DNA from: Streptomyces cyaneofuscatus
Lineage (GTDB): Bacteria > Actinomycetota > Actinomycetes > Streptomycetales > Streptomycetaceae
Length of the DNA stretch: 64,000 bases
Assembly (NCBI RefSeq): GCF_000718135.1
Contig: NZ_JOEM01000009.1
Location: forward strand, 124,001-188,000
Direction of reading: 5' to 3'
The number at the start of each line of letters is the position of its first letter. The first letter of the stretch is position 1. The position numbers were made by a program, and so were the translations under genes. The notes under the pieces were generated by a model. It searched no databases and was not told where the DNA came from. It saw only the letters and a list, made by a program, of their open reading frames with translations. This document shows positions 1 through 64,000 of the stretch, piece after piece.

Positions 1-39
1 TTCGAAGGGGGGATGGTTCCCGTTTGCGAACTTCCTTGG

Positions 40-687
40 TCAAGTCTCCCGGTGGTCCGACGTTTCCGTCGGTGGTCCCAGTACCCGGGCCGTGAACTCG
101 GCCAGGCGGGAGCGGAGTTGCTCGCGGGTCAGGTTCTCGTGTCCGGTCAGGTGTTCCACCAGGTCGGCGCGGGTGGCGGCCAGGAGGGCGTGGGCGGTGA
201 AGTCGGGGGTGGGGAGGTCCGGGATCTGTTCCAGGGCGGTGCGCAGGGTGGTGTGCCAGTGGGGGTAGTGGCCCGCTGCGTACGGGCTGTCGTTGCCGAT
301 GCCCTCCAGGGCCAGGGCGAGGTGGCGGTTGTCGAGCTTGAAGCAGAGGAGGGCGTCGAGGAGGGCGGGTACGCGTTCGTGGGGTGGCGTGGTGGGGCCC
401 AGCGGGGGTGGGCCGTCCTCGGCCGCCTGGCGGATGGGGGCGAGGCGGGTCTCGTGGAGGGCGCGGATCAGGCCGGTGCGGTCGCCGAAGCCGCGGAAGA
501 GGGTGGCCTTGCCGACGCCGGCCGCTGCCGCGATGTCCGCCATGGTGACGGTTCCGGGGCTGTCGTGTTCGGCGAAGAGTCTGTCGGCTGCGGCGAGGAC
601 CGCTTCCCGGTTGCGGGCCGCGTCCGCGCGGGGCTTGGGTCCCGAGGGGGGAGGTGTGGGGGGTGTGAGGGGTGTGCGTTCCGGCAC
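40..687 (-). CDS. TetR/AcrR family transcriptional regulator
   Basis: 215-aa regulator. The N-terminal helix-turn-helix is seen around residues 25-60 (MADIAAAAGVGKATLFRGFGDR), followed by the variable all-helical ligand-binding half ending in a C-terminal segment rich in charged helices. I chose the GTG at 687 because GAAGGAG lies 6-12 bases upstream; a longer in-frame extension reaches back to 957 but would read through the divergent promoter and the neighbouring gene. The gene faces the SnoaL-like/NmrA-like pair across about 95 bp that contain two near-identical palindromes, so by analogy with the family it probably represses itself and that pair. The inducer cannot be read from the sequence. 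Confidence 0.9.
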   Translation of the reverse strand: MPERTPLTPPTPPPSGPKPRADAARNREAVLAAADRLFAEHDSPGTVTMADIAAAAGVGKATLFRGFGDRTGLIRALHETRLAPIRQAAEDGPPPLGPTTPPHERVPALLDALLCFKLDNRHLALALEGIGNDSPYAAGHYPHWHTTLRTALEQIPDLPTPDFTAHALLAATRADLVEHLTGHENLTREQLRSRLAEFTARVLGPPTETSDHRET

Positions 688-706
688 GGTGGCTCCTTCG
701 GTTGCG

Positions 707-764
707 AAGCGGACCCCGGGTCCGTATCGTCGGCCGAGGTAAGCGGACCGCTGGTCCGTATCGT
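707..764. promoter_or_regulatory. Paired TetR-type operators in a divergent promoter
   Basis: Two 24-bp direct copies (707-730 and 741-764), start to start 34 bp, each contain a perfect inverted repeat CGGACC-N3-GGTCCG followed by GTATCGT. In the first copy the palindrome occupies the 17-nt spacer between TTGCGA (702-707) and TATCGT (725-730), a plausible -35/-10 pair reading rightward. The second copy ends 17 bp before the ATG of the right-hand gene. Binding by the adjacent TetR protein is inference. Confidence 0.75.
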
Positions 765-781
765 ACGGGACGGAGCACCCC

Positions 782-1195
782 ATGACCGCGCACACCGCAC
801 CGGAGGACCTGTACCGCCAGGGCATGCGCATGCTGCTGGACAAGGACATCCCCGGCTGGGTCGGGCTCTGGGACGAGGACGGGGTCTTCGAGTTCCCCTT
901 CGCGCCGGACGGGTGGCCGCGGCGGCTGGAAGGCAGGGACGCCGTGGCCGCGTACATGCGGGGCTATCCCGATCGCATCGATCTTCAGGGCTTTCCGTAC
1001 GTCGAGATCCATCGCACCGACGCGCCGGGGACCATCGTCGTCGAGATGCGCGGGGTGGGGCGGGTCGTGGAGACGGGTGGGCCGTTCGACATGGCGTACA
1101 TCGCTGTCGTCACCTTCGAGGACGGGCTCATCGTCCGGTATCGCGACTACTGGAATCCGCTGGTCGCGCAGGGGATTTCCGGGGGTGGGCGATGA
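782..1195 (+). CDS. SnoaL-like / NTF2-fold protein (ketosteroid-isomerase-like)
   Basis: 137-aa cytoplasmic protein with the usual length and layout of the NTF2/SnoaL fold: an N-terminal helix with YRQGMRMLLDKDIPGWVGLWDEDG, then a beta-rich cone (FEFPFAP, GRDAVAAYMRG, IVRYRDYWNP). Members are isomerases, cyclases or binding proteins, and the substrate is not evident here. ATG at 782 follows GGACGGAG by 5 bases. Its stop overlaps the start of the next gene (ATGA at 1192-1195), so the two are translationally coupled and likely share a substrate. Confidence 0.82.
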   Translation: MTAHTAPEDLYRQGMRMLLDKDIPGWVGLWDEDGVFEFPFAPDGWPRRLEGRDAVAAYMRGYPDRIDLQGFPYVEIHRTDAPGTIVVEMRGVGRVVETGGPFDMAYIAVVTFEDGLIVRYRDYWNPLVAQGISGGGR

Positions 1196-2049
1196 GTGCC
1201 GCGCTCGTCATCGGGGCCACCGGGACCACCGGGAGCCGTGTCGTCGCGGGGCTGGCCGCCGCCGGGGTGCCGGTCCGGGCTGCTTCTCGGCGGGCCGTCG
1301 CCGTCCAGAGGGCGGGCGTGGAGGCGGTGCGGTTCGACTGGGGTGATCCCGGGTCGTACGGCGGGGTCCTCGGTGGTGGGGTGGACCGGGTCTACCTCGT
1401 GCCGCCGCCCGGCACCGCTGACCCGGCGGCCGTCATGCTGCCGTTCCTGCGGCGTGCCCGCGCCGAGGGGGTGCGGCGGGCGGTGCTGCTCAGTTCGTCG
1501 GCCATCCCGGCCGGCGGGCCCGCCGTGGGGGAGGTGCACGCGGCGCTGCCGGGGATCTTCGACGAATGGGCGGTCCTGCGGCCCTCCTGGTTCATGCAGA
1601 ACTTCACCGGTGACCACCTCCACGCCCGGACCGTCCGCGCCGAGGGCGTCATCCGTACGGCCGCCGGGGAGGGGCGCGTCGGGTTCGTCGACGCGGAGGA
1701 CATCGCCGCCGTCGCCGTACGTGCGCTGGTCGATGAGCACGCCCCGAACACCGATCTGGTCATCACCGGGCCGCGGGCGCTGAGTTACGGGGACGTCGCC
1801 GCCGTACTCACCGAGGTCACCGGGCGTACGGTCGTCCATCAGCGGCTCACCCGGGAGGAGATGGCCGAGCTGCTGGCCGCCGAGATGCCTGCCGCGTTCG
1901 CCGGGATGCTGGCCGATATGGACCGGGCCATCGCGGGGGGTGCGGAGGACCGGACGACCGGCACCGTCGAGCGGGTCACCGGGCGCCCGCCCCACGACTT
2001 CCGCACGGTGGCACAGCGTGAGGCGGTGCGGGGGGCGGGTGGTGTGTGA
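1192..2049 (+). CDS. NmrA-like NAD(P)-binding oxidoreductase
   Basis: 285-aa atypical short-chain dehydrogenase. The Rossmann motif VIGATGTTGSRV is at residues 6-17, and RPSWFMQNF in mid-protein is typical of the NmrA/QOR2 branch. The C-terminal half has YGDVAAVLTEVTGRTV, the common 'EVTGR' part of this family. Catalytic Tyr-x3-Lys is not apparent, as usual for NmrA-like proteins, so it may be a sensor or a quinone reductase. The start at 1192 overlaps the preceding stop by four bases. Together with the SnoaL-like protein it looks like a small detoxification unit under the divergent TetR regulator. Confidence 0.85.
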   Translation: MSAALVIGATGTTGSRVVAGLAAAGVPVRAASRRAVAVQRAGVEAVRFDWGDPGSYGGVLGGGVDRVYLVPPPGTADPAAVMLPFLRRARAEGVRRAVLLSSSAIPAGGPAVGEVHAALPGIFDEWAVLRPSWFMQNFTGDHLHARTVRAEGVIRTAAGEGRVGFVDAEDIAAVAVRALVDEHAPNTDLVITGPRALSYGDVAAVLTEVTGRTVVHQRLTREEMAELLAAEMPAAFAGMLADMDRAIAGGAEDRTTGTVERVTGRPPHDFRTVAQREAVRGAGGV

Positions 2050-2065
2050 GGCGGGCGGTGGACGG

Positions 2066-3556
2066 TCAGGCCTTGGCCGGTGACGGCTGCGGCGCATCCG
2101 GAGCGGCCGCGGCCGGCTGGAGCGGGGTCTTCGTCGTCCGTACGGGGATCAGCGCGGCGACCACCGCCGCCGCCAGGCCCACGCCGCAGCCGATCAGCAT
2201 CGCGACGCGGAAGCCGTTCTCCGAGGCGAGCGGGATGCCGCCGAAGTCGGTCGTCATGCGGGCCAGTACCACGCCGATGACGGCCGCCGCGAACGATGTG
2301 CCGATGGAGCGCATCAGGGCGTTGAAGCTGTTGGCGGAGGCGGTCTCGGACGGGGGGACCGCGCTCATGATGAGGGCCGGCATGGCGCCGTAGGCGAAGC
2401 CGACGCCCGAGTTGCAGACCAGGGTGACGATCAGCAGGCTCCACGGGGAGCCGGAGCCGATCAGGGGGACGGAGAGGCCGTAGCCGGCGGCGATGAGGAG
2501 GCTGCCGACGGCCAGGGTGACCTTGGGGCCCTTGGCGGCGGAGAGCTTGGCGCCGACCGGGGACATCGCCATCATCATCAGCCCGGCCGGGGCCATCCAC
2601 AGACCCATCGCGAGCATCGACCGGCCGAGGCCGTAGCCCGTCGCCTCGGGGAGCTGGAGCAGCTGGGGGACGACGAGGGACTGGGCGTACATCGCGAAGC
2701 CGACCAGGACCGAGGCGGTGTTCGTCATCAGGACCTGGGGGCGGGCGGTCACGCGGAGGTCGACCAGCGGGTCGCTCAGGCGCAGCTCCCACCAGCCCCA
2801 GGTGGGCAGGAGTATGAGCGCGGCGGCGAAGAGGGTGAGCGTCGTGGTGCTGCCCCAGCCCCAGTCGGCGCCCTTGGAGACGGCGAGCAGGAGGGCGATC
2901 AGGGCGGCGCCGAGGCCGATGGCGCCGGGCAGGTCGAAGCGGCCCGCCGCGGCGGTGGCCGGGCGGTCGGCCGGGACCAGTGCCAGGATCAGTGCGCCGA
3001 CCGCGAGGGCGAGTACGGCGACGACCCAGAACAGCACCCGCCAACTGGTGTTCTCCGCGATGGCGGCGGCGAAGGGCAGGCCGAGTGCGCCGCCCACGCC
3101 CATCGACGCGCTCATGATCGCGATGGACGGGCCGAGCTTCTGGGCCGGGACGACGTCCCGCAGCAGGCTGATGCCGAGCGGTACCACGCCCATGCCGAGG
3201 CCCTGGAGGCCGCGTCCGGCGATCATCGGGATCACGGAGGAGGACAGGGCGCAGACCACCGAACCGAGGATCAGCGGTACGAGCGAGACGAGCAGCATCC
3301 GCCGCTTGCCGTACATGTCGCCGAGCCGTCCGGCGACGGGCGTGGAGACCGCGGCGGCCAGCAGGGTGGCGGTGATGACCCAGGAGGCGTTGGAGGCGGA
3401 GGTGTCGAACAGTGTCGGCAGCTGCGCGATCAGCGGCACCACCAGGGTCTGCGTGAGCGCCGCCACGATGCCGGCGAAGGCGAGGATGCCGACGATGGAG
3501 CCGGGGTGGGCGGTGGGTGCCCCCGGGGAGGCTGTTGCGGGCGGTGGACTCTCCAC
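2066..3556 (-). CDS. MFS transporter, DHA2 (14-TM drug exporter) family
   Basis: 496-aa integral membrane protein with about 14 hydrophobic segments. Motif A-like GRLGDMYGKRR follows TM2 and the TM5 motif appears as GGALGLPFAAAIAENTSWRVLFW, which is characteristic of proton-driven multidrug exporters of the EmrB/QacA type. A cytoplasmic Pro/Ala-rich N-terminus precedes TM1 (IVGILAFAGIVAALTQTLVVPL). The gene diverges from a MarR regulator; the space between them carries a strong nested palindrome, so efflux is probably induced when the regulator binds its ligand. Substrate unknown. Confidence 0.9.
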   Translation of the reverse strand: MESPPPATASPGAPTAHPGSIVGILAFAGIVAALTQTLVVPLIAQLPTLFDTSASNASWVITATLLAAAVSTPVAGRLGDMYGKRRMLLVSLVPLILGSVVCALSSSVIPMIAGRGLQGLGMGVVPLGISLLRDVVPAQKLGPSIAIMSASMGVGGALGLPFAAAIAENTSWRVLFWVVAVLALAVGALILALVPADRPATAAAGRFDLPGAIGLGAALIALLLAVSKGADWGWGSTTTLTLFAAALILLPTWGWWELRLSDPLVDLRVTARPQVLMTNTASVLVGFAMYAQSLVVPQLLQLPEATGYGLGRSMLAMGLWMAPAGLMMMAMSPVGAKLSAAKGPKVTLAVGSLLIAAGYGLSVPLIGSGSPWSLLIVTLVCNSGVGFAYGAMPALIMSAVPPSETASANSFNALMRSIGTSFAAAVIGVVLARMTTDFGGIPLASENGFRVAMLIGCGVGLAAAVVAALIPVRTTKTPLQPAAAAPDAPQPSPAKA

Positions 3557-3606
3557 GGGGTGTCTCCGTTCTCAGCCCTCGCGTCGTTCGGTCGGGCTGT
3601 TCGGTT

Positions 3607-3655
3607 ATGCAAGATACATGGATTGTGCATCATGCACAGCTTATGTATGGCGCAT
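3607..3655. promoter_or_regulatory. Nested dyad operator between MFS exporter and marR gene
   Basis: All arms are centred on base 3631: TGTGCAT-C-ATGCACA (3624-3638, perfect), ATACAT (3614-3619) with ATGTAT (3643-3648), and ATGC (3607-3610) with GCAT (3652-3655). The stretch is strikingly AT-rich for this genome and lies between the divergent starts, where a MarR dimer (or two) would block both promoters. Binding is inferred from position and symmetry. Confidence 0.75.
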
Positions 3656-3685
3656 ATTTATCGTGATATACCTGTACGCGTGGAC

Positions 3686-4126
3686 ATGCCCCTCGACCGG
3701 ATCGAACGCGAGACCATGCTGCTCGGCCGGTACATGCACCTGCTCACCCCGCGTGTGGAGTGGCGGCTCGACCGCAGCGCCTACGTCCTGCTCAGCCGGA
3801 TCGAGGTGGAAGGCCCCATGTCCATCAGCCAGCTCAGCGAGGCCTTCGGCCTGGACGCCTCCACCCTCAACCGGCAGACCGCCGCGATGCTCCGCGCCGG
3901 TGTCGTCGAGCGCATCCCGGACCCCGACGGGGGCATCGCCCGTAAGTTCGCCATCACCGACGAGGGCGCGCGCCGGCTCGACAGCGACCGCGAGCGGAAC
4001 GTGGCGGGCCTGGCGAAGGTCATGGCCGACTGGACGCCCGAGGAGGCCGAGCAGCTCGCCGCCTCGCTCAGCCGCCTGAACCTCTCCATCGAGCGTCTCG
4101 ACGGACGGCCCTGGCCGCGCGACTGA
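3686..4126 (+). CDS. MarR family winged-helix regulator
   Basis: 146-aa regulator. The winged helix is SAYVLLSRIEVEGPMSISQLSEAFGLDASTLNRQTAAMLRAGVVERIPDPDG with the wing DGGIARKFAITDEG, flanked by dimerisation helices. ATG 3686 gives the standard family length; a longer in-frame reading starts upstream inside the operator dyad (ATG codons at 3632 and 3644) and would place the operator in the coding region. Divergent from the MFS exporter, so likely its local repressor. Confidence 0.87.
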   Translation: MPLDRIERETMLLGRYMHLLTPRVEWRLDRSAYVLLSRIEVEGPMSISQLSEAFGLDASTLNRQTAAMLRAGVVERIPDPDGGIARKFAITDEGARRLDSDRERNVAGLAKVMADWTPEEAEQLAASLSRLNLSIERLDGRPWPRD

Positions 4127-4186
4127 GCCCGTCCTGGTCTACTGGAAGTGCCGCGCCCGGCCAGGGATGGATGGGGATGGATGCTC

Positions 4187-4843
4187 ATGAGCCGCCGCTG
4201 CCGCCGTCGTCGTCTTCGTACACGCCGTACGCTGCCCAGGGTGCTGGCCTGTGCCGGTGCCGCCGTTCTGCTGACGACCGGCTTCGTCTCCGCCGTCTCC
4301 GCCGCTCCCGCCGACCGCACCGAACCCCGTACCGGGACCGCCGTCCTCGCGATCCCCGCCATCGGCGTCGAGGAGCTGGATGTCGTGCCGTACGAGGGGA
4401 CCACCGACGACGTCCCCGGCAGCCGGATCCAGGACCGGGGCGTGGCCTCCAGCCCGTACGGCGAGAAGGGCGGGGTCGGGCCGGGAGATGTCGGCAACTA
4501 CCTCGTCACCGCGCACCGGCTGAGCGCCGGAGGGGTGCTGCGGGATCTGCCGGATCTCGGCAAGGGCGATCCGGTGTACGTGGTGGAGGACGGCACCCGG
4601 TACACGTACGAGATCACCGCGACCCGGCAGACGTCCTTCCGCAGTGAGCGTTCGCTCGCCGAGCAGCGGGCCGAGGTGCCGGGGCGGCCCGGTGCCGAGC
4701 CGACCCGGGCGATGATCACGATCTCCACCTGTGCGACGCCCGAGGACGACGCGGCCGGGAACTTCTGGCGGGACGGCCTCGGCAATCCCGAGCACCGGAT
4801 CGACAAGGTGGGGGTGCTGGTGGCCGAGGAGGAATCCTCTTAG
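4187..4843 (+). CDS. Class E/F-type sortase
   Basis: 218-aa membrane-anchored transpeptidase. An Arg-rich start is followed by a single hydrophobic segment (residues ~18-40) and an extracytoplasmic sortase barrel. The catalytic triad is visible as His110 (LVTAHR), Cys182 (TISTCATPED) and Arg204 (PEHRID). Sortases cleave an LPxTG/LAxTG-like signal and attach surface proteins to peptidoglycan. No substrate or pilin gene lies beside it, so it is probably a housekeeping-type enzyme. Starts at 4148 (GTG), 4181 and 4187 are possible; I prefer 4187 because GGGGATGG sits at a suitable distance. Confidence 0.85.
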   Translation: MSRRCRRRRLRTRRTLPRVLACAGAAVLLTTGFVSAVSAAPADRTEPRTGTAVLAIPAIGVEELDVVPYEGTTDDVPGSRIQDRGVASSPYGEKGGVGPGDVGNYLVTAHRLSAGGVLRDLPDLGKGDPVYVVEDGTRYTYEITATRQTSFRSERSLAEQRAEVPGRPGAEPTRAMITISTCATPEDDAAGNFWRDGLGNPEHRIDKVGVLVAEEESS

Positions 4844-4846
4844 TGG

Positions 4847-6256
4847 TCAGTGGCGGCCCGAGATGCGGTCCGCCGCCTTCGCGATCGGGTCGGTGCCGGG
4901 GCGCGGTGAGACCGTCTCGCGGCGGTCGGCGCCGCGGTAGGCCGCGTACAGGCCGTGGACGCCGAGCCAGCGGAAGGGTTCCGGTTCCCAGCGGCGGACC
5001 TTGTGGTTGACCCAGGGGAGGGTCGTCAGGTCGGTGGGGCCCGCCTGGCCGGAGTCCTGCTGGATCAGGTCGCGCAGGGTACGGGCGGCGAGGTTGGCGG
5101 TGGCGACGCCGGAGCCGACGTACCCGCCCGCCCAGCCGAGCCCGGTGGAGCGGTCCAGGGTGACGGTGGCGCACCAGTCGCGGGGGACGCCGAGGACGCC
5201 GGACCAGGCGTGGTCGATGCGGACGCCCGCCGTGGTGGGGAAGAGGCGGACCAGCAGGTCGCGCAGGGCGGCGATGGTGGCGGGCTGGGTGCGGCCGTCG
5301 TTGTCGGTGGCGGAGCCGTAGCGGTAGGGGTAGCCGCGGCCGCCGATGGCGATGCGGTCGTCGGCGGTGCGCTGGGCGTAGAGGTAGGCGTGGGCCATGT
5401 CGCCGAGGGTCTCGCGGCCCTCCCAGCCGATGGTGTCCCAGATACGGGCGGGGAGGGGCTCGGTGGCGATCATGGAGGAGTTCATCGGGAGCCAGGTCCG
5501 CTTGTGCCCCTTGAGACCCGCCGTGAAGCCCTCGGTGCAGCGCAGGATGTAGGGGGCGCGGACCGTGCCGTACGGGGTGACGGCGTGCTTGGGCTTGATC
5601 TCGGTGACCGGGGTCGACTCGTGGATCGTGACACCGAGCGCCTCGACGGTGTCCGCGAGGCCCTTGACCAGCTTGGCGGGGTGGAGGCGGGCGCCGTGCG
5701 GGGTCCAGGTGGAGCCGACGGCTCCGGTGGCGTGGACGCGCTCGGCGGTCTCGCGGGCGCCGCGCAGGACCCGGTCGGTCTCCCCGAACGCGATCTCGAT
5801 GCTGTGGAAGTCCTTGAGGCGGGCGAGCTGCGCCGGGGTGTGGGCGACCTCCAGGACGCCGCCCTGGTGGATGTCGGCCTCGATCTTCTCCTCGGCGGCC
5901 ACCCGGACGACCTCGCCGACGGTTTCGTTCATCGCCTTCTGGAGCCGTACGGCGGCGTCGTGGCCGTGCAGCTTGGCGTACCGTTCGCGGCCCGCGATGC
6001 CGTTGTACAGCCAGCCGCCGTTACGGCCGGAGGCCCCGTAACCGCAGAACTTGGCCTCCAGCACGGTGATGTTGAGGAAGGGGACGGCCTTCTTGAGGTA
6101 GTACGCCGTCCAGAGCCCGGTGTAGCCGCCGCCGACGATGCAGACGTCGGCGCTCGCGTCGCCCGGGAGGGGTTCGCGGGGGGCCGGGGTGCCCTCCTGC
6201 GCGTACCAGAACGATATGCCGCCGTTGACGGTACTGGCGTTGCTGACGGTGCTCAT
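4847..6256 (-). CDS. FAD-dependent amine/amino-acid oxidoreductase (DAO family)
   Basis: 469-aa flavoenzyme. The N-terminal dinucleotide-binding motif VCIVGGGYTGLWTAYYLKK is at about residues 38-56, the GRNGG motif follows, and the C-terminal FAD-contacting GWAGGYVGSGVATANLAARTL is typical of D-amino-acid-oxidase-fold proteins of the glycine oxidase / gamma-glutamylputrescine oxidase (PuuB) group. No signal peptide, so cytoplasmic. It converges on the sortase gene with only 3 bp between stops. Substrate cannot be decided; no polyamine genes flank it. Confidence 0.85.
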   Translation of the reverse strand: MSTVSNASTVNGGISFWYAQEGTPAPREPLPGDASADVCIVGGGYTGLWTAYYLKKAVPFLNITVLEAKFCGYGASGRNGGWLYNGIAGRERYAKLHGHDAAVRLQKAMNETVGEVVRVAAEEKIEADIHQGGVLEVAHTPAQLARLKDFHSIEIAFGETDRVLRGARETAERVHATGAVGSTWTPHGARLHPAKLVKGLADTVEALGVTIHESTPVTEIKPKHAVTPYGTVRAPYILRCTEGFTAGLKGHKRTWLPMNSSMIATEPLPARIWDTIGWEGRETLGDMAHAYLYAQRTADDRIAIGGRGYPYRYGSATDNDGRTQPATIAALRDLLVRLFPTTAGVRIDHAWSGVLGVPRDWCATVTLDRSTGLGWAGGYVGSGVATANLAARTLRDLIQQDSGQAGPTDLTTLPWVNHKVRRWEPEPFRWLGVHGLYAAYRGADRRETVSPRPGTDPIAKAADRISGRH

Positions 6257-6331
6257 GATGCCCCTGGGTCCCTGTCCGGTGTGACGCTGCGCCGGTTCTC
6301 CGTTGATGCCGAGCGTATGTGTGGCGGGACG

Positions 6332-7021
6332 TTACTGCGCGGCGGGGTGTTTCGTCTTCTGTGTCTTCCGGCGGGTGCGGGTGAGGGGGTAGCAGGCCAG
6401 GCCGGTCAGTACGGCGGTGAAGTGGCCCACGTCGGTGAAGGTGCGGCCGTCGGCGAGCAGGGGGATGCCGTAGAAGACGAGGACGGCGAAGGCGTAGACG
6501 TACGGCCAGGGGCGCGGGACGCGGTAGGTGAGGACGGCGATCACCCCGGCGAGGGCATAACTGACGCCGATGTCCCGGGCGTCGGCGGCGGACTGCGGGG
6601 CGTGGTCCTGCCGGATGGCCCAGGCCAGGACCCCTTCGCTGACCAGCGTGGCCACGACGTGCGCGGCGGTGGCGACGGCGAGCCAGCGCAGGGTGCCGAG
6701 CCAGTGTTCGGCGGTGGCGTGGAAGACGGTGAACAGGACGGCGTACGGGAGCCAGCGGCCGCCGTCGATCCAGAAGGCGCTGGAGATCAGGACACGGACG
6801 GGGTTCTGCGAGAGCTCGTGGAGGTTGGTGGAGCGGTCCCGCAGGAACTCGTCCTCGAAGGCGGGGGACATCCGGTGCAGGACGACGGTGGTGACGAAGA
6901 GGACCGTCAGCCAGATGTACGTGCCGGGGGCGGTGGCGATCCAGTGGCGTACGACGGCGGCGCGGAGGCCGGCGGGTTTCCCGTTGCCCTCGGTGGTGGG
7001 GCCCGGCCGTTTTCGGGGCAT
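6332..7021 (-). CDS. Rhomboid-like integral membrane protein
   Basis: 229-aa protein with about six hydrophobic segments. After TM1 there is a long extracytoplasmic loop (FEDEFLRDRSTNLHELSQNP), then a region spaced like rhomboid TM2-TM6 (LFTVFHATAEHWLG, DIGVSYALAGVIAVLTY). A GxSx serine site is replaced by DIGVSYAL, and a His (GHFTAVLTGL) is present in the last TM. This is the arrangement of the actinobacterial 'rhomboid-like' family, whose protease activity is uncertain. ATG 7021 is chosen over an upstream ATG at 7087 that would overlap the divergent phosphotransferase gene. Confidence 0.7.
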   Translation of the reverse strand: MPRKRPGPTTEGNGKPAGLRAAVVRHWIATAPGTYIWLTVLFVTTVVLHRMSPAFEDEFLRDRSTNLHELSQNPVRVLISSAFWIDGGRWLPYAVLFTVFHATAEHWLGTLRWLAVATAAHVVATLVSEGVLAWAIRQDHAPQSAADARDIGVSYALAGVIAVLTYRVPRPWPYVYAFAVLVFYGIPLLADGRTFTDVGHFTAVLTGLACYPLTRTRRKTQKTKHPAAQ

Positions 7022-7055
7022 GGTCCGATTGACGCACGCCCCTAGGATCCAGGGC

Positions 7056-8021
7056 GTGATTGACATCCCGGACGAGCTGATCGCCACTCAGTACGCATAC
7101 AACGGGGCGGCCGGGCGGGCCTTCGTCGCCGCGCTGCCCGGCCTCGCCGCCCGGTTCCTGGAGGAGTGGGGGCTGCGGCGGGACGGGGCCGTGATGTACG
7201 GCATGTGCGCGCTGGTCCTGCCGGTGGTGCGGGAGGCGGACGGGGTGCCGGCCGCGCTGAAGCTCCAGCTGGTGGACGAGGAGACGGCGGGCGAGCCGGT
7301 CGCGCTGCGGGCGTGGGGTGCGGCGGGGGCCGGGGCGGTGGGGGTGCTCGGCCATGACCCGGAGACCGGGGCGCTGCTGCTGGAACGGCTCGATGAGGGG
7401 CGGCCGTTGTCGGGGATGGCCGGGGGAGGGGGTGTTCCTGGGGGGAGCCGTCTGGTGGGGGAGGTGGCCGATGCCCGGCGCGCGGTGACGGTGCTCGGCG
7501 GGGTGCTGGCCCGGCTGGCGGCGGTGCCCGCGCCGGAGGGGCTGCGCACGCTGGGCGATGCGGTGGAGCGGATGCTGGCGGCGGCTCCGGGGGTGGTGGA
7601 GCGGCTGGCCGACGAGGGGGAACGGCGGCTGCTCGCGGACTGCGTGGCGGCGGTGCGGGAGGTGGCGGGTGAGCCGGGGGACCGGTTGCTCCACTGGGAC
7701 CTGCACTACGACAACATCCTGGCGGGGCGGGCGGACGCGGGGCGTGCGGGGGAGTGGGTGGCGCTCGACCCCAAGCCGCTGGCGGGGGACCCGGGGTTCG
7801 AGCTGTTCCCGGCGCTGGACAACCTGTTCGACGCCGGGGAGGTGGTGTGGCGGTTCGACGCGCTGACGGAGGCGCTGGGCATGGAGCGGGACCGGGGGCG
7901 GGCGCGGGCCTGGACGCTGGGGCGGGTGCTCCAGAACGCGGTGTGGGCGGTCGGGGACGGGGAGCGCGAACTGGCCCCGGACCATGCGGAGATCGCGCGG
8001 CGGTTGCTGGGGGTGGGGTGA
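7056..8021 (+). CDS. Aminoglycoside-type phosphotransferase, APH(6)/hydroxyurea family
   Basis: 321-aa kinase-fold enzyme. The ATP-binding lobe has VPAALKLQL (candidate nucleotide-binding Lys), and the catalytic loop LLHWDLHYDNIL and the metal-binding segment WVALDPKPLAGDPGFEL are as in streptomycin/hydroxyurea 6-phosphotransferases. Such enzymes transfer phosphate from ATP to an aminoglycoside or hydroxyurea, but many chromosomal Streptomyces copies have unknown substrates. GTG 7056 lies directly after TAGGAT (7043-7048), so the mRNA is probably leaderless. Divergent from the rhomboid-like gene. Confidence 0.82.
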   Translation: MIDIPDELIATQYAYNGAAGRAFVAALPGLAARFLEEWGLRRDGAVMYGMCALVLPVVREADGVPAALKLQLVDEETAGEPVALRAWGAAGAGAVGVLGHDPETGALLLERLDEGRPLSGMAGGGGVPGGSRLVGEVADARRAVTVLGGVLARLAAVPAPEGLRTLGDAVERMLAAAPGVVERLADEGERRLLADCVAAVREVAGEPGDRLLHWDLHYDNILAGRADAGRAGEWVALDPKPLAGDPGFELFPALDNLFDAGEVVWRFDALTEALGMERDRGRARAWTLGRVLQNAVWAVGDGERELAPDHAEIARRLLGVG

Positions 8022-8069
8022 CCATGGTGGTCATGCGCCGCGCCGAGGGGGGCTGTCTAGGCTGCCCCC

Positions 8070-8567
8070 ATGATTCGTACCGCTGTCCCTGATGACGTCC
8101 CCGTCCTGCACGCGCTGGTGCGTGAACTCGCCGCGTACGAGAAGGCCCTCGACGAGGTCGTCGCCTCCGAGGACCAGCTGAGGGAGGCGCTGTTCGGGGA
8201 GCGGCCCGCGGCGTACGCGCATGTGGCGACGGCCGAGGAGGGCGGCGGCGAGGTGGTCGGCTTCGCCCTGTGGTTCCTGAACTTCTCCACCTGGCGCGGG
8301 GTGCACGGCATCTACCTGGAGGACCTGTACGTCCGCCCGGACCGGCGCGGCGGCGGGCACGGCAAGGCGCTTCTGGCGGAGCTGGCGCGGATCTGTGGGG
8401 AGCGCGGGTACGAGCGGCTGGAGTGGTCGGTGCTGAACTGGAACGCCCCGTCCATCGCGTTCTACGAGTCCCTGGGCGCGCGGCCGCAGGACGAGTGGAC
8501 GGTGTACCGGCTGACGGACGGGGCGCTGGCGCGGCTGGGGGCGGTGGGCGAGCGGCTGGGGGCCTGA
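8070..8567 (+). CDS. GNAT family N-acetyltransferase
   Basis: 165-aa acetyltransferase. Acetyl-CoA-binding motif A is visible as LYVRPDRRGGGHGKALLAELARIC, and the C-terminal strand/helix WSVLNWNAPSIAFYESLGA is of the diamine/spermidine acetyltransferase (SSAT-like) group. TAGGCT lies 14-19 bases before the ATG with no Shine-Dalgarno, which suggests a leaderless transcript. It follows the phosphotransferase by 48 bp but probably has its own promoter. The end of the gene is inside a duplicated 35-bp stretch. Confidence 0.88.
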   Translation: MIRTAVPDDVPVLHALVRELAAYEKALDEVVASEDQLREALFGERPAAYAHVATAEEGGGEVVGFALWFLNFSTWRGVHGIYLEDLYVRPDRRGGGHGKALLAELARICGERGYERLEWSVLNWNAPSIAFYESLGARPQDEWTVYRLTDGALARLGAVGERLGA

Positions 8568-8622
8568 GGCCCTGCGGCGTACGGCGGGCGGCTGGGGGCT
8601 TGAGGCCCGGCGGCGTACGGCG
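8552..8622. repeat. 35-bp direct duplication at the end of the GNAT gene
   Basis: Bases 8552-8586 and 8588-8622 are near-identical (only about two mismatches). The first copy contains the last codons and stop of the acetyltransferase gene; the second repeats the same codons and a second TGA, and abuts the stop of the oppositely oriented oxidoreductase. A local slippage duplication is the simplest explanation. Confidence 0.7.
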
Positions 8623-9624
8623 TTACGGCTCCAGCACCACCTTGCCGGTCGTGCCGCGCGTCTCCAGGGCGCGGTGGGCGGCGGCCGCTTCCGCGAGCGG
8701 GTAGCGCTGGATCGCGGGGCGCAGCCGCCCGGCGGCCGCCTCGGTGAGGGCGCGGGTCTCCAGGGCGCGCAGGCCGCCGCCCCGCTCGACCATCCGGGGC
8801 CCGAGGACGGAGGTGGACGTGATGGCGCGTGCGGCCAGCTCCTCCGGGGTGAAGGTGAGGGGCTTCCCGTCGTGGAGGCCCTCGCCGGACCAGCCGTAGA
8901 CGATGTGCTGCCCGTCCTTGCCGAGCAGGTCGACCGCGCTGCGGGCGGTGGTCCCGCCGACGGAGTCGTAGACGACGGTGGCCCACCGGCCGGTGGTGTC
9001 GAGGAAGGCGCGGGCGCGGTCGGTCCAGTCGGGGAGGGTGTAGTCGAGGGCGAGGTCGGCGCCGTTCGCCTCGGCCCGGGCGACCTTGGCGGGGCCGCCG
9101 GCCAGGGCGATCACGGTGGCCCCGGCGTTCTTGGCGTACTGGACGAGGAGGGTCCCGATCCCGCCCGCCGCCGCGGTGACGACGGCCACGGAGCCGGGGC
9201 CGAGGTCGGTGAAGCCGAGGATGCCGAGGGTGGTGCGGCCGGTGCCGATCATGGCGACGGCTTCGGCCGCGCCCAGCTCGCCGGGGATCTCGTGGAGCTT
9301 GTCGGCCTCGGTGACGGTGAGTTCGGCGTACCCGCCCGGCGCCATGCCGATGTGGGCGACGACGCGCTTGCCGAGCCAGCCGGGGTCGGTGCCCTCGCCC
9401 ACGGACTCGACGGTCCCGGCGACCTCGCGGCCGGGGATGGTGGGGAGCTCGGCGGGGGCGGGGTAGGGCCCGGTGAGCCCCTCGCGCAGGGCGGTGTCCA
9501 GGAGGTGTACGCCGGCCGCCTCGACGGCGATGCGGACCTGGCCGGGGCCGGGTACGGGGTCCTCGGTCTTCTCGTACGTGAGGTTCTCGGCGGGGCCGAA
9601 GGTGTGGAGGCGGACGGCGTGCAT
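8623..9624 (-). CDS. Zinc-independent quinone oxidoreductase (MDR superfamily)
   Basis: 333-aa NADPH-dependent enzyme of the QOR/zeta-crystallin type. The GroES-like catalytic half has GREVAGTVESVGEGTDPGWLGKRVV without the zinc-ligand Cys cluster, and the nucleotide half carries VAVVTAAAGGIGTLLVQYAKNAGATVIA. These enzymes reduce quinones or activated alkenes. The ATG at 9624 follows GGGAG. No co-transcribed partner; it ends head-on against the GNAT gene. Confidence 0.88.
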   Translation of the reverse strand: MHAVRLHTFGPAENLTYEKTEDPVPGPGQVRIAVEAAGVHLLDTALREGLTGPYPAPAELPTIPGREVAGTVESVGEGTDPGWLGKRVVAHIGMAPGGYAELTVTEADKLHEIPGELGAAEAVAMIGTGRTTLGILGFTDLGPGSVAVVTAAAGGIGTLLVQYAKNAGATVIALAGGPAKVARAEANGADLALDYTLPDWTDRARAFLDTTGRWATVVYDSVGGTTARSAVDLLGKDGQHIVYGWSGEGLHDGKPLTFTPEELAARAITSTSVLGPRMVERGGGLRALETRALTEAAAGRLRPAIQRYPLAEAAAAHRALETRGTTGKVVLEP

Positions 9625-9695
9625 GGTGGGCTCCCTCGGGGCGGTCGGGCGGGGCGGGCTGCGCCCTCAGCCTCGTACCTCAGGTTCGGTTGAGG

Positions 9696-10970
9696 TCAAC
9701 CCCTGGATGGGGAGGGCTGGGTGGTCGGCTGCCCGGAGCCGGGTCCGGAGCCGGGTTCGGCGCTGGGCCCGTCGCCGGGTCCGGAGCGTCGTCCGGCGGC
9801 CTTCACGGCGAGCAGCGCGGCCTCGATCCCGCTGGTGAAGGAGGTCTCGCTGAGGAGCCCGGGAGCGGCGACCTGGTCGCCCGCCAGGAAGATCCCGTCG
9901 CCGCGGATGACGGAGGGCCGGTCCCGCCAGGTGGTGCCGGGGCGGTCGACGGCGCCGGTGCGGCCGTCGGCGAGGGCCTCGGTGCGCCAGGTGGTGCGCT
10001 GCCGCCAGCCGGGGAAGCCGAGGTCGAGGAGCTCCTCGGCGCGGGCGGTCCCCTCGGCCCGGCGGGCGTCGGGCCCGATGGGGAACTGGCCCTGGAGCAG
10101 CTGCTCCCCGGCCGGGGCGAGGCCGGGGTCCTGGGCGGTGAACCGTTCGACCCAGCCGGGTCCGTCCAGGTCCGACACGACGAACGCGTCACCGCGCCGG
10201 GTACGCAGGGCCAGGTCCACGAGGATGGTGCGGCCGCTCTCCCAGGTCAGGGACGGGTCGTCGAGGAGGACGCGGGCGGCGTCGAGGGAGGTGGCGACGA
10301 CGACCGGTCCCGTACGGGCCAGCTCGCCGAGCGTACGGGTGTCGACGCGGGCGCCCGTCTCGACGGCGACCCCGAGGCGGCGGGCGTGCCCGGCCATCCG
10401 GTCGACGAGCCGCGCCCAGCCGCCGGCCGGGTAGTGGGCCTCGGGCGGGAGGGAGGCGAGGCGGCGCAGGCGCTCCTGGACGAACCGGGCGGAGAGCGCG
10501 CCGGGGTCGTGGTGGAAGAGCGCGGTGGCGGCGAAGTGCGCGGCGGCCCGGGCGCCCTCGTCGCCGACCTGGCCGGCGGCCCAGCTCCGGAAGTCGGCAT
10601 CCACGGGTGCCGTACGGGCGGCGCGCCGGGCGAGCCGCAGGAGGGCGACGGGCGGGACCCGGCGCAGCGCCCCCGCGCGCCGGAAGCGGAAGCGGAGGCC
10701 TTCGCGGGGCGGTACGGAGACGACGGGGCCGAGGAGCTCGCGCCGGGCCAGCCAGGCCCAGTGGGGCCCGCCCCGGTAGAGGGCGTGCGGCCCCTCGTTG
10801 GTGCGGTACGGCCCGTCGGCGGTCCTGGCCCGGCCGCCGAGCGTGCGGTGGCCCTCGTACAGGGTGACCTGGGCGCCGGATTCGGCCGCGGTGATGGCGG
10901 CGGTGAGCCCGGCGAGGCCGCCGCCGACGACGTGGACGTGGGTGGGGGTGGTGCTCTGGACGCGCTCCAT
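9696..10970 (-). CDS. FAD-dependent phytoene-dehydrogenase-like oxidoreductase
   Basis: 424-aa flavoprotein. The N-terminal VHVVGGGLAGLTAAITAAESGAQV and the following YEGHRTLGGRART are the FAD-binding and amine-oxidase signatures of the CrtI/NAD(P)-binding Rossmann group. The C-terminus GIFLAGDQVAAPGLLSETSFTSGIEAALLAV is the conserved FAD-contacting end. ATG 10970 has AAGGAG 9-14 bases upstream; a much longer open frame continues but is not supported. The tail is Gly/Ser/Pro rich. No carotenoid genes are adjacent, so the substrate is open. Confidence 0.85.
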   Translation of the reverse strand: MERVQSTTPTHVHVVGGGLAGLTAAITAAESGAQVTLYEGHRTLGGRARTADGPYRTNEGPHALYRGGPHWAWLARRELLGPVVSVPPREGLRFRFRRAGALRRVPPVALLRLARRAARTAPVDADFRSWAAGQVGDEGARAAAHFAATALFHHDPGALSARFVQERLRRLASLPPEAHYPAGGWARLVDRMAGHARRLGVAVETGARVDTRTLGELARTGPVVVATSLDAARVLLDDPSLTWESGRTILVDLALRTRRGDAFVVSDLDGPGWVERFTAQDPGLAPAGEQLLQGQFPIGPDARRAEGTARAEELLDLGFPGWRQRTTWRTEALADGRTGAVDRPGTTWRDRPSVIRGDGIFLAGDQVAAPGLLSETSFTSGIEAALLAVKAAGRRSGPGDGPSAEPGSGPGSGQPTTQPSPSRG

Positions 10971-11096
10971 GGCTGGAACTCCTTCGCCTCTCTCGCCTCT
11001 TTGATGATGCGACGGATCGGGGGCGGCGGCGCGTGACACGGGGTGGCCCGACAGGGGACCCGGGGCGTTGTCAGTGGGGTGCGTCACGATGGGGGC

Positions 11097-11834
11097 ATGG
11101 CATCGAGCGCGAGCAGGACGCCCCGGTCGACCAGTTCGACCAAGCCGACCAGGTCGACCAGGCCGACCAGGAGCAAGAAGGACACCATCGCGGCGGCGCG
11201 CCGCCCGGACGTGCGGCTCCCGCCGCTCGTCCCGTACGACGGCGAGGGCCTGGAGCCGGACGGCGACTACGACGGGGTGCGGTTCGACGGGACGGACCTG
11301 GCGGACGCGTCGGGGCCGGGCGCGCGGTTCATGGACTGCGCGCTGGACGGCTGCGCCCTGGACCGTACGGAGCTGACGCGGGCCCGCTTCATGGACTCGG
11401 TGCTGACAGGCGTACGGGGCGTGGGCACCGACCTCGCGGAGGCGTCGCTGCGGGACGTGGAGGTGGTGGACGCGCGGCTGGGCGGGGTGCAGCTGCACGG
11501 CGCGGTGCTGGAGCGGGTGGTGGTGCGCGGCGGGAAGATCGACTACCTGAATCTGCGCCGGGCCCGGCTGAAGGACGTGGTCTTCGAGGGCTGCGTGCTC
11601 TCCGAGCCCGATTTCGGCGACGCGCACCTGGTGCGGGTGGAGTTCCGGGACTGTGTGCTGAAGCGGGCCGACTTCAGCGCGGTGCGGATGGAGTCCGTGG
11701 ACCTGCGGACGGTGGCCGAGCTGGACATCGCGCGGGGTGTGGAGCGGCTGGCGGGTGCGGTGATCAGCCCGGCGCAGCTGATGGAGCTGGCCCCGGCGTT
11801 CGCGGCGCAGATCGGGGTGCGGGTGGAGGGGTGA
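11097..11834 (+). CDS. Pentapeptide-repeat protein
   Basis: 245-aa protein. A basic Ser/Thr/Arg/Lys-rich N-terminus (residues 1-35) precedes repeats of the A(D/N)LxX type: VRFDGTDLADAS, ARFMDCALDGCALDRTELTRARFMDS, VGTDLAEASLRDVEV, LNLRRARLKDVVFEG, VEFRDCVLKRADFSAVRMESVDL. These fold into a right-handed quadrilateral beta-helix. Some members mimic DNA and protect gyrase, but most have no known role. ATG 11097 lies close to CACGAT with no SD, possibly leaderless. Confidence 0.85.
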   Translation: MASSASRTPRSTSSTKPTRSTRPTRSKKDTIAAARRPDVRLPPLVPYDGEGLEPDGDYDGVRFDGTDLADASGPGARFMDCALDGCALDRTELTRARFMDSVLTGVRGVGTDLAEASLRDVEVVDARLGGVQLHGAVLERVVVRGGKIDYLNLRRARLKDVVFEGCVLSEPDFGDAHLVRVEFRDCVLKRADFSAVRMESVDLRTVAELDIARGVERLAGAVISPAQLMELAPAFAAQIGVRVEG

Positions 11835-11850
11835 GGGAGCCGGTCCCGGG

Positions 11851-12348
11851 TCAGAGACGGGGGAAGCGGGCCTGGAGGTCCCAGATCACCGGGTTGTCGG
11901 CGAGTCCGTCGTGCATGTCGGAGAGGTCGGCGATCAGGTCGTGCAGGAAGTCCCGGGCCTCGCGGCGCAGGAGCGAGTGGCCGAAGGTCAGCGGGGGCTC
12001 GTCGCCGGGCATCCAGTCCGCCTCGACGTCGACCCAGCCGAAGCGCCGCTCGAAGATCATGACGTCCGAGGACTCGGTGAAGTCCAGCTCCGCGTACTGC
12101 CGCCGGTGCGAGCGGTTGCCGCGGGGGTCCTGGTCGATCTGCTCGACGATGTCGCACAGCGCCCACGCGAAGTCGAGCACCGGAACCCATCCCCAGGCTG
12201 TGGACACCTCGCGGTCCGCCTTGGTGTCCGCGAGGTAGACGTCCCCGGAGAACAGATCGTGCCGCAGCGCGCGGACGTCCGCGCGGCGGTAGTCGGTCTG
12301 CGGGGGGTCGGGGAAGCGGCGGGAGAGGGAGTAGCCGATGTCGAGCAC
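11851..12348 (-). CDS. Conserved hypothetical protein, acidic, 165 aa
   Basis: I do not recognise a domain with certainty. The protein is acidic with conserved-looking Trp/Asp-rich stretches (AWGWVPVLDFAWALCDIVEQID, RRFGWVDVEADWMPGDEPPLTF) and a C-terminal helix with LLRREARDFLHDLIADLSDMHDGL. There is no signal peptide or TM segment. The pattern suggests a small cytoplasmic alpha/beta protein of the kind annotated as DUFs in Streptomyces. It ends head-on 16 bp from the pentapeptide gene and is probably monocistronic. Confidence 0.7.
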   Translation of the reverse strand: MLDIGYSLSRRFPDPPQTDYRRADVRALRHDLFSGDVYLADTKADREVSTAWGWVPVLDFAWALCDIVEQIDQDPRGNRSHRRQYAELDFTESSDVMIFERRFGWVDVEADWMPGDEPPLTFGHSLLRREARDFLHDLIADLSDMHDGLADNPVIWDLQARFPRL

Positions 12349-12447
12349 GGATCGATGGTGTCATGCCCGGGGGTGGGGCTGACACGATCGGGTGAAGTGA
12401 ACTGGATATGACTGGTGCATATGCCGAAGGCATCTGGCCTCCGACAT

Positions 12448-12671
12448 ATGGTCAGTTCGCCTCATGAGGCTCATCAGCGGATCTTCCAGGAGCATCCGGG
12501 CTTATTCGCGAGTGCCTTCCGTGCCTTGGGCATCCCCTTTCCGGAGCCCGTCGCGGTGTCGCTCATGGACACGGAGCTCACGGAGATCAGACCGCTCGAG
12601 CCGTACTCGACGTGTGGTTCGAGCGGGCCATCACCGCGCCCACCGCCGACGCGGTGTTCGACGAGAGCTGA
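12448..12671 (+). pseudogene. Remnant of a Streptomyces nuclease-like (Rpn/PD-(D/E)XK-type) protein
   Basis: The first 51 codons read MVSSPHEAHQRIFQEHPGLF and onward to TELTEIRPLE, the N-terminus of an abundant Streptomyces family normally about 290 aa long. At base ~12600 the homology jumps, in another frame, to AVLDVWFERAITAPTADAVF plus DES and a stop (12600-12671), which matches the C-terminal end of the same family. The central ~220 residues are missing and the halves are out of frame. This reading rests on my memory of the family. It is an inactivated gene from an internal deletion. Confidence 0.72.
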
Positions 12672-12684
12672 CGGCGGGGCGGGG

Positions 12685-12709
12685 CCGGGCGGGGCCTGGC
12701 CCCGCCCGG
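12685..12709 (-). terminator. Hairpin terminator after senR
   Basis: CCGGGCGGGGCC (12685-12696) and GGCCCCGCCCGG (12698-12709) are perfect complements around a single T; the real loop would be larger. It starts 1 bp past the senR stop, on its downstream side. Confidence 0.65.
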
Positions 12710-12710
12710 T

Positions 12711-13367
12711 TCACGGCAGCAGCCGCTGCTCCTTCGCGACCGAGACCGCGCCCGCGCGGGTGTCGACGCCGAGCTTGTCGTAGATGCGGCCCAGGTGGGT
12801 CTTGACCGTGGCCTCGCTGATGAACAGGGCGCGGGCGATGTCGCGGTTGCCGAGGCCCTGGGAGAGCTGGGCCAGGATGTCGCGTTCGCGGTCGGTGAGG
12901 GTGGGGCGGGGGCTCCGCATGCGGGCCATGACCCGGGTGGCGACGGGGGCCGAGAGGGTGGTGCGGCCCTGGGCGGCGGAGCGGATGGCGGCGAAGAGTT
13001 CCTCGGGGCGTTCCGCCTTCAGCAGGTAGCCGGTGGCGCCGGCCTCGATGGCGCGGGTGATGTCGGCGTCGGTGTCGTACGTGGTCAGCACCAGGACGTG
13101 GACCGTGCCGCCGGCGGCGATGCGGCGGGTGGCCTCCACGCCGTCGATGCCCTCGCCGAGCTGGAGGTCCATGAGGACGACGTCCGGGGTGAGGCGGGCG
13201 GCGAGTGCCACGGCCTCCTCGCCGCTGCCCGCCTCGCCGACGACCTCGATGTCCGGTTCGCTGCCGAGGAGGGCCAGCAGGCCGGCGCGGACCACCACGT
13301 GGTCGTCGCAGAGCAGGATGCGTACGGGGGCGGGCGCGGGGGCGGACGGGGTTGCCTCGCCGGTCAT
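12711..13367 (-). CDS. senR: SenR-type NarL/FixJ response regulator
   Basis: 218-aa two-component regulator. The receiver domain has acidic residues Asp21/Asp22 (LLCDDH), the phospho-acceptor Asp67 (VVLMDLQ), Thr in VLTTYD and Lys in YLLKAE. The C-terminal LuxR-type HTH is LTDRERDILAQLSQGLGNRDIARALFISEATVKTHLGRIYDKLG. The start overlaps the stop of the kinase gene (ATGA), so the pair is coupled. With the kinase and the neighbouring secreted GlcG/HbpS protein this is the arrangement of the haem- and redox-sensing SenS-SenR system of S. reticuli and S. coelicolor, which controls anti-oxidant genes. Confidence 0.88.
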   Translation of the reverse strand: MTGEATPSAPAPAPVRILLCDDHVVVRAGLLALLGSEPDIEVVGEAGSGEEAVALAARLTPDVVLMDLQLGEGIDGVEATRRIAAGGTVHVLVLTTYDTDADITRAIEAGATGYLLKAERPEELFAAIRSAAQGRTTLSAPVATRVMARMRSPRPTLTDRERDILAQLSQGLGNRDIARALFISEATVKTHLGRIYDKLGVDTRAGAVSVAKEQRLLP

Positions 13368-14665
13368 GTGGGGTCCTCCGGGGTGGTCAGGGCGGTGGGC
13401 GCGAGCGGGATCTCGGCCGAGAGCACCGTGCCCTCGCCCGGCGCCGACTCGATCGTCAGCGTGCCGCCGAGCTGGTGTACGCGGGCCCGGATCGCGGGGA
13501 GCCCGTGGCCGCGTACGGCGCCCGTAGCGCGCGTAGCGCGCGGGGCGCCGGGCTCCGGCGTGAAGCCGCGGCCGTTGTCGCCGATGTCCAGGACCACCCG
13601 GTCGTCCAGGTGGGTCAGGGTCAGCCCGGCGGCGGTCGCGCCCGCGTGCTCCCGTACGTTGGCGAGGGCCCCTTGGGCGATGCGCAGCAGGGCGGACTGC
13701 ACCCGGTCCGGCAGCGGGGCGTGCGGGGTGCCCTCCACATGGCAGCGGACGGTGAGCGCCCCCTGCGCCTGGGCGCTCTCGCGGGCCGCCAGCGCGTGCA
13801 GGGCCGCCTCCAGGCCGCCGCCCTCCGCCAGGTCGGCCGGGGCCAGGTCGTGGACGAAGCGGCGGGCCTCGGCGAGGTTGCGTTCCGCGATGCCGGTGGC
13901 CGTACGGACGTGGCGGCGGGCGGCGTCCGGGTCGGCGTCCCACGTGCGGTCGGCGGCCTGGAGCAGCATCTGCTGGCTGGACAGGCCCTGCGCGAGGGTG
14001 TCGTGGATCTCCATGGAGAGCCGCTGGCGCTCCGCGAGGGTGCCCTCGCGCCGCTCGGTGGCGGCCAGTTCGCGCCGGGTGCGCAGCAGGTCGTCGATCA
14101 GCTCGCGCTGGCGGGCCGCCAGTTCCCGTTGGCGTACCGCCTGCCGCTGCATATGGACGAATACGGCGGTGGCGACGGCCGCCACGGCCGGCGGGGCGAG
14201 CACCAGGTTCGGGTCGAACCCGGTGGCCAGGCGCAGTTGCGCGGCCACCACGAACGCGGTCAGCAGGGCCACCAGCGCGAGCGCCGCGCGTGGCGGCAGA
14301 ATGCGCAGCCCGGTGTAGAACAGCGGCACCGCACACCACGCGAAGCTCGGCGCGAGCACGACCAGCACCATCCAGACGGCGACGAGCACCCCGAGCCAGG
14401 TGAGCCGGCGCGGGGTGGGGCGCGAGCCGAGGACGGGCCCGAGCAGATACAGCACCGCCAGCGTGATCGACAGCGCGATGATCCACGGCGTACGGGCCTC
14501 GCCCGGGTGCCGCATCAGGAACCGGGTCAGCGAGGCGCCCAGCAGCAGGAAGAACGCCGCGTGCATGAGGAGCGCGAGCCAGCGCGCGTCGGGGTCGGGG
14601 CCGGTGGCCGTACCGTCCGCCTCCGCCTCCCGTACACCGGTCCGGCGCTCCACCCTGAACCTCAC
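13364..14665 (-). CDS. senS: SenS-type sensor histidine kinase
   Basis: 433-aa membrane kinase with about five hydrophobic segments (residues ~28-170), then a coiled coil (QRQAVRQRELAARQRELIDDLL), the HisKA_3 box with His221 (RQRLSMEIHDTLAQGLSSQQ) and a HATPase domain (DIGDNGRGFTPEPG, RGHGLPAIRARVHQLGG). GTG 14665 has GAGGGA 3-8 bases upstream. No large sensor domain is present; in the characterised orthologue the extracellular partner HbpS provides haem and redox sensing. A divergent hbpS gene 215 bp away supports that assignment. Confidence 0.88.
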   Translation of the reverse strand: MRFRVERRTGVREAEADGTATGPDPDARWLALLMHAAFFLLLGASLTRFLMRHPGEARTPWIIALSITLAVLYLLGPVLGSRPTPRRLTWLGVLVAVWMVLVVLAPSFAWCAVPLFYTGLRILPPRAALALVALLTAFVVAAQLRLATGFDPNLVLAPPAVAAVATAVFVHMQRQAVRQRELAARQRELIDDLLRTRRELAATERREGTLAERQRLSMEIHDTLAQGLSSQQMLLQAADRTWDADPDAARRHVRTATGIAERNLAEARRFVHDLAPADLAEGGGLEAALHALAARESAQAQGALTVRCHVEGTPHAPLPDRVQSALLRIAQGALANVREHAGATAAGLTLTHLDDRVVLDIGDNGRGFTPEPGAPRATRATGAVRGHGLPAIRARVHQLGGTLTIESAPGEGTVLSAEIPLAPTALTTPEDPT

Positions 14666-14880
14666 GTTCCCTCGTTGACCTGCGCGGATCCCTCCATGGT
14701 GGCCTCATCCGACCACCCCCGCATCAACCGATCGGCCGACAGGGGCGTCAGCCGTCCCGCGCGCCCGGTGCAGCCGGTACGTCGACCGTACGGGGCCGGA
14801 TCCGCCCGGAGGATCGATGGCAGAGAACGAAACGCCGGGGCAGTCATCGGGCAAGCCCCGGAAACATCCAAGGAGCCACC

Positions 14881-15438
14881 ATGAAGAAGCTGTCGCTGCG
14901 GGCCCGCGTCCTCACCGGTACCGTCGCCGTCGCCGCCCTCGGGGCCGGAACCTTCGGCGCCGTCTCCGCGAGCGCCTCCGCCCCGGCCGCCGCCCCCGCC
15001 GCCGCGGTCAAGGCCGACACGGACAACCGCAACCTCCAGCAGAGCACCCACCTCACCGTGGCCGCCGCCACCAAGGCCGCGCAGGCCACGCTGGACGCCG
15101 CGAAGAAGGAGAACCAGCGCGTCTCGGTCGCCGTCGTCGACCGTAACGGCAACACCATCGTCACCCTCCGCGGCGACGGCGCCGGCCCGCAGTCGCCGGA
15201 GTCGGCGGTCAAGAAGGCGTACACCGCCGTCTCCTGGAACGCGCCCACCTCCGAGCTGGCCAAGCGCCTGGAGCAGGCCCCCAACCTGAAGGACATCCCT
15301 GGCACCCTGTTCCTCGCGGGCGGCGCCCCGGTGCAGGTCAAGGGCGCCCCGGTCGCGGGCATCGGCGTGGCGGGCGCGCCGAGCGGCGACCTGGACGAGA
15401 AGTTCGCCCAGGCGGGCGTCGCCTCCCTCGCCCGGTAG
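14881..15438 (+). CDS. hbpS: Secreted haem-binding HbpS/GlcG-family protein
   Basis: 185-aa protein. A signal peptide (KKLSLRARVLTGTVAVAALGAGTFGAVSASASA) is followed by a GlcG/HbpS (DUF336) domain from about residue 50: LTVAAATKAAQATLDAAKKENQ, VAVVDRNGN, and the closing VAGIGVAGAPSGDLDEKFAQAG. HbpS forms octamers, binds and degrades haem, and modulates the SenS kinase under oxidative stress. It has an excellent ribosome site (AAGGAGCCACC before ATG) and its position divergent from senS-senR matches the known operon. Specific haem ligands were not checked. Confidence 0.88.
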   Translation: MKKLSLRARVLTGTVAVAALGAGTFGAVSASASAPAAAPAAAVKADTDNRNLQQSTHLTVAAATKAAQATLDAAKKENQRVSVAVVDRNGNTIVTLRGDGAGPQSPESAVKKAYTAVSWNAPTSELAKRLEQAPNLKDIPGTLFLAGGAPVQVKGAPVAGIGVAGAPSGDLDEKFAQAGVASLAR

Positions 15439-15491
15439 TCACCCGCCGGTCCACTCACGTACGCACGGAACGGAACAGAACGGAGAGGCCC

Positions 15492-16088
15492 ATGAACGCC
15501 CTCGATCACGACCTGCTCACCGCCGCACGCACCGGCGACACCGACGGCGTGCGCACCGCGATCGAGGGCGGCGCCCGGGTCGACGTCCGCGACGAGGAGC
15601 TGCGCACCCCGCTGCTCCTCGCCGCCCTCGGCGACCATGTCGAGGCGGCCCGGCTCCTCGTGGCCGCCGGGGCCGATCCGGACGCGCAGGACCGGCGTGA
15701 GGACAGCCCGTGGCTGGTCACCGGGGTCACCGGCAGCGTCGCGATGCTGCACGTGCTGCTGCCGGCCGGTCCGGACCTGACCCTGCGCAACCGGTTCGGC
15801 GGCGTCTCCCTCATCCCGGCGAGCGAGCGCGACCATGTCGCGTACGTACGGGAGGTGCTGCGCGTCACCGACATCGACGTCGACCACGTCAACCGGCTCG
15901 GCTGGACCGCCCTGCTGGAGGCGGTGATCCTCGGCGACGGCGGGCGGGCGCACCAGGAGGTCGTGGAGCTGCTGCTCGCGGCCGGGGCGTCTCCCGGGCT
16001 GCCTGACGGGGACGGCGTCACGGCCCTGGCCCACGCCGAGCGGCGCGGGTTCGCGGAGATCGCCGCGCTGCTGCGGGCCGCCGCGTGA
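15492..16088 (+). CDS. Ankyrin-repeat protein
   Basis: 198-aa protein made almost entirely of ankyrin repeats: DLLTAARTGDTDGVRTAIEGGARVDVRDEELRTPLLLAALGDHVEAARLLVAAGADPDAQDRREDSPWLVTGVTG, then GWTALLEAVILGDGGRAHQEVVELLLAAGASPGLPDGDGVTALAHAERRGFAEIAALL. This is a protein-protein interaction module, cytoplasmic, with no signal sequence. It follows hbpS by 53 bp with its own SD (GGAGAGG) and its stop overlaps the start of the next gene (GTGA), so it may be co-transcribed on both sides. Confidence 0.87.
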   Translation: MNALDHDLLTAARTGDTDGVRTAIEGGARVDVRDEELRTPLLLAALGDHVEAARLLVAAGADPDAQDRREDSPWLVTGVTGSVAMLHVLLPAGPDLTLRNRFGGVSLIPASERDHVAYVREVLRVTDIDVDHVNRLGWTALLEAVILGDGGRAHQEVVELLLAAGASPGLPDGDGVTALAHAERRGFAEIAALLRAAA

Positions 16089-17353
16089 CCGGCACCGTGA
16101 CCGGCGTGCGCGGGGCGCGGGCGGTCTCCGCCGCGGCTCCTTCCTCTACGGAGAGTGCGCCGAGTACGCGGAGTGCGCCTGGTTCACCTCGCACACCTCA
16201 CACACCTCGCGTCTCCCGTGCGCGCCGGTTCACGCTGGCGCTCACCGCCGCCGCCGCGCTCGCCGGGTGCGTGTCCGGCACGACCGAGACCGCCCCGGAC
16301 GCAACGGGAACCACCGCCTCCGCCCCGCCCTCCTCCGGTGCCACCGGCCGCACCCCCCAAGGCACCCTCCTCGTGGCCGACTTCGGCGGCGACACCGTGA
16401 CCTTCGTCGACCCCGGCCGGGACGGGTCCGGGGAGGGCGGCGCCCCCATCGCCTCCGTCGAGGTCGGCACCGCCCCCTACGGCCTCGTCGTCGGCGAGGA
16501 CGGGCGCGCCTGGGTCGCCACCGCCGAAGGTGTCGCCGTCGTGGACACCCAGCGGCGGACCCGGCTCGGGACCGTCCCGTACGAGACGGAGACCGGCCCC
16601 GTCACCACCGGCGAGTACCGGGGCGGCGGCATGGGCATCGCCCTGGCCCCCGACGGCCGGCACGTCTACGTCGGGGTCAACGTGCCCGGCGGCAACGGCA
16701 CGGTGGAGGTCATCGACACCGCGACCCGCGAGGTGACAGGCGTCGCCGGCGTCGGCCGCCGCCCCTTCGACGTGGACGTCTCCCCGGACGGCCGCGAGGT
16801 GTACGCCACCGACCACGACTCCTTCGACGTGACGGCGGTCGACGCGGACACCCTGCGGACCCGGCGCATGGAGGTCGCCCCGTACGGCACCGAGGGCGGG
16901 CTCGGCTCCTGGCTGAAGCCGCACTACGCCGTCGTACGCCCCCAGGACGGCAGGCTGCTGCTGCCGTTCGAGGGGGAGCGGCTCGCGGTCCTCGACCCGC
17001 GTACCGGTGAGGTGACCGTCGAGCGGATGACCGCCAACACCCACCAGCACGGCGCGGCCCTCGCCCCCGACGGCACCCTCCTCGTCGTCGGCACGGGCCC
17101 GATCGGCGCGGACGACGAGGACCCCTCGCTCACCGTCCGCACCCCCGGCGGCAAGGAGCGGACCGTGCCGCTGGAGGGGCCGCACGAGGACGTGGCGGTG
17201 TCGGCGGACGGCCGTACGGCGTACGTCACCGGCGGGTTCACCCGCGACGGATATTGGAACGGGATCACCGTCGTCGACCTGAACAACGACGAGAAGAACA
17301 AGCCGATCCGGCTGGAAGCAGGCAACCGACCCCTCGGTATCGCCATCCTCTGA
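16085..17353 (+). CDS. Beta-propeller (YncE/SMP-30-like) lipoprotein
   Basis: 422-aa exported protein. After a long Ser/Pro-rich start comes RARRFTLALTAAAALAGC, a lipobox with Cys62. The rest contains repeated 40-50-residue blades: GTLLVADFGGDTVTFVDPGRDG, APYGLVVGEDGRAWVATAEGVAVVDTQRRTRLG, GIALAPDGRHVYVGVNVPGGNGTVEVIDTATREV, RPFDVDVSPDGREVYATDHDSFDVTAVDADTLR. This is the YncE-type seven-bladed layout. The GTG at 16085 overlaps the ankyrin stop; in-frame GTGs at codons 5 and 8 would give a more usual signal-peptide length. Ligand unknown. Confidence 0.82.
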   Translation: MTGTVTGVRGARAVSAAAPSSTESAPSTRSAPGSPRTPHTPRVSRARRFTLALTAAAALAGCVSGTTETAPDATGTTASAPPSSGATGRTPQGTLLVADFGGDTVTFVDPGRDGSGEGGAPIASVEVGTAPYGLVVGEDGRAWVATAEGVAVVDTQRRTRLGTVPYETETGPVTTGEYRGGGMGIALAPDGRHVYVGVNVPGGNGTVEVIDTATREVTGVAGVGRRPFDVDVSPDGREVYATDHDSFDVTAVDADTLRTRRMEVAPYGTEGGLGSWLKPHYAVVRPQDGRLLLPFEGERLAVLDPRTGEVTVERMTANTHQHGAALAPDGTLLVVGTGPIGADDEDPSLTVRTPGGKERTVPLEGPHEDVAVSADGRTAYVTGGFTRDGYWNGITVVDLNNDEKNKPIRLEAGNRPLGIAIL

Positions 17354-17357
17354 GGCA

Positions 17358-17391
17358 GAGCCGTCCGCCCGTCCCCCGGGGCGGGCGGCTC
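17358..17391 (+). terminator. Hairpin terminator after the beta-propeller gene
   Basis: GAGCCGTCCGCCC pairs with GGGCGGGCGGCTC (one G-U type mismatch) and is followed by a pyrimidine stretch; it starts 5 bp after the stop codon. Confidence 0.65.
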
Positions 17392-17437
17392 CTTCCTGCC
17401 CACCCGATGCCCCGCATCCGACGCCTAGGATCGACCG

Positions 17438-18838
17438 GTGAACCACCGTCGCCCGGCCCCCGCCGCCACCTCCGTCCTCCTAGCCCTCGCCCTCCTCGGC
17501 GCGGGCTGCACCGGCGGGGTCGAGGGCACCCCGGGCGCGGCCGGGCTCCGCGACCCGTACTTCCCGGGGCTCGGCAACGGCGGCTACGACGTCACCCACT
17601 ACGGCCTGGAGCTCGACGTCGACCCGGCCGCGAACCGGCTGCGCGGCACGGCCACGATCACCGCCCGCGCCACCCAGGACCTGAGCGCCTTCCACCTCGA
17701 CCTGGCCGGGCTCGACGTCGAGAGCGCCACCGTGGAGGGGCGCCGGGCGTCCGTGAACCGGGCGGGCAAGGAGCTGACGATCCGTCCGGGCGCCGCGGTG
17801 GAGGACCGGCTGCGCAAGGGGCGCACGTTCACCACCGTCGTGCGCTACTCCGGCTCCCCGCAGGCCCTCACCGACGCGGACGGCGGGAAGGAGGGCTGGC
17901 TGCGGACGGCGGACGGCGCGGTCGCCCTCGGTGAGCCGTCCGGTTCGATGGCCTGGTTCCCCGGCAACCACCACCCGGGCGACAAGGCCGCGTACGACAT
18001 CGAGGTCACCGTCCCGGAGAAGCTCACGGCCGTCTCCAACGGGGAGCTGGTGTCCCGGCGTACGGAGGGCGGCCGCACCGCCTACCGCTGGCGCACCCGG
18101 GAACCGATGGCGAGCTATCTGGCGACCGTCGCCGTCGGCCGGTTCGCCACGCGGGAGTCGGTCACGCCCGACGGCATCCGGCTGTTCACCGCCGTGGACC
18201 CGGAGTCGGCGGCCGCGAGCAAGGACGTGCTGGACGAGATCCCGGCCGTACTGAAGTGGTCGGCGCAGAAGTTCGGCCCCTACCCGTTCACCTCCGCCGG
18301 GGCGATCGTGGAGCGGAAGGGCGACTCCGGGTACGCGCTGGAGACCCAGAACCGGCCCGTCTTCCCCGGCCCGCCCGACACCGGGCTCATCGTCCATGAG
18401 CTGGCCCACCAGTGGTTCGGGAACTCCGTCACCCCCGCGACCTGGCGGGACCTGTGGCTCAACGAGGGGTTCGCCACGTACGCGGAGTGGCTCTGGGCCG
18501 CCGACCACGAGGACGTACCGGTCCAGGAGAGCTTCGACGAGGCGTACGAGGACGACGCCAACTGGGCATTCGCGCCCGCCGATCCGCCGGGCCCCGCCGA
18601 TCTGTTCGAACCGCCGGTGTACGGGCGGAGCGCCATGGTCGTGCACCGGATCCGGCTCGCGATGGACGACGACGCGGCGTTCTTCGCCCTGGTCAAGGGG
18701 TGGACGAAGGCAAACCGGCACGGCAACGCCTCGACCGAGGACTTCACCGCGTACGTGGAGGAGGAGTCGGGCCAGGACCTCACCGAGCTGTGGGACGCCT
18801 GGCTGTACGGCGGAAGCCGGCCGCCCATGGAGGACTGA
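17438..18838 (+). CDS. M1-family metallopeptidase lipoprotein
   Basis: 466-aa zinc aminopeptidase-like enzyme. The lipobox LALLGAGC (Cys24) anchors it outside the membrane. The M1 N-terminal beta domain has DVTHYGLELDVDPAANRLRGTATI. The catalytic domain carries the exopeptidase-type motif AIVERKGDSGYALETQ (the usual GAMEN is degenerate), the zinc site HELAHQWFG with His320, Glu321 and His324, and the distal ligand Glu343 in WLNEGFATYAEW, with the correct 18-residue spacing. It is shorter than full-length PepN because the C-terminal HEAT domain is absent. GTG 17438 follows TAGGAT by 10 bases, indicating a leaderless start. Confidence 0.9.
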   Translation: MNHRRPAPAATSVLLALALLGAGCTGGVEGTPGAAGLRDPYFPGLGNGGYDVTHYGLELDVDPAANRLRGTATITARATQDLSAFHLDLAGLDVESATVEGRRASVNRAGKELTIRPGAAVEDRLRKGRTFTTVVRYSGSPQALTDADGGKEGWLRTADGAVALGEPSGSMAWFPGNHHPGDKAAYDIEVTVPEKLTAVSNGELVSRRTEGGRTAYRWRTREPMASYLATVAVGRFATRESVTPDGIRLFTAVDPESAAASKDVLDEIPAVLKWSAQKFGPYPFTSAGAIVERKGDSGYALETQNRPVFPGPPDTGLIVHELAHQWFGNSVTPATWRDLWLNEGFATYAEWLWAADHEDVPVQESFDEAYEDDANWAFAPADPPGPADLFEPPVYGRSAMVVHRIRLAMDDDAAFFALVKGWTKANRHGNASTEDFTAYVEEESGQDLTELWDAWLYGGSRPPMED

Positions 18839-18867
18839 CCGGCTTCCGTACGTTCCGTCGGTGAGGG

Positions 18868-20478
18868 TTACTTGACGTTGACCCCGGTCCAGGTCGCCGA
18901 GACCGCCTTCAGCTCCTCGCTGTCCGCGCCGAACAGGTCGGTCGCCGCCTTCTCGGTCGCGACGCGCGCGCCCGCGTAGTCGGTGGTGGAGGTCATGTAG
19001 ACGGAGAGGGCCTTGTACCAGATCTGGTACGCCTTCTCCCGGCCGATGCCCGTCAGCGTCGAGCCGTCGGAGGTCGGGGAGTCGTACTCGACGCCGTTGA
19101 CCGTCTTCTTCCCGCTGCCCTCGGCCAGCAGGTAGAAGAAGTGGTTGGCGACGCCGGAGGAGTGGTGGACGTCCAGGTTGCCGAGGTTCTCGTCCCAGAA
19201 GTCGGCCGAGCTGCCGTCCTTGGACGGCTTGTCCATGTAGCGCAGCGGGGTGCCGTCGCCGTTGATGTCGATCTTCTCGCCGATGAGGTAGTCCCCGGCG
19301 TCCGAGGCGTTGTCGGCGAAGAACTCCACCGAGGTGCCGAGGATGTCGCTGGTCGCCTCGTTGAGGCCGCCGGACTCGCCCGCGTAGTCCAGGTTCGCGG
19401 TGGCGGAGGTGAGGCCGTGGGTCATCTCGTGGCCCGCGACGTCGATGGCGGTGAGTGCGTTCTTGTTGCCCTCGCCGTCGCCGTACGTCATGCAGAAGCA
19501 GCTGTCGTCCCAGAAGGCGTTGACGTACGCGTTGCCGTAGTGGACGCGGGAGTACGCGGCCTTGCCGTCGCCCGCGATGCCGTCCCGGCCGAGCGCGCTC
19601 TTGTAGAAGTCCCAGGTCTTCGCGGCGCCGTAGTGGGCGTCGACGGCGGCGGTCTGCCGGTCGTCGCCCGTGCCGTCGCCCCAGGTGTCGTCGTCGTCCG
19701 TGACGAGGGTGCCGGTGCCGGAGGAGCCCTGGTTCAGGTCGTACGTCCTGTGGCCGCCGCGGTCGGCGTCGGTGAGCTCGAAGCCGGCGTCGGTCCTGGT
19801 GGTGGTGATCTCGACGTCGCCGCTGTACTGGCTGTGGCCGGTGCCGGTCTCGATCGCCTCGTAGCTGTGCAGCTTCTTGCCGGTGGTGGCGTCGGTGATG
19901 GTGTGGACGCGGCTCGGCGTGCCGTCCTTCTGGACGCCCTTCTTGACGGTCTCCCAGGCGAGGACGGGCGTGCCGCCGTGGCCCGCGTAGATCACCTTGC
20001 GGGCGCTCGCGGCGGCCTTCAGCTTCGGCGTGGTCGACGCGACGGCTATCTTCGCGTCCGTCGCCTTGTCGACGCCCTTGAGCGTGCCGGTGGCGGCGGT
20101 GTGGGTGACGAGGTCGCCGCCGAGGACGGGCAGGCCGTCGTAGGTGCGCTCGTAGCGGGTGTGGACGGTGCCGTGGGCGTCGGTGATGACGTCGCGGACG
20201 ATCAGCTTCTCGCTGCCGCCGAGCTTGAGGGCCTTCGCCGCCGAAGCGGTCTCGGCCTGCGCCGACTTGATGGCCGTGGCGCGCTGGGCCGAGGGGTTCA
20301 CGCCGAGTGCGGCGGCCGTGGAGGGCGCTGCGGAGGGCGTGTCGCTCGCACCGGGGGTGGCGATCGCCGATCCGGTCTGGACTCCGGCGACCACCATCGC
20401 GGCGACGGCCGCGAGTGCTGCGAGGCGCCGGGTGGTGCGTGTGGTGCGGGAGTTGTGGGGGGTGGTGTGGAGGTTCAT
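18868..20478 (-). CDS. Secreted M4 (thermolysin-like) neutral metallopeptidase
   Basis: 536-aa pre-pro-enzyme. Signal peptide at residues ~17-42, FTP/PepSY propeptide (LPVLGGDLVTHTAATGTLKGV), then an M4 catalytic domain with zinc motif VAGHEMTHGLTS, the third ligand in ESGGLNEATSDI, and the active-site His in LDVHHSSGVANHFFYLL. A Cys pair (DDSCFCMTYGDG) is present. ATG 20478 follows CGGAGAA; an upstream in-frame start exists but adds a non-signal stretch. It ends 29 bp from the convergent M1 peptidase, so two extracellular proteases lie side by side. Confidence 0.92.
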   Translation of the reverse strand: MNLHTTPHNSRTTRTTRRLAALAAVAAMVVAGVQTGSAIATPGASDTPSAAPSTAAALGVNPSAQRATAIKSAQAETASAAKALKLGGSEKLIVRDVITDAHGTVHTRYERTYDGLPVLGGDLVTHTAATGTLKGVDKATDAKIAVASTTPKLKAAASARKVIYAGHGGTPVLAWETVKKGVQKDGTPSRVHTITDATTGKKLHSYEAIETGTGHSQYSGDVEITTTRTDAGFELTDADRGGHRTYDLNQGSSGTGTLVTDDDDTWGDGTGDDRQTAAVDAHYGAAKTWDFYKSALGRDGIAGDGKAAYSRVHYGNAYVNAFWDDSCFCMTYGDGEGNKNALTAIDVAGHEMTHGLTSATANLDYAGESGGLNEATSDILGTSVEFFADNASDAGDYLIGEKIDINGDGTPLRYMDKPSKDGSSADFWDENLGNLDVHHSSGVANHFFYLLAEGSGKKTVNGVEYDSPTSDGSTLTGIGREKAYQIWYKALSVYMTSTTDYAGARVATEKAATDLFGADSEELKAVSATWTGVNVK

Positions 20479-20697
20479 GTGTATTCTCCGTCGGTCGTCC
20501 TGTGGGGGGACTACGAGCGGAGAGCGTGCCACCGAATGAGCGAAGTTGACGGTGTGCCGACAATTACCTCACAAGTTTTTGACCAGTCCTTGTCCGACTG
20601 GGGTCCATGGGTGTCCGGTATTCGGTGGAGTGGCGTGATTTCGTTGCGCTCTGCATGTAGTGGTGAGGGGGAGTTGACGGGCCCTCACCGCACACGC

Positions 20698-20737
20698 ACG
20701 GGAGCCCCCGGCCGCACGCGCGGCCGGGGGCTCCCGT
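20698..20737 (-). terminator. Strong hairpin terminator after terD
   Basis: The arms 20698-20715 and 20720-20737 form an 18-bp stem (core GGAGCCCCCGGCCGC) with a 4-nt loop ACGC. It lies 25 bp past the terD stop, on its downstream side. The 20479-20697 stretch between it and the M4 peptidase gene presumably holds that gene's promoter; nothing else seen. Confidence 0.75.
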
Positions 20738-20762
20738 GGAGGTGAGGTGCTGTGCGTTCGGG

Positions 20763-21338
20763 TCAGAGGTTGACGCCGAAGTCGCGGGCGATGCCGCTGA
20801 GGCCGGATGCGTAACCCTGGCCGACCGCGCGGAACTTCCACTCGGCACCGTTGCGGTAGAGCTCGCCGAAGACCATGGCGGTCTCGGTGGCGGCGTCCTC
20901 GCTCAGGTCGTAGCGGGCGATCTCGGCGCCGCCCGCCTGGTTGAGGATGCGGATGAACGCGTTGCGGACCTGGCCGAAGTTCTGGCTGCGGGTCTCGGCG
21001 TCGTAGATGGAGACCGGGAAGACGATCTTGTCCACGTCGGCCGGGAGGCCCGCCAGGTTGACGTTGATCTGCTCGTCGTCGCCCTCGCCCTCACCGGTGA
21101 CGTTGTCGCCGGTGTGCACGATGGTCTGGTCCGGCGTCGACTTGTTGTTGAAGAAGACGAAGTGGCCGTCGGAGACGACCTTGCCGGCCGGGTTGACCGC
21201 GATCGCCGAGGCGTCGAGGTCGAAGTCGGTGCCGGTGGTGGTGCGGACGTCCCAGCCGAGGCCGACCGTGACGGCGGTCAGGCCCGGGGCCTCCTTGGTG
21301 AGCGAGACGTTGCCGCCCTTGGACAGGCTTACAGCCAT
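20763..21338 (-). CDS. terD: TerD-family stress/tellurite-resistance protein
   Basis: 191-aa cytoplasmic protein, the standard TerD length. [20 protein letters not shown] is the classic N-terminus, and the calcium-binding NDVxG-type and DDEQI acidic loops are visible ([32 protein letters not shown]), followed by [26 protein letters not shown]. TerD proteins bind calcium and are linked to membrane stress and development in Streptomyces. The SD GAAAGGGA precedes ATG 21338. Monocistronic, with its own terminator. Confidence 0.93.
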
Positions 21339-21554
21339 GGGATGTCCCTTTCCTCGTCGTGTGCGGGCGTTCGTGCCATCACGAAAGCTACCGTCACCCG
21401 TCCTAACGCAGTCAGCAGACCATGAGGTTCCTGTTCTCTTTACTTTCTTTGCCGAACTTCCTCCTGAAGAGGTGCCGGGCGTGGACCTGAAGAGGCCCCA
21501 CGCGCGGATCTCCGGCGCAAAAGAAGGTGACGAACCCGGTGCGGGGCAGGGAAC

Positions 21555-21989
21555 ATGGGTGTCATGTCCGGGCCCTATGTCATCCGCGGCTCGGTCTCCC
21601 TCCCGGAGGCCGAGCTCATGTGGCGTTTCTCGCGCTCCTCCGGGCCCGGCGGCCAGCACGTCAACACCAGCGACTCCCAGGTGGAGCTGCGCTTCGACCT
21701 CGCGGCGACCGACGCGCTCCCCGAGGTCTGGAAGGCGCGGGCGCTGGAACGGCTGGCGGGCAGGCTGGTGGGCGGGGTGATCTCCGTACGGGCCTCCGAG
21801 CACCGCTCCCAGTGGCGCAACCGCGAGACGGCCGCCGTCCGGCTCGCCGCGCTCCTGGCCGAGGCCACGGCGCCGCCGCCCAAGCCGCGGATCAAGCGCA
21901 AGATCCCGCGCGGGATCAACGAGCGCAGGCTGCGCGAGAAGAAGCAGCGCGGCGACACCAAGCGCGGCCGCTCGGGCCGGGACTGGTAG
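21555..21989 (+). CDS. arfB: Alternative ribosome-rescue peptidyl-tRNA hydrolase ArfB (YaeJ)
   Basis: 144-aa protein related to release factor domain 3. The catalytic GGQ is in [23 protein letters not shown] (about residues 27-49), and the basic C-terminal tail ([34 protein letters not shown]) is the part that enters the empty mRNA channel of stalled ribosomes. It lacks the codon-recognition domain, as expected for ArfB. ATGs at 21555 and 21564 are both possible; the first is 4 bases after AGGG. Confidence 0.9.
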
Positions 21990-22076
21990 CCGCTCCGGGA
22001 TGGTGAGCGCGGGGCCCACGCCCCGTCACCCCGCGGCCCGTCGCCCCGATTGTGGTCGGTGGCCCCCCGCACCCCG

Positions 22077-22640
22077 TCAGCCCAGCTGCCGGTAGCGCCC
22101 CTTGAAGTACGTCAGCGGGTCCCCGTCCGGGCTCGGCAGTTCCGCCGTCAGCACGCGCCCGATCACCAGCGTGTGGTCACCGGCCACCACGCGCTGCTCG
22201 GTGCGGCACTCCAGCGTCGCCAGCGCCCCGCCGATCAGCGGTGCCTGCGTCACCTCGCCCCGTACGTACGGCAGGTCCTGGAAGAGCAGCCGGTCGCTGA
22301 TCCGGCCCTTCATGGCGAACCGCCCCGCGATCTGCCGCTGGCCCGCCGCCAGGACGGAGACGGCCCACAGGGGCTGCTCGTCGAGCAGGTCGTCCATCCG
22401 GGAGCCGTTGCGCAGGCTCACCATCACCAGGGGCGGGTCCAGGGAGACGGACATGAAGGCGGTGGCCGTCATCCCGACGTCCTCGCCGCGGCCCTCCTCG
22501 TCGAGCGGCGGCTCCTGGGCGGTGACCAGCACCACTCCGGCGGCCAGCCGCGCGAGTGCTGCGCGGAACTCGTCGTTGCTCACCCCCTCAGCATGGGGGA
22601 TGGGCTCGGGGCGCGGGGTGGTGGGAGTCGTCTGCAGCAC
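22077..22640 (-). CDS. Flavin reductase-family (FMN-binding split barrel) protein
   Basis: 187-aa enzyme. Characteristic segments are FRAALARLAAGVVLVTAQEP, GMTATAFMSVSLDPPLVMVSLRNGSRMDDLLDE, FAMKGRISDRL, and CRTEQRVVAGDHTLVIGRVL with the closing LTYFKGRYRQLG. It belongs to the HpaC/ActVB-like group that supplies reduced flavin to a partner monooxygenase or acts as an NAD(P)H:flavin oxidoreductase. No monooxygenase is adjacent. The 22641-23002 interval upstream holds the divergent cdgB control region. Confidence 0.88.
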   Translation of the reverse strand: MLQTTPTTPRPEPIPHAEGVSNDEFRAALARLAAGVVLVTAQEPPLDEEGRGEDVGMTATAFMSVSLDPPLVMVSLRNGSRMDDLLDEQPLWAVSVLAAGQRQIAGRFAMKGRISDRLLFQDLPYVRGEVTQAPLIGGALATLECRTEQRVVAGDHTLVIGRVLTAELPSPDGDPLTYFKGRYRQLG

Positions 22641-22859
22641 ACCGGAACGCTAACCGCGCGCGACGGGCCGCGGCATCGGGCCAGGGGACCAGCCGGGTCC
22701 TAGGACTTGGGTCCGATGGGGTTTCAAGGGCTCCCCTCGGGGACGGGGAGTGTCCGGACACCGAAGCATGGCCGAATCGCACGCCTGCGCACGGCCGGAT
22801 GTGCGCCAGGAAAACGACGGAACGCCCGAAGAGTCACCCTCAACCACGGCACCATCTGT

Positions 22860-22875
22860 TGTGACTTGAGTCACA
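22860..22875. promoter_or_regulatory. Crp-like palindrome upstream of cdgB
   Basis: TGTGACT-TG-AGTCACA is a perfect 16-bp inverted repeat, 128 bp before the cdgB start. It fits the GTG-N6-GNCAC pattern that I recall for Streptomyces Crp. A second, weaker dyad CACTG-N5-CAGTG follows at 22917-22931. Binding protein not demonstrated. Confidence 0.55.
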
Positions 22876-23002
22876 GAGTCCATTTTCTGCTGACCCTGTG
22901 TACCGGGTGCACAGCTCACTGTGATTCAGTGGCCGTGACACTGCAACAAGTACGTCGATATGAAACCTGGAGTTGCTGTCGAGGTCTCGGGGAGTGCGAG
23001 CG

Positions 23003-24658
23003 ATGGAGGCCGAGTCGGAACCCTACGTCCGCCTTGCGACCATGCGGCAGCTGCACCAGGCCGTCGCCGATCTCAACACGGCGCGGAGTCTGGCGGACAC
23101 GCTGCAGACCGTGGCGGACGGCATCGTCACCGGTCTCGGATACGAGCTGGGCTGCGTCAATCTGGTGCGGCCCGACGGTGATCTCGTCATCGCCGCCTTC
23201 GCGGGCAACGCCGCCGCCGAGGCCCTGATCACCGGCCGCGTCGGCTCCCGCGCCTCCTGGGACCGCCGGCTGACCATGGGCGAGGCCTGGGACCAGCTGC
23301 GGTTCATCCCGCACACCGAGGGCTGGGTCCTGCTCGACGACGACGTACCGCAGTGGCACACCGAGGGCCCCGAGCCGCGCTTCGAGGACGAGTGGCACCC
23401 GCTGGACCGGCTGTACGCCCCGATGTACGCCTCCGGGGGCGGACGGGACCTCCTCGGGGTCATATCCGTCGACCGGCCGCGCAACGGGCGCCGCCCCGGC
23501 GCGTGGGGGCGCGAGGCGCTCCAGATGTACGCCTCCCAGGCCGCCATCGCGATCAGCAACGCCCGCCTGCGGGCCAACATGCAGCGCGCGCTGGTCCGGC
23601 TGGAGCGCGAACAGCAGGCGCTGCGGGCCAGCGAGGAGTCCTTCCGCCAGGCCTTCGAGTACGCGCCCAGCGGGATGGCCATCGCCGAGATGGGCGGCGA
23701 CCAGCACGGCCGGCTGCTGCGCACCAACGACGCCCTGTGCCGGCTGCTCGGCCGCCCGGCCTCCGTGCTGCGCCGGTACTCCTTCGCCGACCTGGTCCAC
23801 CCCGAGGACATCGGCACCCTGCTGCGGACCTCGGCCGAAGGCGGCCGGGCCGAGCTGCGGCTCGCGCGGCGGGACGGCACGTACCTCTGGGTCTCCCTGC
23901 GCAACTCGGTGGTCGCCGACACCGCCGACGGGCCGCGCTTCCTCCTCACCCACGTCGAGGACATAGAGGAACGCAAGCGCCACGAGCTGAACCTCGCCCA
24001 CCGCGCCTCGCACGACGCCCTGACCGGGCTGCCCAACAGCGCCGAGCTGAAGTCCCGCCTCAGCGCCCGGATCTGCGAGCGGCCGAACTCCCCGGCCGCG
24101 ACCGCGATCGAGGCGCTGGACGCGGCGTACGGGGACGTCGAGTCGTCCCTCACCCACGGCTACCAGGCCGACGGGTACGAGGGGGAGGCCGTGCCCGGCG
24201 GCGGGCTCTACGACCACCATGTGCACACGCTCGCCCCCGACGCGGAGCACGACGACGGCACGAAGGGGCTCGCGGTCCTTTTCTGCGACCTCGACGGCTT
24301 CAAGTCCATCAACGACCGCTTCGGCCACCACACGGGTGACGCGGTGCTCATAGAGGTCGCGCGGCGGCTGTCGACCTGCGTCCGGGACGGCGACACGGTC
24401 GCGCGGCTCGGAGGTGACGAATTCGTCGTTCTCGCGGACGGCCTCGGGGCGGCGGACGCCGCTGACCTGGCCGTACGTCTGAGAAATGCCATCATTCCGC
24501 CCATAAGGGTCGATGGGCGCGCCGTCCGGGTCGGGGCGAGCTTCGGCATCGGCTGGGCCGAGTGCGGGATGAGCGTGGAAGAGGTCCTGCGCTCCGCCGA
24601 CCAGCGGATGTACGTCGAGAAGCGGTCGCGGTCCAAGGTTCACCGCCGGGCCGGCTGA
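23003..24658 (+). CDS. cdgB: CdgB-type diguanylate cyclase (GAF-PAS-GGDEF)
   Basis: 551-aa c-di-GMP synthase. The N-terminal GAF domain spans about residues 15-190, the PAS/PAC domain about 200-325 (ESFRQAFEYAPSGMAIAEMG, LVHPEDIGTLL, LTHVEDIEERKRHE), and the GGDEF domain about 335-545 with the intact active site Gly470-Phe474 (RLGGDEFVV) interrupted by a ~60-residue acidic insertion before FCDLDGFKSINDRFGH. Domain order and synteny match S. coelicolor CdgB, which affects aerial development through BldD-c-di-GMP. ATG 23003 has GGGGAG upstream. No EAL domain, so synthesis only. Confidence 0.9.
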   Translation: MEAESEPYVRLATMRQLHQAVADLNTARSLADTLQTVADGIVTGLGYELGCVNLVRPDGDLVIAAFAGNAAAEALITGRVGSRASWDRRLTMGEAWDQLRFIPHTEGWVLLDDDVPQWHTEGPEPRFEDEWHPLDRLYAPMYASGGGRDLLGVISVDRPRNGRRPGAWGREALQMYASQAAIAISNARLRANMQRALVRLEREQQALRASEESFRQAFEYAPSGMAIAEMGGDQHGRLLRTNDALCRLLGRPASVLRRYSFADLVHPEDIGTLLRTSAEGGRAELRLARRDGTYLWVSLRNSVVADTADGPRFLLTHVEDIEERKRHELNLAHRASHDALTGLPNSAELKSRLSARICERPNSPAATAIEALDAAYGDVESSLTHGYQADGYEGEAVPGGGLYDHHVHTLAPDAEHDDGTKGLAVLFCDLDGFKSINDRFGHHTGDAVLIEVARRLSTCVRDGDTVARLGGDEFVVLADGLGAADAADLAVRLRNAIIPPIRVDGRAVRVGASFGIGWAECGMSVEEVLRSADQRMYVEKRSRSKVHRRAG

Positions 24659-24801
24659 CGTTCACGGACGCTTGTCCCCCCTACCCCGTACCCGTTCCCG
24701 CGAACCCGCCCGCCGGATGATCGCAATTCGGGCTGTGCTCCGTTCGAGGTAGGCTCGGCCGGTCGGCGACGGCTGGCGAGATGGTGAGGAGTGACCCAGG
24801 G

Positions 24802-25794
24802 ATGACGGCCGGAAACAACGGCGCGAGCAAGCCCGAGGACGACGATCCGTTCGGCTACCTGTACGCGGACGGACAAGCGGCAGGCGCCCAGCCGCCCGGT
24901 CAGGGCGGCTACGGCTACCCGGGTCCGGCCGCGCAGCCGGGCGTGCCCAGGACGTCGTACAACCAGGTGCGGACGGTCGGTGAGCGCCAGTACGGGCAGC
25001 ACCAGGTGCCGCCGCAGCAGGGGTACGGCTACCCGCCCCAGCAGGCTTACGGCCAGCCCGCGCAGCAGTACAACGCGCCGAACCCGCAGTACGCGGCCCC
25101 CGAGACCTACCCGGGCGGCGCGACCACCGCGCAGCACGGTTCGGTGCCCGGCGGCGGCGGTTCCGGCGGCCGGGGCGGCCCGAACACCAAGGCGCTGCTG
25201 ATCGCGGCGGTCGCCGTGGTCGCAGTCGTCCTCATCGGCATCGGCGCCGCGCTGCTCTCGGGCAGCGACGGCGACAAGGACAAGAAGAACGAGGCCGTGT
25301 CCACGGAGGGCCCCGCCGACAAGGTCGAGGAGACCGGCAAGCCGGAGAAGAAGCCCGAGGACACCCCGAAGCCGGTCGAGCTCCCGAAGCAGGACGCGGC
25401 GACGCTGACGCTGGGCGGGCCCGCCACGGTGGACCGCTCGATCGAAGGGGCCGAGGGGGTGAACGGTACGTACGTCACCGGCTTCAACCAGGTCGGCTCC
25501 TCCGTGACCTGGCGGGCGGACATGAAGAGCGAGGGTTCGTACCGCCTCTCCGTGCGCTACGCCGTCCCGGCCAAGGACGCCAACGCCACGCTGACGGTCA
25601 ACGGAAAGACGAACAGCCAGCCGATCGGTCTGAAGAACTTCATCAAGTCCTCCGACCCGGCCTGGGAGAAGAACTGGCAGACCACCTGGGCGCCGGTCGA
25701 CCTCAAGAAGGGCGAGAACGAGATCAAGATCTCGTGCGAGGACGGCAACCAGTGTGACGTGCTGCTCGACTGGCTGGAAGTCACCCCGGGCTGA
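24802..25794 (+). CDS. Membrane-anchored protein with C-terminal CBM35-like domain
   Basis: 330-aa protein. A cytoplasmic Gln/Tyr/Gly/Pro-rich N-terminus (repeats such as GYGYPPQQAYGQPAQQY, residues ~30-105) is followed by one TM helix (ALLIAAVAVVAVVLIGIGAALL), an acidic/Lys-rich linker, and an extracytoplasmic beta-sandwich (VDRSIEGAEGVNGTYVTGFNQVGSSVTWRADM, GSYRLSVRYAVPAKDANATLTVNG, VDLKKGENEIKISCEDGNQCDVLLDWLEV) that looks like carbohydrate-binding module 35. Probably cell-wall or glycan binding. ATG 24802; AGGAG lies about a dozen bases upstream. It follows cdgB by 143 bp on the same strand. Confidence 0.75.
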   Translation: MTAGNNGASKPEDDDPFGYLYADGQAAGAQPPGQGGYGYPGPAAQPGVPRTSYNQVRTVGERQYGQHQVPPQQGYGYPPQQAYGQPAQQYNAPNPQYAAPETYPGGATTAQHGSVPGGGGSGGRGGPNTKALLIAAVAVVAVVLIGIGAALLSGSDGDKDKKNEAVSTEGPADKVEETGKPEKKPEDTPKPVELPKQDAATLTLGGPATVDRSIEGAEGVNGTYVTGFNQVGSSVTWRADMKSEGSYRLSVRYAVPAKDANATLTVNGKTNSQPIGLKNFIKSSDPAWEKNWQTTWAPVDLKKGENEIKISCEDGNQCDVLLDWLEVTPG

Positions 25795-25817
25795 GGCCTT
25801 CGGCCCCGATGTCCGGT

Positions 25818-25850
25818 GAACGGCCCGTCGACTTCCTCGGCGGGCCGTTC
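25818..25850. terminator. Bidirectional terminator between convergent genes
   Basis: GAACGGCCCG (25818-25827) and CGGGCCGTTC (25841-25850) form a perfect 10-bp stem between the convergent CBM35-protein and hexose-kinase genes. Confidence 0.7.
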
Positions 25851-25870
25851 CGGTTGTTCCGTGTCGCTGA

Positions 25871-26797
25871 TCAGGCCGCTTCGCCCGAGCTCCGTACGCT
25901 CACCCGCGGCAGCAGCTCCGCATAAGCCGCCGTGTCGAACTCGCCCGCCGCCGGGGCCAGGACCGTCGCCGTCGACAGGGCCACCGCCCGCGCCAGCCGG
26001 GCGGGCCAGTCGAGCCCCTCGGCCAGGGCGGAGAGCAGGCCGGCCACCGCGGAGTCGCCCGCTCCGGTCGGGTTGCCGCGGACGGGGGCCGGCGGGGCGG
26101 CGCGCCAGGTGCCCTCCGGGGTGTCGGCGAGGATGCCCTCGGGGCCCAGGGAGGCGATCACCGCGTGGGCGCCGCGCCGGCGGGCGTCGCGGGCGGCGCG
26201 GAGCGGTTCGCGGAAGCCGGTGAGCTGGGCCAGCTCGTCCGCGTTCGGCTTGACCAGGTCGGGGCGGGCGGCGATGCCCCGGCGCAGGGGTTCGCCGCTG
26301 GTGTCCAGGAGCACGGGTACGGAGGCGGCGCGGGCGATCCGGACCAGCTCCGCGTAGGCGCCCACGTGGACGCCCGGCGGCAGCGAGCCGCAGAGCGCGA
26401 CCGCGTCGGCGGCGCCGATGAGCTCCTCGTACGTCCGCAGGAAGGCGGCCCATTCGGCGGCGCTCACCTGCGGTCCCGGCTCGTTGAGCTGGGTGGTGTC
26501 GCCGGTCGAGCGGTCGATGATCGCCAGGGTGCGGCGGGTGTTCCCGGCTACGGGGACCAGGGCGTCGCGGGGCGGGAGCGGGGCGAGCAGGCCGCGCAGG
26601 ACGTCTCCGGTCGCGCCGCCGACGAAGCCGGTGACCACGGTGTCGTGGCCCAGCGCGCCCAGCACCCGGGCGACGTTCAGTCCCTTGCCGCCGGGGCGTT
26701 CGGTGACATCGCAGACGCGGTGGCTGGTGTGCGGGACGAGCGCGTCGACGGCGTACGTCACGTCGAGCGCGGTGTTCAGAGTGACGGTCAGGATCAC
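25871..26797 (-). CDS. PfkB-family hexose kinase (1-phosphofructokinase-like)
   Basis: 308-aa ribokinase-fold kinase. N-terminal ILTVTLNTALDVTYAVDAL and RPGGKGLNVARVLGALGHDT are the substrate-binding signature; the C-terminal GNPTGAGDSAVAGLLSALAEG carries the anion hole and catalytic Asp (GAGDS). This subgroup phosphorylates fructose-1-P or tagatose-6-P. GTG 26797 has GGGAGGTG upstream; an earlier in-frame ATG lacks a good SD. It sits downstream of nagKA on the same strand but behind a terminator, so it is probably a separate unit in amino-sugar/hexose metabolism. Confidence 0.85.
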   Translation of the reverse strand: MILTVTLNTALDVTYAVDALVPHTSHRVCDVTERPGGKGLNVARVLGALGHDTVVTGFVGGATGDVLRGLLAPLPPRDALVPVAGNTRRTLAIIDRSTGDTTQLNEPGPQVSAAEWAAFLRTYEELIGAADAVALCGSLPPGVHVGAYAELVRIARAASVPVLLDTSGEPLRRGIAARPDLVKPNADELAQLTGFREPLRAARDARRRGAHAVIASLGPEGILADTPEGTWRAAPPAPVRGNPTGAGDSAVAGLLSALAEGLDWPARLARAVALSTATVLAPAAGEFDTAAYAELLPRVSVRSSGEAA

Positions 26798-26877
26798 CTG
26801 GTCCGGCACCTCCCTCGATCCGTCGGTCCGTCCGCCCGTGCTGGTGCTTGCGGGCCTGGTGATCATGTCAAAGGGAG

Positions 26878-26910
26878 GGCGGTCGGGCCCAGTCCCGGGG
26901 CCCGACCGCC
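26878..26910 (-). terminator. Hairpin terminator after nagA
   Basis: A 13-bp perfect stem, 26878-26890 with 26898-26910 (GGCGGTCGGGCCC / GGGCCCGACCGCC), loop AGTCCCG, placed between nagA and the downstream kinase gene on the reverse strand. Confidence 0.75.
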
Positions 26911-26954
26911 ATCTCTTCGTTACGTGCTCACCCCGCGCTCACCGGGAGAGGGCC

Positions 26955-28112
26955 TCAGGCCGTCTTGGGTTCGATGATCCACTCGCCCTTGCGCATGACG
27001 CCCGCCAGAACGAAGTCGTCGTCGAGCACCACCAGGTCCGCGTCCTTGCCCGGCTCCAGCGATCCGACCCGGTCGTCCACGCCGAGGAGGCGGGCGGGGT
27101 TGGCGGAGATGGACCGTACGACGTCCTCCACCGGAATCCGGTCGATGGTGACGGCCCGGCGGAACGCGGTGTCCAGGGTGAGGGTGGAGCCCGCGATGGA
27201 GCCGCCCTCCACCAGCCGGGCGACGCCGTCGCGGACCTCGACGGCGAGCGGGCCCAGGTCGTACAGCCCGTCGCCGAAGCCGGCCGCGTCCATCGCGTCG
27301 GTGATCAGCGCGACCCGGCCGGCGCCCTTGTGGCGGTAGGCCAGCTCCAGGGTCGCCGGGTGCAGATGCGTACCGTCGTTGATCAGCTCGACGGTGATCC
27401 GGTCGTCCTCCAGGAGGGCGGCGATCGGACCGGGCTCGCGGTGGGCCAGCGGGGGCATCGCGTTGAACAGGTGCGTGGCGACGGTGGCGCCCGCGTCGAT
27501 CGCCTCGACGGTCTGCTCGTACGTCGCGTCGGTGTGGCCGATCGCGGCGATCACCCCGAGGTCGGCGAGCAGCCGTACGGAGTCGAGCCCGCCGGGCAGC
27601 TCGGTGGCCAGGGTCACCATCCGGGCGGCACCGCGCGCGGCGTCGACCAGCTTGCGGACCTCGGCCGGGTCCGGGTAGCGCAGCAGCTGCTCGCTGTGGG
27701 CGCCCTTGCGGCAGGGCGAGATGAAGGGGCCCTCGAAGTGGATCCCGGCCAGGTCGCCCTGTTCCACCAGCTCGGAGAGGATGCCGGCGCGCCGGGCGAG
27801 GAAGTCCATCTCGCCGGTGACCGTGGAGGCGACCAGCGTGGTGGTGCCGTGCTCGCGGTGCGTACGGATGCCGTGGAGGACCTCGTCCACGGTGCCGGAG
27901 GTGAAGGAGGCCCCGCCGCCGCCGTGGTTGTGCATGTCCACGAAGCCGGGGACCACCCAGTGGCCGGGCAGGTCGATGACCCGGGCGTCCTCGGGGGCGG
28001 AGTCCGCGATCCGGGTGGACTCGACGGTCACCCGGCCGTCCTCCACGGTCCCGGTGGGAAGGACCACCCGGGCGCCCGCGAGGACGGTGCTGTCTGCTGC
28101 GCGTCCGGCCAT
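26955..28112 (-). CDS. nagA: N-acetylglucosamine-6-phosphate deacetylase
   Basis: 385-aa amidohydrolase that converts GlcNAc-6-P to glucosamine-6-P. Metal-site and substrate motifs are intact: VPGFVDMHNHGGGG, HFEGPFISPCRKGAH, GHTDATYEQTVEAIDAGATVATHLFNAM and LITDAMDAAG. Its start overlaps the nagK stop (ATGA at 28109-28112), so nagK-nagA is one coupled operon controlled by the DasR-type box upstream of nagK. Order and pairing match SCO4285-SCO4284 as I remember them. Confidence 0.93.
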   Translation of the reverse strand: MAGRAADSTVLAGARVVLPTGTVEDGRVTVESTRIADSAPEDARVIDLPGHWVVPGFVDMHNHGGGGASFTSGTVDEVLHGIRTHREHGTTTLVASTVTGEMDFLARRAGILSELVEQGDLAGIHFEGPFISPCRKGAHSEQLLRYPDPAEVRKLVDAARGAARMVTLATELPGGLDSVRLLADLGVIAAIGHTDATYEQTVEAIDAGATVATHLFNAMPPLAHREPGPIAALLEDDRITVELINDGTHLHPATLELAYRHKGAGRVALITDAMDAAGFGDGLYDLGPLAVEVRDGVARLVEGGSIAGSTLTLDTAFRRAVTIDRIPVEDVVRSISANPARLLGVDDRVGSLEPGKDADLVVLDDDFVLAGVMRKGEWIIEPKTA

Positions 28113-29044
28113 CAGGCGGAAACCTCCGTGGAGAGTAGATCCCAGGCGAGCAGCCCCGCGCCCAGGCATCCGGCGGTGTCCCCGAGGGCCGCCGGGACGA
28201 TGTGGGGCAGCTTCTGGAACGTGACGCGTTCCTCGACGGCCGCACGCAGTGGTGTGAACAAGGTTTCCCCGGCCTCGGCGAGACCGCCACCGATGATGAG
28301 CGTGCTGGGGTCCAGCAGGGTGAGCGCGGTGACGAGCCCGGCGGCGAGCGCGTCGACCGCGTCCCGCCAGACCGCGATCGCCGCCGGGTCGCCCGACTCG
28401 ACGGCCTTGGCGCAGTCCGCGGCGTCCGCCTCGGGGTCGCCGGAGGCGGCGGCCCAGGCCCGGGTCACCGCGGAGGCGGAGGCCAGGGTCTCCAGACAGC
28501 CGCGCTGGCCGCAGCCGCACTCCGGTCCTTCGGGGCGGACCACGATGTGGCCGATCTCGCCCGCGTACCCGTGGGCGCCCGCCTCGATCTGCCCCGCGAT
28601 GCCGATGGCCCCGGCGATCCCGGTGCCCAGCGGCACGAACAGGAAGCGGTCCGCGCCCCGGCCCGCCCCGATGCGGCCCTCGGCGAGCCCTCCGGTGCGG
28701 ACGTCGTGGCCGAGGGCGACCGGGATCCCGCCGAGGCGCTGGCCGAGCAGGGCCCGCATCGGTACGTCGCGCCAGCCCAGGTTGGCGGCGTAGACCGCGA
28801 TCCCCTTCTCGGCGTCGACGATGCCGGGCACGGCGACGCCCGCCGCGACGGCGCTCTCGCCGAAGTGCTCCTGGCCGTGGGCGCGCAGATCCGCGGCGAA
28901 CGCGAGGATCGTCTCGACGACCGCGTCGGCCCCGCGCTTCCGGCCGGTGGCCCGCCGCGCCTCATGGAGCAGCGTGCCGTCGGTTCCGACCAGCGCGGCC
29001 TTCATTCCGGTGCCGCCCACATCGAGGGCGATGACATGTCTCAC
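28112..29044 (-). CDS. nagK: ROK-family N-acetylglucosamine kinase
   Basis: 310-aa sugar kinase. ATP-binding DVGGTGMKAALV lies at the N-terminus, the ROK catalytic region has VPLGTGIAGAIGIAGQI and the active-site EIGH (GYAGEIGHIVV), and the zinc finger is ECGCGQRGCLETLAS. Coupling to nagA and the DasR-like operator argue that it phosphorylates GlcNAc generated inside the cell. The start ATG at 29044 is close to the operator. General glucokinase activity cannot be excluded by sequence. Confidence 0.9.
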   Translation of the reverse strand: MRHVIALDVGGTGMKAALVGTDGTLLHEARRATGRKRGADAVVETILAFAADLRAHGQEHFGESAVAAGVAVPGIVDAEKGIAVYAANLGWRDVPMRALLGQRLGGIPVALGHDVRTGGLAEGRIGAGRGADRFLFVPLGTGIAGAIGIAGQIEAGAHGYAGEIGHIVVRPEGPECGCGQRGCLETLASASAVTRAWAAASGDPEADAADCAKAVESGDPAAIAVWRDAVDALAAGLVTALTLLDPSTLIIGGGLAEAGETLFTPLRAAVEERVTFQKLPHIVPAALGDTAGCLGAGLLAWDLLSTEVSA

Positions 29045-29072
29045 GGGAGACAGTTTCGCCCGCCGACCCCTA

Positions 29073-29088
29073 AAAGGTCTAGTCCACT
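29073..29088 (-). promoter_or_regulatory. DasR-responsive element (dre) of nagKA
   Basis: Read on the reverse strand it is AGTGGACTAGACCTTT, 13 of 16 matches to the dre consensus AGTGGTCTAGACCACT as I remember it. It lies 29 bp before the nagK ATG, where DasR bound in the absence of glucosamine-6-P would repress the operon. Confidence 0.8.
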
Positions 29089-29194
29089 AGCGCGGTTTGT
29101 TGCGCACCCATACAAAATGATGAACGAGTGAAGGCGGACCGTTTTCTGCCGGAAAGCCACGAAATGGGCATGAGCAACAGGGTCTGCCTGGGGC

Positions 29195-29210
29195 AATGGT
29201 CTGGACCAAG
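29195..29210. promoter_or_regulatory. Second dre-like site (TGGTCTGGACCA core)
   Basis: The core TGGTCTGGACCA differs from the ideal TGGTCTAGACCA at one central base. It lies between nagK and the sugar-binding lipoprotein gene, about 230 bp before the latter. Confidence 0.5.
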
Positions 29211-29294
29211 ATACGGGTTCGGGGCCCCGACTGCCAGACCACGTAAGCCAGTTGTGGGCCCCGGGGTCCGTATACGTTGCCGAAGCGATACGCC

Positions 29295-29310
29295 GGTGGT
29301 GTAGACCTCC
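29295..29310 (+). promoter_or_regulatory. Third dre-like site upstream of the binding-protein gene
   Basis: GGTGGTGTAGACCTCC has 12 of 16 matches to the dre consensus. It is about 130 bp before the start of the solute-binding lipoprotein gene, which suggests that gene is a DasR target too. Confidence 0.45.
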
Positions 29311-29439
29311 CCTCCGCCGTGGGGGAAAATCGCAGTTCATCCGGACGGTGGCAGGACGGGTGGCGGCGCCGTGGCCGACCGATCAGAGGTCCGTACGGTG
29401 ACGTTGCGCCACCGCCCGTGACCAGATGGATCAACGAGG

Positions 29440-30717
29440 ATGGGCGAGGCTGTGCAGCGGCGCTTTACGGTTCTGACCGCGGTGGTGGCCGCGCTGGGTA
29501 TGACGGCAACGTTGTCGGCCTGCGGGGGTGACAGCGGCACGGGCGACGTCACCCTCACGCTGGTCGCCGCCGACTACGGCAACAGTGCGGCCAACAGCTC
29601 CGAGAAGTACTGGAGCGGTGTCGCGGCGGGCTTCGAGAAGAAGCACCCGGGCATCAAGGTCGACGTCAACGTCTACTCCTGGAAGGACGTCGACCGCAAG
29701 GTCGCCGAGATGGTGAAGGCGGGCAAGGCCCCCGACATCGCCCAGATCGGCGCCTACGCGGACTACGCCAAGGACGGCAAGCTCTACAGCGCCGACCAGA
29801 TGCTCTCCATCCGCACCCAGGCGAACTTCCTGCCCACCCTCACCGACGCGGGCAAGGTCGACGGCACGCTGTACGGGCTCCCGTTCGTCGCCAGCACCCG
29901 GCTGCTCTTCTACAACGAGAAGCTCTTCGGCCAGGCGGGCCTGGACGCCCCCGAGACCTGGGACGACATCCAGAAGGACGCCACCGCGCTCAAGGCGAAG
30001 GGCGTCAAGTACCCCTTCGCCCTGCCGCTCGGCCAGGAGGAGTCCCAGGCGGAGACCCTGATGTGGCTGCTCAGCAACAGCGGCGGTTACGTCGACGACG
30101 TCGGCCTCTACGACATCGACTCGGCCCAGAACATCGCCACGTTCAGCTGGCTGCGGGACAACCTCGTCGGCAAGGGCCTCACCGGCCCCGTCGCGCCGGG
30201 CAAGCTGGACCGCGCGAAGGCCTTCGAGGCGTTCACCAAGGGCGAGGTCGGCATGCTCAACGGCCACCCCACGCTGATGGAGGAGGCCGAGGCCAAGGGC
30301 GTCAAGGTCGGCATGGTGCCGCTGCCCGGCGCCGAGGGGCCGACCAAGGGCTCGATGGGCGTCGCCGACTGGATGATGGGCTTCAAGCAGAACGGCAACC
30401 GGAAGGCGATCGGCGAGTTCTTCGACTACGCCTACTCCGACGAGAACGTGCTCGCCTTCGCCGACGAGTACGACCTGCTCCCGGTGACCGGCAGCGCGTC
30501 CGCCGAGATGGAGACCGACACCAAGCACGCGAAGCTCCGCGAGTTCCTGGCGGCGCTGCCCAACTCCCAGCTGCCCCCCTTCGGCAAGACGTCCTGGGCG
30601 ACGGTGAGCGAGTCGATCAAGACGAACATCGGCGAGGCGGTGGCGCCCGGCGGGAGCCCGGAGCGGGTGCTCGGGTCGATAGCGGCGGAGGCGGCGAAGG
30701 CGGAGAGCGCGGAGTAG
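29440..30717 (+). CDS. Sugar ABC transporter solute-binding lipoprotein (orphan)
   Basis: 425-aa family-1 extracellular binding protein. Signal peptide with lipobox TATLSAC (Cys28), then the periplasmic-binding fold: VDVNVYSWKDVDRKVAEMVKAGKAPDIAQIGAYADYAKDG, YGLPFVASTRLLFYNEKLF, GEVGMLNGHPTLMEEAEAKGVKVGMVPLPG, and a C-terminal helix. No permease or ATPase gene follows, so it must share a transporter encoded elsewhere. Neighbouring dre-like boxes and nagKA suggest amino-sugar or chito-oligosaccharide binding. GTG 29452 is an alternative start. Confidence 0.88.
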   Translation: MGEAVQRRFTVLTAVVAALGMTATLSACGGDSGTGDVTLTLVAADYGNSAANSSEKYWSGVAAGFEKKHPGIKVDVNVYSWKDVDRKVAEMVKAGKAPDIAQIGAYADYAKDGKLYSADQMLSIRTQANFLPTLTDAGKVDGTLYGLPFVASTRLLFYNEKLFGQAGLDAPETWDDIQKDATALKAKGVKYPFALPLGQEESQAETLMWLLSNSGGYVDDVGLYDIDSAQNIATFSWLRDNLVGKGLTGPVAPGKLDRAKAFEAFTKGEVGMLNGHPTLMEEAEAKGVKVGMVPLPGAEGPTKGSMGVADWMMGFKQNGNRKAIGEFFDYAYSDENVLAFADEYDLLPVTGSASAEMETDTKHAKLREFLAALPNSQLPPFGKTSWATVSESIKTNIGEAVAPGGSPERVLGSIAAEAAKAESAE

Positions 30718-30770
30718 CGGCGGGCGCGGTGGGAGCGGGCGGTGTCGGCGGGCGCGGTTAGGTTGGTTGT

Positions 30771-31031
30771 ATGACCGCGCCTGACGCCGAGCCCACGCCT
30801 TCCCCCTCGGGGCTGTCCGACCGTGACCGTGCTCTGCTCGCGCTGGAGCGGAGGTCCTGGGCGGGGCCCGGGGCGAAGGAGCGGGTGATCCGGGAGGAGC
30901 TGGGTATCTCGCCGGTCCGCTACTTCCAGCTCCTCAACGCGCTGATCGAGGATGAGCGGGCGCTGCGGGAGGATCCGGTGACGGTGAACCGGCTGCGCCG
31001 GCTGAAGGCGGCGCGGCGGGAGCGCCGCTGA
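30771..31031 (+). CDS. DUF3263 small protein
   Basis: 86-aa actinobacterial protein. The conserved block LSDRDRALLALERRSWAGPGAKERVIREELGISPVRYFQLLNALIEDERALREDPVTVNRLRRLKAARR resembles a sigma-region-4/HTH-like helical bundle and is the DUF3263 signature as I remember it. Function unknown. TAGGTT lies just upstream of the ATG, which suggests a leaderless transcript. The protein is basic at its end, consistent with nucleic-acid contact. Confidence 0.8.
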   Translation: MTAPDAEPTPSPSGLSDRDRALLALERRSWAGPGAKERVIREELGISPVRYFQLLNALIEDERALREDPVTVNRLRRLKAARRERR

Positions 31032-31058
31032 CGGCCCACGTCGGGGGCGCTGCCCCCG

Positions 31059-31169
31059 GACCCCCGCTCCTCAATCGCCGGAGGGGCTTGATTTCGCCGC
31101 CCCGGCTTCTGTCTGCGGGCGATGCGGCGAAGCATTTTCACCCCCTCCGGCGATTGAGGAGCGGGGGTC
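31059..31169. repeat. Long intergenic inverted repeat
   Basis: 28-bp perfect arms at 31059-31086 and 31142-31169 (centre TCAATCGCCGGAGGGG) are separated by 55 bp that contain a second inner stem, TTCGCCGC (31093-31100) with GCGGCGAA (31124-31131). The TCAATCGCCGGA motif recurs between genes in Streptomyces genomes as I recall. Here it may end transcription of the DUF3263 gene before otsB. Confidence 0.75.
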
Positions 31170-31230
31170 GGGGCGGAGCCCCGGTCGGGCCCGGGCCCCG
31201 TAGCCCGCCGCACCCCGCTAGGCTCACCCC

Positions 31231-32088
31231 ATGGGCAGCCACTCCGTACAGCCGCCGATCCCGACCCCGACCACCCCGGCCGGCCGCGAGGGCCTGGAGG
31301 CCATCCTCGCCCGGCCGGACCGCGCGGTCATCGCCCTCGACTTCGACGGCACGCTCGCCGACATCGTCCCGGACCCCGAACGCGCCCGCGCCCACCCCGG
31401 CGCCGTCGAGGCGCTCGCCGCACTCGCGCCGAAGGTCGCCTCCGTCGCCGTGATCACCGGCCGCCCCGCAGGCGTCGCCGTCCGCTACGGCGGCTTCGCG
31501 GGCGTCCCCGGCCTCGACCACCTCGTGGTCCTCGGCCACTACGGCGCCGAGCGCTGGGACGCCGCCACCGGCACCGTGAACGCCCCCGCCCCGCACCCCG
31601 GAGTCGCCGCCGTGCGGGCCGAACTCCCCGGCGTACTGCACGAGTTCGACTCCTGGCACGGCACCTGGATCGAGGAGAAGGGCCAGGCCGTCGCCGTCCA
31701 CACCCGCCGCGCCGAGGACCCGCAGGCGGCCTTCGAGACCCTGCGCGGCCCCCTCGGCGAGCTGGCCGCCCGCCACGGGCTGATCCTCGAACCGGGGCGC
31801 CAGGTCCTGGAGTTGCGTCCGCCGGGCATGGACAAGGGCGTCGCCCTGGCCACGTACGTCACCGAGGTCGACGCGGAGTCCGTCCTGTACGCGGGCGACG
31901 ATCTCGGGGACCTCGCCGCCTTCGCCACGGTGGAGAAGCTGCGCGGCGCCGGCCCGGACGGCATCCCGGGGCTGCTGGTGTGCAGCGGCAGCGCCGAGGT
32001 GCCCGAACTGGCCGAGCGCGCGGACCTGTTGGTCCCGGGCCCGGCCGCCGTGGTGGACTTCCTGGCGGCCCTGGCGGACCGCCTCTAA
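31231..32088 (+). CDS. otsB: Trehalose-6-phosphate phosphatase
   Basis: 285-aa HAD-superfamily phosphatase releasing trehalose from trehalose-6-P. Motif I is ALDFDGTLADIV (nucleophile and acid Asp), motif II VITGRP, Lys motif in LELRPPGMDKGVALATYV, and motif IV LYAGDDLGDLAAF. TAGGCT stands 12-17 bases before the ATG, so it is likely leaderless with its own promoter. It is convergent with otsA, 7 bp between stops, instead of being in one operon. Confidence 0.92.
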   Translation: MGSHSVQPPIPTPTTPAGREGLEAILARPDRAVIALDFDGTLADIVPDPERARAHPGAVEALAALAPKVASVAVITGRPAGVAVRYGGFAGVPGLDHLVVLGHYGAERWDAATGTVNAPAPHPGVAAVRAELPGVLHEFDSWHGTWIEEKGQAVAVHTRRAEDPQAAFETLRGPLGELAARHGLILEPGRQVLELRPPGMDKGVALATYVTEVDAESVLYAGDDLGDLAAFATVEKLRGAGPDGIPGLLVCSGSAEVPELAERADLLVPGPAAVVDFLAALADRL

Positions 32089-32095
32089 GCGCCCC

Positions 32096-33496
32096 TCACT
32101 CCTGCCGCAGCGCGTCCAACTGGTCCAGGAACCACTGCTGCGGCGGGAGCGCCGTCGCCGCCTCCGCCAGCCGCTTCGTGCGCCCGGTCCGCTCCTCGGC
32201 GCTCATCGACAGGGCCTCGTGCAGCGCCTCCGCCGTGCCCACCACGTCGTACGGGTTCACCACGATCGCGTCCTCGCCCAGCTCCTCGTACGCCCCCGCC
32301 TCCCGCGACAGCACCAGCGCGCAGCCGTGGTCGGAGACGACGGGGACCTCCTTGGCGACCAGGTTCATGCCGTCGCGGATCGGGTTGACCAGCGCCACGT
32401 CCGCCAGCCGGTACGCGGCGAGCGAGCGGGCGAAGTCGTCGTTCACATGGAGCAGGACCGGCGTCCAGCTCTCCGTGCCGTACGCCCCGTTGATCTCGGT
32501 GGCGAGGGTCTGCACCGCCGCCGTGTAGTCCCGGTAGACCGCGAGGTCCTGGCGCGAGGGGTAGGCGAAGGCGACATGGACCACGCGCTCGCGCCACTCG
32601 GGGTGGGCGTCCAGCAGGGCGCGGTACGCGTGCAGGCCGCGCACGATGTTCTTGGACAGTTCCGTACGGTCCACCCGGACGATCGTCTTCCGGCCCTCGC
32701 CCACCTGCTCCCGCAGCGCCTCCATGCGCTCGTCGACGTCCGCCTCCTGCGAGCGCCGCCGCAGGAAGTCCGCGTCCGCCCCGAGCCCGTGCACCCCGAT
32801 CCTGGTCCGGCCCGTCCCGCCGAGGATCTCCGTACAGCAGCCGATGAACGCGTCCGCCCACCGCCGGGTCAGGAACGCGGCCCGGTCGGCACCCAGGATG
32901 CCGCGGAGCAGCTGCTCACCGATGTCGTCGGGGAGCAGCCGGAAGTAGTCCACCGGCGCCCACGGGGTGTGCGAGAAGTGGCCGATCCGCAGGTCCGGGC
33001 GCAGCTCGCGGAGCATGCCGGGGACCAGGGCCAGGTGGTAGTCCTGGACCAGGACCGCCGCCCCTTCCCCCGCCTCCTCCGCGAGCGCCTGGGCGAAGGC
33101 CCGGTTGTACGTCTCGTACGAGGCCCACTGGCGCCGGAACTCCGCGTCGAAGACCGGCTCCACGGGAGTTTGGTAGAGCAGGTGGTGGACGAACCACAGC
33201 ACCGAGTTCGCGATGCCGTTGTACGCGTCGGCGTGGACCTCGGCGTCGATGTCCAGCATCCGTACGCCCGGCTCACCGACCCCGCGCCGCACCGCCTCCC
33301 GGTCGCCGTCGCCGAGGGCCGCGCAGACCCACAGCTTGTCGTCGACGGCGCTCAGCCCGGAGACGAGCCCGCCCCCGCCGCGCTTGGCGTCGAGCGTCCC
33401 GTCCTCGCCGAGCGTGTACGTGATCGGGCCGCGGTTGGACGCGACGAGGACCTGGGCGGTGGACGGGGCGGCGGGTTCGGCATGCTCAGTGACCAT
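32096..33496 (-). CDS. otsA: Trehalose-6-phosphate synthase (GT20)
   Basis: 466-aa glycosyltransferase that joins UDP/GDP-glucose to glucose-6-P. Recognisable parts: VASNRGPITYTLGEDG, VLVQDYHLALVPGMLRELRPDLRIGHFSHTPW, GVHGLGADADFL, and the nucleotide-sugar-binding end VSDHGCALVLSREAGAYEELGEDAIVVNPYDVVGTAEAL. Cytoplasmic. The N-terminal loop that binds glucose-6-P is normal in length. With otsB it gives the OtsAB trehalose pathway used for spore and stress protection. Confidence 0.92.
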   Translation of the reverse strand: MVTEHAEPAAPSTAQVLVASNRGPITYTLGEDGTLDAKRGGGGLVSGLSAVDDKLWVCAALGDGDREAVRRGVGEPGVRMLDIDAEVHADAYNGIANSVLWFVHHLLYQTPVEPVFDAEFRRQWASYETYNRAFAQALAEEAGEGAAVLVQDYHLALVPGMLRELRPDLRIGHFSHTPWAPVDYFRLLPDDIGEQLLRGILGADRAAFLTRRWADAFIGCCTEILGGTGRTRIGVHGLGADADFLRRRSQEADVDERMEALREQVGEGRKTIVRVDRTELSKNIVRGLHAYRALLDAHPEWRERVVHVAFAYPSRQDLAVYRDYTAAVQTLATEINGAYGTESWTPVLLHVNDDFARSLAAYRLADVALVNPIRDGMNLVAKEVPVVSDHGCALVLSREAGAYEELGEDAIVVNPYDVVGTAEALHEALSMSAEERTGRTKRLAEAATALPPQQWFLDQLDALRQE

Positions 33497-33588
33497 GTAG
33501 CGGAACCTAGCCCGTAAGGGAAGCCGCCAAACGCGCGTCCGGAGGACCGGCCACCGACATCACACCGCCGACCACGCCCGCGTACGCC

Positions 33589-34539
33589 TCACGCCGCCCA
33601 CCGCTCCACGTACTCCTCGATCTCCCGCATCGGCGGCCGCTCCTCCGTGTCCACCACATGGGTGCGCGGCACGAACCCCTCCTCGCCCCGCTCGAACTGC
33701 GTCAGCGCCGGCCGCACCAGATGGCCCCGGGAGAGCCGCAGCTGCGCCGTGCGGTAGATCGCCGCCGCCATCCGGCCCAGCGCCTGCCCGTCCTGGTGGC
33801 GGTGGCGCCGCACCCCCACATCCACCTGGCCCAGCGCGTCCAGACCCACGGTGTGCAGCGCGTCGACGAGCAGCCCCAGCTCCACTCCGTAACCGACCGG
33901 GAACGGCAGCCGCTCCAGCAGCGAGCGCCGCACCGCGTACTCGCCGCCCAGCGGTTGCACGAAGCCGGCCAGCTGCGGCCAGTGCAGATTGAGCAGGGGG
34001 CGTGCCACCAGTTCGGTGACGCGGCCGCCCTGACCTGCGCTGTCGCCTAGCGGGCGGTCGTACATCGCCTTGACGAACTGCACGGCGGGATCGGTGAGCA
34101 GCGGCCCGACCGTCCCCGAGACGAAGTCCGCGGAGAAGTCCTTCAGGTCGGCGTCGACGAAGCAGACGATCTCACCGCTGGTGACCAGGAGCGACCGCCA
34201 GAGCACCTCGCCCTTGCCGGGCAGGGCCGGGATCCGGGGCAGGATCGCGTCCCGGTGGACCACCCGGGCGCCCGCCGCGCGGGCGACGGCGGCGGTGGCG
34301 TCGGTGGAGCCGGAGTCGATCACGACCAGCTCGTCGACCAGCCGGACCTTCTCCATCAGCTCCCGCCGGATCGTCGCCACGATCGCCCCGACCGTGGCCT
34401 CCTCGTTGAGCGCGGGCAGCACCACACTCACCGACGTACGGTGAGGGTCGGCGGCCCGGGCGTCGGTGAGCCGGTTCAGCGGGCGGTCGGCGGACGACCA
34501 GGAACGCCTGGTCAGCCAGCGTTCCACCTCTTCGAGCAC
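33589..34539 (-). CDS. gpgS: Glucosyl-3-phosphoglycerate synthase (GT81)
   Basis: 316-aa family-2-fold glycosyltransferase. VSVVLPALNEEATVGAIVATIRRE is the nucleotide-binding start, CFVDADLKDFSADFVSG holds the metal-binding DxD, and GGRVTELVARPLLNLHWPQLAGFVQPLGGEYAVRRSLLERLPFPVGYGVELGLLVDA is the GpgS signature region. It makes glucosylglycerate precursors from 3-phosphoglycerate. Same strand as otsA with 92 bp between them, so the locus groups two compatible-solute pathways. Confidence 0.9.
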   Translation of the reverse strand: MLEEVERWLTRRSWSSADRPLNRLTDARAADPHRTSVSVVLPALNEEATVGAIVATIRRELMEKVRLVDELVVIDSGSTDATAAVARAAGARVVHRDAILPRIPALPGKGEVLWRSLLVTSGEIVCFVDADLKDFSADFVSGTVGPLLTDPAVQFVKAMYDRPLGDSAGQGGRVTELVARPLLNLHWPQLAGFVQPLGGEYAVRRSLLERLPFPVGYGVELGLLVDALHTVGLDALGQVDVGVRRHRHQDGQALGRMAAAIYRTAQLRLSRGHLVRPALTQFERGEEGFVPRTHVVDTEERPPMREIEEYVERWAA

Positions 34540-34717
34540 GGTCGGGACTCCTTGTGTGTGAGCTTGCGTGTGAGCGGTATGTGATCCATCTCGCCGTTCG
34601 GACGACTATCTCAACAGTCCGGTCCTTCGGTTACAGTCTTGAACAACGCGGATGACCGTCGCATGTCGGGGTCCGTCGTCACACAAACGCCTGGATCGAA
34701 GATCCAGTGCCACAGAG

Positions 34718-34841
34718 CTCATCCAGAGGGACTGAGGGAACGGCCCGTTGAAGTCCCGGCAACCCTCCTACCGACCGCGAGGTCACGGTGGGGAAGGTGC
34801 CAATTCCGTCTTGTGGCGAAATGCGCTGCAAGGAAGATGAG
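34718..34841 (+). ncRNA. SAM-I (S-box) riboswitch upstream of thrC
   Basis: P1 is formed by CTCATC (34718-34723) and GATGAG (34836-34841). Inside are S-box hallmarks in order: CCAGAGGGACTGAGGGA, GGCCCGTTGAAGTCCCGGCAACC, and AAGGTGCCAATTCC. The closing strand runs directly into GGAGAAAGGG before the thrC ATG; GGAG can also pair with CTCC at 34852-34855, so ligand-dependent control of translation or elongation is plausible. A short hairpin (34691-34707) precedes it. The 34540-34717 remainder presumably carries the promoters of thrC and gpgS. Confidence 0.85.
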
Positions 34842-34861
34842 GAGAAAGGGCCTCCGCCATC

Positions 34862-36157
34862 ATGGCTGTTCAGACCATCGCAGGTAATGCCACCACCGCC
34901 TCCGTGGACCTCGGTCCCGCCGTGGCGCTTTCCTGCCGCGAGTGCGGCGAGCGTTTCGAGCTCGGCCCCCTTTTCGCCTGTGCGTCCTGTTTCGGACCCC
35001 TGGAAGTCGCGTACGACCTGCCCACCGGCGCCCCCGAGGAACTGCGCAAGCGCATCGAGGCCGGCCCGAACAACATCTGGCGCTACGCCCCGCTGCTGCC
35101 GGTTCCGGCCGATGTCGCGGAGAAGCCCAATATCAACCCCGGTTTCACCAAGCTGGTCAAGGCCGACAACCTCGCCCGTGAGCTGGGCGTCACCGGCGGT
35201 CTGTACGTCAAGGACGACTCCGGCAACCCGACGCACTCCTTCAAGGACCGCGTCGTCGCGATCGCCGTCGAGGCCGCCCGCGCCTTCGGTTTCACCACCC
35301 TCTCCTGCTCCTCCACGGGCAACCTGGCCGGTGCCGTCGGCGCCGCCGCCGCCCGCGCCGGACTGCGCTCGTGCGTCTTCATCCCGCACGACCTGGAGCA
35401 GGGCAAGGTCGTCATGGCCGCGGTGTACGGCGGTGAGCTGGTCGGCATCGAGGGCAACTACGACGACGTCAACCGCTTCTGCTCCGAGCTCATCGGCGAC
35501 CCGCTCGGCGAGGGCTGGGGCTTCGTCAACGTCAACCTGCGCCCGTACTACGGCGAGGGCTCCAAGACCCTGGCGTACGAGATCTGCGAGCAGCTCGGCT
35601 GGCGGCTGCCCGACCAGATCGTCATCCCGATCGCGTCCGGCTCCCAGCTGACGAAGATCGACAAGGGGTTCCAGGAGCTGATCAAGCTCGGCCTGGTCGA
35701 GGACAAGCCGTACAAGATCTTCGGCGCCCAGGCCGAGGGCTGCTCCCCGGTCTCCGCCGCCTTCAAGGCCGGCCACGACGTGGTCCGTCCCCAGAAGCCG
35801 AACACCATCGCCAAGTCCCTGGCCATCGGCAACCCGGCGGACGGCCCGTACGTCCTCGACATCGCCCGCCGCACGGGCGGCGCGGTGGAGGACGTGAACG
35901 ACGAGCAGGTCGTCGACGCGATCAAGCTGCTGGCGCGCACCGAGGGCATCTTCGGCGAGACGGCGGGCGGCGTGACGCTCGGCGTGACGCGGAAGCTGAT
36001 CGAGGCCGGCGTCATCGACCCGGCGCTCACCACCGTCGTCCTGAACACCGGTGACGGGCTCAAGACGCTCGACGCGGTCTCCGCGACCTCGCAGGCGACG
36101 GCGACCATCAAGCCGAGCCTGGACGCGTTCCGCGCCGCGGGCCTCGCCTCCGCCTGA
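34862..36157 (+). CDS. thrC: Threonine synthase
   Basis: 431-aa PLP enzyme converting O-phosphohomoserine to threonine. An N-terminal zinc-ribbon has Cys25, Cys28, Cys40 and Cys43 (CRECGERF, FACASCFG). The cofactor Lys128 is in DSGNPTHSFKDR, and the phosphate loop is SSTGNLAGAVGAAAARAG. Length is normal for the class with the ribbon. It is preceded by a SAM riboswitch, meaning that flux between threonine and methionine is sensed through SAM. It is followed after 53 bp by a MoaD/ThiS-like gene, probably in the same transcript. Confidence 0.94.
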   Translation: MAVQTIAGNATTASVDLGPAVALSCRECGERFELGPLFACASCFGPLEVAYDLPTGAPEELRKRIEAGPNNIWRYAPLLPVPADVAEKPNINPGFTKLVKADNLARELGVTGGLYVKDDSGNPTHSFKDRVVAIAVEAARAFGFTTLSCSSTGNLAGAVGAAAARAGLRSCVFIPHDLEQGKVVMAAVYGGELVGIEGNYDDVNRFCSELIGDPLGEGWGFVNVNLRPYYGEGSKTLAYEICEQLGWRLPDQIVIPIASGSQLTKIDKGFQELIKLGLVEDKPYKIFGAQAEGCSPVSAAFKAGHDVVRPQKPNTIAKSLAIGNPADGPYVLDIARRTGGAVEDVNDEQVVDAIKLLARTEGIFGETAGGVTLGVTRKLIEAGVIDPALTTVVLNTGDGLKTLDAVSATSQATATIKPSLDAFRAAGLASA

Positions 36158-36210
36158 CCACTCCGATCGCCCCGATCGCCCCGACCGCAGAAGCCAGAAA
36201 GGCGTCCGCC

Positions 36211-36489
36211 ATGAGCGTCAAGGTCCGCATCCCCACCATCCTCCGCACGTACACGGGCGGCCAGGCCGAGGTCACGGCGGAGGGCGCGAAGCTCTCCGAG
36301 GTCATCGACTCCCTGGAGAAGGACCACCCGGGCATCGCCGCCCGTGTCCTGGACGACCAGGGCAAGCTGCGCCGCTTCGTCAACGTGTACGTCAACGACG
36401 ACGACGTGCGCTTCGAGGGCGGGCTCGACGCCGCCACGCCCGACGGAGCCGGCATCTCGATCATCCCGGCCGTGGCCGGCGGCTGCTGA
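36211..36489 (+). CDS. CysO/MoaD/ThiS-family sulfur-carrier protein with C-terminal Gly-Gly-Cys
   Basis: 92-aa ubiquitin-fold carrier. VRIPTILRTYTGGQAEVTAEGAKLSEVIDSLEKDHPG and LRRFVNVYVNDDDVRFEGGLDAATPDGAGISIIPAVAGG align closely with mycobacterial CysO as I remember it. Unlike a standard carrier, which ends in Gly-Gly, one extra Cys follows (AVAGGC stop). A JAMM protease such as Mec would be needed to expose Gly-Gly. Its place behind thrC links it to sulfur amino-acid synthesis. SD AGAAAGG precedes the ATG. Confidence 0.88.
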   Translation: MSVKVRIPTILRTYTGGQAEVTAEGAKLSEVIDSLEKDHPGIAARVLDDQGKLRRFVNVYVNDDDVRFEGGLDAATPDGAGISIIPAVAGGC

Positions 36490-36537
36490 TCCGACGGCCC
36501 CCGGCTGAACCGCCGACCGCCCTCAGCTGAACAACAG

Positions 36538-36571
36538 TTGCCCCCTCCGCCACACAGAGCGGAGGGGGCAA
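36538..36571 (+). terminator. Hairpin terminator after thrC operon
   Basis: TTGCCCCCTCCGC (36538-36550) and GCGGAGGGGGCAA (36559-36571) form a perfect 13-bp stem with loop CACACAGA, followed by ATTCT. Confidence 0.85.
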
Positions 36572-36788
36572 TTCTGCATGGTTGAGCACGGTAGAGTTGG
36601 GGAAGCCCCCTTCGCTGCGTGTGCCGCCCGCATATGAGAATGCGCCCGGCCCCGATAAGAAGCAGCCAAAGTACGTGAACCCCTTGAGGCATAAGTGGCC
36701 TTTGCCTGGCCCGACTTGCCCGTAAATTTCAGCAATCCCGCATATTCGGGCGTTCGCCTGTGCCCAGAATTCTCGTCCGATTGACCTG

Positions 36789-36816
36789 TTGCAGAGGGCA
36801 GTTGGGCGGATACATT
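36789..36816 (+). promoter_or_regulatory. Candidate promoter and long leader of the cold-shock gene
   Basis: TTGCAG, 16-nt spacer, TACATT give a vegetative-type -35/-10 and a leader of about 105-110 nt before the csp ATG, the length typical of cold-shock mRNAs. The rest of 36572-36930 is relatively AT-rich with several short dyads; no further gene is seen there. Confidence 0.5.
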
Positions 36817-36930
36817 CGGCCGCGGTCGACGCGCTGCGGCGCCGCGCACCCTCTCCTGTCGGAGGGTGAGTTCCGACCCGGGGCCGCGAAGTGCGGTCCC
36901 GTGCAAGGGCCAGTTATAGGGGAGTTAGGC

Positions 36931-37137
36931 ATGGCTCAGGGCACCGTCAAGTGGTTCAACGCGGAGAAGGGGTACGGCTTCATCGCGGTCGACGGTGGTG
37001 CGGATGTTTTCGTCCACTACAGCGCGATCCAGATGGACGGGTACCGCACCCTCGAAGAGGGTCAGCGAGTTGAATTCGAGATCTCGCAGGGCCAGAAGGG
37101 GCCCCAGGCCGACATGGTCAAGCTCGCCGTCGGCTGA
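36931..37137 (+). CDS. Cold-shock (CspA-family) protein
   Basis: 68-aa single-domain OB-fold protein. RNP1 (KGYGFIAV) and RNP2 (DVFVHYSAI) RNA-binding motifs are intact after the standard start [17 protein letters not shown]. It binds single-stranded RNA and acts as an RNA chaperone. A strong SD (AGGGGAG) and a long leader precede the ATG. The immediate neighbour of groEL2, as SCO4295 is of SCO4296 in my recollection. Confidence 0.95.
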
Positions 37138-37171
37138 GCTCGGCGCGGCCGTCCGGCATCACCACTACTCA

Positions 37172-37223
37172 CGCACGCAGGGCCCGACCCCGGAGTGATC
37201 CAGGGGATCGGGCCCTTCGTGCG
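37172..37223 (+). terminator. Hairpin terminator after the cold-shock gene
   Basis: CGCACG pairs with CGTGCG and GGGCCCGA with TCGGGCCC, plus CCCC with GGGG inside, giving a long interrupted stem 35 bp after the stop codon. Confidence 0.75.
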
Positions 37224-37251
37224 CGCCGGACCGTACGGCGGGCCCCGGCTC

Positions 37252-37322
37252 GAGTCACGGCGGGCCCTGGCCCGAGTCATGGAGCGCCCCGGCGCGAGTC
37301 GTGGCGGACCTTGGCCTGAGTC
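37252..37322. repeat. 22-bp-period imperfect tandem repeat upstream of groEL2
   Basis: GAGTC recurs at exactly 37252, 37274, 37296 and 37318. Each unit resembles GAGTCRYGGMGBRCCYYGGCCY, so 3.2 copies lead straight into the first CIRCE arm at 37324. The period of two helical turns would put any bound protein on one face of the DNA. Confidence 0.65.
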
Positions 37323-37323
37323 G

Positions 37324-37350
37324 CTTGCACTCTCGGGGGTCGAGTGCTAA
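37324..37350. promoter_or_regulatory. CIRCE operator 1 (HrcA)
   Basis: CTTGCACTC, 9-nt spacer, GAGTGCTAA. The right arm is the perfect consensus; the left arm matches TTAGCACTC at 7 of 9 positions. Confidence 0.85.
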
Positions 37351-37359
37351 TCATTGGCG

Positions 37360-37386
37360 TTAGCACTCTCCAGGTGAGAGTGACAG
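37360..37386. promoter_or_regulatory. CIRCE operator 2 (HrcA)
   Basis: TTAGCACTC (perfect), 9-nt spacer, GAGTGACAG (6 of 9). It starts 9 bp after operator 1, so the four arms are evenly spaced and the two perfect inner arms could also pair with each other. HrcA repression relieved by heat shock is the known role of CIRCE. Confidence 0.85.
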
Positions 37387-37407
37387 AAACTTGGACCGGG
37401 CCGGTGA

Positions 37408-39135
<1,728 letters not shown>

Positions 39136-39185
39136 TCGGGTCCTTCCGACCGGTCGAAGCTCCACGCACGTCTCGCAGGACGTCC

Positions 39186-39227
39186 CACAGGGGCGGCATC
39201 TCCTTCACGGGAGGTGCCGCCCCTGTG
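39186..39227 (+). terminator. Hairpin terminator after groEL2
   Basis: CACAGGGGCGGCA pairs with TGCCGCCCCTGTG and CTCC with GGAG inside, about 50 bp after the stop. Confidence 0.85.
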
Positions 39228-39300
39228 GCGTGTCCGGGGGGTGCTGGGACACTGCGGGAGCGGTCGGTGTGTCTCTTACGGGTACGGGGACGGGGCGGGC

Positions 39301-39822
39301 ATGAGCGTGAGTGCTGCGGGGAGAAGGGGCGGAGGACGGCTCAAGGGGACCTCGCTCGTGGTGGGTGGGGCCGTGCTGTTCGCGGCGGGGCTGTTCATCG
39401 TGGCGACCGGAACGGGCCTCTCCGGCCTCCTCGGCATGCGGGTGGAGACATTCGGCCGGATCGACTGCCAGGACACGCGTACGGAGAAGGGGCAGACGGT
39501 CTGGCACTGCTTCGGCGAGACCCCCGCGCAGCAGCGCGCCAACGAGGCGGAGCGCAAGCGGGTCGCCGATGGGGCTCTGCGCGTCCATGTGGACGGCATG
39601 CCGGAGCCGGCCCGGATCGGACGCACCCGGATCCTCTTCGCGGACCACGACGGCAGGAACGACCCCGGACCGGTCACCGCGACGCAGGTGACCGAACGCG
39701 GACGGTGGTTCGCCCACTCGTCGACGGTCGTCGGCTACGGCATGATCCCGCTGCTGCTGGGCGCCGGAACGGCGGCCTGGGGCGGCTACCGGATGCGCGA
39801 AGCGGGGCGACGGAGCCGCTGA
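39301..39822 (+). CDS. Two-TM conserved membrane protein (DUF3592-like)
   Basis: 173-aa protein. TM1 is LVVGGAVLFAAGLFIVATGTGLSGLLG, and TM2 near the end is VVGYGMIPLLLGAGTAAWGGY. Between them lies an extracytoplasmic segment with two Cys (RIDCQDTRTEKGQTVWHCFGE) that may form a disulfide. The layout resembles small DUF3592-like Streptomyces proteins; no enzymatic motif is seen. ATG 39301 follows GGGGCGGGC. Monocistronic between groEL2 and the lasso cluster. Confidence 0.7.
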   Translation: MSVSAAGRRGGGRLKGTSLVVGGAVLFAAGLFIVATGTGLSGLLGMRVETFGRIDCQDTRTEKGQTVWHCFGETPAQQRANEAERKRVADGALRVHVDGMPEPARIGRTRILFADHDGRNDPGPVTATQVTERGRWFAHSSTVVGYGMIPLLLGAGTAAWGGYRMREAGRRSR

Positions 39823-39857
39823 GGGGCGCCGAGGGGCGCCGAGGGGCGCCGAGGGGC
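39821..39857. repeat. Short tandem repeat GAGGGGCGCC
   Basis: Three perfect 10-bp copies and a partial fourth begin at the last base pairs of the preceding gene. Simple slippage repeat. Confidence 0.7.
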
Positions 39858-40296
39858 CGCTGATCGGCGCCGAGAGGCCCTGATGGACCCGAACGAGCGG
39901 TCGGGCATGGCCGAATGGCTACTTGCCGTGTCCGAGCCGGTACGGCAACACGTGTTCGACCGGTTTCGGTGATGTCGGTGGCGCGCCGGTCGCCGGTGGG
40001 GTAGCGCCGCCGTGGGTGCTGCCGGAGGCCGCGCACCGCTGGTTCGCCCCTCGCGCCGCGCGCGGTTCGATCTCTTGGCAGCTCACCGCCCGGGCCGGTC
40101 GCCGCGTACAGCCATTGGTCCAGTCCACTGCTCCTGTGTGCCGCATCGGTGTGCGACTGCACATGCCGACCGGTCGGTGCCCTGTGGTACGGCCGAGGGC
40201 TGCGGCGCCCGCCTTCTTCGCTTGCGCTATCCGGCCAACTTCACCCGGTGGCCCGGAATCACGCGTACCGGCCCGGCGGCGGGACATGATGGCCCT

Positions 40297-40317
40297 GGTG
40301 TTCACCTGGTGAACACC
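40297..40317. promoter_or_regulatory. Perfect 21-bp palindrome upstream of the lasso cluster
   Basis: Arms GGTGTTCACC and GGTGAACACC flank a central T. It ends 75 bp before the precursor ATG. A second dyad ATAACT-CC-AGTTAT follows at 40328-40341. It is probably an operator for an unlinked regulator, since no regulator gene is in the cluster. The remainder of 39858-40392 shows no convincing gene; open frames on both strands lack conserved motifs. Confidence 0.65.
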
Positions 40318-40392
40318 TGTCGCATGAATAACTCCAGTTATGCGGACGTCAGTTGGGCATAACGGTCGTCAACCGCACAGAAGGAAGGTGTC

Positions 40393-40515
40393 ATGAAGCA
40401 GCAGAAGAAGGCTTACGTGAAGCCGTCGCTGTTCAAGCAGGGCGACTTTTCGAAGAAGACCGCCGGTTACTTCTACGGCTCGTACAAGGAGTACTGGGTC
40501 CGGCGCATCATCTGA
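40393..40515 (+). CDS. Lasso peptide precursor
   Basis: 40-aa precursor. The 24-residue leader contains the YxxPxLxxxGxF recognition motif (YVKPSLFKQGDF) and the penultimate Thr (KKTA) that marks lasso leaders. The predicted core is GYFYGSYKEYWVRRII: Gly1 amine would be joined to the Glu9 side chain, giving a 9-residue ring with tail YWVRRII threaded through it. From memory it differs from SRO15-2005 of S. roseosporus (GYFVGSYKEYWSRRII) at positions 4 and 12. SD GAAGGAAGG precedes the ATG. It is followed directly by cyclase, leader-binding, peptidase and exporter genes. Confidence 0.93.
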   Translation: MKQQKKAYVKPSLFKQGDFSKKTAGYFYGSYKEYWVRRII

Positions 40516-40565
40516 TCCGCCGACCGGCTCCCTGTGCACGGTGTGAGAACTTCCGAAAGGTGAAG

Positions 40566-42491
40566 ATGCCCGGCCTGCTGCGTGACTACTTCGTCGTCCT
40601 GCCGGACAGCGTGGCGGGCCACGCGGTGGCCGGGCAGCTTCCCGTACCGGACACCACCCGGAGCGCAGGAGGGGCGGGCGGCACCGTCACCGTCGCCCAC
40701 CCCTCCGGCCGCCCCTGGGTCGTCGCCCGCCCCCTGGTCCGCAAGGTCAGCCACCTCCGCCGGGGCGACGACGCCCTCGTGCTCATCGGCCCCGACCGCG
40801 TCCCCGAGGCCGTGCTCGCCGGCCTTCTGGAGGGCGCCCGCGACCGGGCCGGGCTGGAACGGCGCCTCGCCCGGCTCCCCGGCCTCCACCACGTCATCGC
40901 GCACCTCTCCGGCGAGACCTGGATCCGGGGCACCGCCTCCGGCCTGCGCCGGATCTACCACGTCCGGCACGCCGAGGCCGGAAGCATCGCCTCCGACCGC
41001 CCGGCCGTCCTCGCGCACCTGACCGGCGCACCCCTGGACGACGGCGCGCTCGCCCTGCGCATGCTCGACTTCCTGCCGCACCCCCTGAGCCGGCGCGTCC
41101 TGTGGCGGGGCGTGCACGAGACCGGGGCCGGGTACGGACTGGCCCTGCCCGTCGCAGCACCGGGCACGGCCGCTGCCCCCGGCCCTCGCGAGTACCGCTG
41201 GTGGGAGCCCCCGCCGCCGGAACTCTCCCTGACGGAGGGCGCCCGAAGACTCGGGGACGCCGTCGCCGCCTCCGTACGAGCGCATATCGGCGGCCTGGAC
41301 CGGATCAGCTGCGAGCTCTCCGGCGGCCTGGACTCCACCACCCTCACCTTCGCCGCCCGCGCGACCGCCCCGGCGGAGCTGTCGCTGCTCACCGTGGCGG
41401 CCCGGGACCGCTACAGCGAGGACGAGACGTGGGCGCGGCGGGCGGTGGAGGCAGCACAGGGCGGGCAGACGGACACCCCCGCCTTGGCCCACCACATCAT
41501 CCCCGCCGACCAAGCCCCGTACTTCTACGCGGACTTGACGGCAACCGCCGCCGAGCTCAACGACGAACCGCTCCCCGTGGCCCCCGGCCGGGCCCGCGCG
41601 CACCTGCTCCTCAGCCGCGCCCACGCCACCGGCTCCCGCTACCACCTCACCGGCTACGGCGGCGACGAACTCTTCCTCGGCCTGCCCCACGCCTACCAGG
41701 ACCTCTTCCACGGCAACCCGCTCACCGCCTGGAACCACCTCAGCGGCCTGCGCCACCAGCTCGGCTGGCCGCTGCTCCCCACCTTGAAGGCCTTGCTGAA
41801 CCGCTCCACGTTCCCCCACTGGCTCGCGGGCGCGGTCACCACCGAACCCCAGCCGGTCACCCGCACCCCGCTCCTCTCCTGGGGCGTGCGCCAGTCCTTG
41901 CGCCCGTGGTTCACGGACCACGCGAACGCCCTGATCACCGAGGAGTTCCGGGCGGCCGCCGCCGGGCAGGCCGAGCCGGTCGACCGGTGGCGGGGGCGGC
42001 ATGTGGACATCGACGCGGTACGGATGGGGGCGCGGCACTTCCAGGCGATGGAGGACATCGGCATGACGATCGGGCTGCCGGTCGCCGCGCCCTTCTACGA
42101 CGACCGGGTCCTGGAGGCGACCCTCGCCGTACGCCTGGAGGAGCGCATCAGCCCCTGGCGCTACAAGCCGCTGCTCGTCGAGGCGATGCGCGGGGTGGTG
42201 CCGGATGCGCTGCTGGCCCGTACGACGAAGGACCACATGTCCTCCGACGAACACCAGGGCCTCCGCGAACACGCGCCGGACCTGGCCGACTTGTGGACGG
42301 GCTCGCGCCTGGCCGAACACGGCCTGGTGGACGCCCGCAACCTGCTCCGACTGGCTGCCGAACCCTTCTCGCCGGTCCTGGTCGAGCACTCCATCAGCTC
42401 CACGGTGGCCGGGGAGACCTGGCTGCGCACGGCCGAGAACGCCTGGCCCACACCCGATCGGACCCCCACGACCAGCGAGGCATCGCGATGA
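40566..42491 (+). CDS. Lasso cyclase (asparagine-synthetase-like, C protein)
   Basis: 641-aa ATP-dependent macrolactam synthetase. The N-terminal part corresponds to a degenerate glutaminase-like domain without catalytic Cys (starts MPGLLRDYFVVLPDS). The synthetase domain has the PPi loop Ser252-Thr258 (CELSGGLDSTTLTFA) and the later YGGDELFLGLPHAYQDLF. It adenylates Glu9 of the core and closes the ring with Gly1 while the tail is held inside. SD GAAAGG is 4 bases before ATG 40566. Its stop overlaps the next start (ATGA). Confidence 0.93.
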   Translation: MPGLLRDYFVVLPDSVAGHAVAGQLPVPDTTRSAGGAGGTVTVAHPSGRPWVVARPLVRKVSHLRRGDDALVLIGPDRVPEAVLAGLLEGARDRAGLERRLARLPGLHHVIAHLSGETWIRGTASGLRRIYHVRHAEAGSIASDRPAVLAHLTGAPLDDGALALRMLDFLPHPLSRRVLWRGVHETGAGYGLALPVAAPGTAAAPGPREYRWWEPPPPELSLTEGARRLGDAVAASVRAHIGGLDRISCELSGGLDSTTLTFAARATAPAELSLLTVAARDRYSEDETWARRAVEAAQGGQTDTPALAHHIIPADQAPYFYADLTATAAELNDEPLPVAPGRARAHLLLSRAHATGSRYHLTGYGGDELFLGLPHAYQDLFHGNPLTAWNHLSGLRHQLGWPLLPTLKALLNRSTFPHWLAGAVTTEPQPVTRTPLLSWGVRQSLRPWFTDHANALITEEFRAAAAGQAEPVDRWRGRHVDIDAVRMGARHFQAMEDIGMTIGLPVAAPFYDDRVLEATLAVRLEERISPWRYKPLLVEAMRGVVPDALLARTTKDHMSSDEHQGLREHAPDLADLWTGSRLAEHGLVDARNLLRLAAEPFSPVLVEHSISSTVAGETWLRTAENAWPTPDRTPTTSEASR

Positions 42492-42739
42492 AGCTCAGAA
42501 AAGGCATAGCCGTCACGACGACCGAGTACGGAGGCGTGCTGCTCGACGAAAAGGACGGTAGCTACTGGCAGTTGAACGACACGAGCATCATCGTCGTGGA
42601 GACGCTGGCCGCCGGGCAGGTCCCCGAGGCGGCCGTCGAACGCATCGTCGCCGAGTTCGACGTCGAGCGCGCGGAGGCGGAGTCGGACGTCGCCCAGCTG
42701 ACCCGTCAGCTCGTCGAGGCGAAGATCCTGCGCCCATGA
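42488..42739 (+). CDS. Lasso RRE protein (PqqD-like, B1)
   Basis: 83-aa PqqD-fold protein that binds the precursor leader and delivers it to the peptidase. MKLRKGIAVTTTEYGGVLLDEKDGSYWQLNDTSIIVVETLAAGQVPEAAVERIVAEFDVERAEAESDVAQLTRQLVEAKI is the complete fold (three-strand wing and three helices). The start overlaps the cyclase stop and its own stop overlaps the next start, both ATGA, so the proteins are made in matched amounts. Confidence 0.93.
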   Translation: MKLRKGIAVTTTEYGGVLLDEKDGSYWQLNDTSIIVVETLAAGQVPEAAVERIVAEFDVERAEAESDVAQLTRQLVEAKILRP

Positions 42740-43206
42740 CCACCGAGATGACGATGCCGCGGCGGGGAGCCGGGCCGGGAGGCGTACGGCTGCGCGCCGC
42801 GATCGCCGCCGCGTTCGTCCTGGCCCGCTTCAAACCGGGCCGCCTGCGCCGGGTGCTGACCCGCTGCGCCAAGGGCGCGCGCCCGGCGACGTACGAGGAG
42901 ACGCTGGAGGCGTACGAGGCGGTCACCGCCACCAGCCGCCGCTGCGCGGGCCGTTACGGCTGCCTGCCCCGTTCGGTGGCCATCGCGCTGGTGTGCCGGA
43001 TGTCGGGTAGCTGGCCGGACTGGTGCGCGGGGGTCCGGACGGCACCGCCGTTCTCGCCGCATGCTTGGGTGGAGGCGGAGGGCCGCACGGTCGGCGAGCA
43101 GGCGGCGTCGGCCGATCTGCGTCCTTTGATGGTGGTGACGGTACGCGAGGGGGTTCCGGGTGAGCGCGGTGGCGGGAACGACGACGGGGGCGGACAGGCG
43201 CCCTGA
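42736..43206 (+). CDS. Lasso leader peptidase (transglutaminase-like, B2)
   Basis: 156-aa cysteine peptidase that removes the leader. Cys76 is in RYGCLPRSVAIAL and His109 in FSPHAWVEAEG, the catalytic pair of McjB-type enzymes; the third acidic residue is probably in the ADLRPL strand. The C-terminus is a Gly/Asp-rich tail that overlaps the ABC exporter start by about 47 bp. ATG 42736 overlaps the RRE gene stop. Confidence 0.92.
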   Translation: MTTEMTMPRRGAGPGGVRLRAAIAAAFVLARFKPGRLRRVLTRCAKGARPATYEETLEAYEAVTATSRRCAGRYGCLPRSVAIALVCRMSGSWPDWCAGVRTAPPFSPHAWVEAEGRTVGEQAASADLRPLMVVTVREGVPGERGGGNDDGGGQAP

Positions 43207-45013
43207 GGGGCCTGGGGTGTCCGGGACACCTGGGGTGCCTGCGGGGAGCGGACCACCCTCCGAAGCGACCACGCCCGGCGCGTCACCCCTCCGCCTCCTC
43301 CTGACCCGGGTCCGCCCCCACCGCGGCGTACTCATCCGCGCGGGCCTCCTCTCCCTCACCGGTTCCACGGCCGGCCTGGCGATGCCGCTGATGGCGAAGT
43401 ACGCGGTGGACGCGTTCGCCGCGGACCGCTCGCCGGTGACCCCGCTCATCGCACTCACCGCACTGGTCCTCGCGGGCGCCTGCCTCTCCGCGTACGGCCG
43501 CTACCTCATGGCCCGTACGGGAGAAGGCGTCGTCCTCCGGGCGCGCGACCAACTCGTGGGCCGCATCATGCGGTTGAAGGTCCCGGCGGTGGACCGTCTG
43601 ACCCCCGGCGACCTCCAGTCCCGCGTCACCAGCGACACCACCCTCCTGCGAACGGTCCTCTCCAGCGGCCTGGTCGAGTCGTTCAACAGCGTGCTGATGC
43701 TGCTGGGGACGATCGCGTTCATGGCGTACATGGACCTGACGCTGCTGGGCGTGACGCTCGTGGTGATCGTCGGTATCGGAGCCGTAACTGCCTTGCTCAT
43801 GCCCCGCATTCAGCGCGCGCAGCTCCGCGCACAGGAGTCGGTCGGCGCGATGGGCGCGGCGCTGGACCGGGTGCTCCAGGCGTTCCGTACGGTCAAGGCG
43901 AGCGGCGCCGAGGAGCGGGAAACGGCGGCCGTGGCCGAGGCGGCACGGCATGCGCACGACCGGGGCGTCTCGGTGGCGAAGTGGTCCTCGGTCTCCGACG
44001 TCACGATGATGATGTCGATCCAACTGGCCTTCCTGGCCGTGCTGGGCGTGGGCGGCGCGAGGGTGGCGTCAGGCTCGCTCGACATCTCCTCCCTGATCGC
44101 GTTCCTGCTCTACCTCTTCTACCTGATGGGCCCGATCGGCGGCCTGGTCGAGGGCTGGACGGGCCTGCAGAGCGGCCTCGCCGCCGTACGCAGGATCGAC
44201 GAGGTGGAGTCACTGCCGGGCGAACCTGTCGGCCGGCCCGGCGCCGTACCGGGCGAGGGGACTCCGCTGCGGGTCACCTTCCAGGACGTGACCTTCGGGT
44301 ACGGGGACGAGCGCGCCCCCGCCCACAAGGGCGTCACGTTCGAGGTCCCGGCCGGCGGGATGGTGGCGCTGGTGGGCCCTTCGGGGGCGGGGAAGTCGAC
44401 GGTGTTCAGCCTGCTGGAGCGGTTCTACGACCACGACGGCGGCACGATCACCGTGGACGGCCGGGACATCCGGGACTGGCCGCTGGCGGAGCTGCGGGCC
44501 TCGCTCGCGTACGTGGAGCAGGACGCCCCGGTCCTGGCCGGGACGCTGAGGGAGAACCTGCTCTTCGCGGCCCCGGATGCCCCGGAGGACCGGCTGACGG
44601 AGGCGGTGGCCCGGACCCGCCTGGACGCCCTGGTCGCCCGCCTGCCCGACGGCCTGGACACGGCGGTGGGCCACCGGGGCGTCACTCTCTCCGGCGGCGA
44701 ACGCCAGCGCATCGCCATCGCCCGCGCCCTGCTGCGCCGCCCGCGCCTTCTTCTGCTGGACGAGGTGACGTCACAGCTGGACGCGGTCAACGAACAGGCG
44801 CTACGGGACGTCATCCTCGAACTGGCGACACAGACAACGGTGTTGGTCATCGCCCACCGCCTCTCCACCGTCCGCCACGCCGACCGCATCGTGGTCCTGG
44901 AAGAGGGCCGCGTCCGCACGGCGGGCACGCACGAGGAGCTGATCGCCTCGGACGACCTGTACCGGGAGCTTGCGACGACGCAGTTGGCAGCCGCAACGGA
45001 TCAGCCGGTGTAG
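43160..45013 (+). CDS. Lasso peptide ABC exporter (D protein)
   Basis: 617-aa half-transporter with fused membrane and ATPase domains. A Pro/Gly/Thr-rich N-terminus (~40 aa) is followed by six TM helices (from PHRGVLIRAGLLSLTGSTAGLAMPLMAKYAVDAF), then an ABC domain with Walker A GPSGAGKST, signature LSGGERQRIAIARALL and Walker B LLLLDEVTSQLDAVNE. It would export the mature peptide and so give self-immunity. The GTG at 43160 lies inside the end of the peptidase gene. The cluster ends here. Confidence 0.92.
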   Translation: MSAVAGTTTGADRRPEGPGVSGTPGVPAGSGPPSEATTPGASPLRLLLTRVRPHRGVLIRAGLLSLTGSTAGLAMPLMAKYAVDAFAADRSPVTPLIALTALVLAGACLSAYGRYLMARTGEGVVLRARDQLVGRIMRLKVPAVDRLTPGDLQSRVTSDTTLLRTVLSSGLVESFNSVLMLLGTIAFMAYMDLTLLGVTLVVIVGIGAVTALLMPRIQRAQLRAQESVGAMGAALDRVLQAFRTVKASGAEERETAAVAEAARHAHDRGVSVAKWSSVSDVTMMMSIQLAFLAVLGVGGARVASGSLDISSLIAFLLYLFYLMGPIGGLVEGWTGLQSGLAAVRRIDEVESLPGEPVGRPGAVPGEGTPLRVTFQDVTFGYGDERAPAHKGVTFEVPAGGMVALVGPSGAGKSTVFSLLERFYDHDGGTITVDGRDIRDWPLAELRASLAYVEQDAPVLAGTLRENLLFAAPDAPEDRLTEAVARTRLDALVARLPDGLDTAVGHRGVTLSGGERQRIAIARALLRRPRLLLLDEVTSQLDAVNEQALRDVILELATQTTVLVIAHRLSTVRHADRIVVLEEGRVRTAGTHEELIASDDLYRELATTQLAAATDQPV

Positions 45014-45017
45014 TTCT

Positions 45018-45251
45018 TCAGCTCCTCGTCATGAGGATGTGCTCCGGGCTCGACCACTCACCGTCCCCGGCGAAGCGGCCCACTCGGGCCAGGGTGCCGT
45101 CCGGCCGGGCGCGGTCGTTGCGAGCTCCGCCGACCCGCAGCCCGCGTGCGCGGTACAGCCGCAGCTCCGGCCGCTGCCGTTGCTCAGCTTCAACGTCACG
45201 GTCTCGGGGCAGGCGAGGGCCCAGCGCCTCGAAGTCCTCGACGGGCATCAT
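45018..45251 (-). pseudogene. Uma2-family nuclease remnant
   Basis: The 77-codon frame begins MMPVEDFEALG, like the start of Streptomyces Uma2 proteins, then jumps to QRQRPELRLYRARGLRVGGARNDRARPDGTLARVGRFAGDGEWSSPEHILMT, which matches the middle of that family (normally about 190 aa). About 20-25 N-terminal residues with the first catalytic region are missing and the frame closes with RS-stop where the conserved VEVTS motif should follow. The match is from memory. Its first ATG overlaps the stop of the upstream HTH gene. Confidence 0.6.
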
Positions 45252-46135
45252 CGGTGTGTCCTCTCGGACCGAGGAATCAGCCCCGCCCGCACCGCCTCCA
45301 TCCGCTCGCGCACCCCGGGCGGCTGCACGGCCCCCGGCGGCCCCACCGGCGGTTCGGGCACCGGCCCACGGCACTTCCGGCACAGCCCGCCGAGGAGCGC
45401 TTCCGGGCTGCCCGGGACTCCGCACTCGCCGCACTCCAGGGTGCGCAGAACGGTCCGGGGCCCTGGCAGGACCCGCTCCGGCGGCAGCTTGTCGGTCAGG
45501 CGGCGCTCGACGAGGCGGGCGGCGCAGTGGACGGGGGACGGGAGGCCCGCGGTGAGGGCGTGCAGCAGTTCGGCCTCCGTCGCACCCCGCGCGAACCACT
45601 CGCTGACCTGCGGTTCCAGCCGTACGCAGTCGGCGGCGGAGAGGGACAGCGCCGGAGCCGTACGGCCGAGGGCGGCGAGCAGGATGAACGCCCGGGATCG
45701 GGTGGGGCGTTGGGGCTGGTCCGGCGGTGCGTCGCCCCGGATGTAAGCGTTCCACCACTCGTGCTCGCGTGCGGTGCGCGAGAAGAAGGTCCGGGTCACC
45801 CAGAACATCACCTCGTCGGTGATCACGCACTCGCTGCCGCGCCGCAGGTGCCCGGCGTCCTGGAGCCGGTTGAGGGTGGTGCCCAGCGCGCACTGCCCGT
45901 ACGGGAGGTGCTTGGCCAGCGTCTTCACGGAGATGTCGGAGCCGTCGGGCAGCCGGTCGATGTACGCGGCGACGGCGGCGTCACGGGGGAGGAGGTGGGC
46001 GAAGTCGCTGTCGGTGCGCGGTCGTTCGCCGGGGGCGGAGCGCTTGCCGTAGCCGGGTTTGGCCATCGGGTGCGGGGTCGCGGGCGGGGCCTCGTGCTGG
46101 GAGCGCGAGGCAGCATTAGGGTAGCTGTCAGCCAT
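45248..46135 (-). CDS. Winged-helix DNA-binding protein with zinc-ribbon-like motif
   Basis: 295-aa regulator-like protein of a Streptomyces-specific kind. The HTH region is DAAVAAYIDRLPDGSDISVKTLAKHLPYGQCALGTTLNRLQDAGHLRRGSE, a MarR/replication-initiator-like winged helix. Near the C-terminus CGECGVPGSPEALLGGLCRKCRG gives two CxxC pairs that may bind zinc. No signal or TM segment. Neither the ATG at 46135 nor MAKPGYGKR (46066) has a clear SD, and the conserved part begins at the latter, so the true start may be 46066. Confidence 0.7.
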   Translation of the reverse strand: MADSYPNAASRSQHEAPPATPHPMAKPGYGKRSAPGERPRTDSDFAHLLPRDAAVAAYIDRLPDGSDISVKTLAKHLPYGQCALGTTLNRLQDAGHLRRGSECVITDEVMFWVTRTFFSRTAREHEWWNAYIRGDAPPDQPQRPTRSRAFILLAALGRTAPALSLSAADCVRLEPQVSEWFARGATEAELLHALTAGLPSPVHCAARLVERRLTDKLPPERVLPGPRTVLRTLECGECGVPGSPEALLGGLCRKCRGPVPEPPVGPPGAVQPPGVRERMEAVRAGLIPRSERTHR

Positions 46136-46166
46136 GGGGATCGTTGTGTCCGATCTTCGTTGGTCA

Positions 46167-46208
46167 GACCCCTGTTCGGTGTTCCATCACCAGCAGGGGT
46201 CGCTTTTT
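46167..46208 (+). terminator. Rho-independent terminator-like hairpin with T-run
   Basis: GACCCCTG (46167-46174) pairs with CAGGGGTC (46194-46201) and is followed by GCTTTTT. TAGGGT at 46117-46122 points rightward, so a short transcript of roughly 80 nt could start and end here. No rightward gene is known between; a 32-codon frame (46134-46232) spans the hairpin. The rest of 46136-46413 shows nothing else. Confidence 0.55.
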
Positions 46209-46413
46209 CTGGTCTCGTGGTCCGCACGCTAAAGCGCGGCGACTGTGCGTGGCAAGTCGGTCGCAAACGGTCAACTTCAGTCGCAGGGTGGGTGGGTGGG
46301 AAAAGTGACCCATCCACCCCATCACCGTAAAGAACGCTCGGATCTCGCGGCTTGAGCTCCGGGAGGAGCCGGGGTCGGCGCAGGTGGGAACAGGTGTGCG
46401 GCAGGATCGCGGC

Positions 46414-46965
46414 ATGAAGAACACCAGTTCCTACGCGCCTTCGGCGCCGCTGTCGTTCCGGCGGGCGGCGTCCGATGACGACCTGACCGAGCTCGTACGC
46501 CTCCGGGACGCTGCCGCGCGCTGGCAGATCGAGCGCGGCATCGAGCAGTGGCAGCCCGGGGAGCTGGACGAAGGCCACTTCCGGCGGCGGCTGCGCGAGG
46601 GCGAGGTCTGGCTCGCCACGCTCGGCCCCGACGGGCCGAGCGCCGGGGCGTGGGAGCTGTGGTGGGACGACGAGCCGGCCTGGGGCGCCCAGCCGCCGGT
46701 CGCGGGCTACGTCCACCGCCTGATGACCGACCGCCGGACGGCCCCGCCCGGCGCCGGCCGCGTACTGCTGGCAGAGGCCGAGCGCCGGATCGCCGCGTAC
46801 GGGAGGGAGCTGTGCCGGCTCGACTGCCTGACCTCGAACGACCGGCTCCGCCGCTACTACGAGGAGGCGGGGTACACGGTGGTCGGCGAGCAGGCGGGGA
46901 AGAACGGGGACGGCGGGCGGACGTACGGGGTGACGTTGCTGGAGAAGCGGGTGCGGGTGGCCTGA
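46414..46965 (+). CDS. GNAT family N-acetyltransferase
   Basis: 183-aa acetyltransferase. FRRAASDDDLTELVRLRDAAARWQIERGIEQWQPGELDEGHFRRRLREGEVWLA is the N-terminal strand/helix pair, GYVHRLMTDRRTAPPGAGRVLLAEAERRIAAYGRELCRLDCLTSNDRLRRYYEEAGYTVVGE is the acetyl-CoA-binding core. Substrate unknown. CAGGAT precedes ATG 46414 by about 10 bases, possibly a leaderless start. Confidence 0.87.
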   Translation: MKNTSSYAPSAPLSFRRAASDDDLTELVRLRDAAARWQIERGIEQWQPGELDEGHFRRRLREGEVWLATLGPDGPSAGAWELWWDDEPAWGAQPPVAGYVHRLMTDRRTAPPGAGRVLLAEAERRIAAYGRELCRLDCLTSNDRLRRYYEEAGYTVVGEQAGKNGDGGRTYGVTLLEKRVRVA

Positions 46966-46980
46966 ACCCCGGGCCGGGCT

Positions 46981-47439
46981 TCAGCCCCAGGTCTGTCCGG
47001 CCGGTTCCTTGATGGTGCGGTTGATCCGGTTGAAGAAGTTGGTCAGCGCGATCTCCAGGTTGATCGCGCCGATCTGCTCCTCGGTGAAATGGGCGTTGGC
47101 CTCCTCCCAGATCGCGTCGGTGACCCCCTCCGCACCGTCCTGCAGCCGGGTGGCGGCCTCGGTCAGCGCCAGGGCCGCACGCTCCGCATCGGTGTAGAAG
47201 GGCGCCTCGCGCCACGCCGCCACGTTGTGCAGCCGCTCGTCGGTTTCACCGGCCTTCTTCCCTCCGGCGACACTGGCGTAGACGCACGGCGAGCAGCCGT
47301 TGATCTGGCTGGCGCGCAGGTGGACCAACGCGAGCAGCCGGGGGTCGACGTCTCCGGCGGCGATCGCCTTCTGGAGGTGCCCGATCCCCTTCCACACGTC
47401 GGGGTTGCCGGTGTTCTTGTTCTTCAGTCGGTTCTGCAC
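46981..47439 (-). CDS. Carboxymuconolactone decarboxylase / AhpD-like protein
   Basis: 152-aa all-helical protein. The AhpD-type redox motif is in LRASQINGCSPCVYASVAGGKKAGE (CxxC), followed by the conserved WREAPFYTDAERAALALTEAATRL and FTEEQIGAINLEIALTNFFNRINRT. Members reduce peroxides or act on lactones. It is divergent from an ECF41-type sigma gene, and ECF41 factors are typically encoded next to such COE proteins and drive their promoter; a matching promoter motif is present. Confidence 0.9.
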   Translation of the reverse strand: MQNRLKNKNTGNPDVWKGIGHLQKAIAAGDVDPRLLALVHLRASQINGCSPCVYASVAGGKKAGETDERLHNVAAWREAPFYTDAERAALALTEAATRLQDGAEGVTDAIWEEANAHFTEEQIGAINLEIALTNFFNRINRTIKEPAGQTWG

Positions 47440-47461
47440 GGGGGTGCTCTCCTTCGGCCGG

Positions 47462-47523
47462 GGTTACGTTGCGGGGCTGGTGCCCGTCACCCCTATGACG
47501 GAGCAGCTTCCAGGGAGGTAACA
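47462..47523. promoter_or_regulatory. Divergent ECF41-type promoter pair
   Basis: Rightward: GTTAC (47463-47467), 17 nt, CGTC (47485-47488). Leftward: GTTAC (47522-47518), 17 nt, CGTC (47500-47497). Both resemble the TGTCACA/CGTC promoter I recall for ECF41 sigma factors and have identical spacing, so the sigma gene and the AhpD-like gene were probably both under its control. Confidence 0.6.
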
Positions 47524-47525
47524 CC

Positions 47526-48265
47526 ATGTCCGGCGCCCATCCTTCGGATCCGCTCGCCGAGGCGTTCGAGGAGCACCGCGCCCACCTGGCGGCGGTCGCC
47601 TACCGCGTGCTCGGCTCGCACGCCGACGCGGACGACGCGGTCCAGCTGGTCCGACCGATCTGACTGTGACGATCGACGAGAACCCGGCTCCGGAAGACCT
47701 CGTGGCGCTCGGGGACTCGGTCGGTCTCGCGCTCCTCACGGTCCTCGACTCGCTGCGCCCGGATGAACGGCTGGCATTCGTCCTGCACGATGTGTTCGCC
47801 GTACCCCACGGGGAGGTAGCCGCGATTCTCGGCAAGTCCGCCGACGCGACGAAGATGCTCACCAGCCGCGCCCGTAGGAAGGTCCGGGCGGCCCAGCACC
47901 ACGTGAGCGCCCGGCGGCGGCAACGCGAGGTCGTGCAAGCCTTCTTGGCCGCCGCGCGGGACGGCCGGTTCGAGCAGCTGTTGCGGGTTCTCCACCCGGA
48001 GGTGAAGTTCACCGTCCACTCCCCGAACGGCCGGTTCGTGACGCTCGGGGCCACCGAAGTCGCCACCCGCGCGCGGGTGGCCGGCAGCGCGGCACGGGGA
48101 CACACGGTGACCGTGAACGGACGGCCCGGCGTCATCTCCTGGAGCGAGGACGGCGCCCCGCTCTCCCTCCTCGCCTTCACCGTCGCCGACGGCCGTATCA
48201 CCGAGATCACCGCACTGGTCGACCCCGCCCGGCTCGCGCTCATGGACCTGCCGCACCCGGTGTGA
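47526..48265 (+). pseudogene. ECF41 sigma factor with internal deletion and frameshift
   Basis: The first ~39 codons encode MSGAHPSDPLAEAFEEHRAH and end ADADDAVQ, the start of region 2. Then a stop appears at 47662-47664. In another frame from about 47665 the gene resumes with DLTVTIDENPAPEDLVALGDSVGLALLTVLDSLRPDERLAFVLHDVFAVPHGEVAAILGKSADATKMLTSRARRKV (region 4) and a complete SnoaL-like C-terminal extension ending MDLPHPV. Most of region 2 (promoter -10 melting) and the linker are absent. The 3' part could still be translated from within as a 199-aa protein, but no functional sigma factor results. Confidence 0.82.
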
Positions 48266-48384
48266 CCGGCTGACGACGATGGCGGCCGGCCCTCGCCGCG
48301 GTCCGCGCGGGGCAACGTGACGACGATCACTCCGATGGAGCGCCGGAGCTGTAGACCGGACGCCCGGCGGCGGGCGTATACCCG

Positions 48385-48912
48385 GTGAAGCGAAAGATCC
48401 GGGAGCAACTTTTGACCGTCGAGGAGTTCGAAGAGTTCTACGCCCAGGCGGTCGCGCGTCTCACAGGCCAGCTGTACGTGATGACGGGGGACCTCCAGGA
48501 GGCGCAGGACGTCGTGCAGGAGGCCTTCGTGAAGGCGTGGGTCCGGCGCGGCCGGCTGGAGCGGGACGGGCAGCCCGAGGCGTGGATCCGTACGGTCGCG
48601 TGGCGGCTGGCGGTGAGCCGCTGGCGCTTCCGGCGGCGGTCGGCGGACGCCTGGGGCCGGGGGAGCGGGGTGGCGGATCACGTCGCGCCGCCGGATCCGG
48701 ACCACGTGGTGCTGGTCGACGCGCTCCGGGAGCTGCCCGCTCAGCAGCGGCGGACGTTGACCCTGCACTACCTGTGCGACCTCACGGTGGAGCAGATCGC
48801 CGGGGAGACCGGGCTTTCCGCCAGCACGATCAAGACGCATCTGGTCCGCGGCCGGGCGGCGCTCGCCCACCGTCTGCAGGACCCCCGCATGGAGGAGGCT
48901 CCTGATGTCTGA
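48385..48912 (+). CDS. SigE-type ECF RNA polymerase sigma factor
   Basis: 175-aa sigma factor. Region 2 is VEEFEEFYAQAVARLTGQLYVMTGDLQEAQDVVQEAFVKAWVRRGRLERDGQPEAWIRTVAWRLAVSRWRFRRR, region 4 is VDALRELPAQQRRTLTLHYLCDLTVEQIAGETGLSASTIKTHLVRGRAALAHRL. It is the SigE-like (SACE) subgroup common in actinomycetes. GTG 48385 is the likely start. It overlaps the next gene by 8 bp, which probably encodes its membrane partner. Confidence 0.9.
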   Translation: MKRKIREQLLTVEEFEEFYAQAVARLTGQLYVMTGDLQEAQDVVQEAFVKAWVRRGRLERDGQPEAWIRTVAWRLAVSRWRFRRRSADAWGRGSGVADHVAPPDPDHVVLVDALRELPAQQRRTLTLHYLCDLTVEQIAGETGLSASTIKTHLVRGRAALAHRLQDPRMEEAPDV

Positions 48913-49378
48913 ACCACGGGACCGGTCGGGCCCGGAGGCGTCCCGGGGCGCGCAGGACCCCTTGCGGTCCCTGTTCCGGCAGGCTGGAGACTTCGGCCAG
49001 GGCCGCGTGGTCCCGGAGCCGGCCACGTACATCACCGAACGCGGCATGCGGGCCCAGCGGCGCCGGATGGCCGCGGTCGCGGTGGGGGTGTGCCTGGTCA
49101 TCGGCGGGGGCGGCGCGGCGGCGGTCGGCCTGCTCCCGGTCACACCGAAGCCCGCCCCTCCGGCGACGAGCCCGTCCCCCAGCTACCCGTCCCCGGCGCC
49201 GCCGCCTCCTGCGGGGACGCCGACGGAGCCGCCCACGCCCAGCAATACGGTGCCGGGACCGGAGGGTGCCGTCACGGGGACGACCGCTCCGGGGGGCCCG
49301 CCGACGACGGAGGCGCCGACGAGTGCCTCGTCGACATCAACGTCTACGTCGACGGTCGGGGCGACGTCGATGCCCTGA
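48905..49378 (+). CDS. Single-TM protein co-encoded with the ECF sigma factor
   Basis: 157-aa protein. The N-terminal ~55 residues are cytoplasmic, then one TM helix (MAAVAVGVCLVIGGGGAAAVGLL) and an extracytoplasmic Pro/Ser/Thr-rich tail. The position of the TM after a short cytoplasmic part and the 8-bp overlap with the sigma gene suggest an anti-sigma role, but the classic ZAS zinc motif (HxxxCxxC) is not present. Function therefore inferred from context. Confidence 0.75.
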   Translation: MSEPRDRSGPEASRGAQDPLRSLFRQAGDFGQGRVVPEPATYITERGMRAQRRRMAAVAVGVCLVIGGGGAAAVGLLPVTPKPAPPATSPSPSYPSPAPPPPAGTPTEPPTPSNTVPGPEGAVTGTTAPGGPPTTEAPTSASSTSTSTSTVGATSMP

Positions 49379-49497
49379 TGGCGGGCGGCCGACCCCGCGC
49401 TTCGCCCCGGCCCTGTCTTCCCTTCCCTTCTCCTCCCATGCCCCGGCGTCGACACCGGGCGATCCCACACGCCCGGATGCGTCCGAAAGGTGCTCGA

Positions 49498-50790
49498 GTG
49501 TCTACGTTGCCCCCTGGGGTCAGGCCTGCCCCGCCAAGGCCGAGGAGCCCCGAACTCCGTCCCGTAGCGCATGAGTTCCGGTCGTCCGAGGCGCCCGTCC
49601 TGCACCCGCCACGGCCTGCGTCACGCGCGCTTCTGGCGGCAGGGTTCGACCGGGCGGTCGCCTGGCTGAGTCCCGCCGACCGCCGGGTGCTCTGGCTCTA
49701 CCTCCTCACCCGCATATCCCTGTGGGTCACGGCCCACGGCGCCCGGTGGCTCTTCCCCCGGGGCTCCGATGTGCGGGAGGCGGGGGCGGTCCTCGCACCG
49801 TTCCAGCAGTGGGACGCGAACCACTACCTCCACATAGCGCGCGACGGCTACTTCCCGGCCGGCGCAGGCCCATGGATGGATGATTGGGACAACAGGGAGG
49901 CGTTCTTCCCCGGATTCCCGCTGCTCCTGAGGGCCGTGCACGTCGTCGTCCCGAGCTGGACGGCGGCGGGCCTGCTGATCTCGCTGGTCGCGGGAGCCGT
50001 GGCCGTACTGGCACTGTCCCGAATAGCCCGCGCGTACGTCCCTGAGGACGCCGACGGCCGGCGTACGGCCCTGTTCTTCCTGCTCTCCCCGTGCGCGGTC
50101 TTCCTGGCGGTCGGCTACACGGAGGCACTGTTCCTGGCGTTCGCGCTCCCGGCCTGGCTGGCCGCCCAGCGCCACCGCTGGGCGCCGGCGTGCACGCTGA
50201 CCGCGCTGGCGACGACGGTCCGGGTCAGCGGCCTGTTCCTGGCGGCCGCGATCGCGGTGCTGTTCGTGCTCTCGGTGAGGACCCGGCGCGACTGGCGCGG
50301 GGCGGCCTGGCTGGCACTGCCCGCCCTGCCGCCGCTGGCGTACAGCTGGTATCTGCACGCGCACACGGGCGACTGGATGGCGTGGAAGAGCGCCCAGGAG
50401 CGCGGCTGGTACCGGGACCTCCACACCCCGTGGGAGGCGTGGGCGAACACGTGGAACGCGGCGTTCGACGGAGTACACACGACCGGCTACGCGGCCATGT
50501 TCCAGGCGGAGTTGGCGTCGATGGTGGTGGGCCTTGCGCTGGTCGCACTGCTGGCGCGCCACCGCCGCTGGCCGGAGGCGGTGTACGTCGCGCTGAGCCT
50601 GTGGGCGCTGGGAACGTCGTACTGGTACGTGTCCATCCCGCGCGCCACGTTGCTGTGGTGGCCGCTGTGGATCGGCCTGGCGGCGGTGAGCCTGCGGCGC
50701 CCGTGGTTCCGGACGGTGTACTTGTGCGTGACGGTGCCGGTGAGTGCTCTGGTGGCCCTGGCGTTTCTTACGGGGCGGTGGGCGGGGTAA
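49498..50790 (+). CDS. Polytopic mannosyltransferase-family protein (PIG-V/Gpi18-like)
   Basis: 430-aa membrane protein with about nine or ten TM helices. After a Pro-rich N-terminus, FQQWDANHYLHIARDGYF carries the conserved luminal Asp of the lipid-linked GT-C mannosyltransferases, followed by NREAFFPGFPLLLRAV, a pattern shared with eukaryotic PIG-V and mycobacterial mannosyltransferases. It probably uses polyprenyl-phosphomannose outside the membrane. GTG 49498 has AAAGG upstream. It is near but not overlapping the sigma/TM gene pair. Confidence 0.8.
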   Translation: MSTLPPGVRPAPPRPRSPELRPVAHEFRSSEAPVLHPPRPASRALLAAGFDRAVAWLSPADRRVLWLYLLTRISLWVTAHGARWLFPRGSDVREAGAVLAPFQQWDANHYLHIARDGYFPAGAGPWMDDWDNREAFFPGFPLLLRAVHVVVPSWTAAGLLISLVAGAVAVLALSRIARAYVPEDADGRRTALFFLLSPCAVFLAVGYTEALFLAFALPAWLAAQRHRWAPACTLTALATTVRVSGLFLAAAIAVLFVLSVRTRRDWRGAAWLALPALPPLAYSWYLHAHTGDWMAWKSAQERGWYRDLHTPWEAWANTWNAAFDGVHTTGYAAMFQAELASMVVGLALVALLARHRRWPEAVYVALSLWALGTSYWYVSIPRATLLWWPLWIGLAAVSLRRPWFRTVYLCVTVPVSALVALAFLTGRWAG

Positions 50791-50801
50791 TCCGTTGGGC
50801 G

Positions 50802-51004
50802 TCAAGAGGTCTGGGAGCCCCGCTCACGCGGGGACCAGGCGGAGGCACCGAAGATCACGGCCGGCCTCTCCGGCCGCTTGGAGTCACGGACGGGGACGAG
50901 GCCCGGAAGGCCGTCGGCCACTTCGACGCAGTTACCGCCGTCGGAGTTGCTGTACGAGGACTTTCGCCACGTCGCGGAAGTCAGGTTGGCTCGGCGGATG
51001 GCAT
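50802..51004 (-). pseudogene. Frameshifted DUF397 gene with remnant of its HTH partner
   Basis: NLTSATWRKSSYSNSDGGNCVEVADGLPGLVPVRDSKRPERPAVIFGASAW is a clear DUF397 protein. The natural ATG (51004, with AGGAG 8 bases before it) is out of frame with that domain and stops after seven codons, so a small indel has broken it. Upstream, 51005-51130 encodes SYDLQRDKALSPEQTTEFIQQLVKEI, a fragment resembling the C-terminus of a DNA-binding partner of the kind usually paired with DUF397. An alternative in-frame start at the end of the TetR gene would give an unusual 110-aa fusion. Confidence 0.6.
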
Positions 51005-51130
51005 GATCGGATCTCCTTGACCAACTGCTGGATGAACTCGGTTGTCTGCTCCGGAGAGAGCGCCTTGTCTCGCTGCAAATCGTAGGACAACCGCAGCTCC
51101 TCGACGCGGCCTGAGTCCTTCTGCCGCCCC

Positions 51131-51790
51131 TCATCCCGCCCCGCCCAGCCGGTCCAGCTCCAGCCTCGCAGGCGGCGGGAGCTGTTTGACGTCGGGCCTG
51201 GCTCGGAACGATTCCAGCAGGTAGCCCACCAGTCGGCGGGACGCGGCCGCGGATTCCGCTTGCGCGCCGTTCGCCACGCCGTTGTTGGCCAGCAGGGCCA
51301 GCACCACGTCCGAGACGTCGAAGTCCGGGCGCAGGGCGCCCGCCTCCTTGGCCCGCCGTACCAGCAGGGCCAGGCCTTCCTCCGCCCGGTCGCGCTCCCC
51401 GGCGTAACTCGCGTCGTCCGGGAAGCGGGCCAGGAACGCGTGGGTGAAGCCCCGGTCGGCGGCCTGCATCGCGGAGACCTTCGTGAACACCGAGCAGAAC
51501 GCGCGCCACGGGTCCGGGTCTTCCAACGCCTCGTCGAGCACGCCCGCGCACTCGGCGAGCTGCTCGGCGAATGCCTCCGTGATCAGGGAGGCGCGGGTGG
51601 GGAAGCGCCTGTAGAGCGTTGCCACCCCGACCCCCGCCCGCCGGGCGATCGCGCTGATCGGTACGTCGATCCCGTGGAGCGCGTACGCCTCGCGGGCCGC
51701 GCGCAGGATGCGGTCGCGGTTCTCCCGGGCGTCTGCGCGCAGGGCGGCCGAGCCGGGCTGGGGTGGGTTGTGAGAGGGCTGAGCAGGCAT
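51131..51790 (-). CDS. TetR family transcriptional regulator
   Basis: 219-aa regulator. HTH: RILRAAREAYALHGIDVPISAIARRAGVGVATLYRRFPTRASLITEAF. The ligand-binding half contains the TetR_C-type AEEGLALLVRRAKEAGALRPDFDVSDVVLALLANNGVANG. ATG 51790 is preferred over a GTG three codons earlier. Divergent from an MDR oxidoreductase, with an inverted repeat over its own -10 region, so self-control and control of the oxidoreductase are likely. Confidence 0.88.
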   Translation of the reverse strand: MPAQPSHNPPQPGSAALRADARENRDRILRAAREAYALHGIDVPISAIARRAGVGVATLYRRFPTRASLITEAFAEQLAECAGVLDEALEDPDPWRAFCSVFTKVSAMQAADRGFTHAFLARFPDDASYAGERDRAEEGLALLVRRAKEAGALRPDFDVSDVVLALLANNGVANGAQAESAAASRRLVGYLLESFRARPDVKQLPPPARLELDRLGGAG

Positions 51791-51796
51791 GTCTCT

Positions 51797-51812
51797 CACT
51801 TTAGGGTAAGTG
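51797..51812. promoter_or_regulatory. Operator-like inverted repeat between tetR and oxidoreductase
   Basis: CACTT-TAGGGT-AAGTG, with the reverse-strand -10-like TACCCT inside it, just upstream of the tetR start. Confidence 0.55.
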
Positions 51813-51890
51813 GAGGGGTTTCTCCGTTTAGCTGTCTAGCCTGGGTCGGGAGCAGGAGCACCCGATGGAACAGGCACAGGACGGCCCACG

Positions 51891-52856
51891 ATGAACGACA
51901 TGCGCGCGGCGCTCTACGACAGCTACGGACCGCCCGAGGTTCTCTACGAGGGGCGGGTCCCGGTGCCCGTACGCGGACCGGGCGAGGTGCTCGTGCGGGT
52001 CCATGCGGCCAGCGTCAACGGTGGTGAGCTGTACGGCCGCGCCGGGAAGGTCCGGCTCGTCACCGGGCGTCGGTTTCCCCAGCGGACCGGGATCGACTTC
52101 GCGGGCGAGGTCGCCGAGGTGGACCCCTCGGTCACCGGCCTGAGCGTGGGCGACCGGGTGTGGGGCATCCTGCCGCGCGGGCGGGGCGGCTTCGGCAGTG
52201 CGGCCGAGTACGTGTCCGTCCGCCCGCGCCAGATCGCGTACGCCCCCGAGAACGTCACCCTGGCCGAGGCCGCCTCGCTCCCTGCCGGGGGCACCACCTC
52301 CCTCACCGCCCTGCGCGACAAGGCCCGGCTCCGGGCGGGTGAGCGGCTCCTCGTCCGGGGGGCCTCCGGTGGTGTCGGCAGCGTCGCGGTTCAGGTCGGG
52401 AAGGCACTGGGGGGCCATGTCACCGGTCTCGCGGGGGCGAAGAACCTCGACTTCGTCCGGGAGCTGGGGGCGGATGAGGTGTTGGATCATCGCGCGGTGG
52501 AGCTGTCGGAGCTGGGTCCGTACGACGTCATCATGGACACCGTCGGCAGCGAACACCGCACTCTGAGGCGTCTGTTGGCGCCGGGTGGCCGCCTGGTCTC
52601 CATCGCGTTCGACATCCACCACCCGGTCAGAGGGCTCGGCTACATCCTGGGCTCAGCCGTCCATGGGAGCCGGCGGGTGCGCTTCTTCAGCGGCAACCCG
52701 AAGCACGACCTGTTCGCCGAGCTGACCGCGTACGTGGAACGCGGGGACCTGCGTCCGGTCGTCGACACGGTTCATTCGCTCGCGGACATCGCTGCCGCCC
52801 ACCGCGCGCTGGAGGCGGGCGGGGTGCGCGGCAAGCATGTGATCCGGGTGGTGTGA
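51891..52856 (+). CDS. NADP-dependent MDR oxidoreductase (quinone-reductase type)
   Basis: 321-aa enzyme. MRAALYDSYGPPEVLYEGRVPVP, the GroES-like domain (FPQRTGIDFAGEVAEVDPSVTGLSVGDRVWGI) without catalytic-zinc Cys residues, and the NADP-binding LLVRGASGGVGSVAVQVGKALGGHVTGL. C-terminal signature IAAAHRALEAGGVRGKHVIRVV. It probably reduces quinones or enones, with expression released by the divergent TetR's ligand. Start ATG 51891 or 51900. Confidence 0.9.
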   Translation: MNDMRAALYDSYGPPEVLYEGRVPVPVRGPGEVLVRVHAASVNGGELYGRAGKVRLVTGRRFPQRTGIDFAGEVAEVDPSVTGLSVGDRVWGILPRGRGGFGSAAEYVSVRPRQIAYAPENVTLAEAASLPAGGTTSLTALRDKARLRAGERLLVRGASGGVGSVAVQVGKALGGHVTGLAGAKNLDFVRELGADEVLDHRAVELSELGPYDVIMDTVGSEHRTLRRLLAPGGRLVSIAFDIHHPVRGLGYILGSAVHGSRRVRFFSGNPKHDLFAELTAYVERGDLRPVVDTVHSLADIAAAHRALEAGGVRGKHVIRVV

Positions 52857-52865
52857 AGCCGGGCG

Positions 52866-53336
52866 TCAGCGCGCGTGGTGCTGGGGAGCGCGGTCCATCG
52901 GGTCGTCGGCCGCCTCGGCGCCGAGCATGGCCTTGTCAGCCGCCCGCCACCCCGCGCGCACATGGGCCCAGGGTATGGAGTCGACCTCATGCAGGCGCGA
53001 GTGCCGAAGGACCGCTCTGAGTGCGATGAACCCGGGGCCGGCATCCGAGCGGACGGGAACCCCGGCTTCGAGCTCTTCCGGGGTGGGGAGGGGCGGGCGG
53101 TCGAAGACGATCTCGTCGCGCGCTGCTCCGGTCAGCCAGAGGAGAATCCCCTCGCTGACCGCCTGTGCCCACTCCGGATCGATGTCGGCGAGGCCGAGGG
53201 GATTGACGAACTCGAAACCGAGGCGATCGTCCGGCAGCGGTTCGAAGTCGACGGTGAACCAGGCGAAGCCGCCCATGCAGCTCGGCCGGGTGTAGCGGAC
53301 GTGGACGTCGCGGCGGGCTTCGGAGGGGAATCGCAT
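52866..53336 (-). CDS. Free-standing EF-G domain-IV-like protein
   Basis: 156-aa protein. VRYTRPSCMGGFAWFTVDFEPLPDDRLGFEFVNPLGLADIDPEWAQAVSEGILLWL resembles the tip domain of elongation factor G (pattern G-x3-V-x8-GFxFxNxL-x5-IxPEx-x3-AVxxGI). No GTPase or other EF-G domain is encoded around it. The remaining ~80 residues are acidic and not recognised. ATG 53336 has no good SD. It could contact ribosomes, but that is inference from the fold alone. Confidence 0.55.
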   Translation of the reverse strand: MRFPSEARRDVHVRYTRPSCMGGFAWFTVDFEPLPDDRLGFEFVNPLGLADIDPEWAQAVSEGILLWLTGAARDEIVFDRPPLPTPEELEAGVPVRSDAGPGFIALRAVLRHSRLHEVDSIPWAHVRAGWRAADKAMLGAEAADDPMDRAPQHHAR

Positions 53337-53421
53337 GCGGCGAGTGTCGAGTCGGGCGCGAGGCCGTCGCAACGGGGTTCCGGTGTCATGGGGCCGTGAC
53401 CCCGCTCCTGAGGCCGGGCTC

Positions 53422-53485
53422 GTGCGGAGACCCCTTCGCAATGGCGTGGGGGAGGGGCCACGCCATCACGCGAAGGTCCCCGCAC
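53422..53485 (-). terminator. Large hairpin terminator after the ABC exporter
   Basis: GTGCGG (53422-53427) pairs with CCGCAC (53480-53485), CCTTCGC with GCGAAGG, and the inner arms ATGGCGTG (53441-53448) with CACGCCAT (53459-53466). It lies directly after the ABC gene stop on the reverse strand. Confidence 0.65.
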
Positions 53486-53490
53486 GCCGG

Positions 53491-55521
53491 CTAGGAAGGT
53501 GTCAACGGCTTGTCCAGGGGTGGGGACGACCGTGCCCGGTAGCCGCCCGCCTGCAGTGTGAACATCGCCGCGTACGCGCCGCCCTCCAGCGCCATCAGCT
53601 CTTCATGAGAGCCCGACTCCGTGATGCGGCCCTCGTCGAAGGCGTAGATCGTGTCGCAGTCGACCACGCTGGCCAGGCGGTGGGAGATCAGGACCGTGAT
53701 CTGGTCCTCGCGCAGCCGGCCGCGCAACACCGCCTCATAGACGGCGTGTTCGGAGGGCGGGTCCATGCTCGCCGTCGGCTCGTCGAGGAGGAGCAGTGGG
53801 GCGTTCTTGTACAGGCCCCGGGCCACCGCGATCTTCGCCCACTGGCCGCCCGACAGCTGCTGGCCGCCCTTGAAGCGCTTCGAGAGGAGTGTTTCCCAGG
53901 TATCGGGGAGTGAGGCGATCACCGCGTCGGCGCCGGAGGCCCGGGCCGCGGCCAGGGTACGGGCGGGGTCGGCCTGGGTGAGGGTGCCGGTGGCGGCGGT
54001 GATGTTGGACAGGGCGCTGAAGGGGAAGCGAACCGGTTCCTGGAGGACGCAGGCTACCTGCCGGTGCAGGGACTGGGCGTCCATCTCCCGTACGTCGGTG
54101 CCGTCCCAGCGGACGCTGCCGCACTCCGGCTCGTACAGGCCGGCCAGCAGCTTGGCGCAGGTCGACTTGCCCGAGCCGTTCAGGCCGACGAAGGCGATCT
54201 TCTGGCCGGCGGTCAGGGTCATGCTGATCCCGTTGAGGGCCGCCGTCTCCTTGCCGGGGTACGTGAAGTGGACGTCGTCCAGCGTGATCCGGCCGACGGT
54301 GGAGGGGGCCTGCAAGGCTGCCTGGGTCGGCAGGAGTTGGCGGCTGCGCTCCTGGACGGTGAGGAGGTCGGAGACCCATAGCGCGTGCTCGTAGACGAGA
54401 TGGGCGACCTCTACGAGACGGGTGAGCGCTACCTGGCCCGACTGGATCGCGAGCACCGCGCCCGCTCCGGCGGCGAGCGGGAGCCATCCGGCGATCAGCA
54501 TGGCGGCCAGCGCGGCGTACGTGATGCCGGTGCCGAGGCCCCCGACCGCTCGGCCGGCCAGGTTGAGCAGGGCCGCGTGCACGCCCAGCCGGGTGTCCTC
54601 GGCCGCGATCTTGAGGGTCAGGCGGCGGTGTTCCTCCAGCAGGGCGCCTTGCGCGGTGTCCGAGCGGAGTTCGGCCGCCGCGTCGACGTCGAGAAGGAGC
54701 CAGGAGAAGACCCGTACGCGGCGTTGCAGCGCGTTCCACCGCTTGAACGACGCGAACCGGGCGCGGGCGCTGCGTACGGCCGCGAAGCCGACCGGCAGTA
54801 CGGACAGCAGGAGGAGGGGCAGGAGCGCGGGGTGCAGGATGCCGAGCACCCCGGCCGTTCCGACGAGGGCCAGGGCGGCGGAGGCGAGGGAGACCACCTG
54901 GCCGACGATCTGGCGTGCGTAGAAGAGCCCGCGGTCGTTGGCGCGGTGGACCTCGTCGTGCCAGCCGGCGTCCTCGACCGCCTCCAGCCGTACGTGCGCG
55001 GTGAGATGCAGGAAGTCGCACTCCAGGGCCGTGCGGATCTTCGGGGTGACGCGGGCCTGGGCGACCGCGACCCCGGATTCGAGGCCCGCTCGGGCGCCCA
55101 GGAGGGCGATGACCAGGAGGAGTTGGGGGACGGACGCGCGTACGCGGTCGGGGGTGGGGCCCTCGGCGAACAGGTGCTGGAGCACCGCGATTCCGGCGAT
55201 CAGGCCGAGCGCGCTCATCGCCGCGGAGGCCAGCTGGCACACGACGACGCACAGCGTGGCGCGCCGGTCGGCCTGCCAGGCGAGGCGGCCGATCAGGGCG
55301 GTGATCCGGGGGAGGCGGGTGAGGACCTGGGCCACGGTGGCGTCGGCGGCCGCGCCGTCGTGGACCGACCAGTACGCCTCCTCCAGTTCGTCGGTCAGGT
55401 TGTCGTCCTGGGGGCCGGCCGCGACGGTGGCGGGCGGGGGCGGCAGGGGCTCGGTGCGCGGCCCCGGAATGGTGTCCTTCGGTGCCGTGGTCGGTTCGTC
55501 GGGGCGGGCGGATTCGGTCAT
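53491..55521 (-). CDS. ABC transporter, fused permease-ATPase
   Basis: 676-aa half-transporter. A Pro-rich cytoplasmic N-terminus (~80 aa) is followed by five or six TM helices (residues ~105-390) and an ABC domain with Walker A GLNGSGKST, Q-loop, signature QLSGGQWAKIAVARGLYKNAPLLLLDEPTASMDPP. Such stand-alone exporters often belong to RiPP clusters, but no modifying enzyme is near. Its ATG overlaps the stop of a 36-codon upstream ORF. Confidence 0.9.
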   Translation of the reverse strand: MTESARPDEPTTAPKDTIPGPRTEPLPPPPATVAAGPQDDNLTDELEEAYWSVHDGAAADATVAQVLTRLPRITALIGRLAWQADRRATLCVVVCQLASAAMSALGLIAGIAVLQHLFAEGPTPDRVRASVPQLLLVIALLGARAGLESGVAVAQARVTPKIRTALECDFLHLTAHVRLEAVEDAGWHDEVHRANDRGLFYARQIVGQVVSLASAALALVGTAGVLGILHPALLPLLLLSVLPVGFAAVRSARARFASFKRWNALQRRVRVFSWLLLDVDAAAELRSDTAQGALLEEHRRLTLKIAAEDTRLGVHAALLNLAGRAVGGLGTGITYAALAAMLIAGWLPLAAGAGAVLAIQSGQVALTRLVEVAHLVYEHALWVSDLLTVQERSRQLLPTQAALQAPSTVGRITLDDVHFTYPGKETAALNGISMTLTAGQKIAFVGLNGSGKSTCAKLLAGLYEPECGSVRWDGTDVREMDAQSLHRQVACVLQEPVRFPFSALSNITAATGTLTQADPARTLAAARASGADAVIASLPDTWETLLSKRFKGGQQLSGGQWAKIAVARGLYKNAPLLLLDEPTASMDPPSEHAVYEAVLRGRLREDQITVLISHRLASVVDCDTIYAFDEGRITESGSHEELMALEGGAYAAMFTLQAGGYRARSSPPLDKPLTPS

Positions 55522-55628
55522 GCCGAGTGCCTCGTCTCCGGTCGGGCTCCGGAGGCGGGGCCTCCGGAGTGGTCGGCGGCCTTTTCGAACGCAGGGTGAA
55601 CGAGCGCATGACGGCGTAAGCGGTGCAT
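55518..55628 (-). CDS. Small translated leader ORF coupled to the ABC exporter
   Basis: 36 codons, beginning MHRLRRHALVHPAFEKAADH; its TGA overlaps the ABC start (ATGA). A good SD (GAGGGG) precedes ATG 55628. Codon 4 is TTA, the codon read only by the developmentally regulated bldA tRNA in Streptomyces. The peptide resembles nothing I know; it could be a regulatory leader or a precursor peptide. Confidence 0.45.
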   Translation of the reverse strand: MHRLRRHALVHPAFEKAADHSGGPASGARPETRHSA

Positions 55629-56173
55629 GAGTGCCCCTCGTGGCCAGATGCGGACAGGTGATCGGGTAACGGGGGTGTTCCTGTCGCCGTCACGGGTGGT
55701 GGCGGGCGATATCTGGAACAGGATTTCGCATGTCCGGGTCGTTCCCTTGGTGTGGCTGGGTGACCCGCGCCGTGATGCTGCGTTCGATCACTCCTGTGGG
55801 TCTGGGTACTTCGTGTGGGGGATTGCGGGACGAGGAGGGCAGGGGAGCAGGGGAGCAGAGGACGGCAGGGCGGGGTGCTCGGGCCGCGTGCCCGTCGGCT
55901 CCCGCTCGTGGCCCTGCGCCCGCAGGTGCGGGGGCCGCCGGTTCATATCCGGGGTTGCTGCCGGGCCCGGTGCCCCGTCCCGCGCCCCTACTGCTTCAGC
56001 TCGTACGCAGGGGCCGCCGCGCGGTGAGGTGGAGGCCGGCCCGTCGGCCCGCTCGCGGGGCCGTCCCCGTACTGCCCGTCCGGGCACCTCTGTCTGCCCT
56101 CAGGTTCCTGGCTCCGCGGGCGATCACCGCGTATCCAGGAAGGATTGCTACCTCTACGCAGGGAAGGCCCGCT
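55629..56173. other. Intergenic region between ABC leader and eCIS-type gene
   Basis: No convincing gene is seen. Bases 55715-55745 contain GGAAC and a GTCGTT about 18 nt further on, a weak fit to an ECF sigma promoter reading right. The eCIS-type gene's ribosome site (AGGGAAGG) closes the stretch. Confidence 0.4.
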
Positions 56174-58162
56174 GTGCACGCCCAGGAGAACGACCGAACC
56201 GTACGGGCCGAGTCCGCCCCCCGTACCCCCTCCCGCGCTCCTGGGGTGGAGGGCGGGGCGCCGGCGCCGTACGGCCTCATGGGGCTGCAGGCCACCGTCG
56301 GCAATGCGGCCGTCCTCCAGATGCTGCGCGAGTCCGAGGGCGCCGTGGATCAGGAGGGGGATCGGCACGGCACGGGGTGCGGGCACGGGGGCGCGGGCAG
56401 GAGCGGGGGCGGGGGTGGTGTCGTGCAGCGGTCCGCCGTGCATGACGTGCTGCGTACGTCTGGGCGGCCTCTCGACGACGCCACCCGTGGTGACATGGAG
56501 GCCCGGCTCGGGGCCGACTTCTCCGATGTGCGCATCCACAACGACAGCGCGGCCCGGGCCTCCGCCGCCGAGGTCGGTGCCCGCGCCTACACCAGCGGCA
56601 GCCACGTCGTCATCGGTGACGGGGGAGGGGACCGGCACACCCTGGCCCATGAGCTGACCCATGTCATCCAGCAGCGTTCCGGGCCTGTCGCCGGGACCGT
56701 CAACTCGGCCGGTCTCCAGGTGTCCGACCCCTCCGACCGCTTCGAGCGCGAGGCCGAGGCCAACGCGACCCGGGTCATGAGGAGCGCCGCGCCCGAGGCG
56801 CCCGCACCGGTTCAGCGGGCGCGGCCGTCCGCACCGGTTCAGCGGGCGCGGGCGTCCGCACCGGCTCCGGGCGTCGCGGCCGTGCAGCGGGCCGCCGAGC
56901 TCAACGGTCTGAACGGCGGCGGCACCACCGGCACCTTCGGGCAGGCCGTGGCCGGTGCCGAGCCCGAGGGCGTGGGCACCGTCGCCATCGTCCCCGTCGT
57001 CCTCAGCCAGAGCTTGAACCTCATGGACGTCGCGCAGAAGTACGAGGAGGGCTTCGCCGGAGGTACGGCACCGGCCGAGCGCTTCGCGCTGGTCATCGGC
57101 GTCAACATCCGGATCCGGAACCAGGCGGAGGCGAACGCCGCGCAGACCCTGCTGAGCCAGAAGACCGCCGCCTTCCTCGGCGCCTGGGGCGCGAACCGGT
57201 TCCGGGTCGCGGTCATCGGGTTCACCTGGGCCAACCACGCCACCGACGCCCAGGAGACGAACCAGCGGACCATCCCGTACGGCGAGATCAGGGACCGGAT
57301 CATGCGCTCCCCGGAGACCACCGCCATGATCGCCGGGCTGCGCGGGGCCGGCAGGCAGCACGTCTATCTGCACACCAGCGACTCCGACACCGCCTCCTTC
57401 GACACGGAAGCGGGGCCCCTGTTCTCGGCCGCCGCCGAGCACCTGGAATCAGGCGAACTGGACGTCTTCAGCGGCGGCTACACCTCGCCCCCCGGCAGCA
57501 GGACCGGCGACAACGACATCCTGATCTGGCACGCGAGCCAGGTGGACCTCGCCGTCCGCAAGGCCATGGCCCAGGTGGAACCCAACCTGGTCTACTACCC
57601 CGAACCCAGCACCTTCGTGAAGGTGCACGAGGACTACGACGACCTGGAACCCGGCGTCACCTTCGGCAGCGGGGCGGAGGAGGGCCAGCACCTCGTGGAC
57701 TCGCTGTACAAGAACCGGTACGGCGGCGTGAAGGGCGACTTCGACCCGCGGTTCGCCATCTCCACCGACATGAGCCGCGTCGGCCAGAACGTCGGGTCGC
57801 ATCCCACGGGTGCGCCGGTCACCAACGACACCATCCAGCAGCTCTTCGCGCTCGCCCAGACCCACGCCAGGCCCCAGGAGTGGACGAAGCGCGTCGAGAG
57901 GGCGTACGGCATCACGGATGCCGCCGTCTCCAGGACCCTGGAGGGACTCGTCTTCGCCGGACTCACCATGGAGAACCTGTCCAAGGTGCCCCTGCCCCTC
58001 CCCGCGAACCCCATCGGCGCCAAGGCCATCGACAGCGCGGCCCGGAAGGACCCGCTCAAGGGGGTGGACACCGGGGTCGTGGAGACCGCCAAGGCCAGCA
58101 GGGACATCCTGGTCCGCGCCCTCCTCGCCGCCATCCAGGCTCTCCAGGCGCGCAACAACTAG
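56174..58162 (+). CDS. eCIS-associated DUF4157 protein with unknown C-terminal domain
   Basis: 662-aa protein. Residues ~33-52 (GLMGLQATVGNAAVLQMLRE) are the short helix commonly preceding DUF4157. A Gly/His linker follows, then the DUF4157 domain (~85-170) with RLGADFSDVRIHND, ARAYTSGSHVVIGDG and the metallopeptidase motif HELTH (His159, Glu160, His163). A PVQRAR repeat linker leads to an unrecognised ~420-residue region with YLHTSDSDTASF and LVYYPEPSTFV. DUF4157 proteins accompany extracellular contractile injection systems, often as cargo. No eCIS structural genes are in the window. GTG 56174 has a good SD. Confidence 0.85.
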   Translation: MHAQENDRTVRAESAPRTPSRAPGVEGGAPAPYGLMGLQATVGNAAVLQMLRESEGAVDQEGDRHGTGCGHGGAGRSGGGGGVVQRSAVHDVLRTSGRPLDDATRGDMEARLGADFSDVRIHNDSAARASAAEVGARAYTSGSHVVIGDGGGDRHTLAHELTHVIQQRSGPVAGTVNSAGLQVSDPSDRFEREAEANATRVMRSAAPEAPAPVQRARPSAPVQRARASAPAPGVAAVQRAAELNGLNGGGTTGTFGQAVAGAEPEGVGTVAIVPVVLSQSLNLMDVAQKYEEGFAGGTAPAERFALVIGVNIRIRNQAEANAAQTLLSQKTAAFLGAWGANRFRVAVIGFTWANHATDAQETNQRTIPYGEIRDRIMRSPETTAMIAGLRGAGRQHVYLHTSDSDTASFDTEAGPLFSAAAEHLESGELDVFSGGYTSPPGSRTGDNDILIWHASQVDLAVRKAMAQVEPNLVYYPEPSTFVKVHEDYDDLEPGVTFGSGAEEGQHLVDSLYKNRYGGVKGDFDPRFAISTDMSRVGQNVGSHPTGAPVTNDTIQQLFALAQTHARPQEWTKRVERAYGITDAAVSRTLEGLVFAGLTMENLSKVPLPLPANPIGAKAIDSAARKDPLKGVDTGVVETAKASRDILVRALLAAIQALQARNN

Positions 58163-58169
58163 GCAGTGA

Positions 58170-58196
58170 GGGGCGGCAGTTCAGGCCTGCCGCCCC
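58170..58196 (+). terminator. Hairpin terminator after the eCIS-type gene
   Basis: GGGGCGGCA (58170-58178) and TGCCGCCCC (58188-58196), 9-bp perfect stem, 8 bp after the stop. Confidence 0.75.
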
Positions 58197-58335
58197 CGGG
58201 GAGGTTCCGTTGTGAGGCGGATCACCCCTCCCCGTGGCGCGGACCAGGTCGAGACCGGTGGTTACGATGGGTGGATCTGCTCGGCCCCTTGGCCGAGGTG
58301 GTCAGGCCCGGCATCCGGTGTCTGGTCCGAGGCTG

Positions 58336-58375
58336 GAAACCTCCGGCGCTCGTGACACAGAACCCCGGAGGTTTC
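58336..58375 (+). promoter_or_regulatory. Attenuator-like hairpin covering the RBS of the EmrB-type exporter
   Basis: GAAACCTCCGG (58336-58346) and CCGGAGGTTTC (58365-58375) form a perfect 11-bp stem. The ribosome site GGAGG lies inside the right arm, 8 bases before GTG 58380, and the stem ends in TTTC. Closed, it would hide the RBS or terminate transcription. The ~160 bp before it (58200-58335) may be a leader; no clear leader peptide was found. Confidence 0.65.
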
Positions 58376-58379
58376 TTTC

Positions 58380-59843
58380 GTGTCTGTCCTCCTGCCTGCC
58401 CAGCCCACAGCACCCGACCCCCGTCGCTGGTGGGCGCTGGCCGTGATCGCCCTGACGCAGCTGGTGGTCGTGCTCGACGCGACCATCGTCAACGTGGCCC
58501 TGCCCCAGGCCCAGCGCGAACTGGAGCTGAGCGACACCGAGCGGCAGTGGGTCATCACCGCGTACGTCCTGGCGTTCGGCGCGCTGCTGCTGCTCGGCGG
58601 GCGCATCGCCGACTACTGGGGGCGCAAGCGCAGTTACATGGTCGGGATGCTCGGGTTCGGCCTCGCCTCCGTGTGGGGCGGCCTCGCCCAGAGCGGCACC
58701 GAGCTGATCGCGGCGCGCGGTCTGCAGGGCGTGTTCGCGGCGCTGCTGGCGCCCGCGGCGCTCGCCCTGCTGACGGTCACCTTCCCGGCCGGGCGCGAGC
58801 GCGGAACGGCGTTCGCGGTCTTCGGTACGGTCGCCGGCACCGGTGCCGCGGTGGGCCTGGCCCTGGGCGGCGTCCTGACCGAGTTCGCCGACTGGCGGTG
58901 GTGCCTCCTGGTCAACATCGTCTTCGCCGTCGTCGGCCTGGTCGGCGCGCTGCTGTTCGTCTCCGAGAGCCGGGTCGAGGGCGGCAACGGGTACGACGTC
59001 TGGGGCACCCTGGCCGTCACCCTCGGTCTGGCCGCCCTGGTCTACGGGTTCACCCTCGCCGAGACCGGGTGGACCGAGCCGGACACTCTCGGCTTCCTCG
59101 CCGCCGGCCTGGTGCTGCTCGCGGTCTTCGTGTGGATCGAGGCCCGGGCCGCGCAGCCGCTGCTGCCGTTGCGGGTCGTGCGGGACCGCGCCCGCGCCGG
59201 GGCGTTCCTGATCCAGGCGGCCATCGGTGCGGTCTACATCGGGATGACCCTCTACCTGATGTTCCACCTGCAGATCGTGCTCGGCCTCTCCCCGCTCCTG
59301 GCCGGGCTCGCGAGCCTCGCGATGACCTTCGCCACCATGATCACCGCACCCGTGGCCGCCCGGCTGCTGCCCACCCGGGGCCCGCGTGTCCTGATGACCG
59401 GGGGGCCGTTGATCGCCGCGGCCGGGATGCTGTGGCTGACCTTCATCACCGCCGACGGGAGCTACTGGACCGAGGTCTTCGGCGGTCTGGTCGTCGTCGG
59501 CATCGGGATCGCCTTCGTCATCATCCCCGTACAGAACGTCGCTCTCGTCGGCGTCGACCACCACGACGCCGGTGCGGCCTCGGCCCTCGTCAACTCCGCG
59601 ATGCAGATCGGCGGTTGCGTCGGTCTGTCGGTGTTCACCACGGTCTACCTCGGGGCCGTCGAACGCTCCGCCGCCGGCGGGGAGGGCCGCGTCGCCGCCC
59701 TCACCGAGGGCCACTCCGCGGTCTTCCTCGCCACCGCCGTCACCCTGGTGGTCGCCGCGGTCATCGCCGCGACCATGCTCCGTGGCCCCCGTCCCGCCGC
59801 CGCCCCGGACCAGCTCGCCGAGGTGCCGGCCCACATCGGCTGA
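58380..59843 (+). CDS. MFS multidrug exporter, EmrB/QacA (DHA2) family
   Basis: 487-aa protein with 14 predicted TM helices. TM1 motif D1 LVVVLDATIVNVALPQAQRELELSDTERQWVITAYVLAFGALLLLGGRIADYWGRKRSYM, motif C region GTVAGTGAAVGLALGGVLTEFADWRWCLLVNI. These are hallmarks of proton-coupled drug exporters. GTG 58380 is preceded by an RBS inside a hairpin, which suggests drug-responsive control of translation. No adjacent regulator gene. Confidence 0.93.
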   Translation: MSVLLPAQPTAPDPRRWWALAVIALTQLVVVLDATIVNVALPQAQRELELSDTERQWVITAYVLAFGALLLLGGRIADYWGRKRSYMVGMLGFGLASVWGGLAQSGTELIAARGLQGVFAALLAPAALALLTVTFPAGRERGTAFAVFGTVAGTGAAVGLALGGVLTEFADWRWCLLVNIVFAVVGLVGALLFVSESRVEGGNGYDVWGTLAVTLGLAALVYGFTLAETGWTEPDTLGFLAAGLVLLAVFVWIEARAAQPLLPLRVVRDRARAGAFLIQAAIGAVYIGMTLYLMFHLQIVLGLSPLLAGLASLAMTFATMITAPVAARLLPTRGPRVLMTGGPLIAAAGMLWLTFITADGSYWTEVFGGLVVVGIGIAFVIIPVQNVALVGVDHHDAGAASALVNSAMQIGGCVGLSVFTTVYLGAVERSAAGGEGRVAALTEGHSAVFLATAVTLVVAAVIAATMLRGPRPAAAPDQLAEVPAHIG

Positions 59844-59855
59844 CGCCCGTGCCGC

Positions 59856-60446
59856 TCACCCTGCCGTACGTCGTGGCCGGGGGTGCCGTCCCCATTCGTT
59901 CGCGGCCACCACCAGGCACACCGCCACCAGGACCACGTTCTTGACGACGTACTGCCCCTCCATGGTCGGGGCGGGGGAGTGGGGCTGCCACATCGCGTCG
60001 GGGAGCAGGACGAGGGTCGAGAACACGCCGCCCATGTGGAGGAAGAACGCGACGAGGGCGGGGCGCAGCAGGCGGCGGCCGACGATCAGGCCGATCCCGA
60101 TGGCCGTCTCCAGTGCCGCGAGGGACAACAACAGCACCGTCTCCGGCACCAGGCCCAGCGTCATCTTCGTCGCCGCGTCCACCGCCAGCTGCTCCGCCGG
60201 GCTGGCCGAGGGGAACAGCTTCAGTACGCCGAAACCGACGAAGACGATGCCGACCGTCGCCCTCAGCAGGGCCAGGGCGTGCACGTCGACCAGGCCGGCG
60301 AGTTCGGACAGCCGGCGCAGGGGCCTTCGGCCGGCTGCGGGGTGGGGGTGGTGATGGGGGCGGGCCAAGTCGGCCTCGCGCGGCGGGGGTTCGGGGGTGG
60401 TGCGGTCGGGCGGGGGCAGGGTCGGCTCTACGGTGCTGCTGCTCAT
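59856..60446 (-). CDS. DoxX-like membrane protein
   Basis: 196-aa protein. A ~45-residue Pro/His/Arg-rich cytoplasmic start is followed by four TM helices: ALLRATVGIVFVGFGVLKLFPSASP, TVLLLSLAALETAIGIGLIVG, PALVAFFLHMGGVFSTLVLLP, QYVVKNVVLVAVCLVVAANEWG. This is the DoxX/YkgB-type fold, found with redox and sulfur metabolism in some bacteria. Function here unknown. Convergent with the exporter, 12 bp between stops. Confidence 0.8.
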   Translation of the reverse strand: MSSSTVEPTLPPPDRTTPEPPPREADLARPHHHPHPAAGRRPLRRLSELAGLVDVHALALLRATVGIVFVGFGVLKLFPSASPAEQLAVDAATKMTLGLVPETVLLLSLAALETAIGIGLIVGRRLLRPALVAFFLHMGGVFSTLVLLPDAMWQPHSPAPTMEGQYVVKNVVLVAVCLVVAANEWGRHPRPRRTAG

Positions 60447-60607
60447 GTGCGATCTCCCGATGTGTCTGTGGGGGTGGGAAAACGTGCACGGACGGCCCGC
60501 GCGGCTCGGCGGGCAACCTCGGCCATCTCGCGGAGGGAAGGGGGAGGCCCTGGGGGTGGGGGCGGGTCCGGTACGTGATGGACGTGGCCGGCCGCCTGCC
60601 CTCGCTG

Positions 60608-60623
60608 CTTGGTCTAGACCATA
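60608..60623. promoter_or_regulatory. Perfect-core DasR-type box (dre)
   Basis: TGGTCTAGACCA (60610-60621) is the complete palindromic core of the dre consensus. It lies about 165 bp upstream of the DoxX-like start on the reverse strand, with no rightward gene after it. The rest of 60447-61021 shows no gene; near 60955-60985 there are short CCCTGAAG/CCGTGAAA repeats. Confidence 0.65.
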
Positions 60624-61021
60624 CGGACGAGGGTCGGGAGGTCGTCAAGGGTCTTGTCCCTCGGCGCCCACGGGAGCCGGCACATTCGCGCCATGTTGCA
60701 TCGGGGCCGCGGGCGGAGGTACGGGGCCTGCGGATCGTACGGTGGGCAGGGGCTTCGTACGGGGAAGGTGCGGGGCCCGTTCTCCGGCACGCCGGTCCGG
60801 TGGGCGACCCCGGTGGTTCAGACGGCCGAAAGTGCTCCGGTCCATTCCGGGATGCATCGGACATCGGCCGCTGGTGTCTTCGTCGCCGCGCCCGCCCTCG
60901 CGCCCGCCCCCGACCCGAGGCATGCCGAGGGGCCCGGAGCGTGTGCCCCGAGCCCCTGAAGCCCCTGAAGCCCGTGAAACCCGTGAAACGGTGTGCAGCG
61001 GACGTCAGCCGGAGGCCGGCG

Positions 61022-62470
61022 TCACCGCTCCAGCCCGCCCCGCGCGATCACCCCCGCGTACCACCGCGCACTGTCCTTCACCGTCCGCCGCTGCGACGCG
61101 AAGTCCACGTGCACGATGCCGAACCGCTTGCTGTAGCCGTACGCCCACTCGAAGTTGTCCAGCAGCGACCACAGGAAGTACCCGCGGACGTCCACCCCCT
61201 CCTCGATCGCCCGGTGTACGGCCGCCAGGTGCGCGTCCAGGTACGCCACCCGCTCCGGGTCGTGCACCTGGCCCTCCGGGTCCGCGTAGTCGTCGTACGC
61301 CGCCCCGTTCTCGGTCACCAGCAGCGGGAGGCCCGGGAGTTCGTCGCGCAGGCGGGTCAGCAGTTCGTACAGGCCGTTCGCGTCCACCGGCCAGTCCATC
61401 GCCGTGCGCGGGCCCTCCGCCGGGGTGAACGCCACGTGCTGCTCGGCGCCCGCCCAGGGGGAGGGGGACTCGGACGAGCCGGCCGAAACCACGCTCGGGG
61501 AGTAGTAGTTGATGCCCAGCGAGTCGATCGGGGTCGAGGTGACCTCCAGGTCGCCGTCCTTCACGAACGACCAGTCCGTCACCGCCGCCGTGTCCGCCAC
61601 CAGGTCCTTGGGCAGCCGCCCGTGGAAGACCGGGTCCAGGAAGATCCGGTTCGCCACCGCGTCGATCCGGCGCACCGCGTCCCGGTCCGCGTCGGTGTCC
61701 GTCAGGGGGCGCAGGGCGTGGAGGTTCAGGGTGAGGGAGACCTCGGCCGTGGACGGGAGGCGGTCGCGCAGGACCCGGGTCGCGCCGCCGTGCGCCAGGT
61801 TGAAGTGGTGCGCGGCGCGCAGTGCGGCGAGGTCGCTGGTGCGGCCGGGGGCATGGACCCCGTTCCCGTACCCGAGGAACGCCCCGCACCAGGGCTCGTT
61901 GAGCGTTGTCCACGTCGACACCCGGTCGCCCAGCGCCCCCGCCACCAGGCCCGCGTACTCCGCGAACCGGTGCGCCGTGTCCCGCTCCGGCCAGCCGCCC
62001 GCGTCCTCCAACTCCTGCGGCAGGTCCCAGTGGTAGAGCGTCGCGACCGGTCTGATGCCGGCGCCCAGCAGCTCGTCCACCAGGCGGCGGTAGAAGTCCA
62101 GGCCGCGCTCCACCGCCGGGCCCCGGCCCGTCGGCTGGACCCGGGGCCAGGAGACGGAGAACCGGTAGTCGGTGACGCCGAGTTCCTGCATCAGCTTCAC
62201 GTCGTCCGGCATCCGGTGCAGGTGGTCGGCGGCGATGTCACCGGTGTCGCCGTTGCGGACCTTGCCGGGGGTGCGGCTGAACGTGTCCCAGATGGACGGC
62301 GTACGGCCGTCCTCGGTGGCCCCGCCCTCGATCTGGTACGCGGCGGTGGCCGTGCCCCACCGGAATCCGGCAGGGAAGCGGAGCCCCGTACTCGTCTCGG
62401 GGCGGTCGCCGGGGGAGGTTCCCGGGCGGGCGCCTGTGGAGGTCGCCGGGCGGGCATCGAGAGCTGTCAT
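61022..62470 (-). CDS. GH1 beta-glucosidase
   Basis: 482-aa family-1 glycosidase. [16 protein letters not shown] is the family N-terminal signature. The acid/base Glu192 is in TTLNEPW, the nucleophile Glu387 in [12 protein letters not shown]. There is a repetitive Thr/Ser/Pro/Arg tail at the N-terminus (~30 aa) and no signal peptide, so it is intracellular and hydrolyses imported beta-glucosides such as cellobiose. It is 61 bp downstream of two sugar permease genes on the same strand, the layout of cebFG-bglC, though a different beta-glycoside is possible. Confidence 0.92.
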
Positions 62471-62531
62471 GAGACGGACACTCCAGAAGTGAGGGGAGGA
62501 GGGAGGGAGAGGGGAGGTGCGGGCGCGCGCG

Positions 62532-63443
62532 TCAGCCCTTCACCGCGCCCTGCATGATGCCGCCGACGATCTGCCGGCCCAGCAGGCCGAACACCAGCAG
62601 CACCGGCAGCGTGCCGAGCAGCGTGCCGGCCATGATCACCGACTGGTCGTTGACGTAACCGCCGCCGAGCTGCCGCAGCGCGACCTGCACGGTCGGCTCC
62701 TGCGAGGACAGCGCGATGATCGGCCAGAAGAAGTCGTTCCACGCCGTCATGAACGTCAGCATCCCCAGCACCGCCATCCCCGGCCGCGCGATCGGGATCA
62801 CGATCGACCAGAAGATCCGGGCCGTCGACGCCCCGTCGACGCGGGCCGCCTCGATCAGCTCGTCCGGCAGCGACTGCACCAGGTACTGGCGCATGAAGAA
62901 CACACCGAAGGCCGACACCAGACCGGGCAGGATCACCGCCTGGAGCTGGTTCACCCACTGGAGTTCGGCGATCAGCATGAAGAGCGGGATCACGCCGAGC
63001 TGCGGCGGGATCATCATCGTCCCGATCGTCAGCGTCAGCAGCGCGCCCCGGCCCCTGAACTTCAGCTTGGCGAAGGCGAATCCGGCGAGCGTGCAGCACA
63101 GCACCGTGCCGAGCGTGATCGACGACGACACGATCAGCGAGTTCAGCAGCGCCTTGCCGATGTCCGCCTCTTCGAGGACCTGTTCGAAGTTCTTGATCAG
63201 GTTCGGGCCCGGCAGCAGGCTCGGCGGCACCTGCGCCAGGTCCGCGTTGGAGCGGCTGGCCGCGACGATCGTCCAGTAGAAGGGGAACGCCGAGATGAGC
63301 AGGGCGAAGCCGAGGATGACGTACGAGAGCCAGCCGCCCTTCATCGTCCGGCCCGCGCCCCCCTTCCGTACCCGCTTTCCCGGCGGGTCCTGCGGCGGGC
63401 GGCCCGTCTCCGGGGCCGTCGGCGGTGCGGCGAGCGCGGTCAT
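62532..63443 (-). CDS. Carbohydrate ABC transporter permease (MalG/CebG-like)
   Basis: 303-aa inner-membrane protein with six TM helices. The EAA loop that contacts the ATPase is visible as [40 protein letters not shown], and N-terminal [44 protein letters not shown] is typical of MalG-type permeases. Its ATG overlaps the stop of the preceding permease gene (ATGA at 63440-63443). The ATPase is not encoded next to it; Streptomyces sugar systems usually share MsiK. Confidence 0.93.
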
Positions 63444-64000
63444 CGGCCGGCCTCCTTGCGTGCGCGGCGGCGCGCGATCAGGGCGTTGACCCCGACGAGC
63501 ACCACGATCAGGACGAACATCACCCAGGCGATGGCCGCGGCCCGGCCCAGGTGGAAGAAGCCCCAGCCCTGCTCGTACATGTACAGGCCGAGGGTCTGGT
63601 ACTGGTGCGAGATGCCACCCGAGATCGAACCCTCGAACAGCAGCGGCTCACCGAAGAGCTGGGTCGCCCCGATGGTCGAGATGATGACCGTGAAGATGAT
63701 CGTGGGGCGCAGGCCGGGGAGCGTGACGTGGACGAACTGCCGCCAGCGCGACGCCCCGTCCATCTCCGCCGCCTCGTACAGCTCGTGCGGGATCGACTGC
63801 ATGCCCGCCAGGTAGATCAGCGCGTTGTACCCCGTCCACCGCCAGATCACGATCGTCGACACCGCGATCTGCGAGGCGACCGTGCCCGTCTGCCAGTCCA
63901 CCGGGTCGAAACCGACCAGGCCGATCACGTAGTTGATCAGCCCGAAGTCGCGGCCGAAGAGCTGAGCGAAGACGAGCGTGGCGGCGGCGACGGACGTCGC
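63440..64000 (-). CDS. Carbohydrate ABC transporter permease (MalF/CebF-like), partial
   Basis: At least 187 C-terminal residues; the 5' part lies beyond the window. The frame is open to the last base (ATSVAAATLVFAQLFGRDFGLINYV). The EAA loop is IPHELYEAAEMDGASRWRQFVHVTLPGLRPTIIFTVIIST. The C-terminus AITWVMFVLIVVLVG-type helix is present ([31 protein letters not shown]). First gene seen of the permease-permease-GH1 operon; a solute-binding protein gene is expected upstream, outside the window. Confidence 0.92.
   Translation of the reverse strand, partial: ATSVAAATLVFAQLFGRDFGLINYVIGLVGFDPVDWQTGTVASQIAVSTIVIWRWTGYNALIYLAGMQSIPHELYEAAEMDGASRWRQFVHVTLPGLRPTIIFTVIISTIGATQLFGEPLLFEGSISGGISHQYQTLGLYMYEQGWGFFHLGRAAAIAWVMFVLIVVLVGVNALIARRRARKEAGR

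Follow-up and report, generated by a model that had tools for sequence, protein, structure and literature searches.

A lasso peptide operon beside groL in Streptomyces cyaneofuscatus encodes a two-residue congener of SRO15-2005

Does the 40-codon open reading frame (ORF) starting at position 40393 of the S. cyaneofuscatus DNA considered here (64,000 nucleotides, hereafter the window) head a complete set of lasso peptide genes, and if so, how new is the peptide that it would encode? The original prediction was of a complete cluster with a new core. Its first half is confirmed by translations and family matches: the precursor gene is followed by genes for a cyclase, an RRE protein, a leader peptidase and an exporter. 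The cluster is real, complete and ordinary; its peptide differs from SRO15-2005 by two residues and is closely related to 9810-LP. This picture draws on genes, family matches and conserved residues, while the product (2081.05 Da), its threading and any function are predictions. The features of the locus are as follows.

40297..40317, no strand: perfect 9-3-9 dyad GGTGTTCAC-CTG-GTGAACACC, candidate operator or 5′ leader hairpin
40393..40515, + strand: lasso precursor (A), leader 1-24, core 25-40 GYFYGSYKEYWVRRII; NF033521, DUF5972 and conservation among relatives
40566..42491, + strand: lasso cyclase (C), asparagine synthase-like, 641 aa; Pfam Asn_synthase 2.2e-37, SGGLDS-type motif
42488..42739, + strand: RRE/PqqD-like leader-binding protein (E, B1), 83 aa; NF033530, TfuB1 match
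42736..43206, + strand: leader peptidase (B, B2), transglutaminase-like, 156 aa; NF033537, invariant Cys76, His109 and Glu121
43160..45013, + strand: ABC exporter (D), 617 aa from GTG 43160; NCBIfam and Pfam matches

The cyclase, RRE, B2 and exporter genes all lie 3′ of the precursor gene and on its strand, and all five ORFs are open. Overlapping starts, as originally proposed, occur at three junctions (cyclase/RRE, 4 nt; RRE/peptidase, 4 nt; peptidase/exporter, 47 nt, with a GTG start) but not between precursor and cyclase, which are separated by 50 nt. The exporter start is GTG or ATG at the aligned position in 15 of the 16 groL-locus loci compared, with L018 having a GTG 3 nt later. No regulator gene is present among the five.

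The precursor ORF (40393-40515) translates as MKQQKKAYVKPSLFKQGDFSKKTAGYFYGSYKEYWVRRII, i.e., the leader MKQQKKAYVKPSLFKQGDFSKKTA followed by the core GYFYGSYKEYWVRRII. Pfam DUF5972 recognises the leader at 1.5e-10, and NF033521, the model of NCBIfam for lasso leaders, gives 19 bits, just at its cut-off. Relatives of the precursor were found in 14 of 392 genomes of the genus at E 0.01 and in 2 of 41 genomes of a mixed-rank set, the source genome being included in both counts. The DUF5972 match and the relatives within the genus argue that the putative precursor ORF is not a chance one. In the source genome itself (7.9 Mb, 126 contigs), a single match to the precursor appears at E values up to 10, and Transglut_core3 (B2) likewise has one match. 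Among the best 60 of 66 PDB matches to the precursor at E up to 10, the lowest value is 0.072 and almost all are antibody chains, so these are presumably chance matches. Across 12 aligned precursors, Tyr8, Pro11, Thr23, Ala24, Gly25 and Glu33 (Glu9 of the core) are invariant. A short leader and a core that begins with Gly and carries Glu at position 9 agree with the rule given for lasso precursors, namely Gly (or Cys, rarely Ser or Ala) at the start of the core and Asp or Glu at positions 7-9 (PMC5974421). The core is free of Cys and hence of a disulphide, which places it in class II, and a Gly1-Glu9 ring is expected in the predicted 16-mer product.

The partner proteins point in the same direction. 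The NCBIfam macrolactam and lasso cyclase models match the cyclase, all under their cut-offs (best 219.6 bits, NF033561, cut-off 300), and the SGGLDS-type and GYGGDELF-type motifs are retained with small changes in 25 aligned loci; a PDB search with the cyclase gave no match at 0.001. The RRE protein scores 95.9 bits against NF033530, above the cut-off of 70, and matches TfuB1 (PDB 6jx3, E 5.6e-17), which we take to be the RRE protein from a lasso system of Thermobifida fusca, the comparison covering the RRE sequence. The B2 peptidase exceeds the cut-off of NF033537 by far (112.9 bits against 33); in the PDB, it found three matches only, at 0.088 or worse. Its Cys76, His109 and Glu121 are invariant in 15 of 15 aligned proteins (that of the window and 14 picked by hand from the 120 listed), and we read them, after the work on McjB, as the presumable catalytic triad. 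The invariant Glu stands twelve residues past the His in all 15 peptidases, and McjB has Asp at this place. An RRE, a B2 peptidase with the Cys, His and acidic residues, and an asparagine synthase-like cyclase, the marks of a lasso cluster, are thus all found here.

The nearest named peptide is SRO15-2005, whose core is listed as GYFVGSYKEYWSRRII, class II, in a table of PMC12427821. The claim that the two cores differ by two residues is borne out by that table: both are 16-mers with a Gly1-Glu9 ring and a YW-x-RRII tail and share 14 of 16 residues, whereas SRO15-2005 has Val4 and Ser12 in place of Tyr4 and Val12. Recalculation also reproduced the predicted masses for the cyclised core, with M 2081.0523, [M+H]+ 2082.0596 and [M+2H]2+ 1041.5334, against 2005.0210 for SRO15-2005. 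The setting is shared as well, since the window and five loci encoding the exact SRO15-2005 core all have the cluster beside groL; the comparison was made with loci encoding that core. One of them, L028, is strain PTY087I2, for which a lasso cluster 100% similar to that of SRO15-2005 has been reported (PMC5577605).

The link to keywimysin comes from naming and coordinates. A search of the protein database with the precursor listed four relatives, none identical, and two of the four bear the NCBI name ‘keywimysin-related RiPP’. In strain CS-7, keywimysin is assigned to region 1.1, 39,664-62,361, in one table, and SRO15-2005 to scaffold 1, 42,415-62,595, in a second (PMC9581153); the overlapping coordinates suggest that both names refer to one place.

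The best-studied relative is 9810-LP from Streptomyces sp. ADI98-10, with the precursor MKLQKKAYVKPSLFKQGDFSKKTA-GYFVGSYKEYWTRRIV (PMC5974421). Its leader is that of the window except at residue 3 (Leu for Gln), and its core GYFVGSYKEYWTRRIV shares the ring GYF-x-GSYKE but differs in three residues, having Val4, Thr12 and Val16. A core of the form GYF-x-GSYKEYW-x-RRI(I/V) behind its leader marks the SRO15-2005/keywimysin family, and the window has both. 9810-LP has been made heterologously in S. albus and S. lividans, with m/z within 2 ppm of the calculated value (PMC5974421; the production is restated in PMC7549694). The family matches of the leader, RRE, B2, cyclase and ABC proteins, the conserved cyclase motifs and B2 and precursor residues, and the expression of this homologous cluster with a product of matching mass make it almost certain that the genes in the window form an operon for a class II lasso peptide belonging to the SRO15-2005/keywimysin family. 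A ring closed elsewhere, or a core with further modification, is hardly to be expected, as Glu9 is the only acidic residue of the core and is invariant in the 12 aligned precursors, the layout holds no extra gene between A and D, and the ion reported for 9810-LP at m/z 669.35 (3+; PMC5974421) has the mass calculated for the loss of one water molecule.

Threading calls for more care. The original prediction proposed fragmentation confined to tail residues 10-16 as a test, and this proposal does not survive comparison with 9810-LP, for which PMC5974421 describes MS/MS spectra dominated by b15 and y7, with ring-cleavage ions in addition and the rotaxane ions diagnostic of a lasso absent. Because a peptide regarded as a lasso fragments in this manner, a failure of the tail-only pattern would not refute a lasso. 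The topology of 9810-LP rests instead on carboxypeptidase Y, the material having been too scarce for ion mobility. Digestion yielded G1-I15, G1-R14 and G1-Y10, of which the authors ascribed the last to partial unthreading and the first two to a lasso stabilised by R13-R14 (PMC5974421). The G1-Y10 product would suit a peptide that has the Gly1-Glu9 ring but is branched-cyclic and unthreaded instead of a stable lasso, yet G1-I15 and G1-R14 arose in the same assay, and an unthreaded product of the window cluster is accordingly regarded as improbable. Mass determination combined with carboxypeptidase Y and NMR should be a better criterion of the lasso fold than tail-only fragmentation.

The biosynthetic steps can be outlined for the lasso operon by analogy with studied lasso systems. 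The RRE protein would bind the leader through the conserved YxxP at residues 8-11, and B2 would cut between Ala24 and Gly25. The cyclase would then activate the side chain of Glu9 and couple it with the amine of Gly1, closing the ring around the threaded tail. Arg13-Arg14 would presumably form the lower plug, a role suggested for them in 9810-LP, and the ABC protein would export the product of 2081.05 Da.

How new the core is depends on where one looks. Neither the exact core nor KEYWVRRI was found in the full texts of open-licence papers, which leaves room for publication elsewhere, while the fragment GSYKEYW does occur in such texts. The claim of novelty holds to this extent but not among genomes, because an identical precursor protein is encoded in four other Streptomyces genomes. 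A profile of the 12 aligned precursors searched across genome contigs gave 25 loci, and 30 loci were examined after the removal of nine repeats of genomes already present (L041, L043-L050). A precursor was obtained from 28 of the 30, the window included, with 13 distinct cores; L036 and L051 gave none by the pattern used, though relatives occur there. The core of the window is present in 5 of the 28: the window itself, S. californicus NRRL B-2098, S. fimicarius NRRL ISP-5322, Streptomyces sp. CB00316 and genome G005. Two other variants deserve mention. In S. microflavus (L019, precursor at 8001), an extra C-terminal Tyr makes a 17-mer core, GYFVGSYKEYWVRRIVY, and in genome G051 (L052, precursor at 6110), a diverged core, GWFMSKKSENLTWRIGGS, follows a family-like leader beside a cyclase 53% identical to that of the window.

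The precursor genes of the four genomes are identical to that of the window at 121-122 of 123 nt, whereas the cyclases of three of them are only 78%, 91% and 91% identical to their counterpart. A precursor gene so nearly uniform beside diverged cyclases suggests either selection on the peptide or an exchange of its gene.

The cluster lies downstream of groL in the window and in 17 relatives, while groL was not found in the available sequence around the 12 other loci (L026, L030-L038, L051, L052), of which L033 and L034 are uninformative, with fewer than 900 bases upstream. In the closest relatives, core residues 4 and 12 are variable. A tree of cyclase, RRE, B2 and exporter covered 25 of the 30 loci (in L016, L021, L025, L026 and L032, too little of the cyclase or exporter is present), and a second tree, used for the clade test, comprised 15 of the 18 groL-locus loci and two picked outgroups. 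The five Tyr4/Val12 peptides, of which four have the exact core of the window and one ends in Ser, are split up on the biosynthetic-gene tree. The group of the window, CB00316 and G005 adjoins S. microflavus, which has Val4, and the other two Tyr4/Val12 loci fall outside it, paired in the 25-locus tree and unresolved in the second. Constraining the five to a single clade costs 86.13 units of log-likelihood (AU p 2.1e-24). The group was defined by its core, though after the first tree had been seen, and so small a p value is not to be read literally. At least two changes of residue 4 are required across the 15 groL-locus rows. In a DNA tree of groL+thrC covering 17 loci, with only 3 of its 14 inner branches well supported, the window and G005 again fall with S. 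microflavus. These patterns would fit either Tyr4/Val12 as the older state or an exchange of the short precursor gene.

Between groL and the precursor lies an ORF for a small putative membrane protein (39214-39822), directly followed by short direct repeats of GAGGGGCGCC at 39822-39860, seen by eye. Relatives of this ORF occur in 8 of the 392 genus genomes, 7 of them with a lasso precursor. Its candidacy as a cluster gene was rejected: genome G346 has a groL-side lasso cluster but lacks the ORF, and no relative turned up near the lasso loci that lie elsewhere than at groL, for which reasons it looks like a marker of the groL locus.

A gap of 75 nt separates the dyad from the downstream precursor ATG. 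No other site in the genome fits it without mismatch, the next having two; with three mismatches allowed, there are 14 places in the genome versus 4 for a reversed-pattern control, and one match in the window versus 0.08 expected in shuffles. The arms pair at 8 or more of 9 positions in all 18 groL-locus loci, the window included (9 pairs in 12 loci, 8 in 6). One pair is changed on both sides in L024, L025, L028, L029 and L039, which is probably a single inherited event; four of these five break another pair too, and a one-sided change occurs in L021 and L027. Among the ten other loci examined, three (L031, L032, L037) have 15-17 of the 21 letters with only 5-7 arm pairs, and the dyad is absent in the other seven. 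On folding of the RNA from 40285 to 40400, the dyad forms a hairpin, the overall stability being ordinary (z -1.32). It may be an operator or a leader hairpin, its conservation by itself being modest evidence because the 18 loci are closely related and their flanks are partly conserved too. Rex and BldD sites were considered as readings of the dyad and set aside on arm order and spacing.

A repressor site at this place would also fit an operon that is intact but silent in the source strain under usual conditions, a possibility that is compatible with a lasso operon and carries some weight, although it is not the likelier case. A simple scan of 40100-40600 revealed no sigma-70-type promoter, which says little for Streptomyces, and 9810-LP was obtained with a heterologous SARP system, many media giving traces or none (PMC5974421). 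Against silence stand the five open frames and the near identity of the precursor gene in four genomes with more diverged cyclases. More tentative still is the proposal that the dyad is the operator of an unlinked, dedicated regulator and that the variants at residues 4 and 12 are exchanged or retained alleles, so that each strain would make a distinct version of the peptide. Such diversity would be in keeping with a signal or with an inhibitor of narrow range. For the ecological role, a narrow-spectrum or signalling peptide is weakly suggested; bearing on this, the nearest tested relative, 9810-LP, was among the new peptides found inactive on six test species (PMC5974421).

With the operon in the window, a lasso family without a known function that could be found gains a further natural variant. 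Its value is comparative: the leader and the ring frame are well conserved, the substitutions fall at core positions 4 and 12, and the place beside groL is common to close relatives. The conserved dyad could lead to the regulator and hence to the conditions under which these peptides are made.
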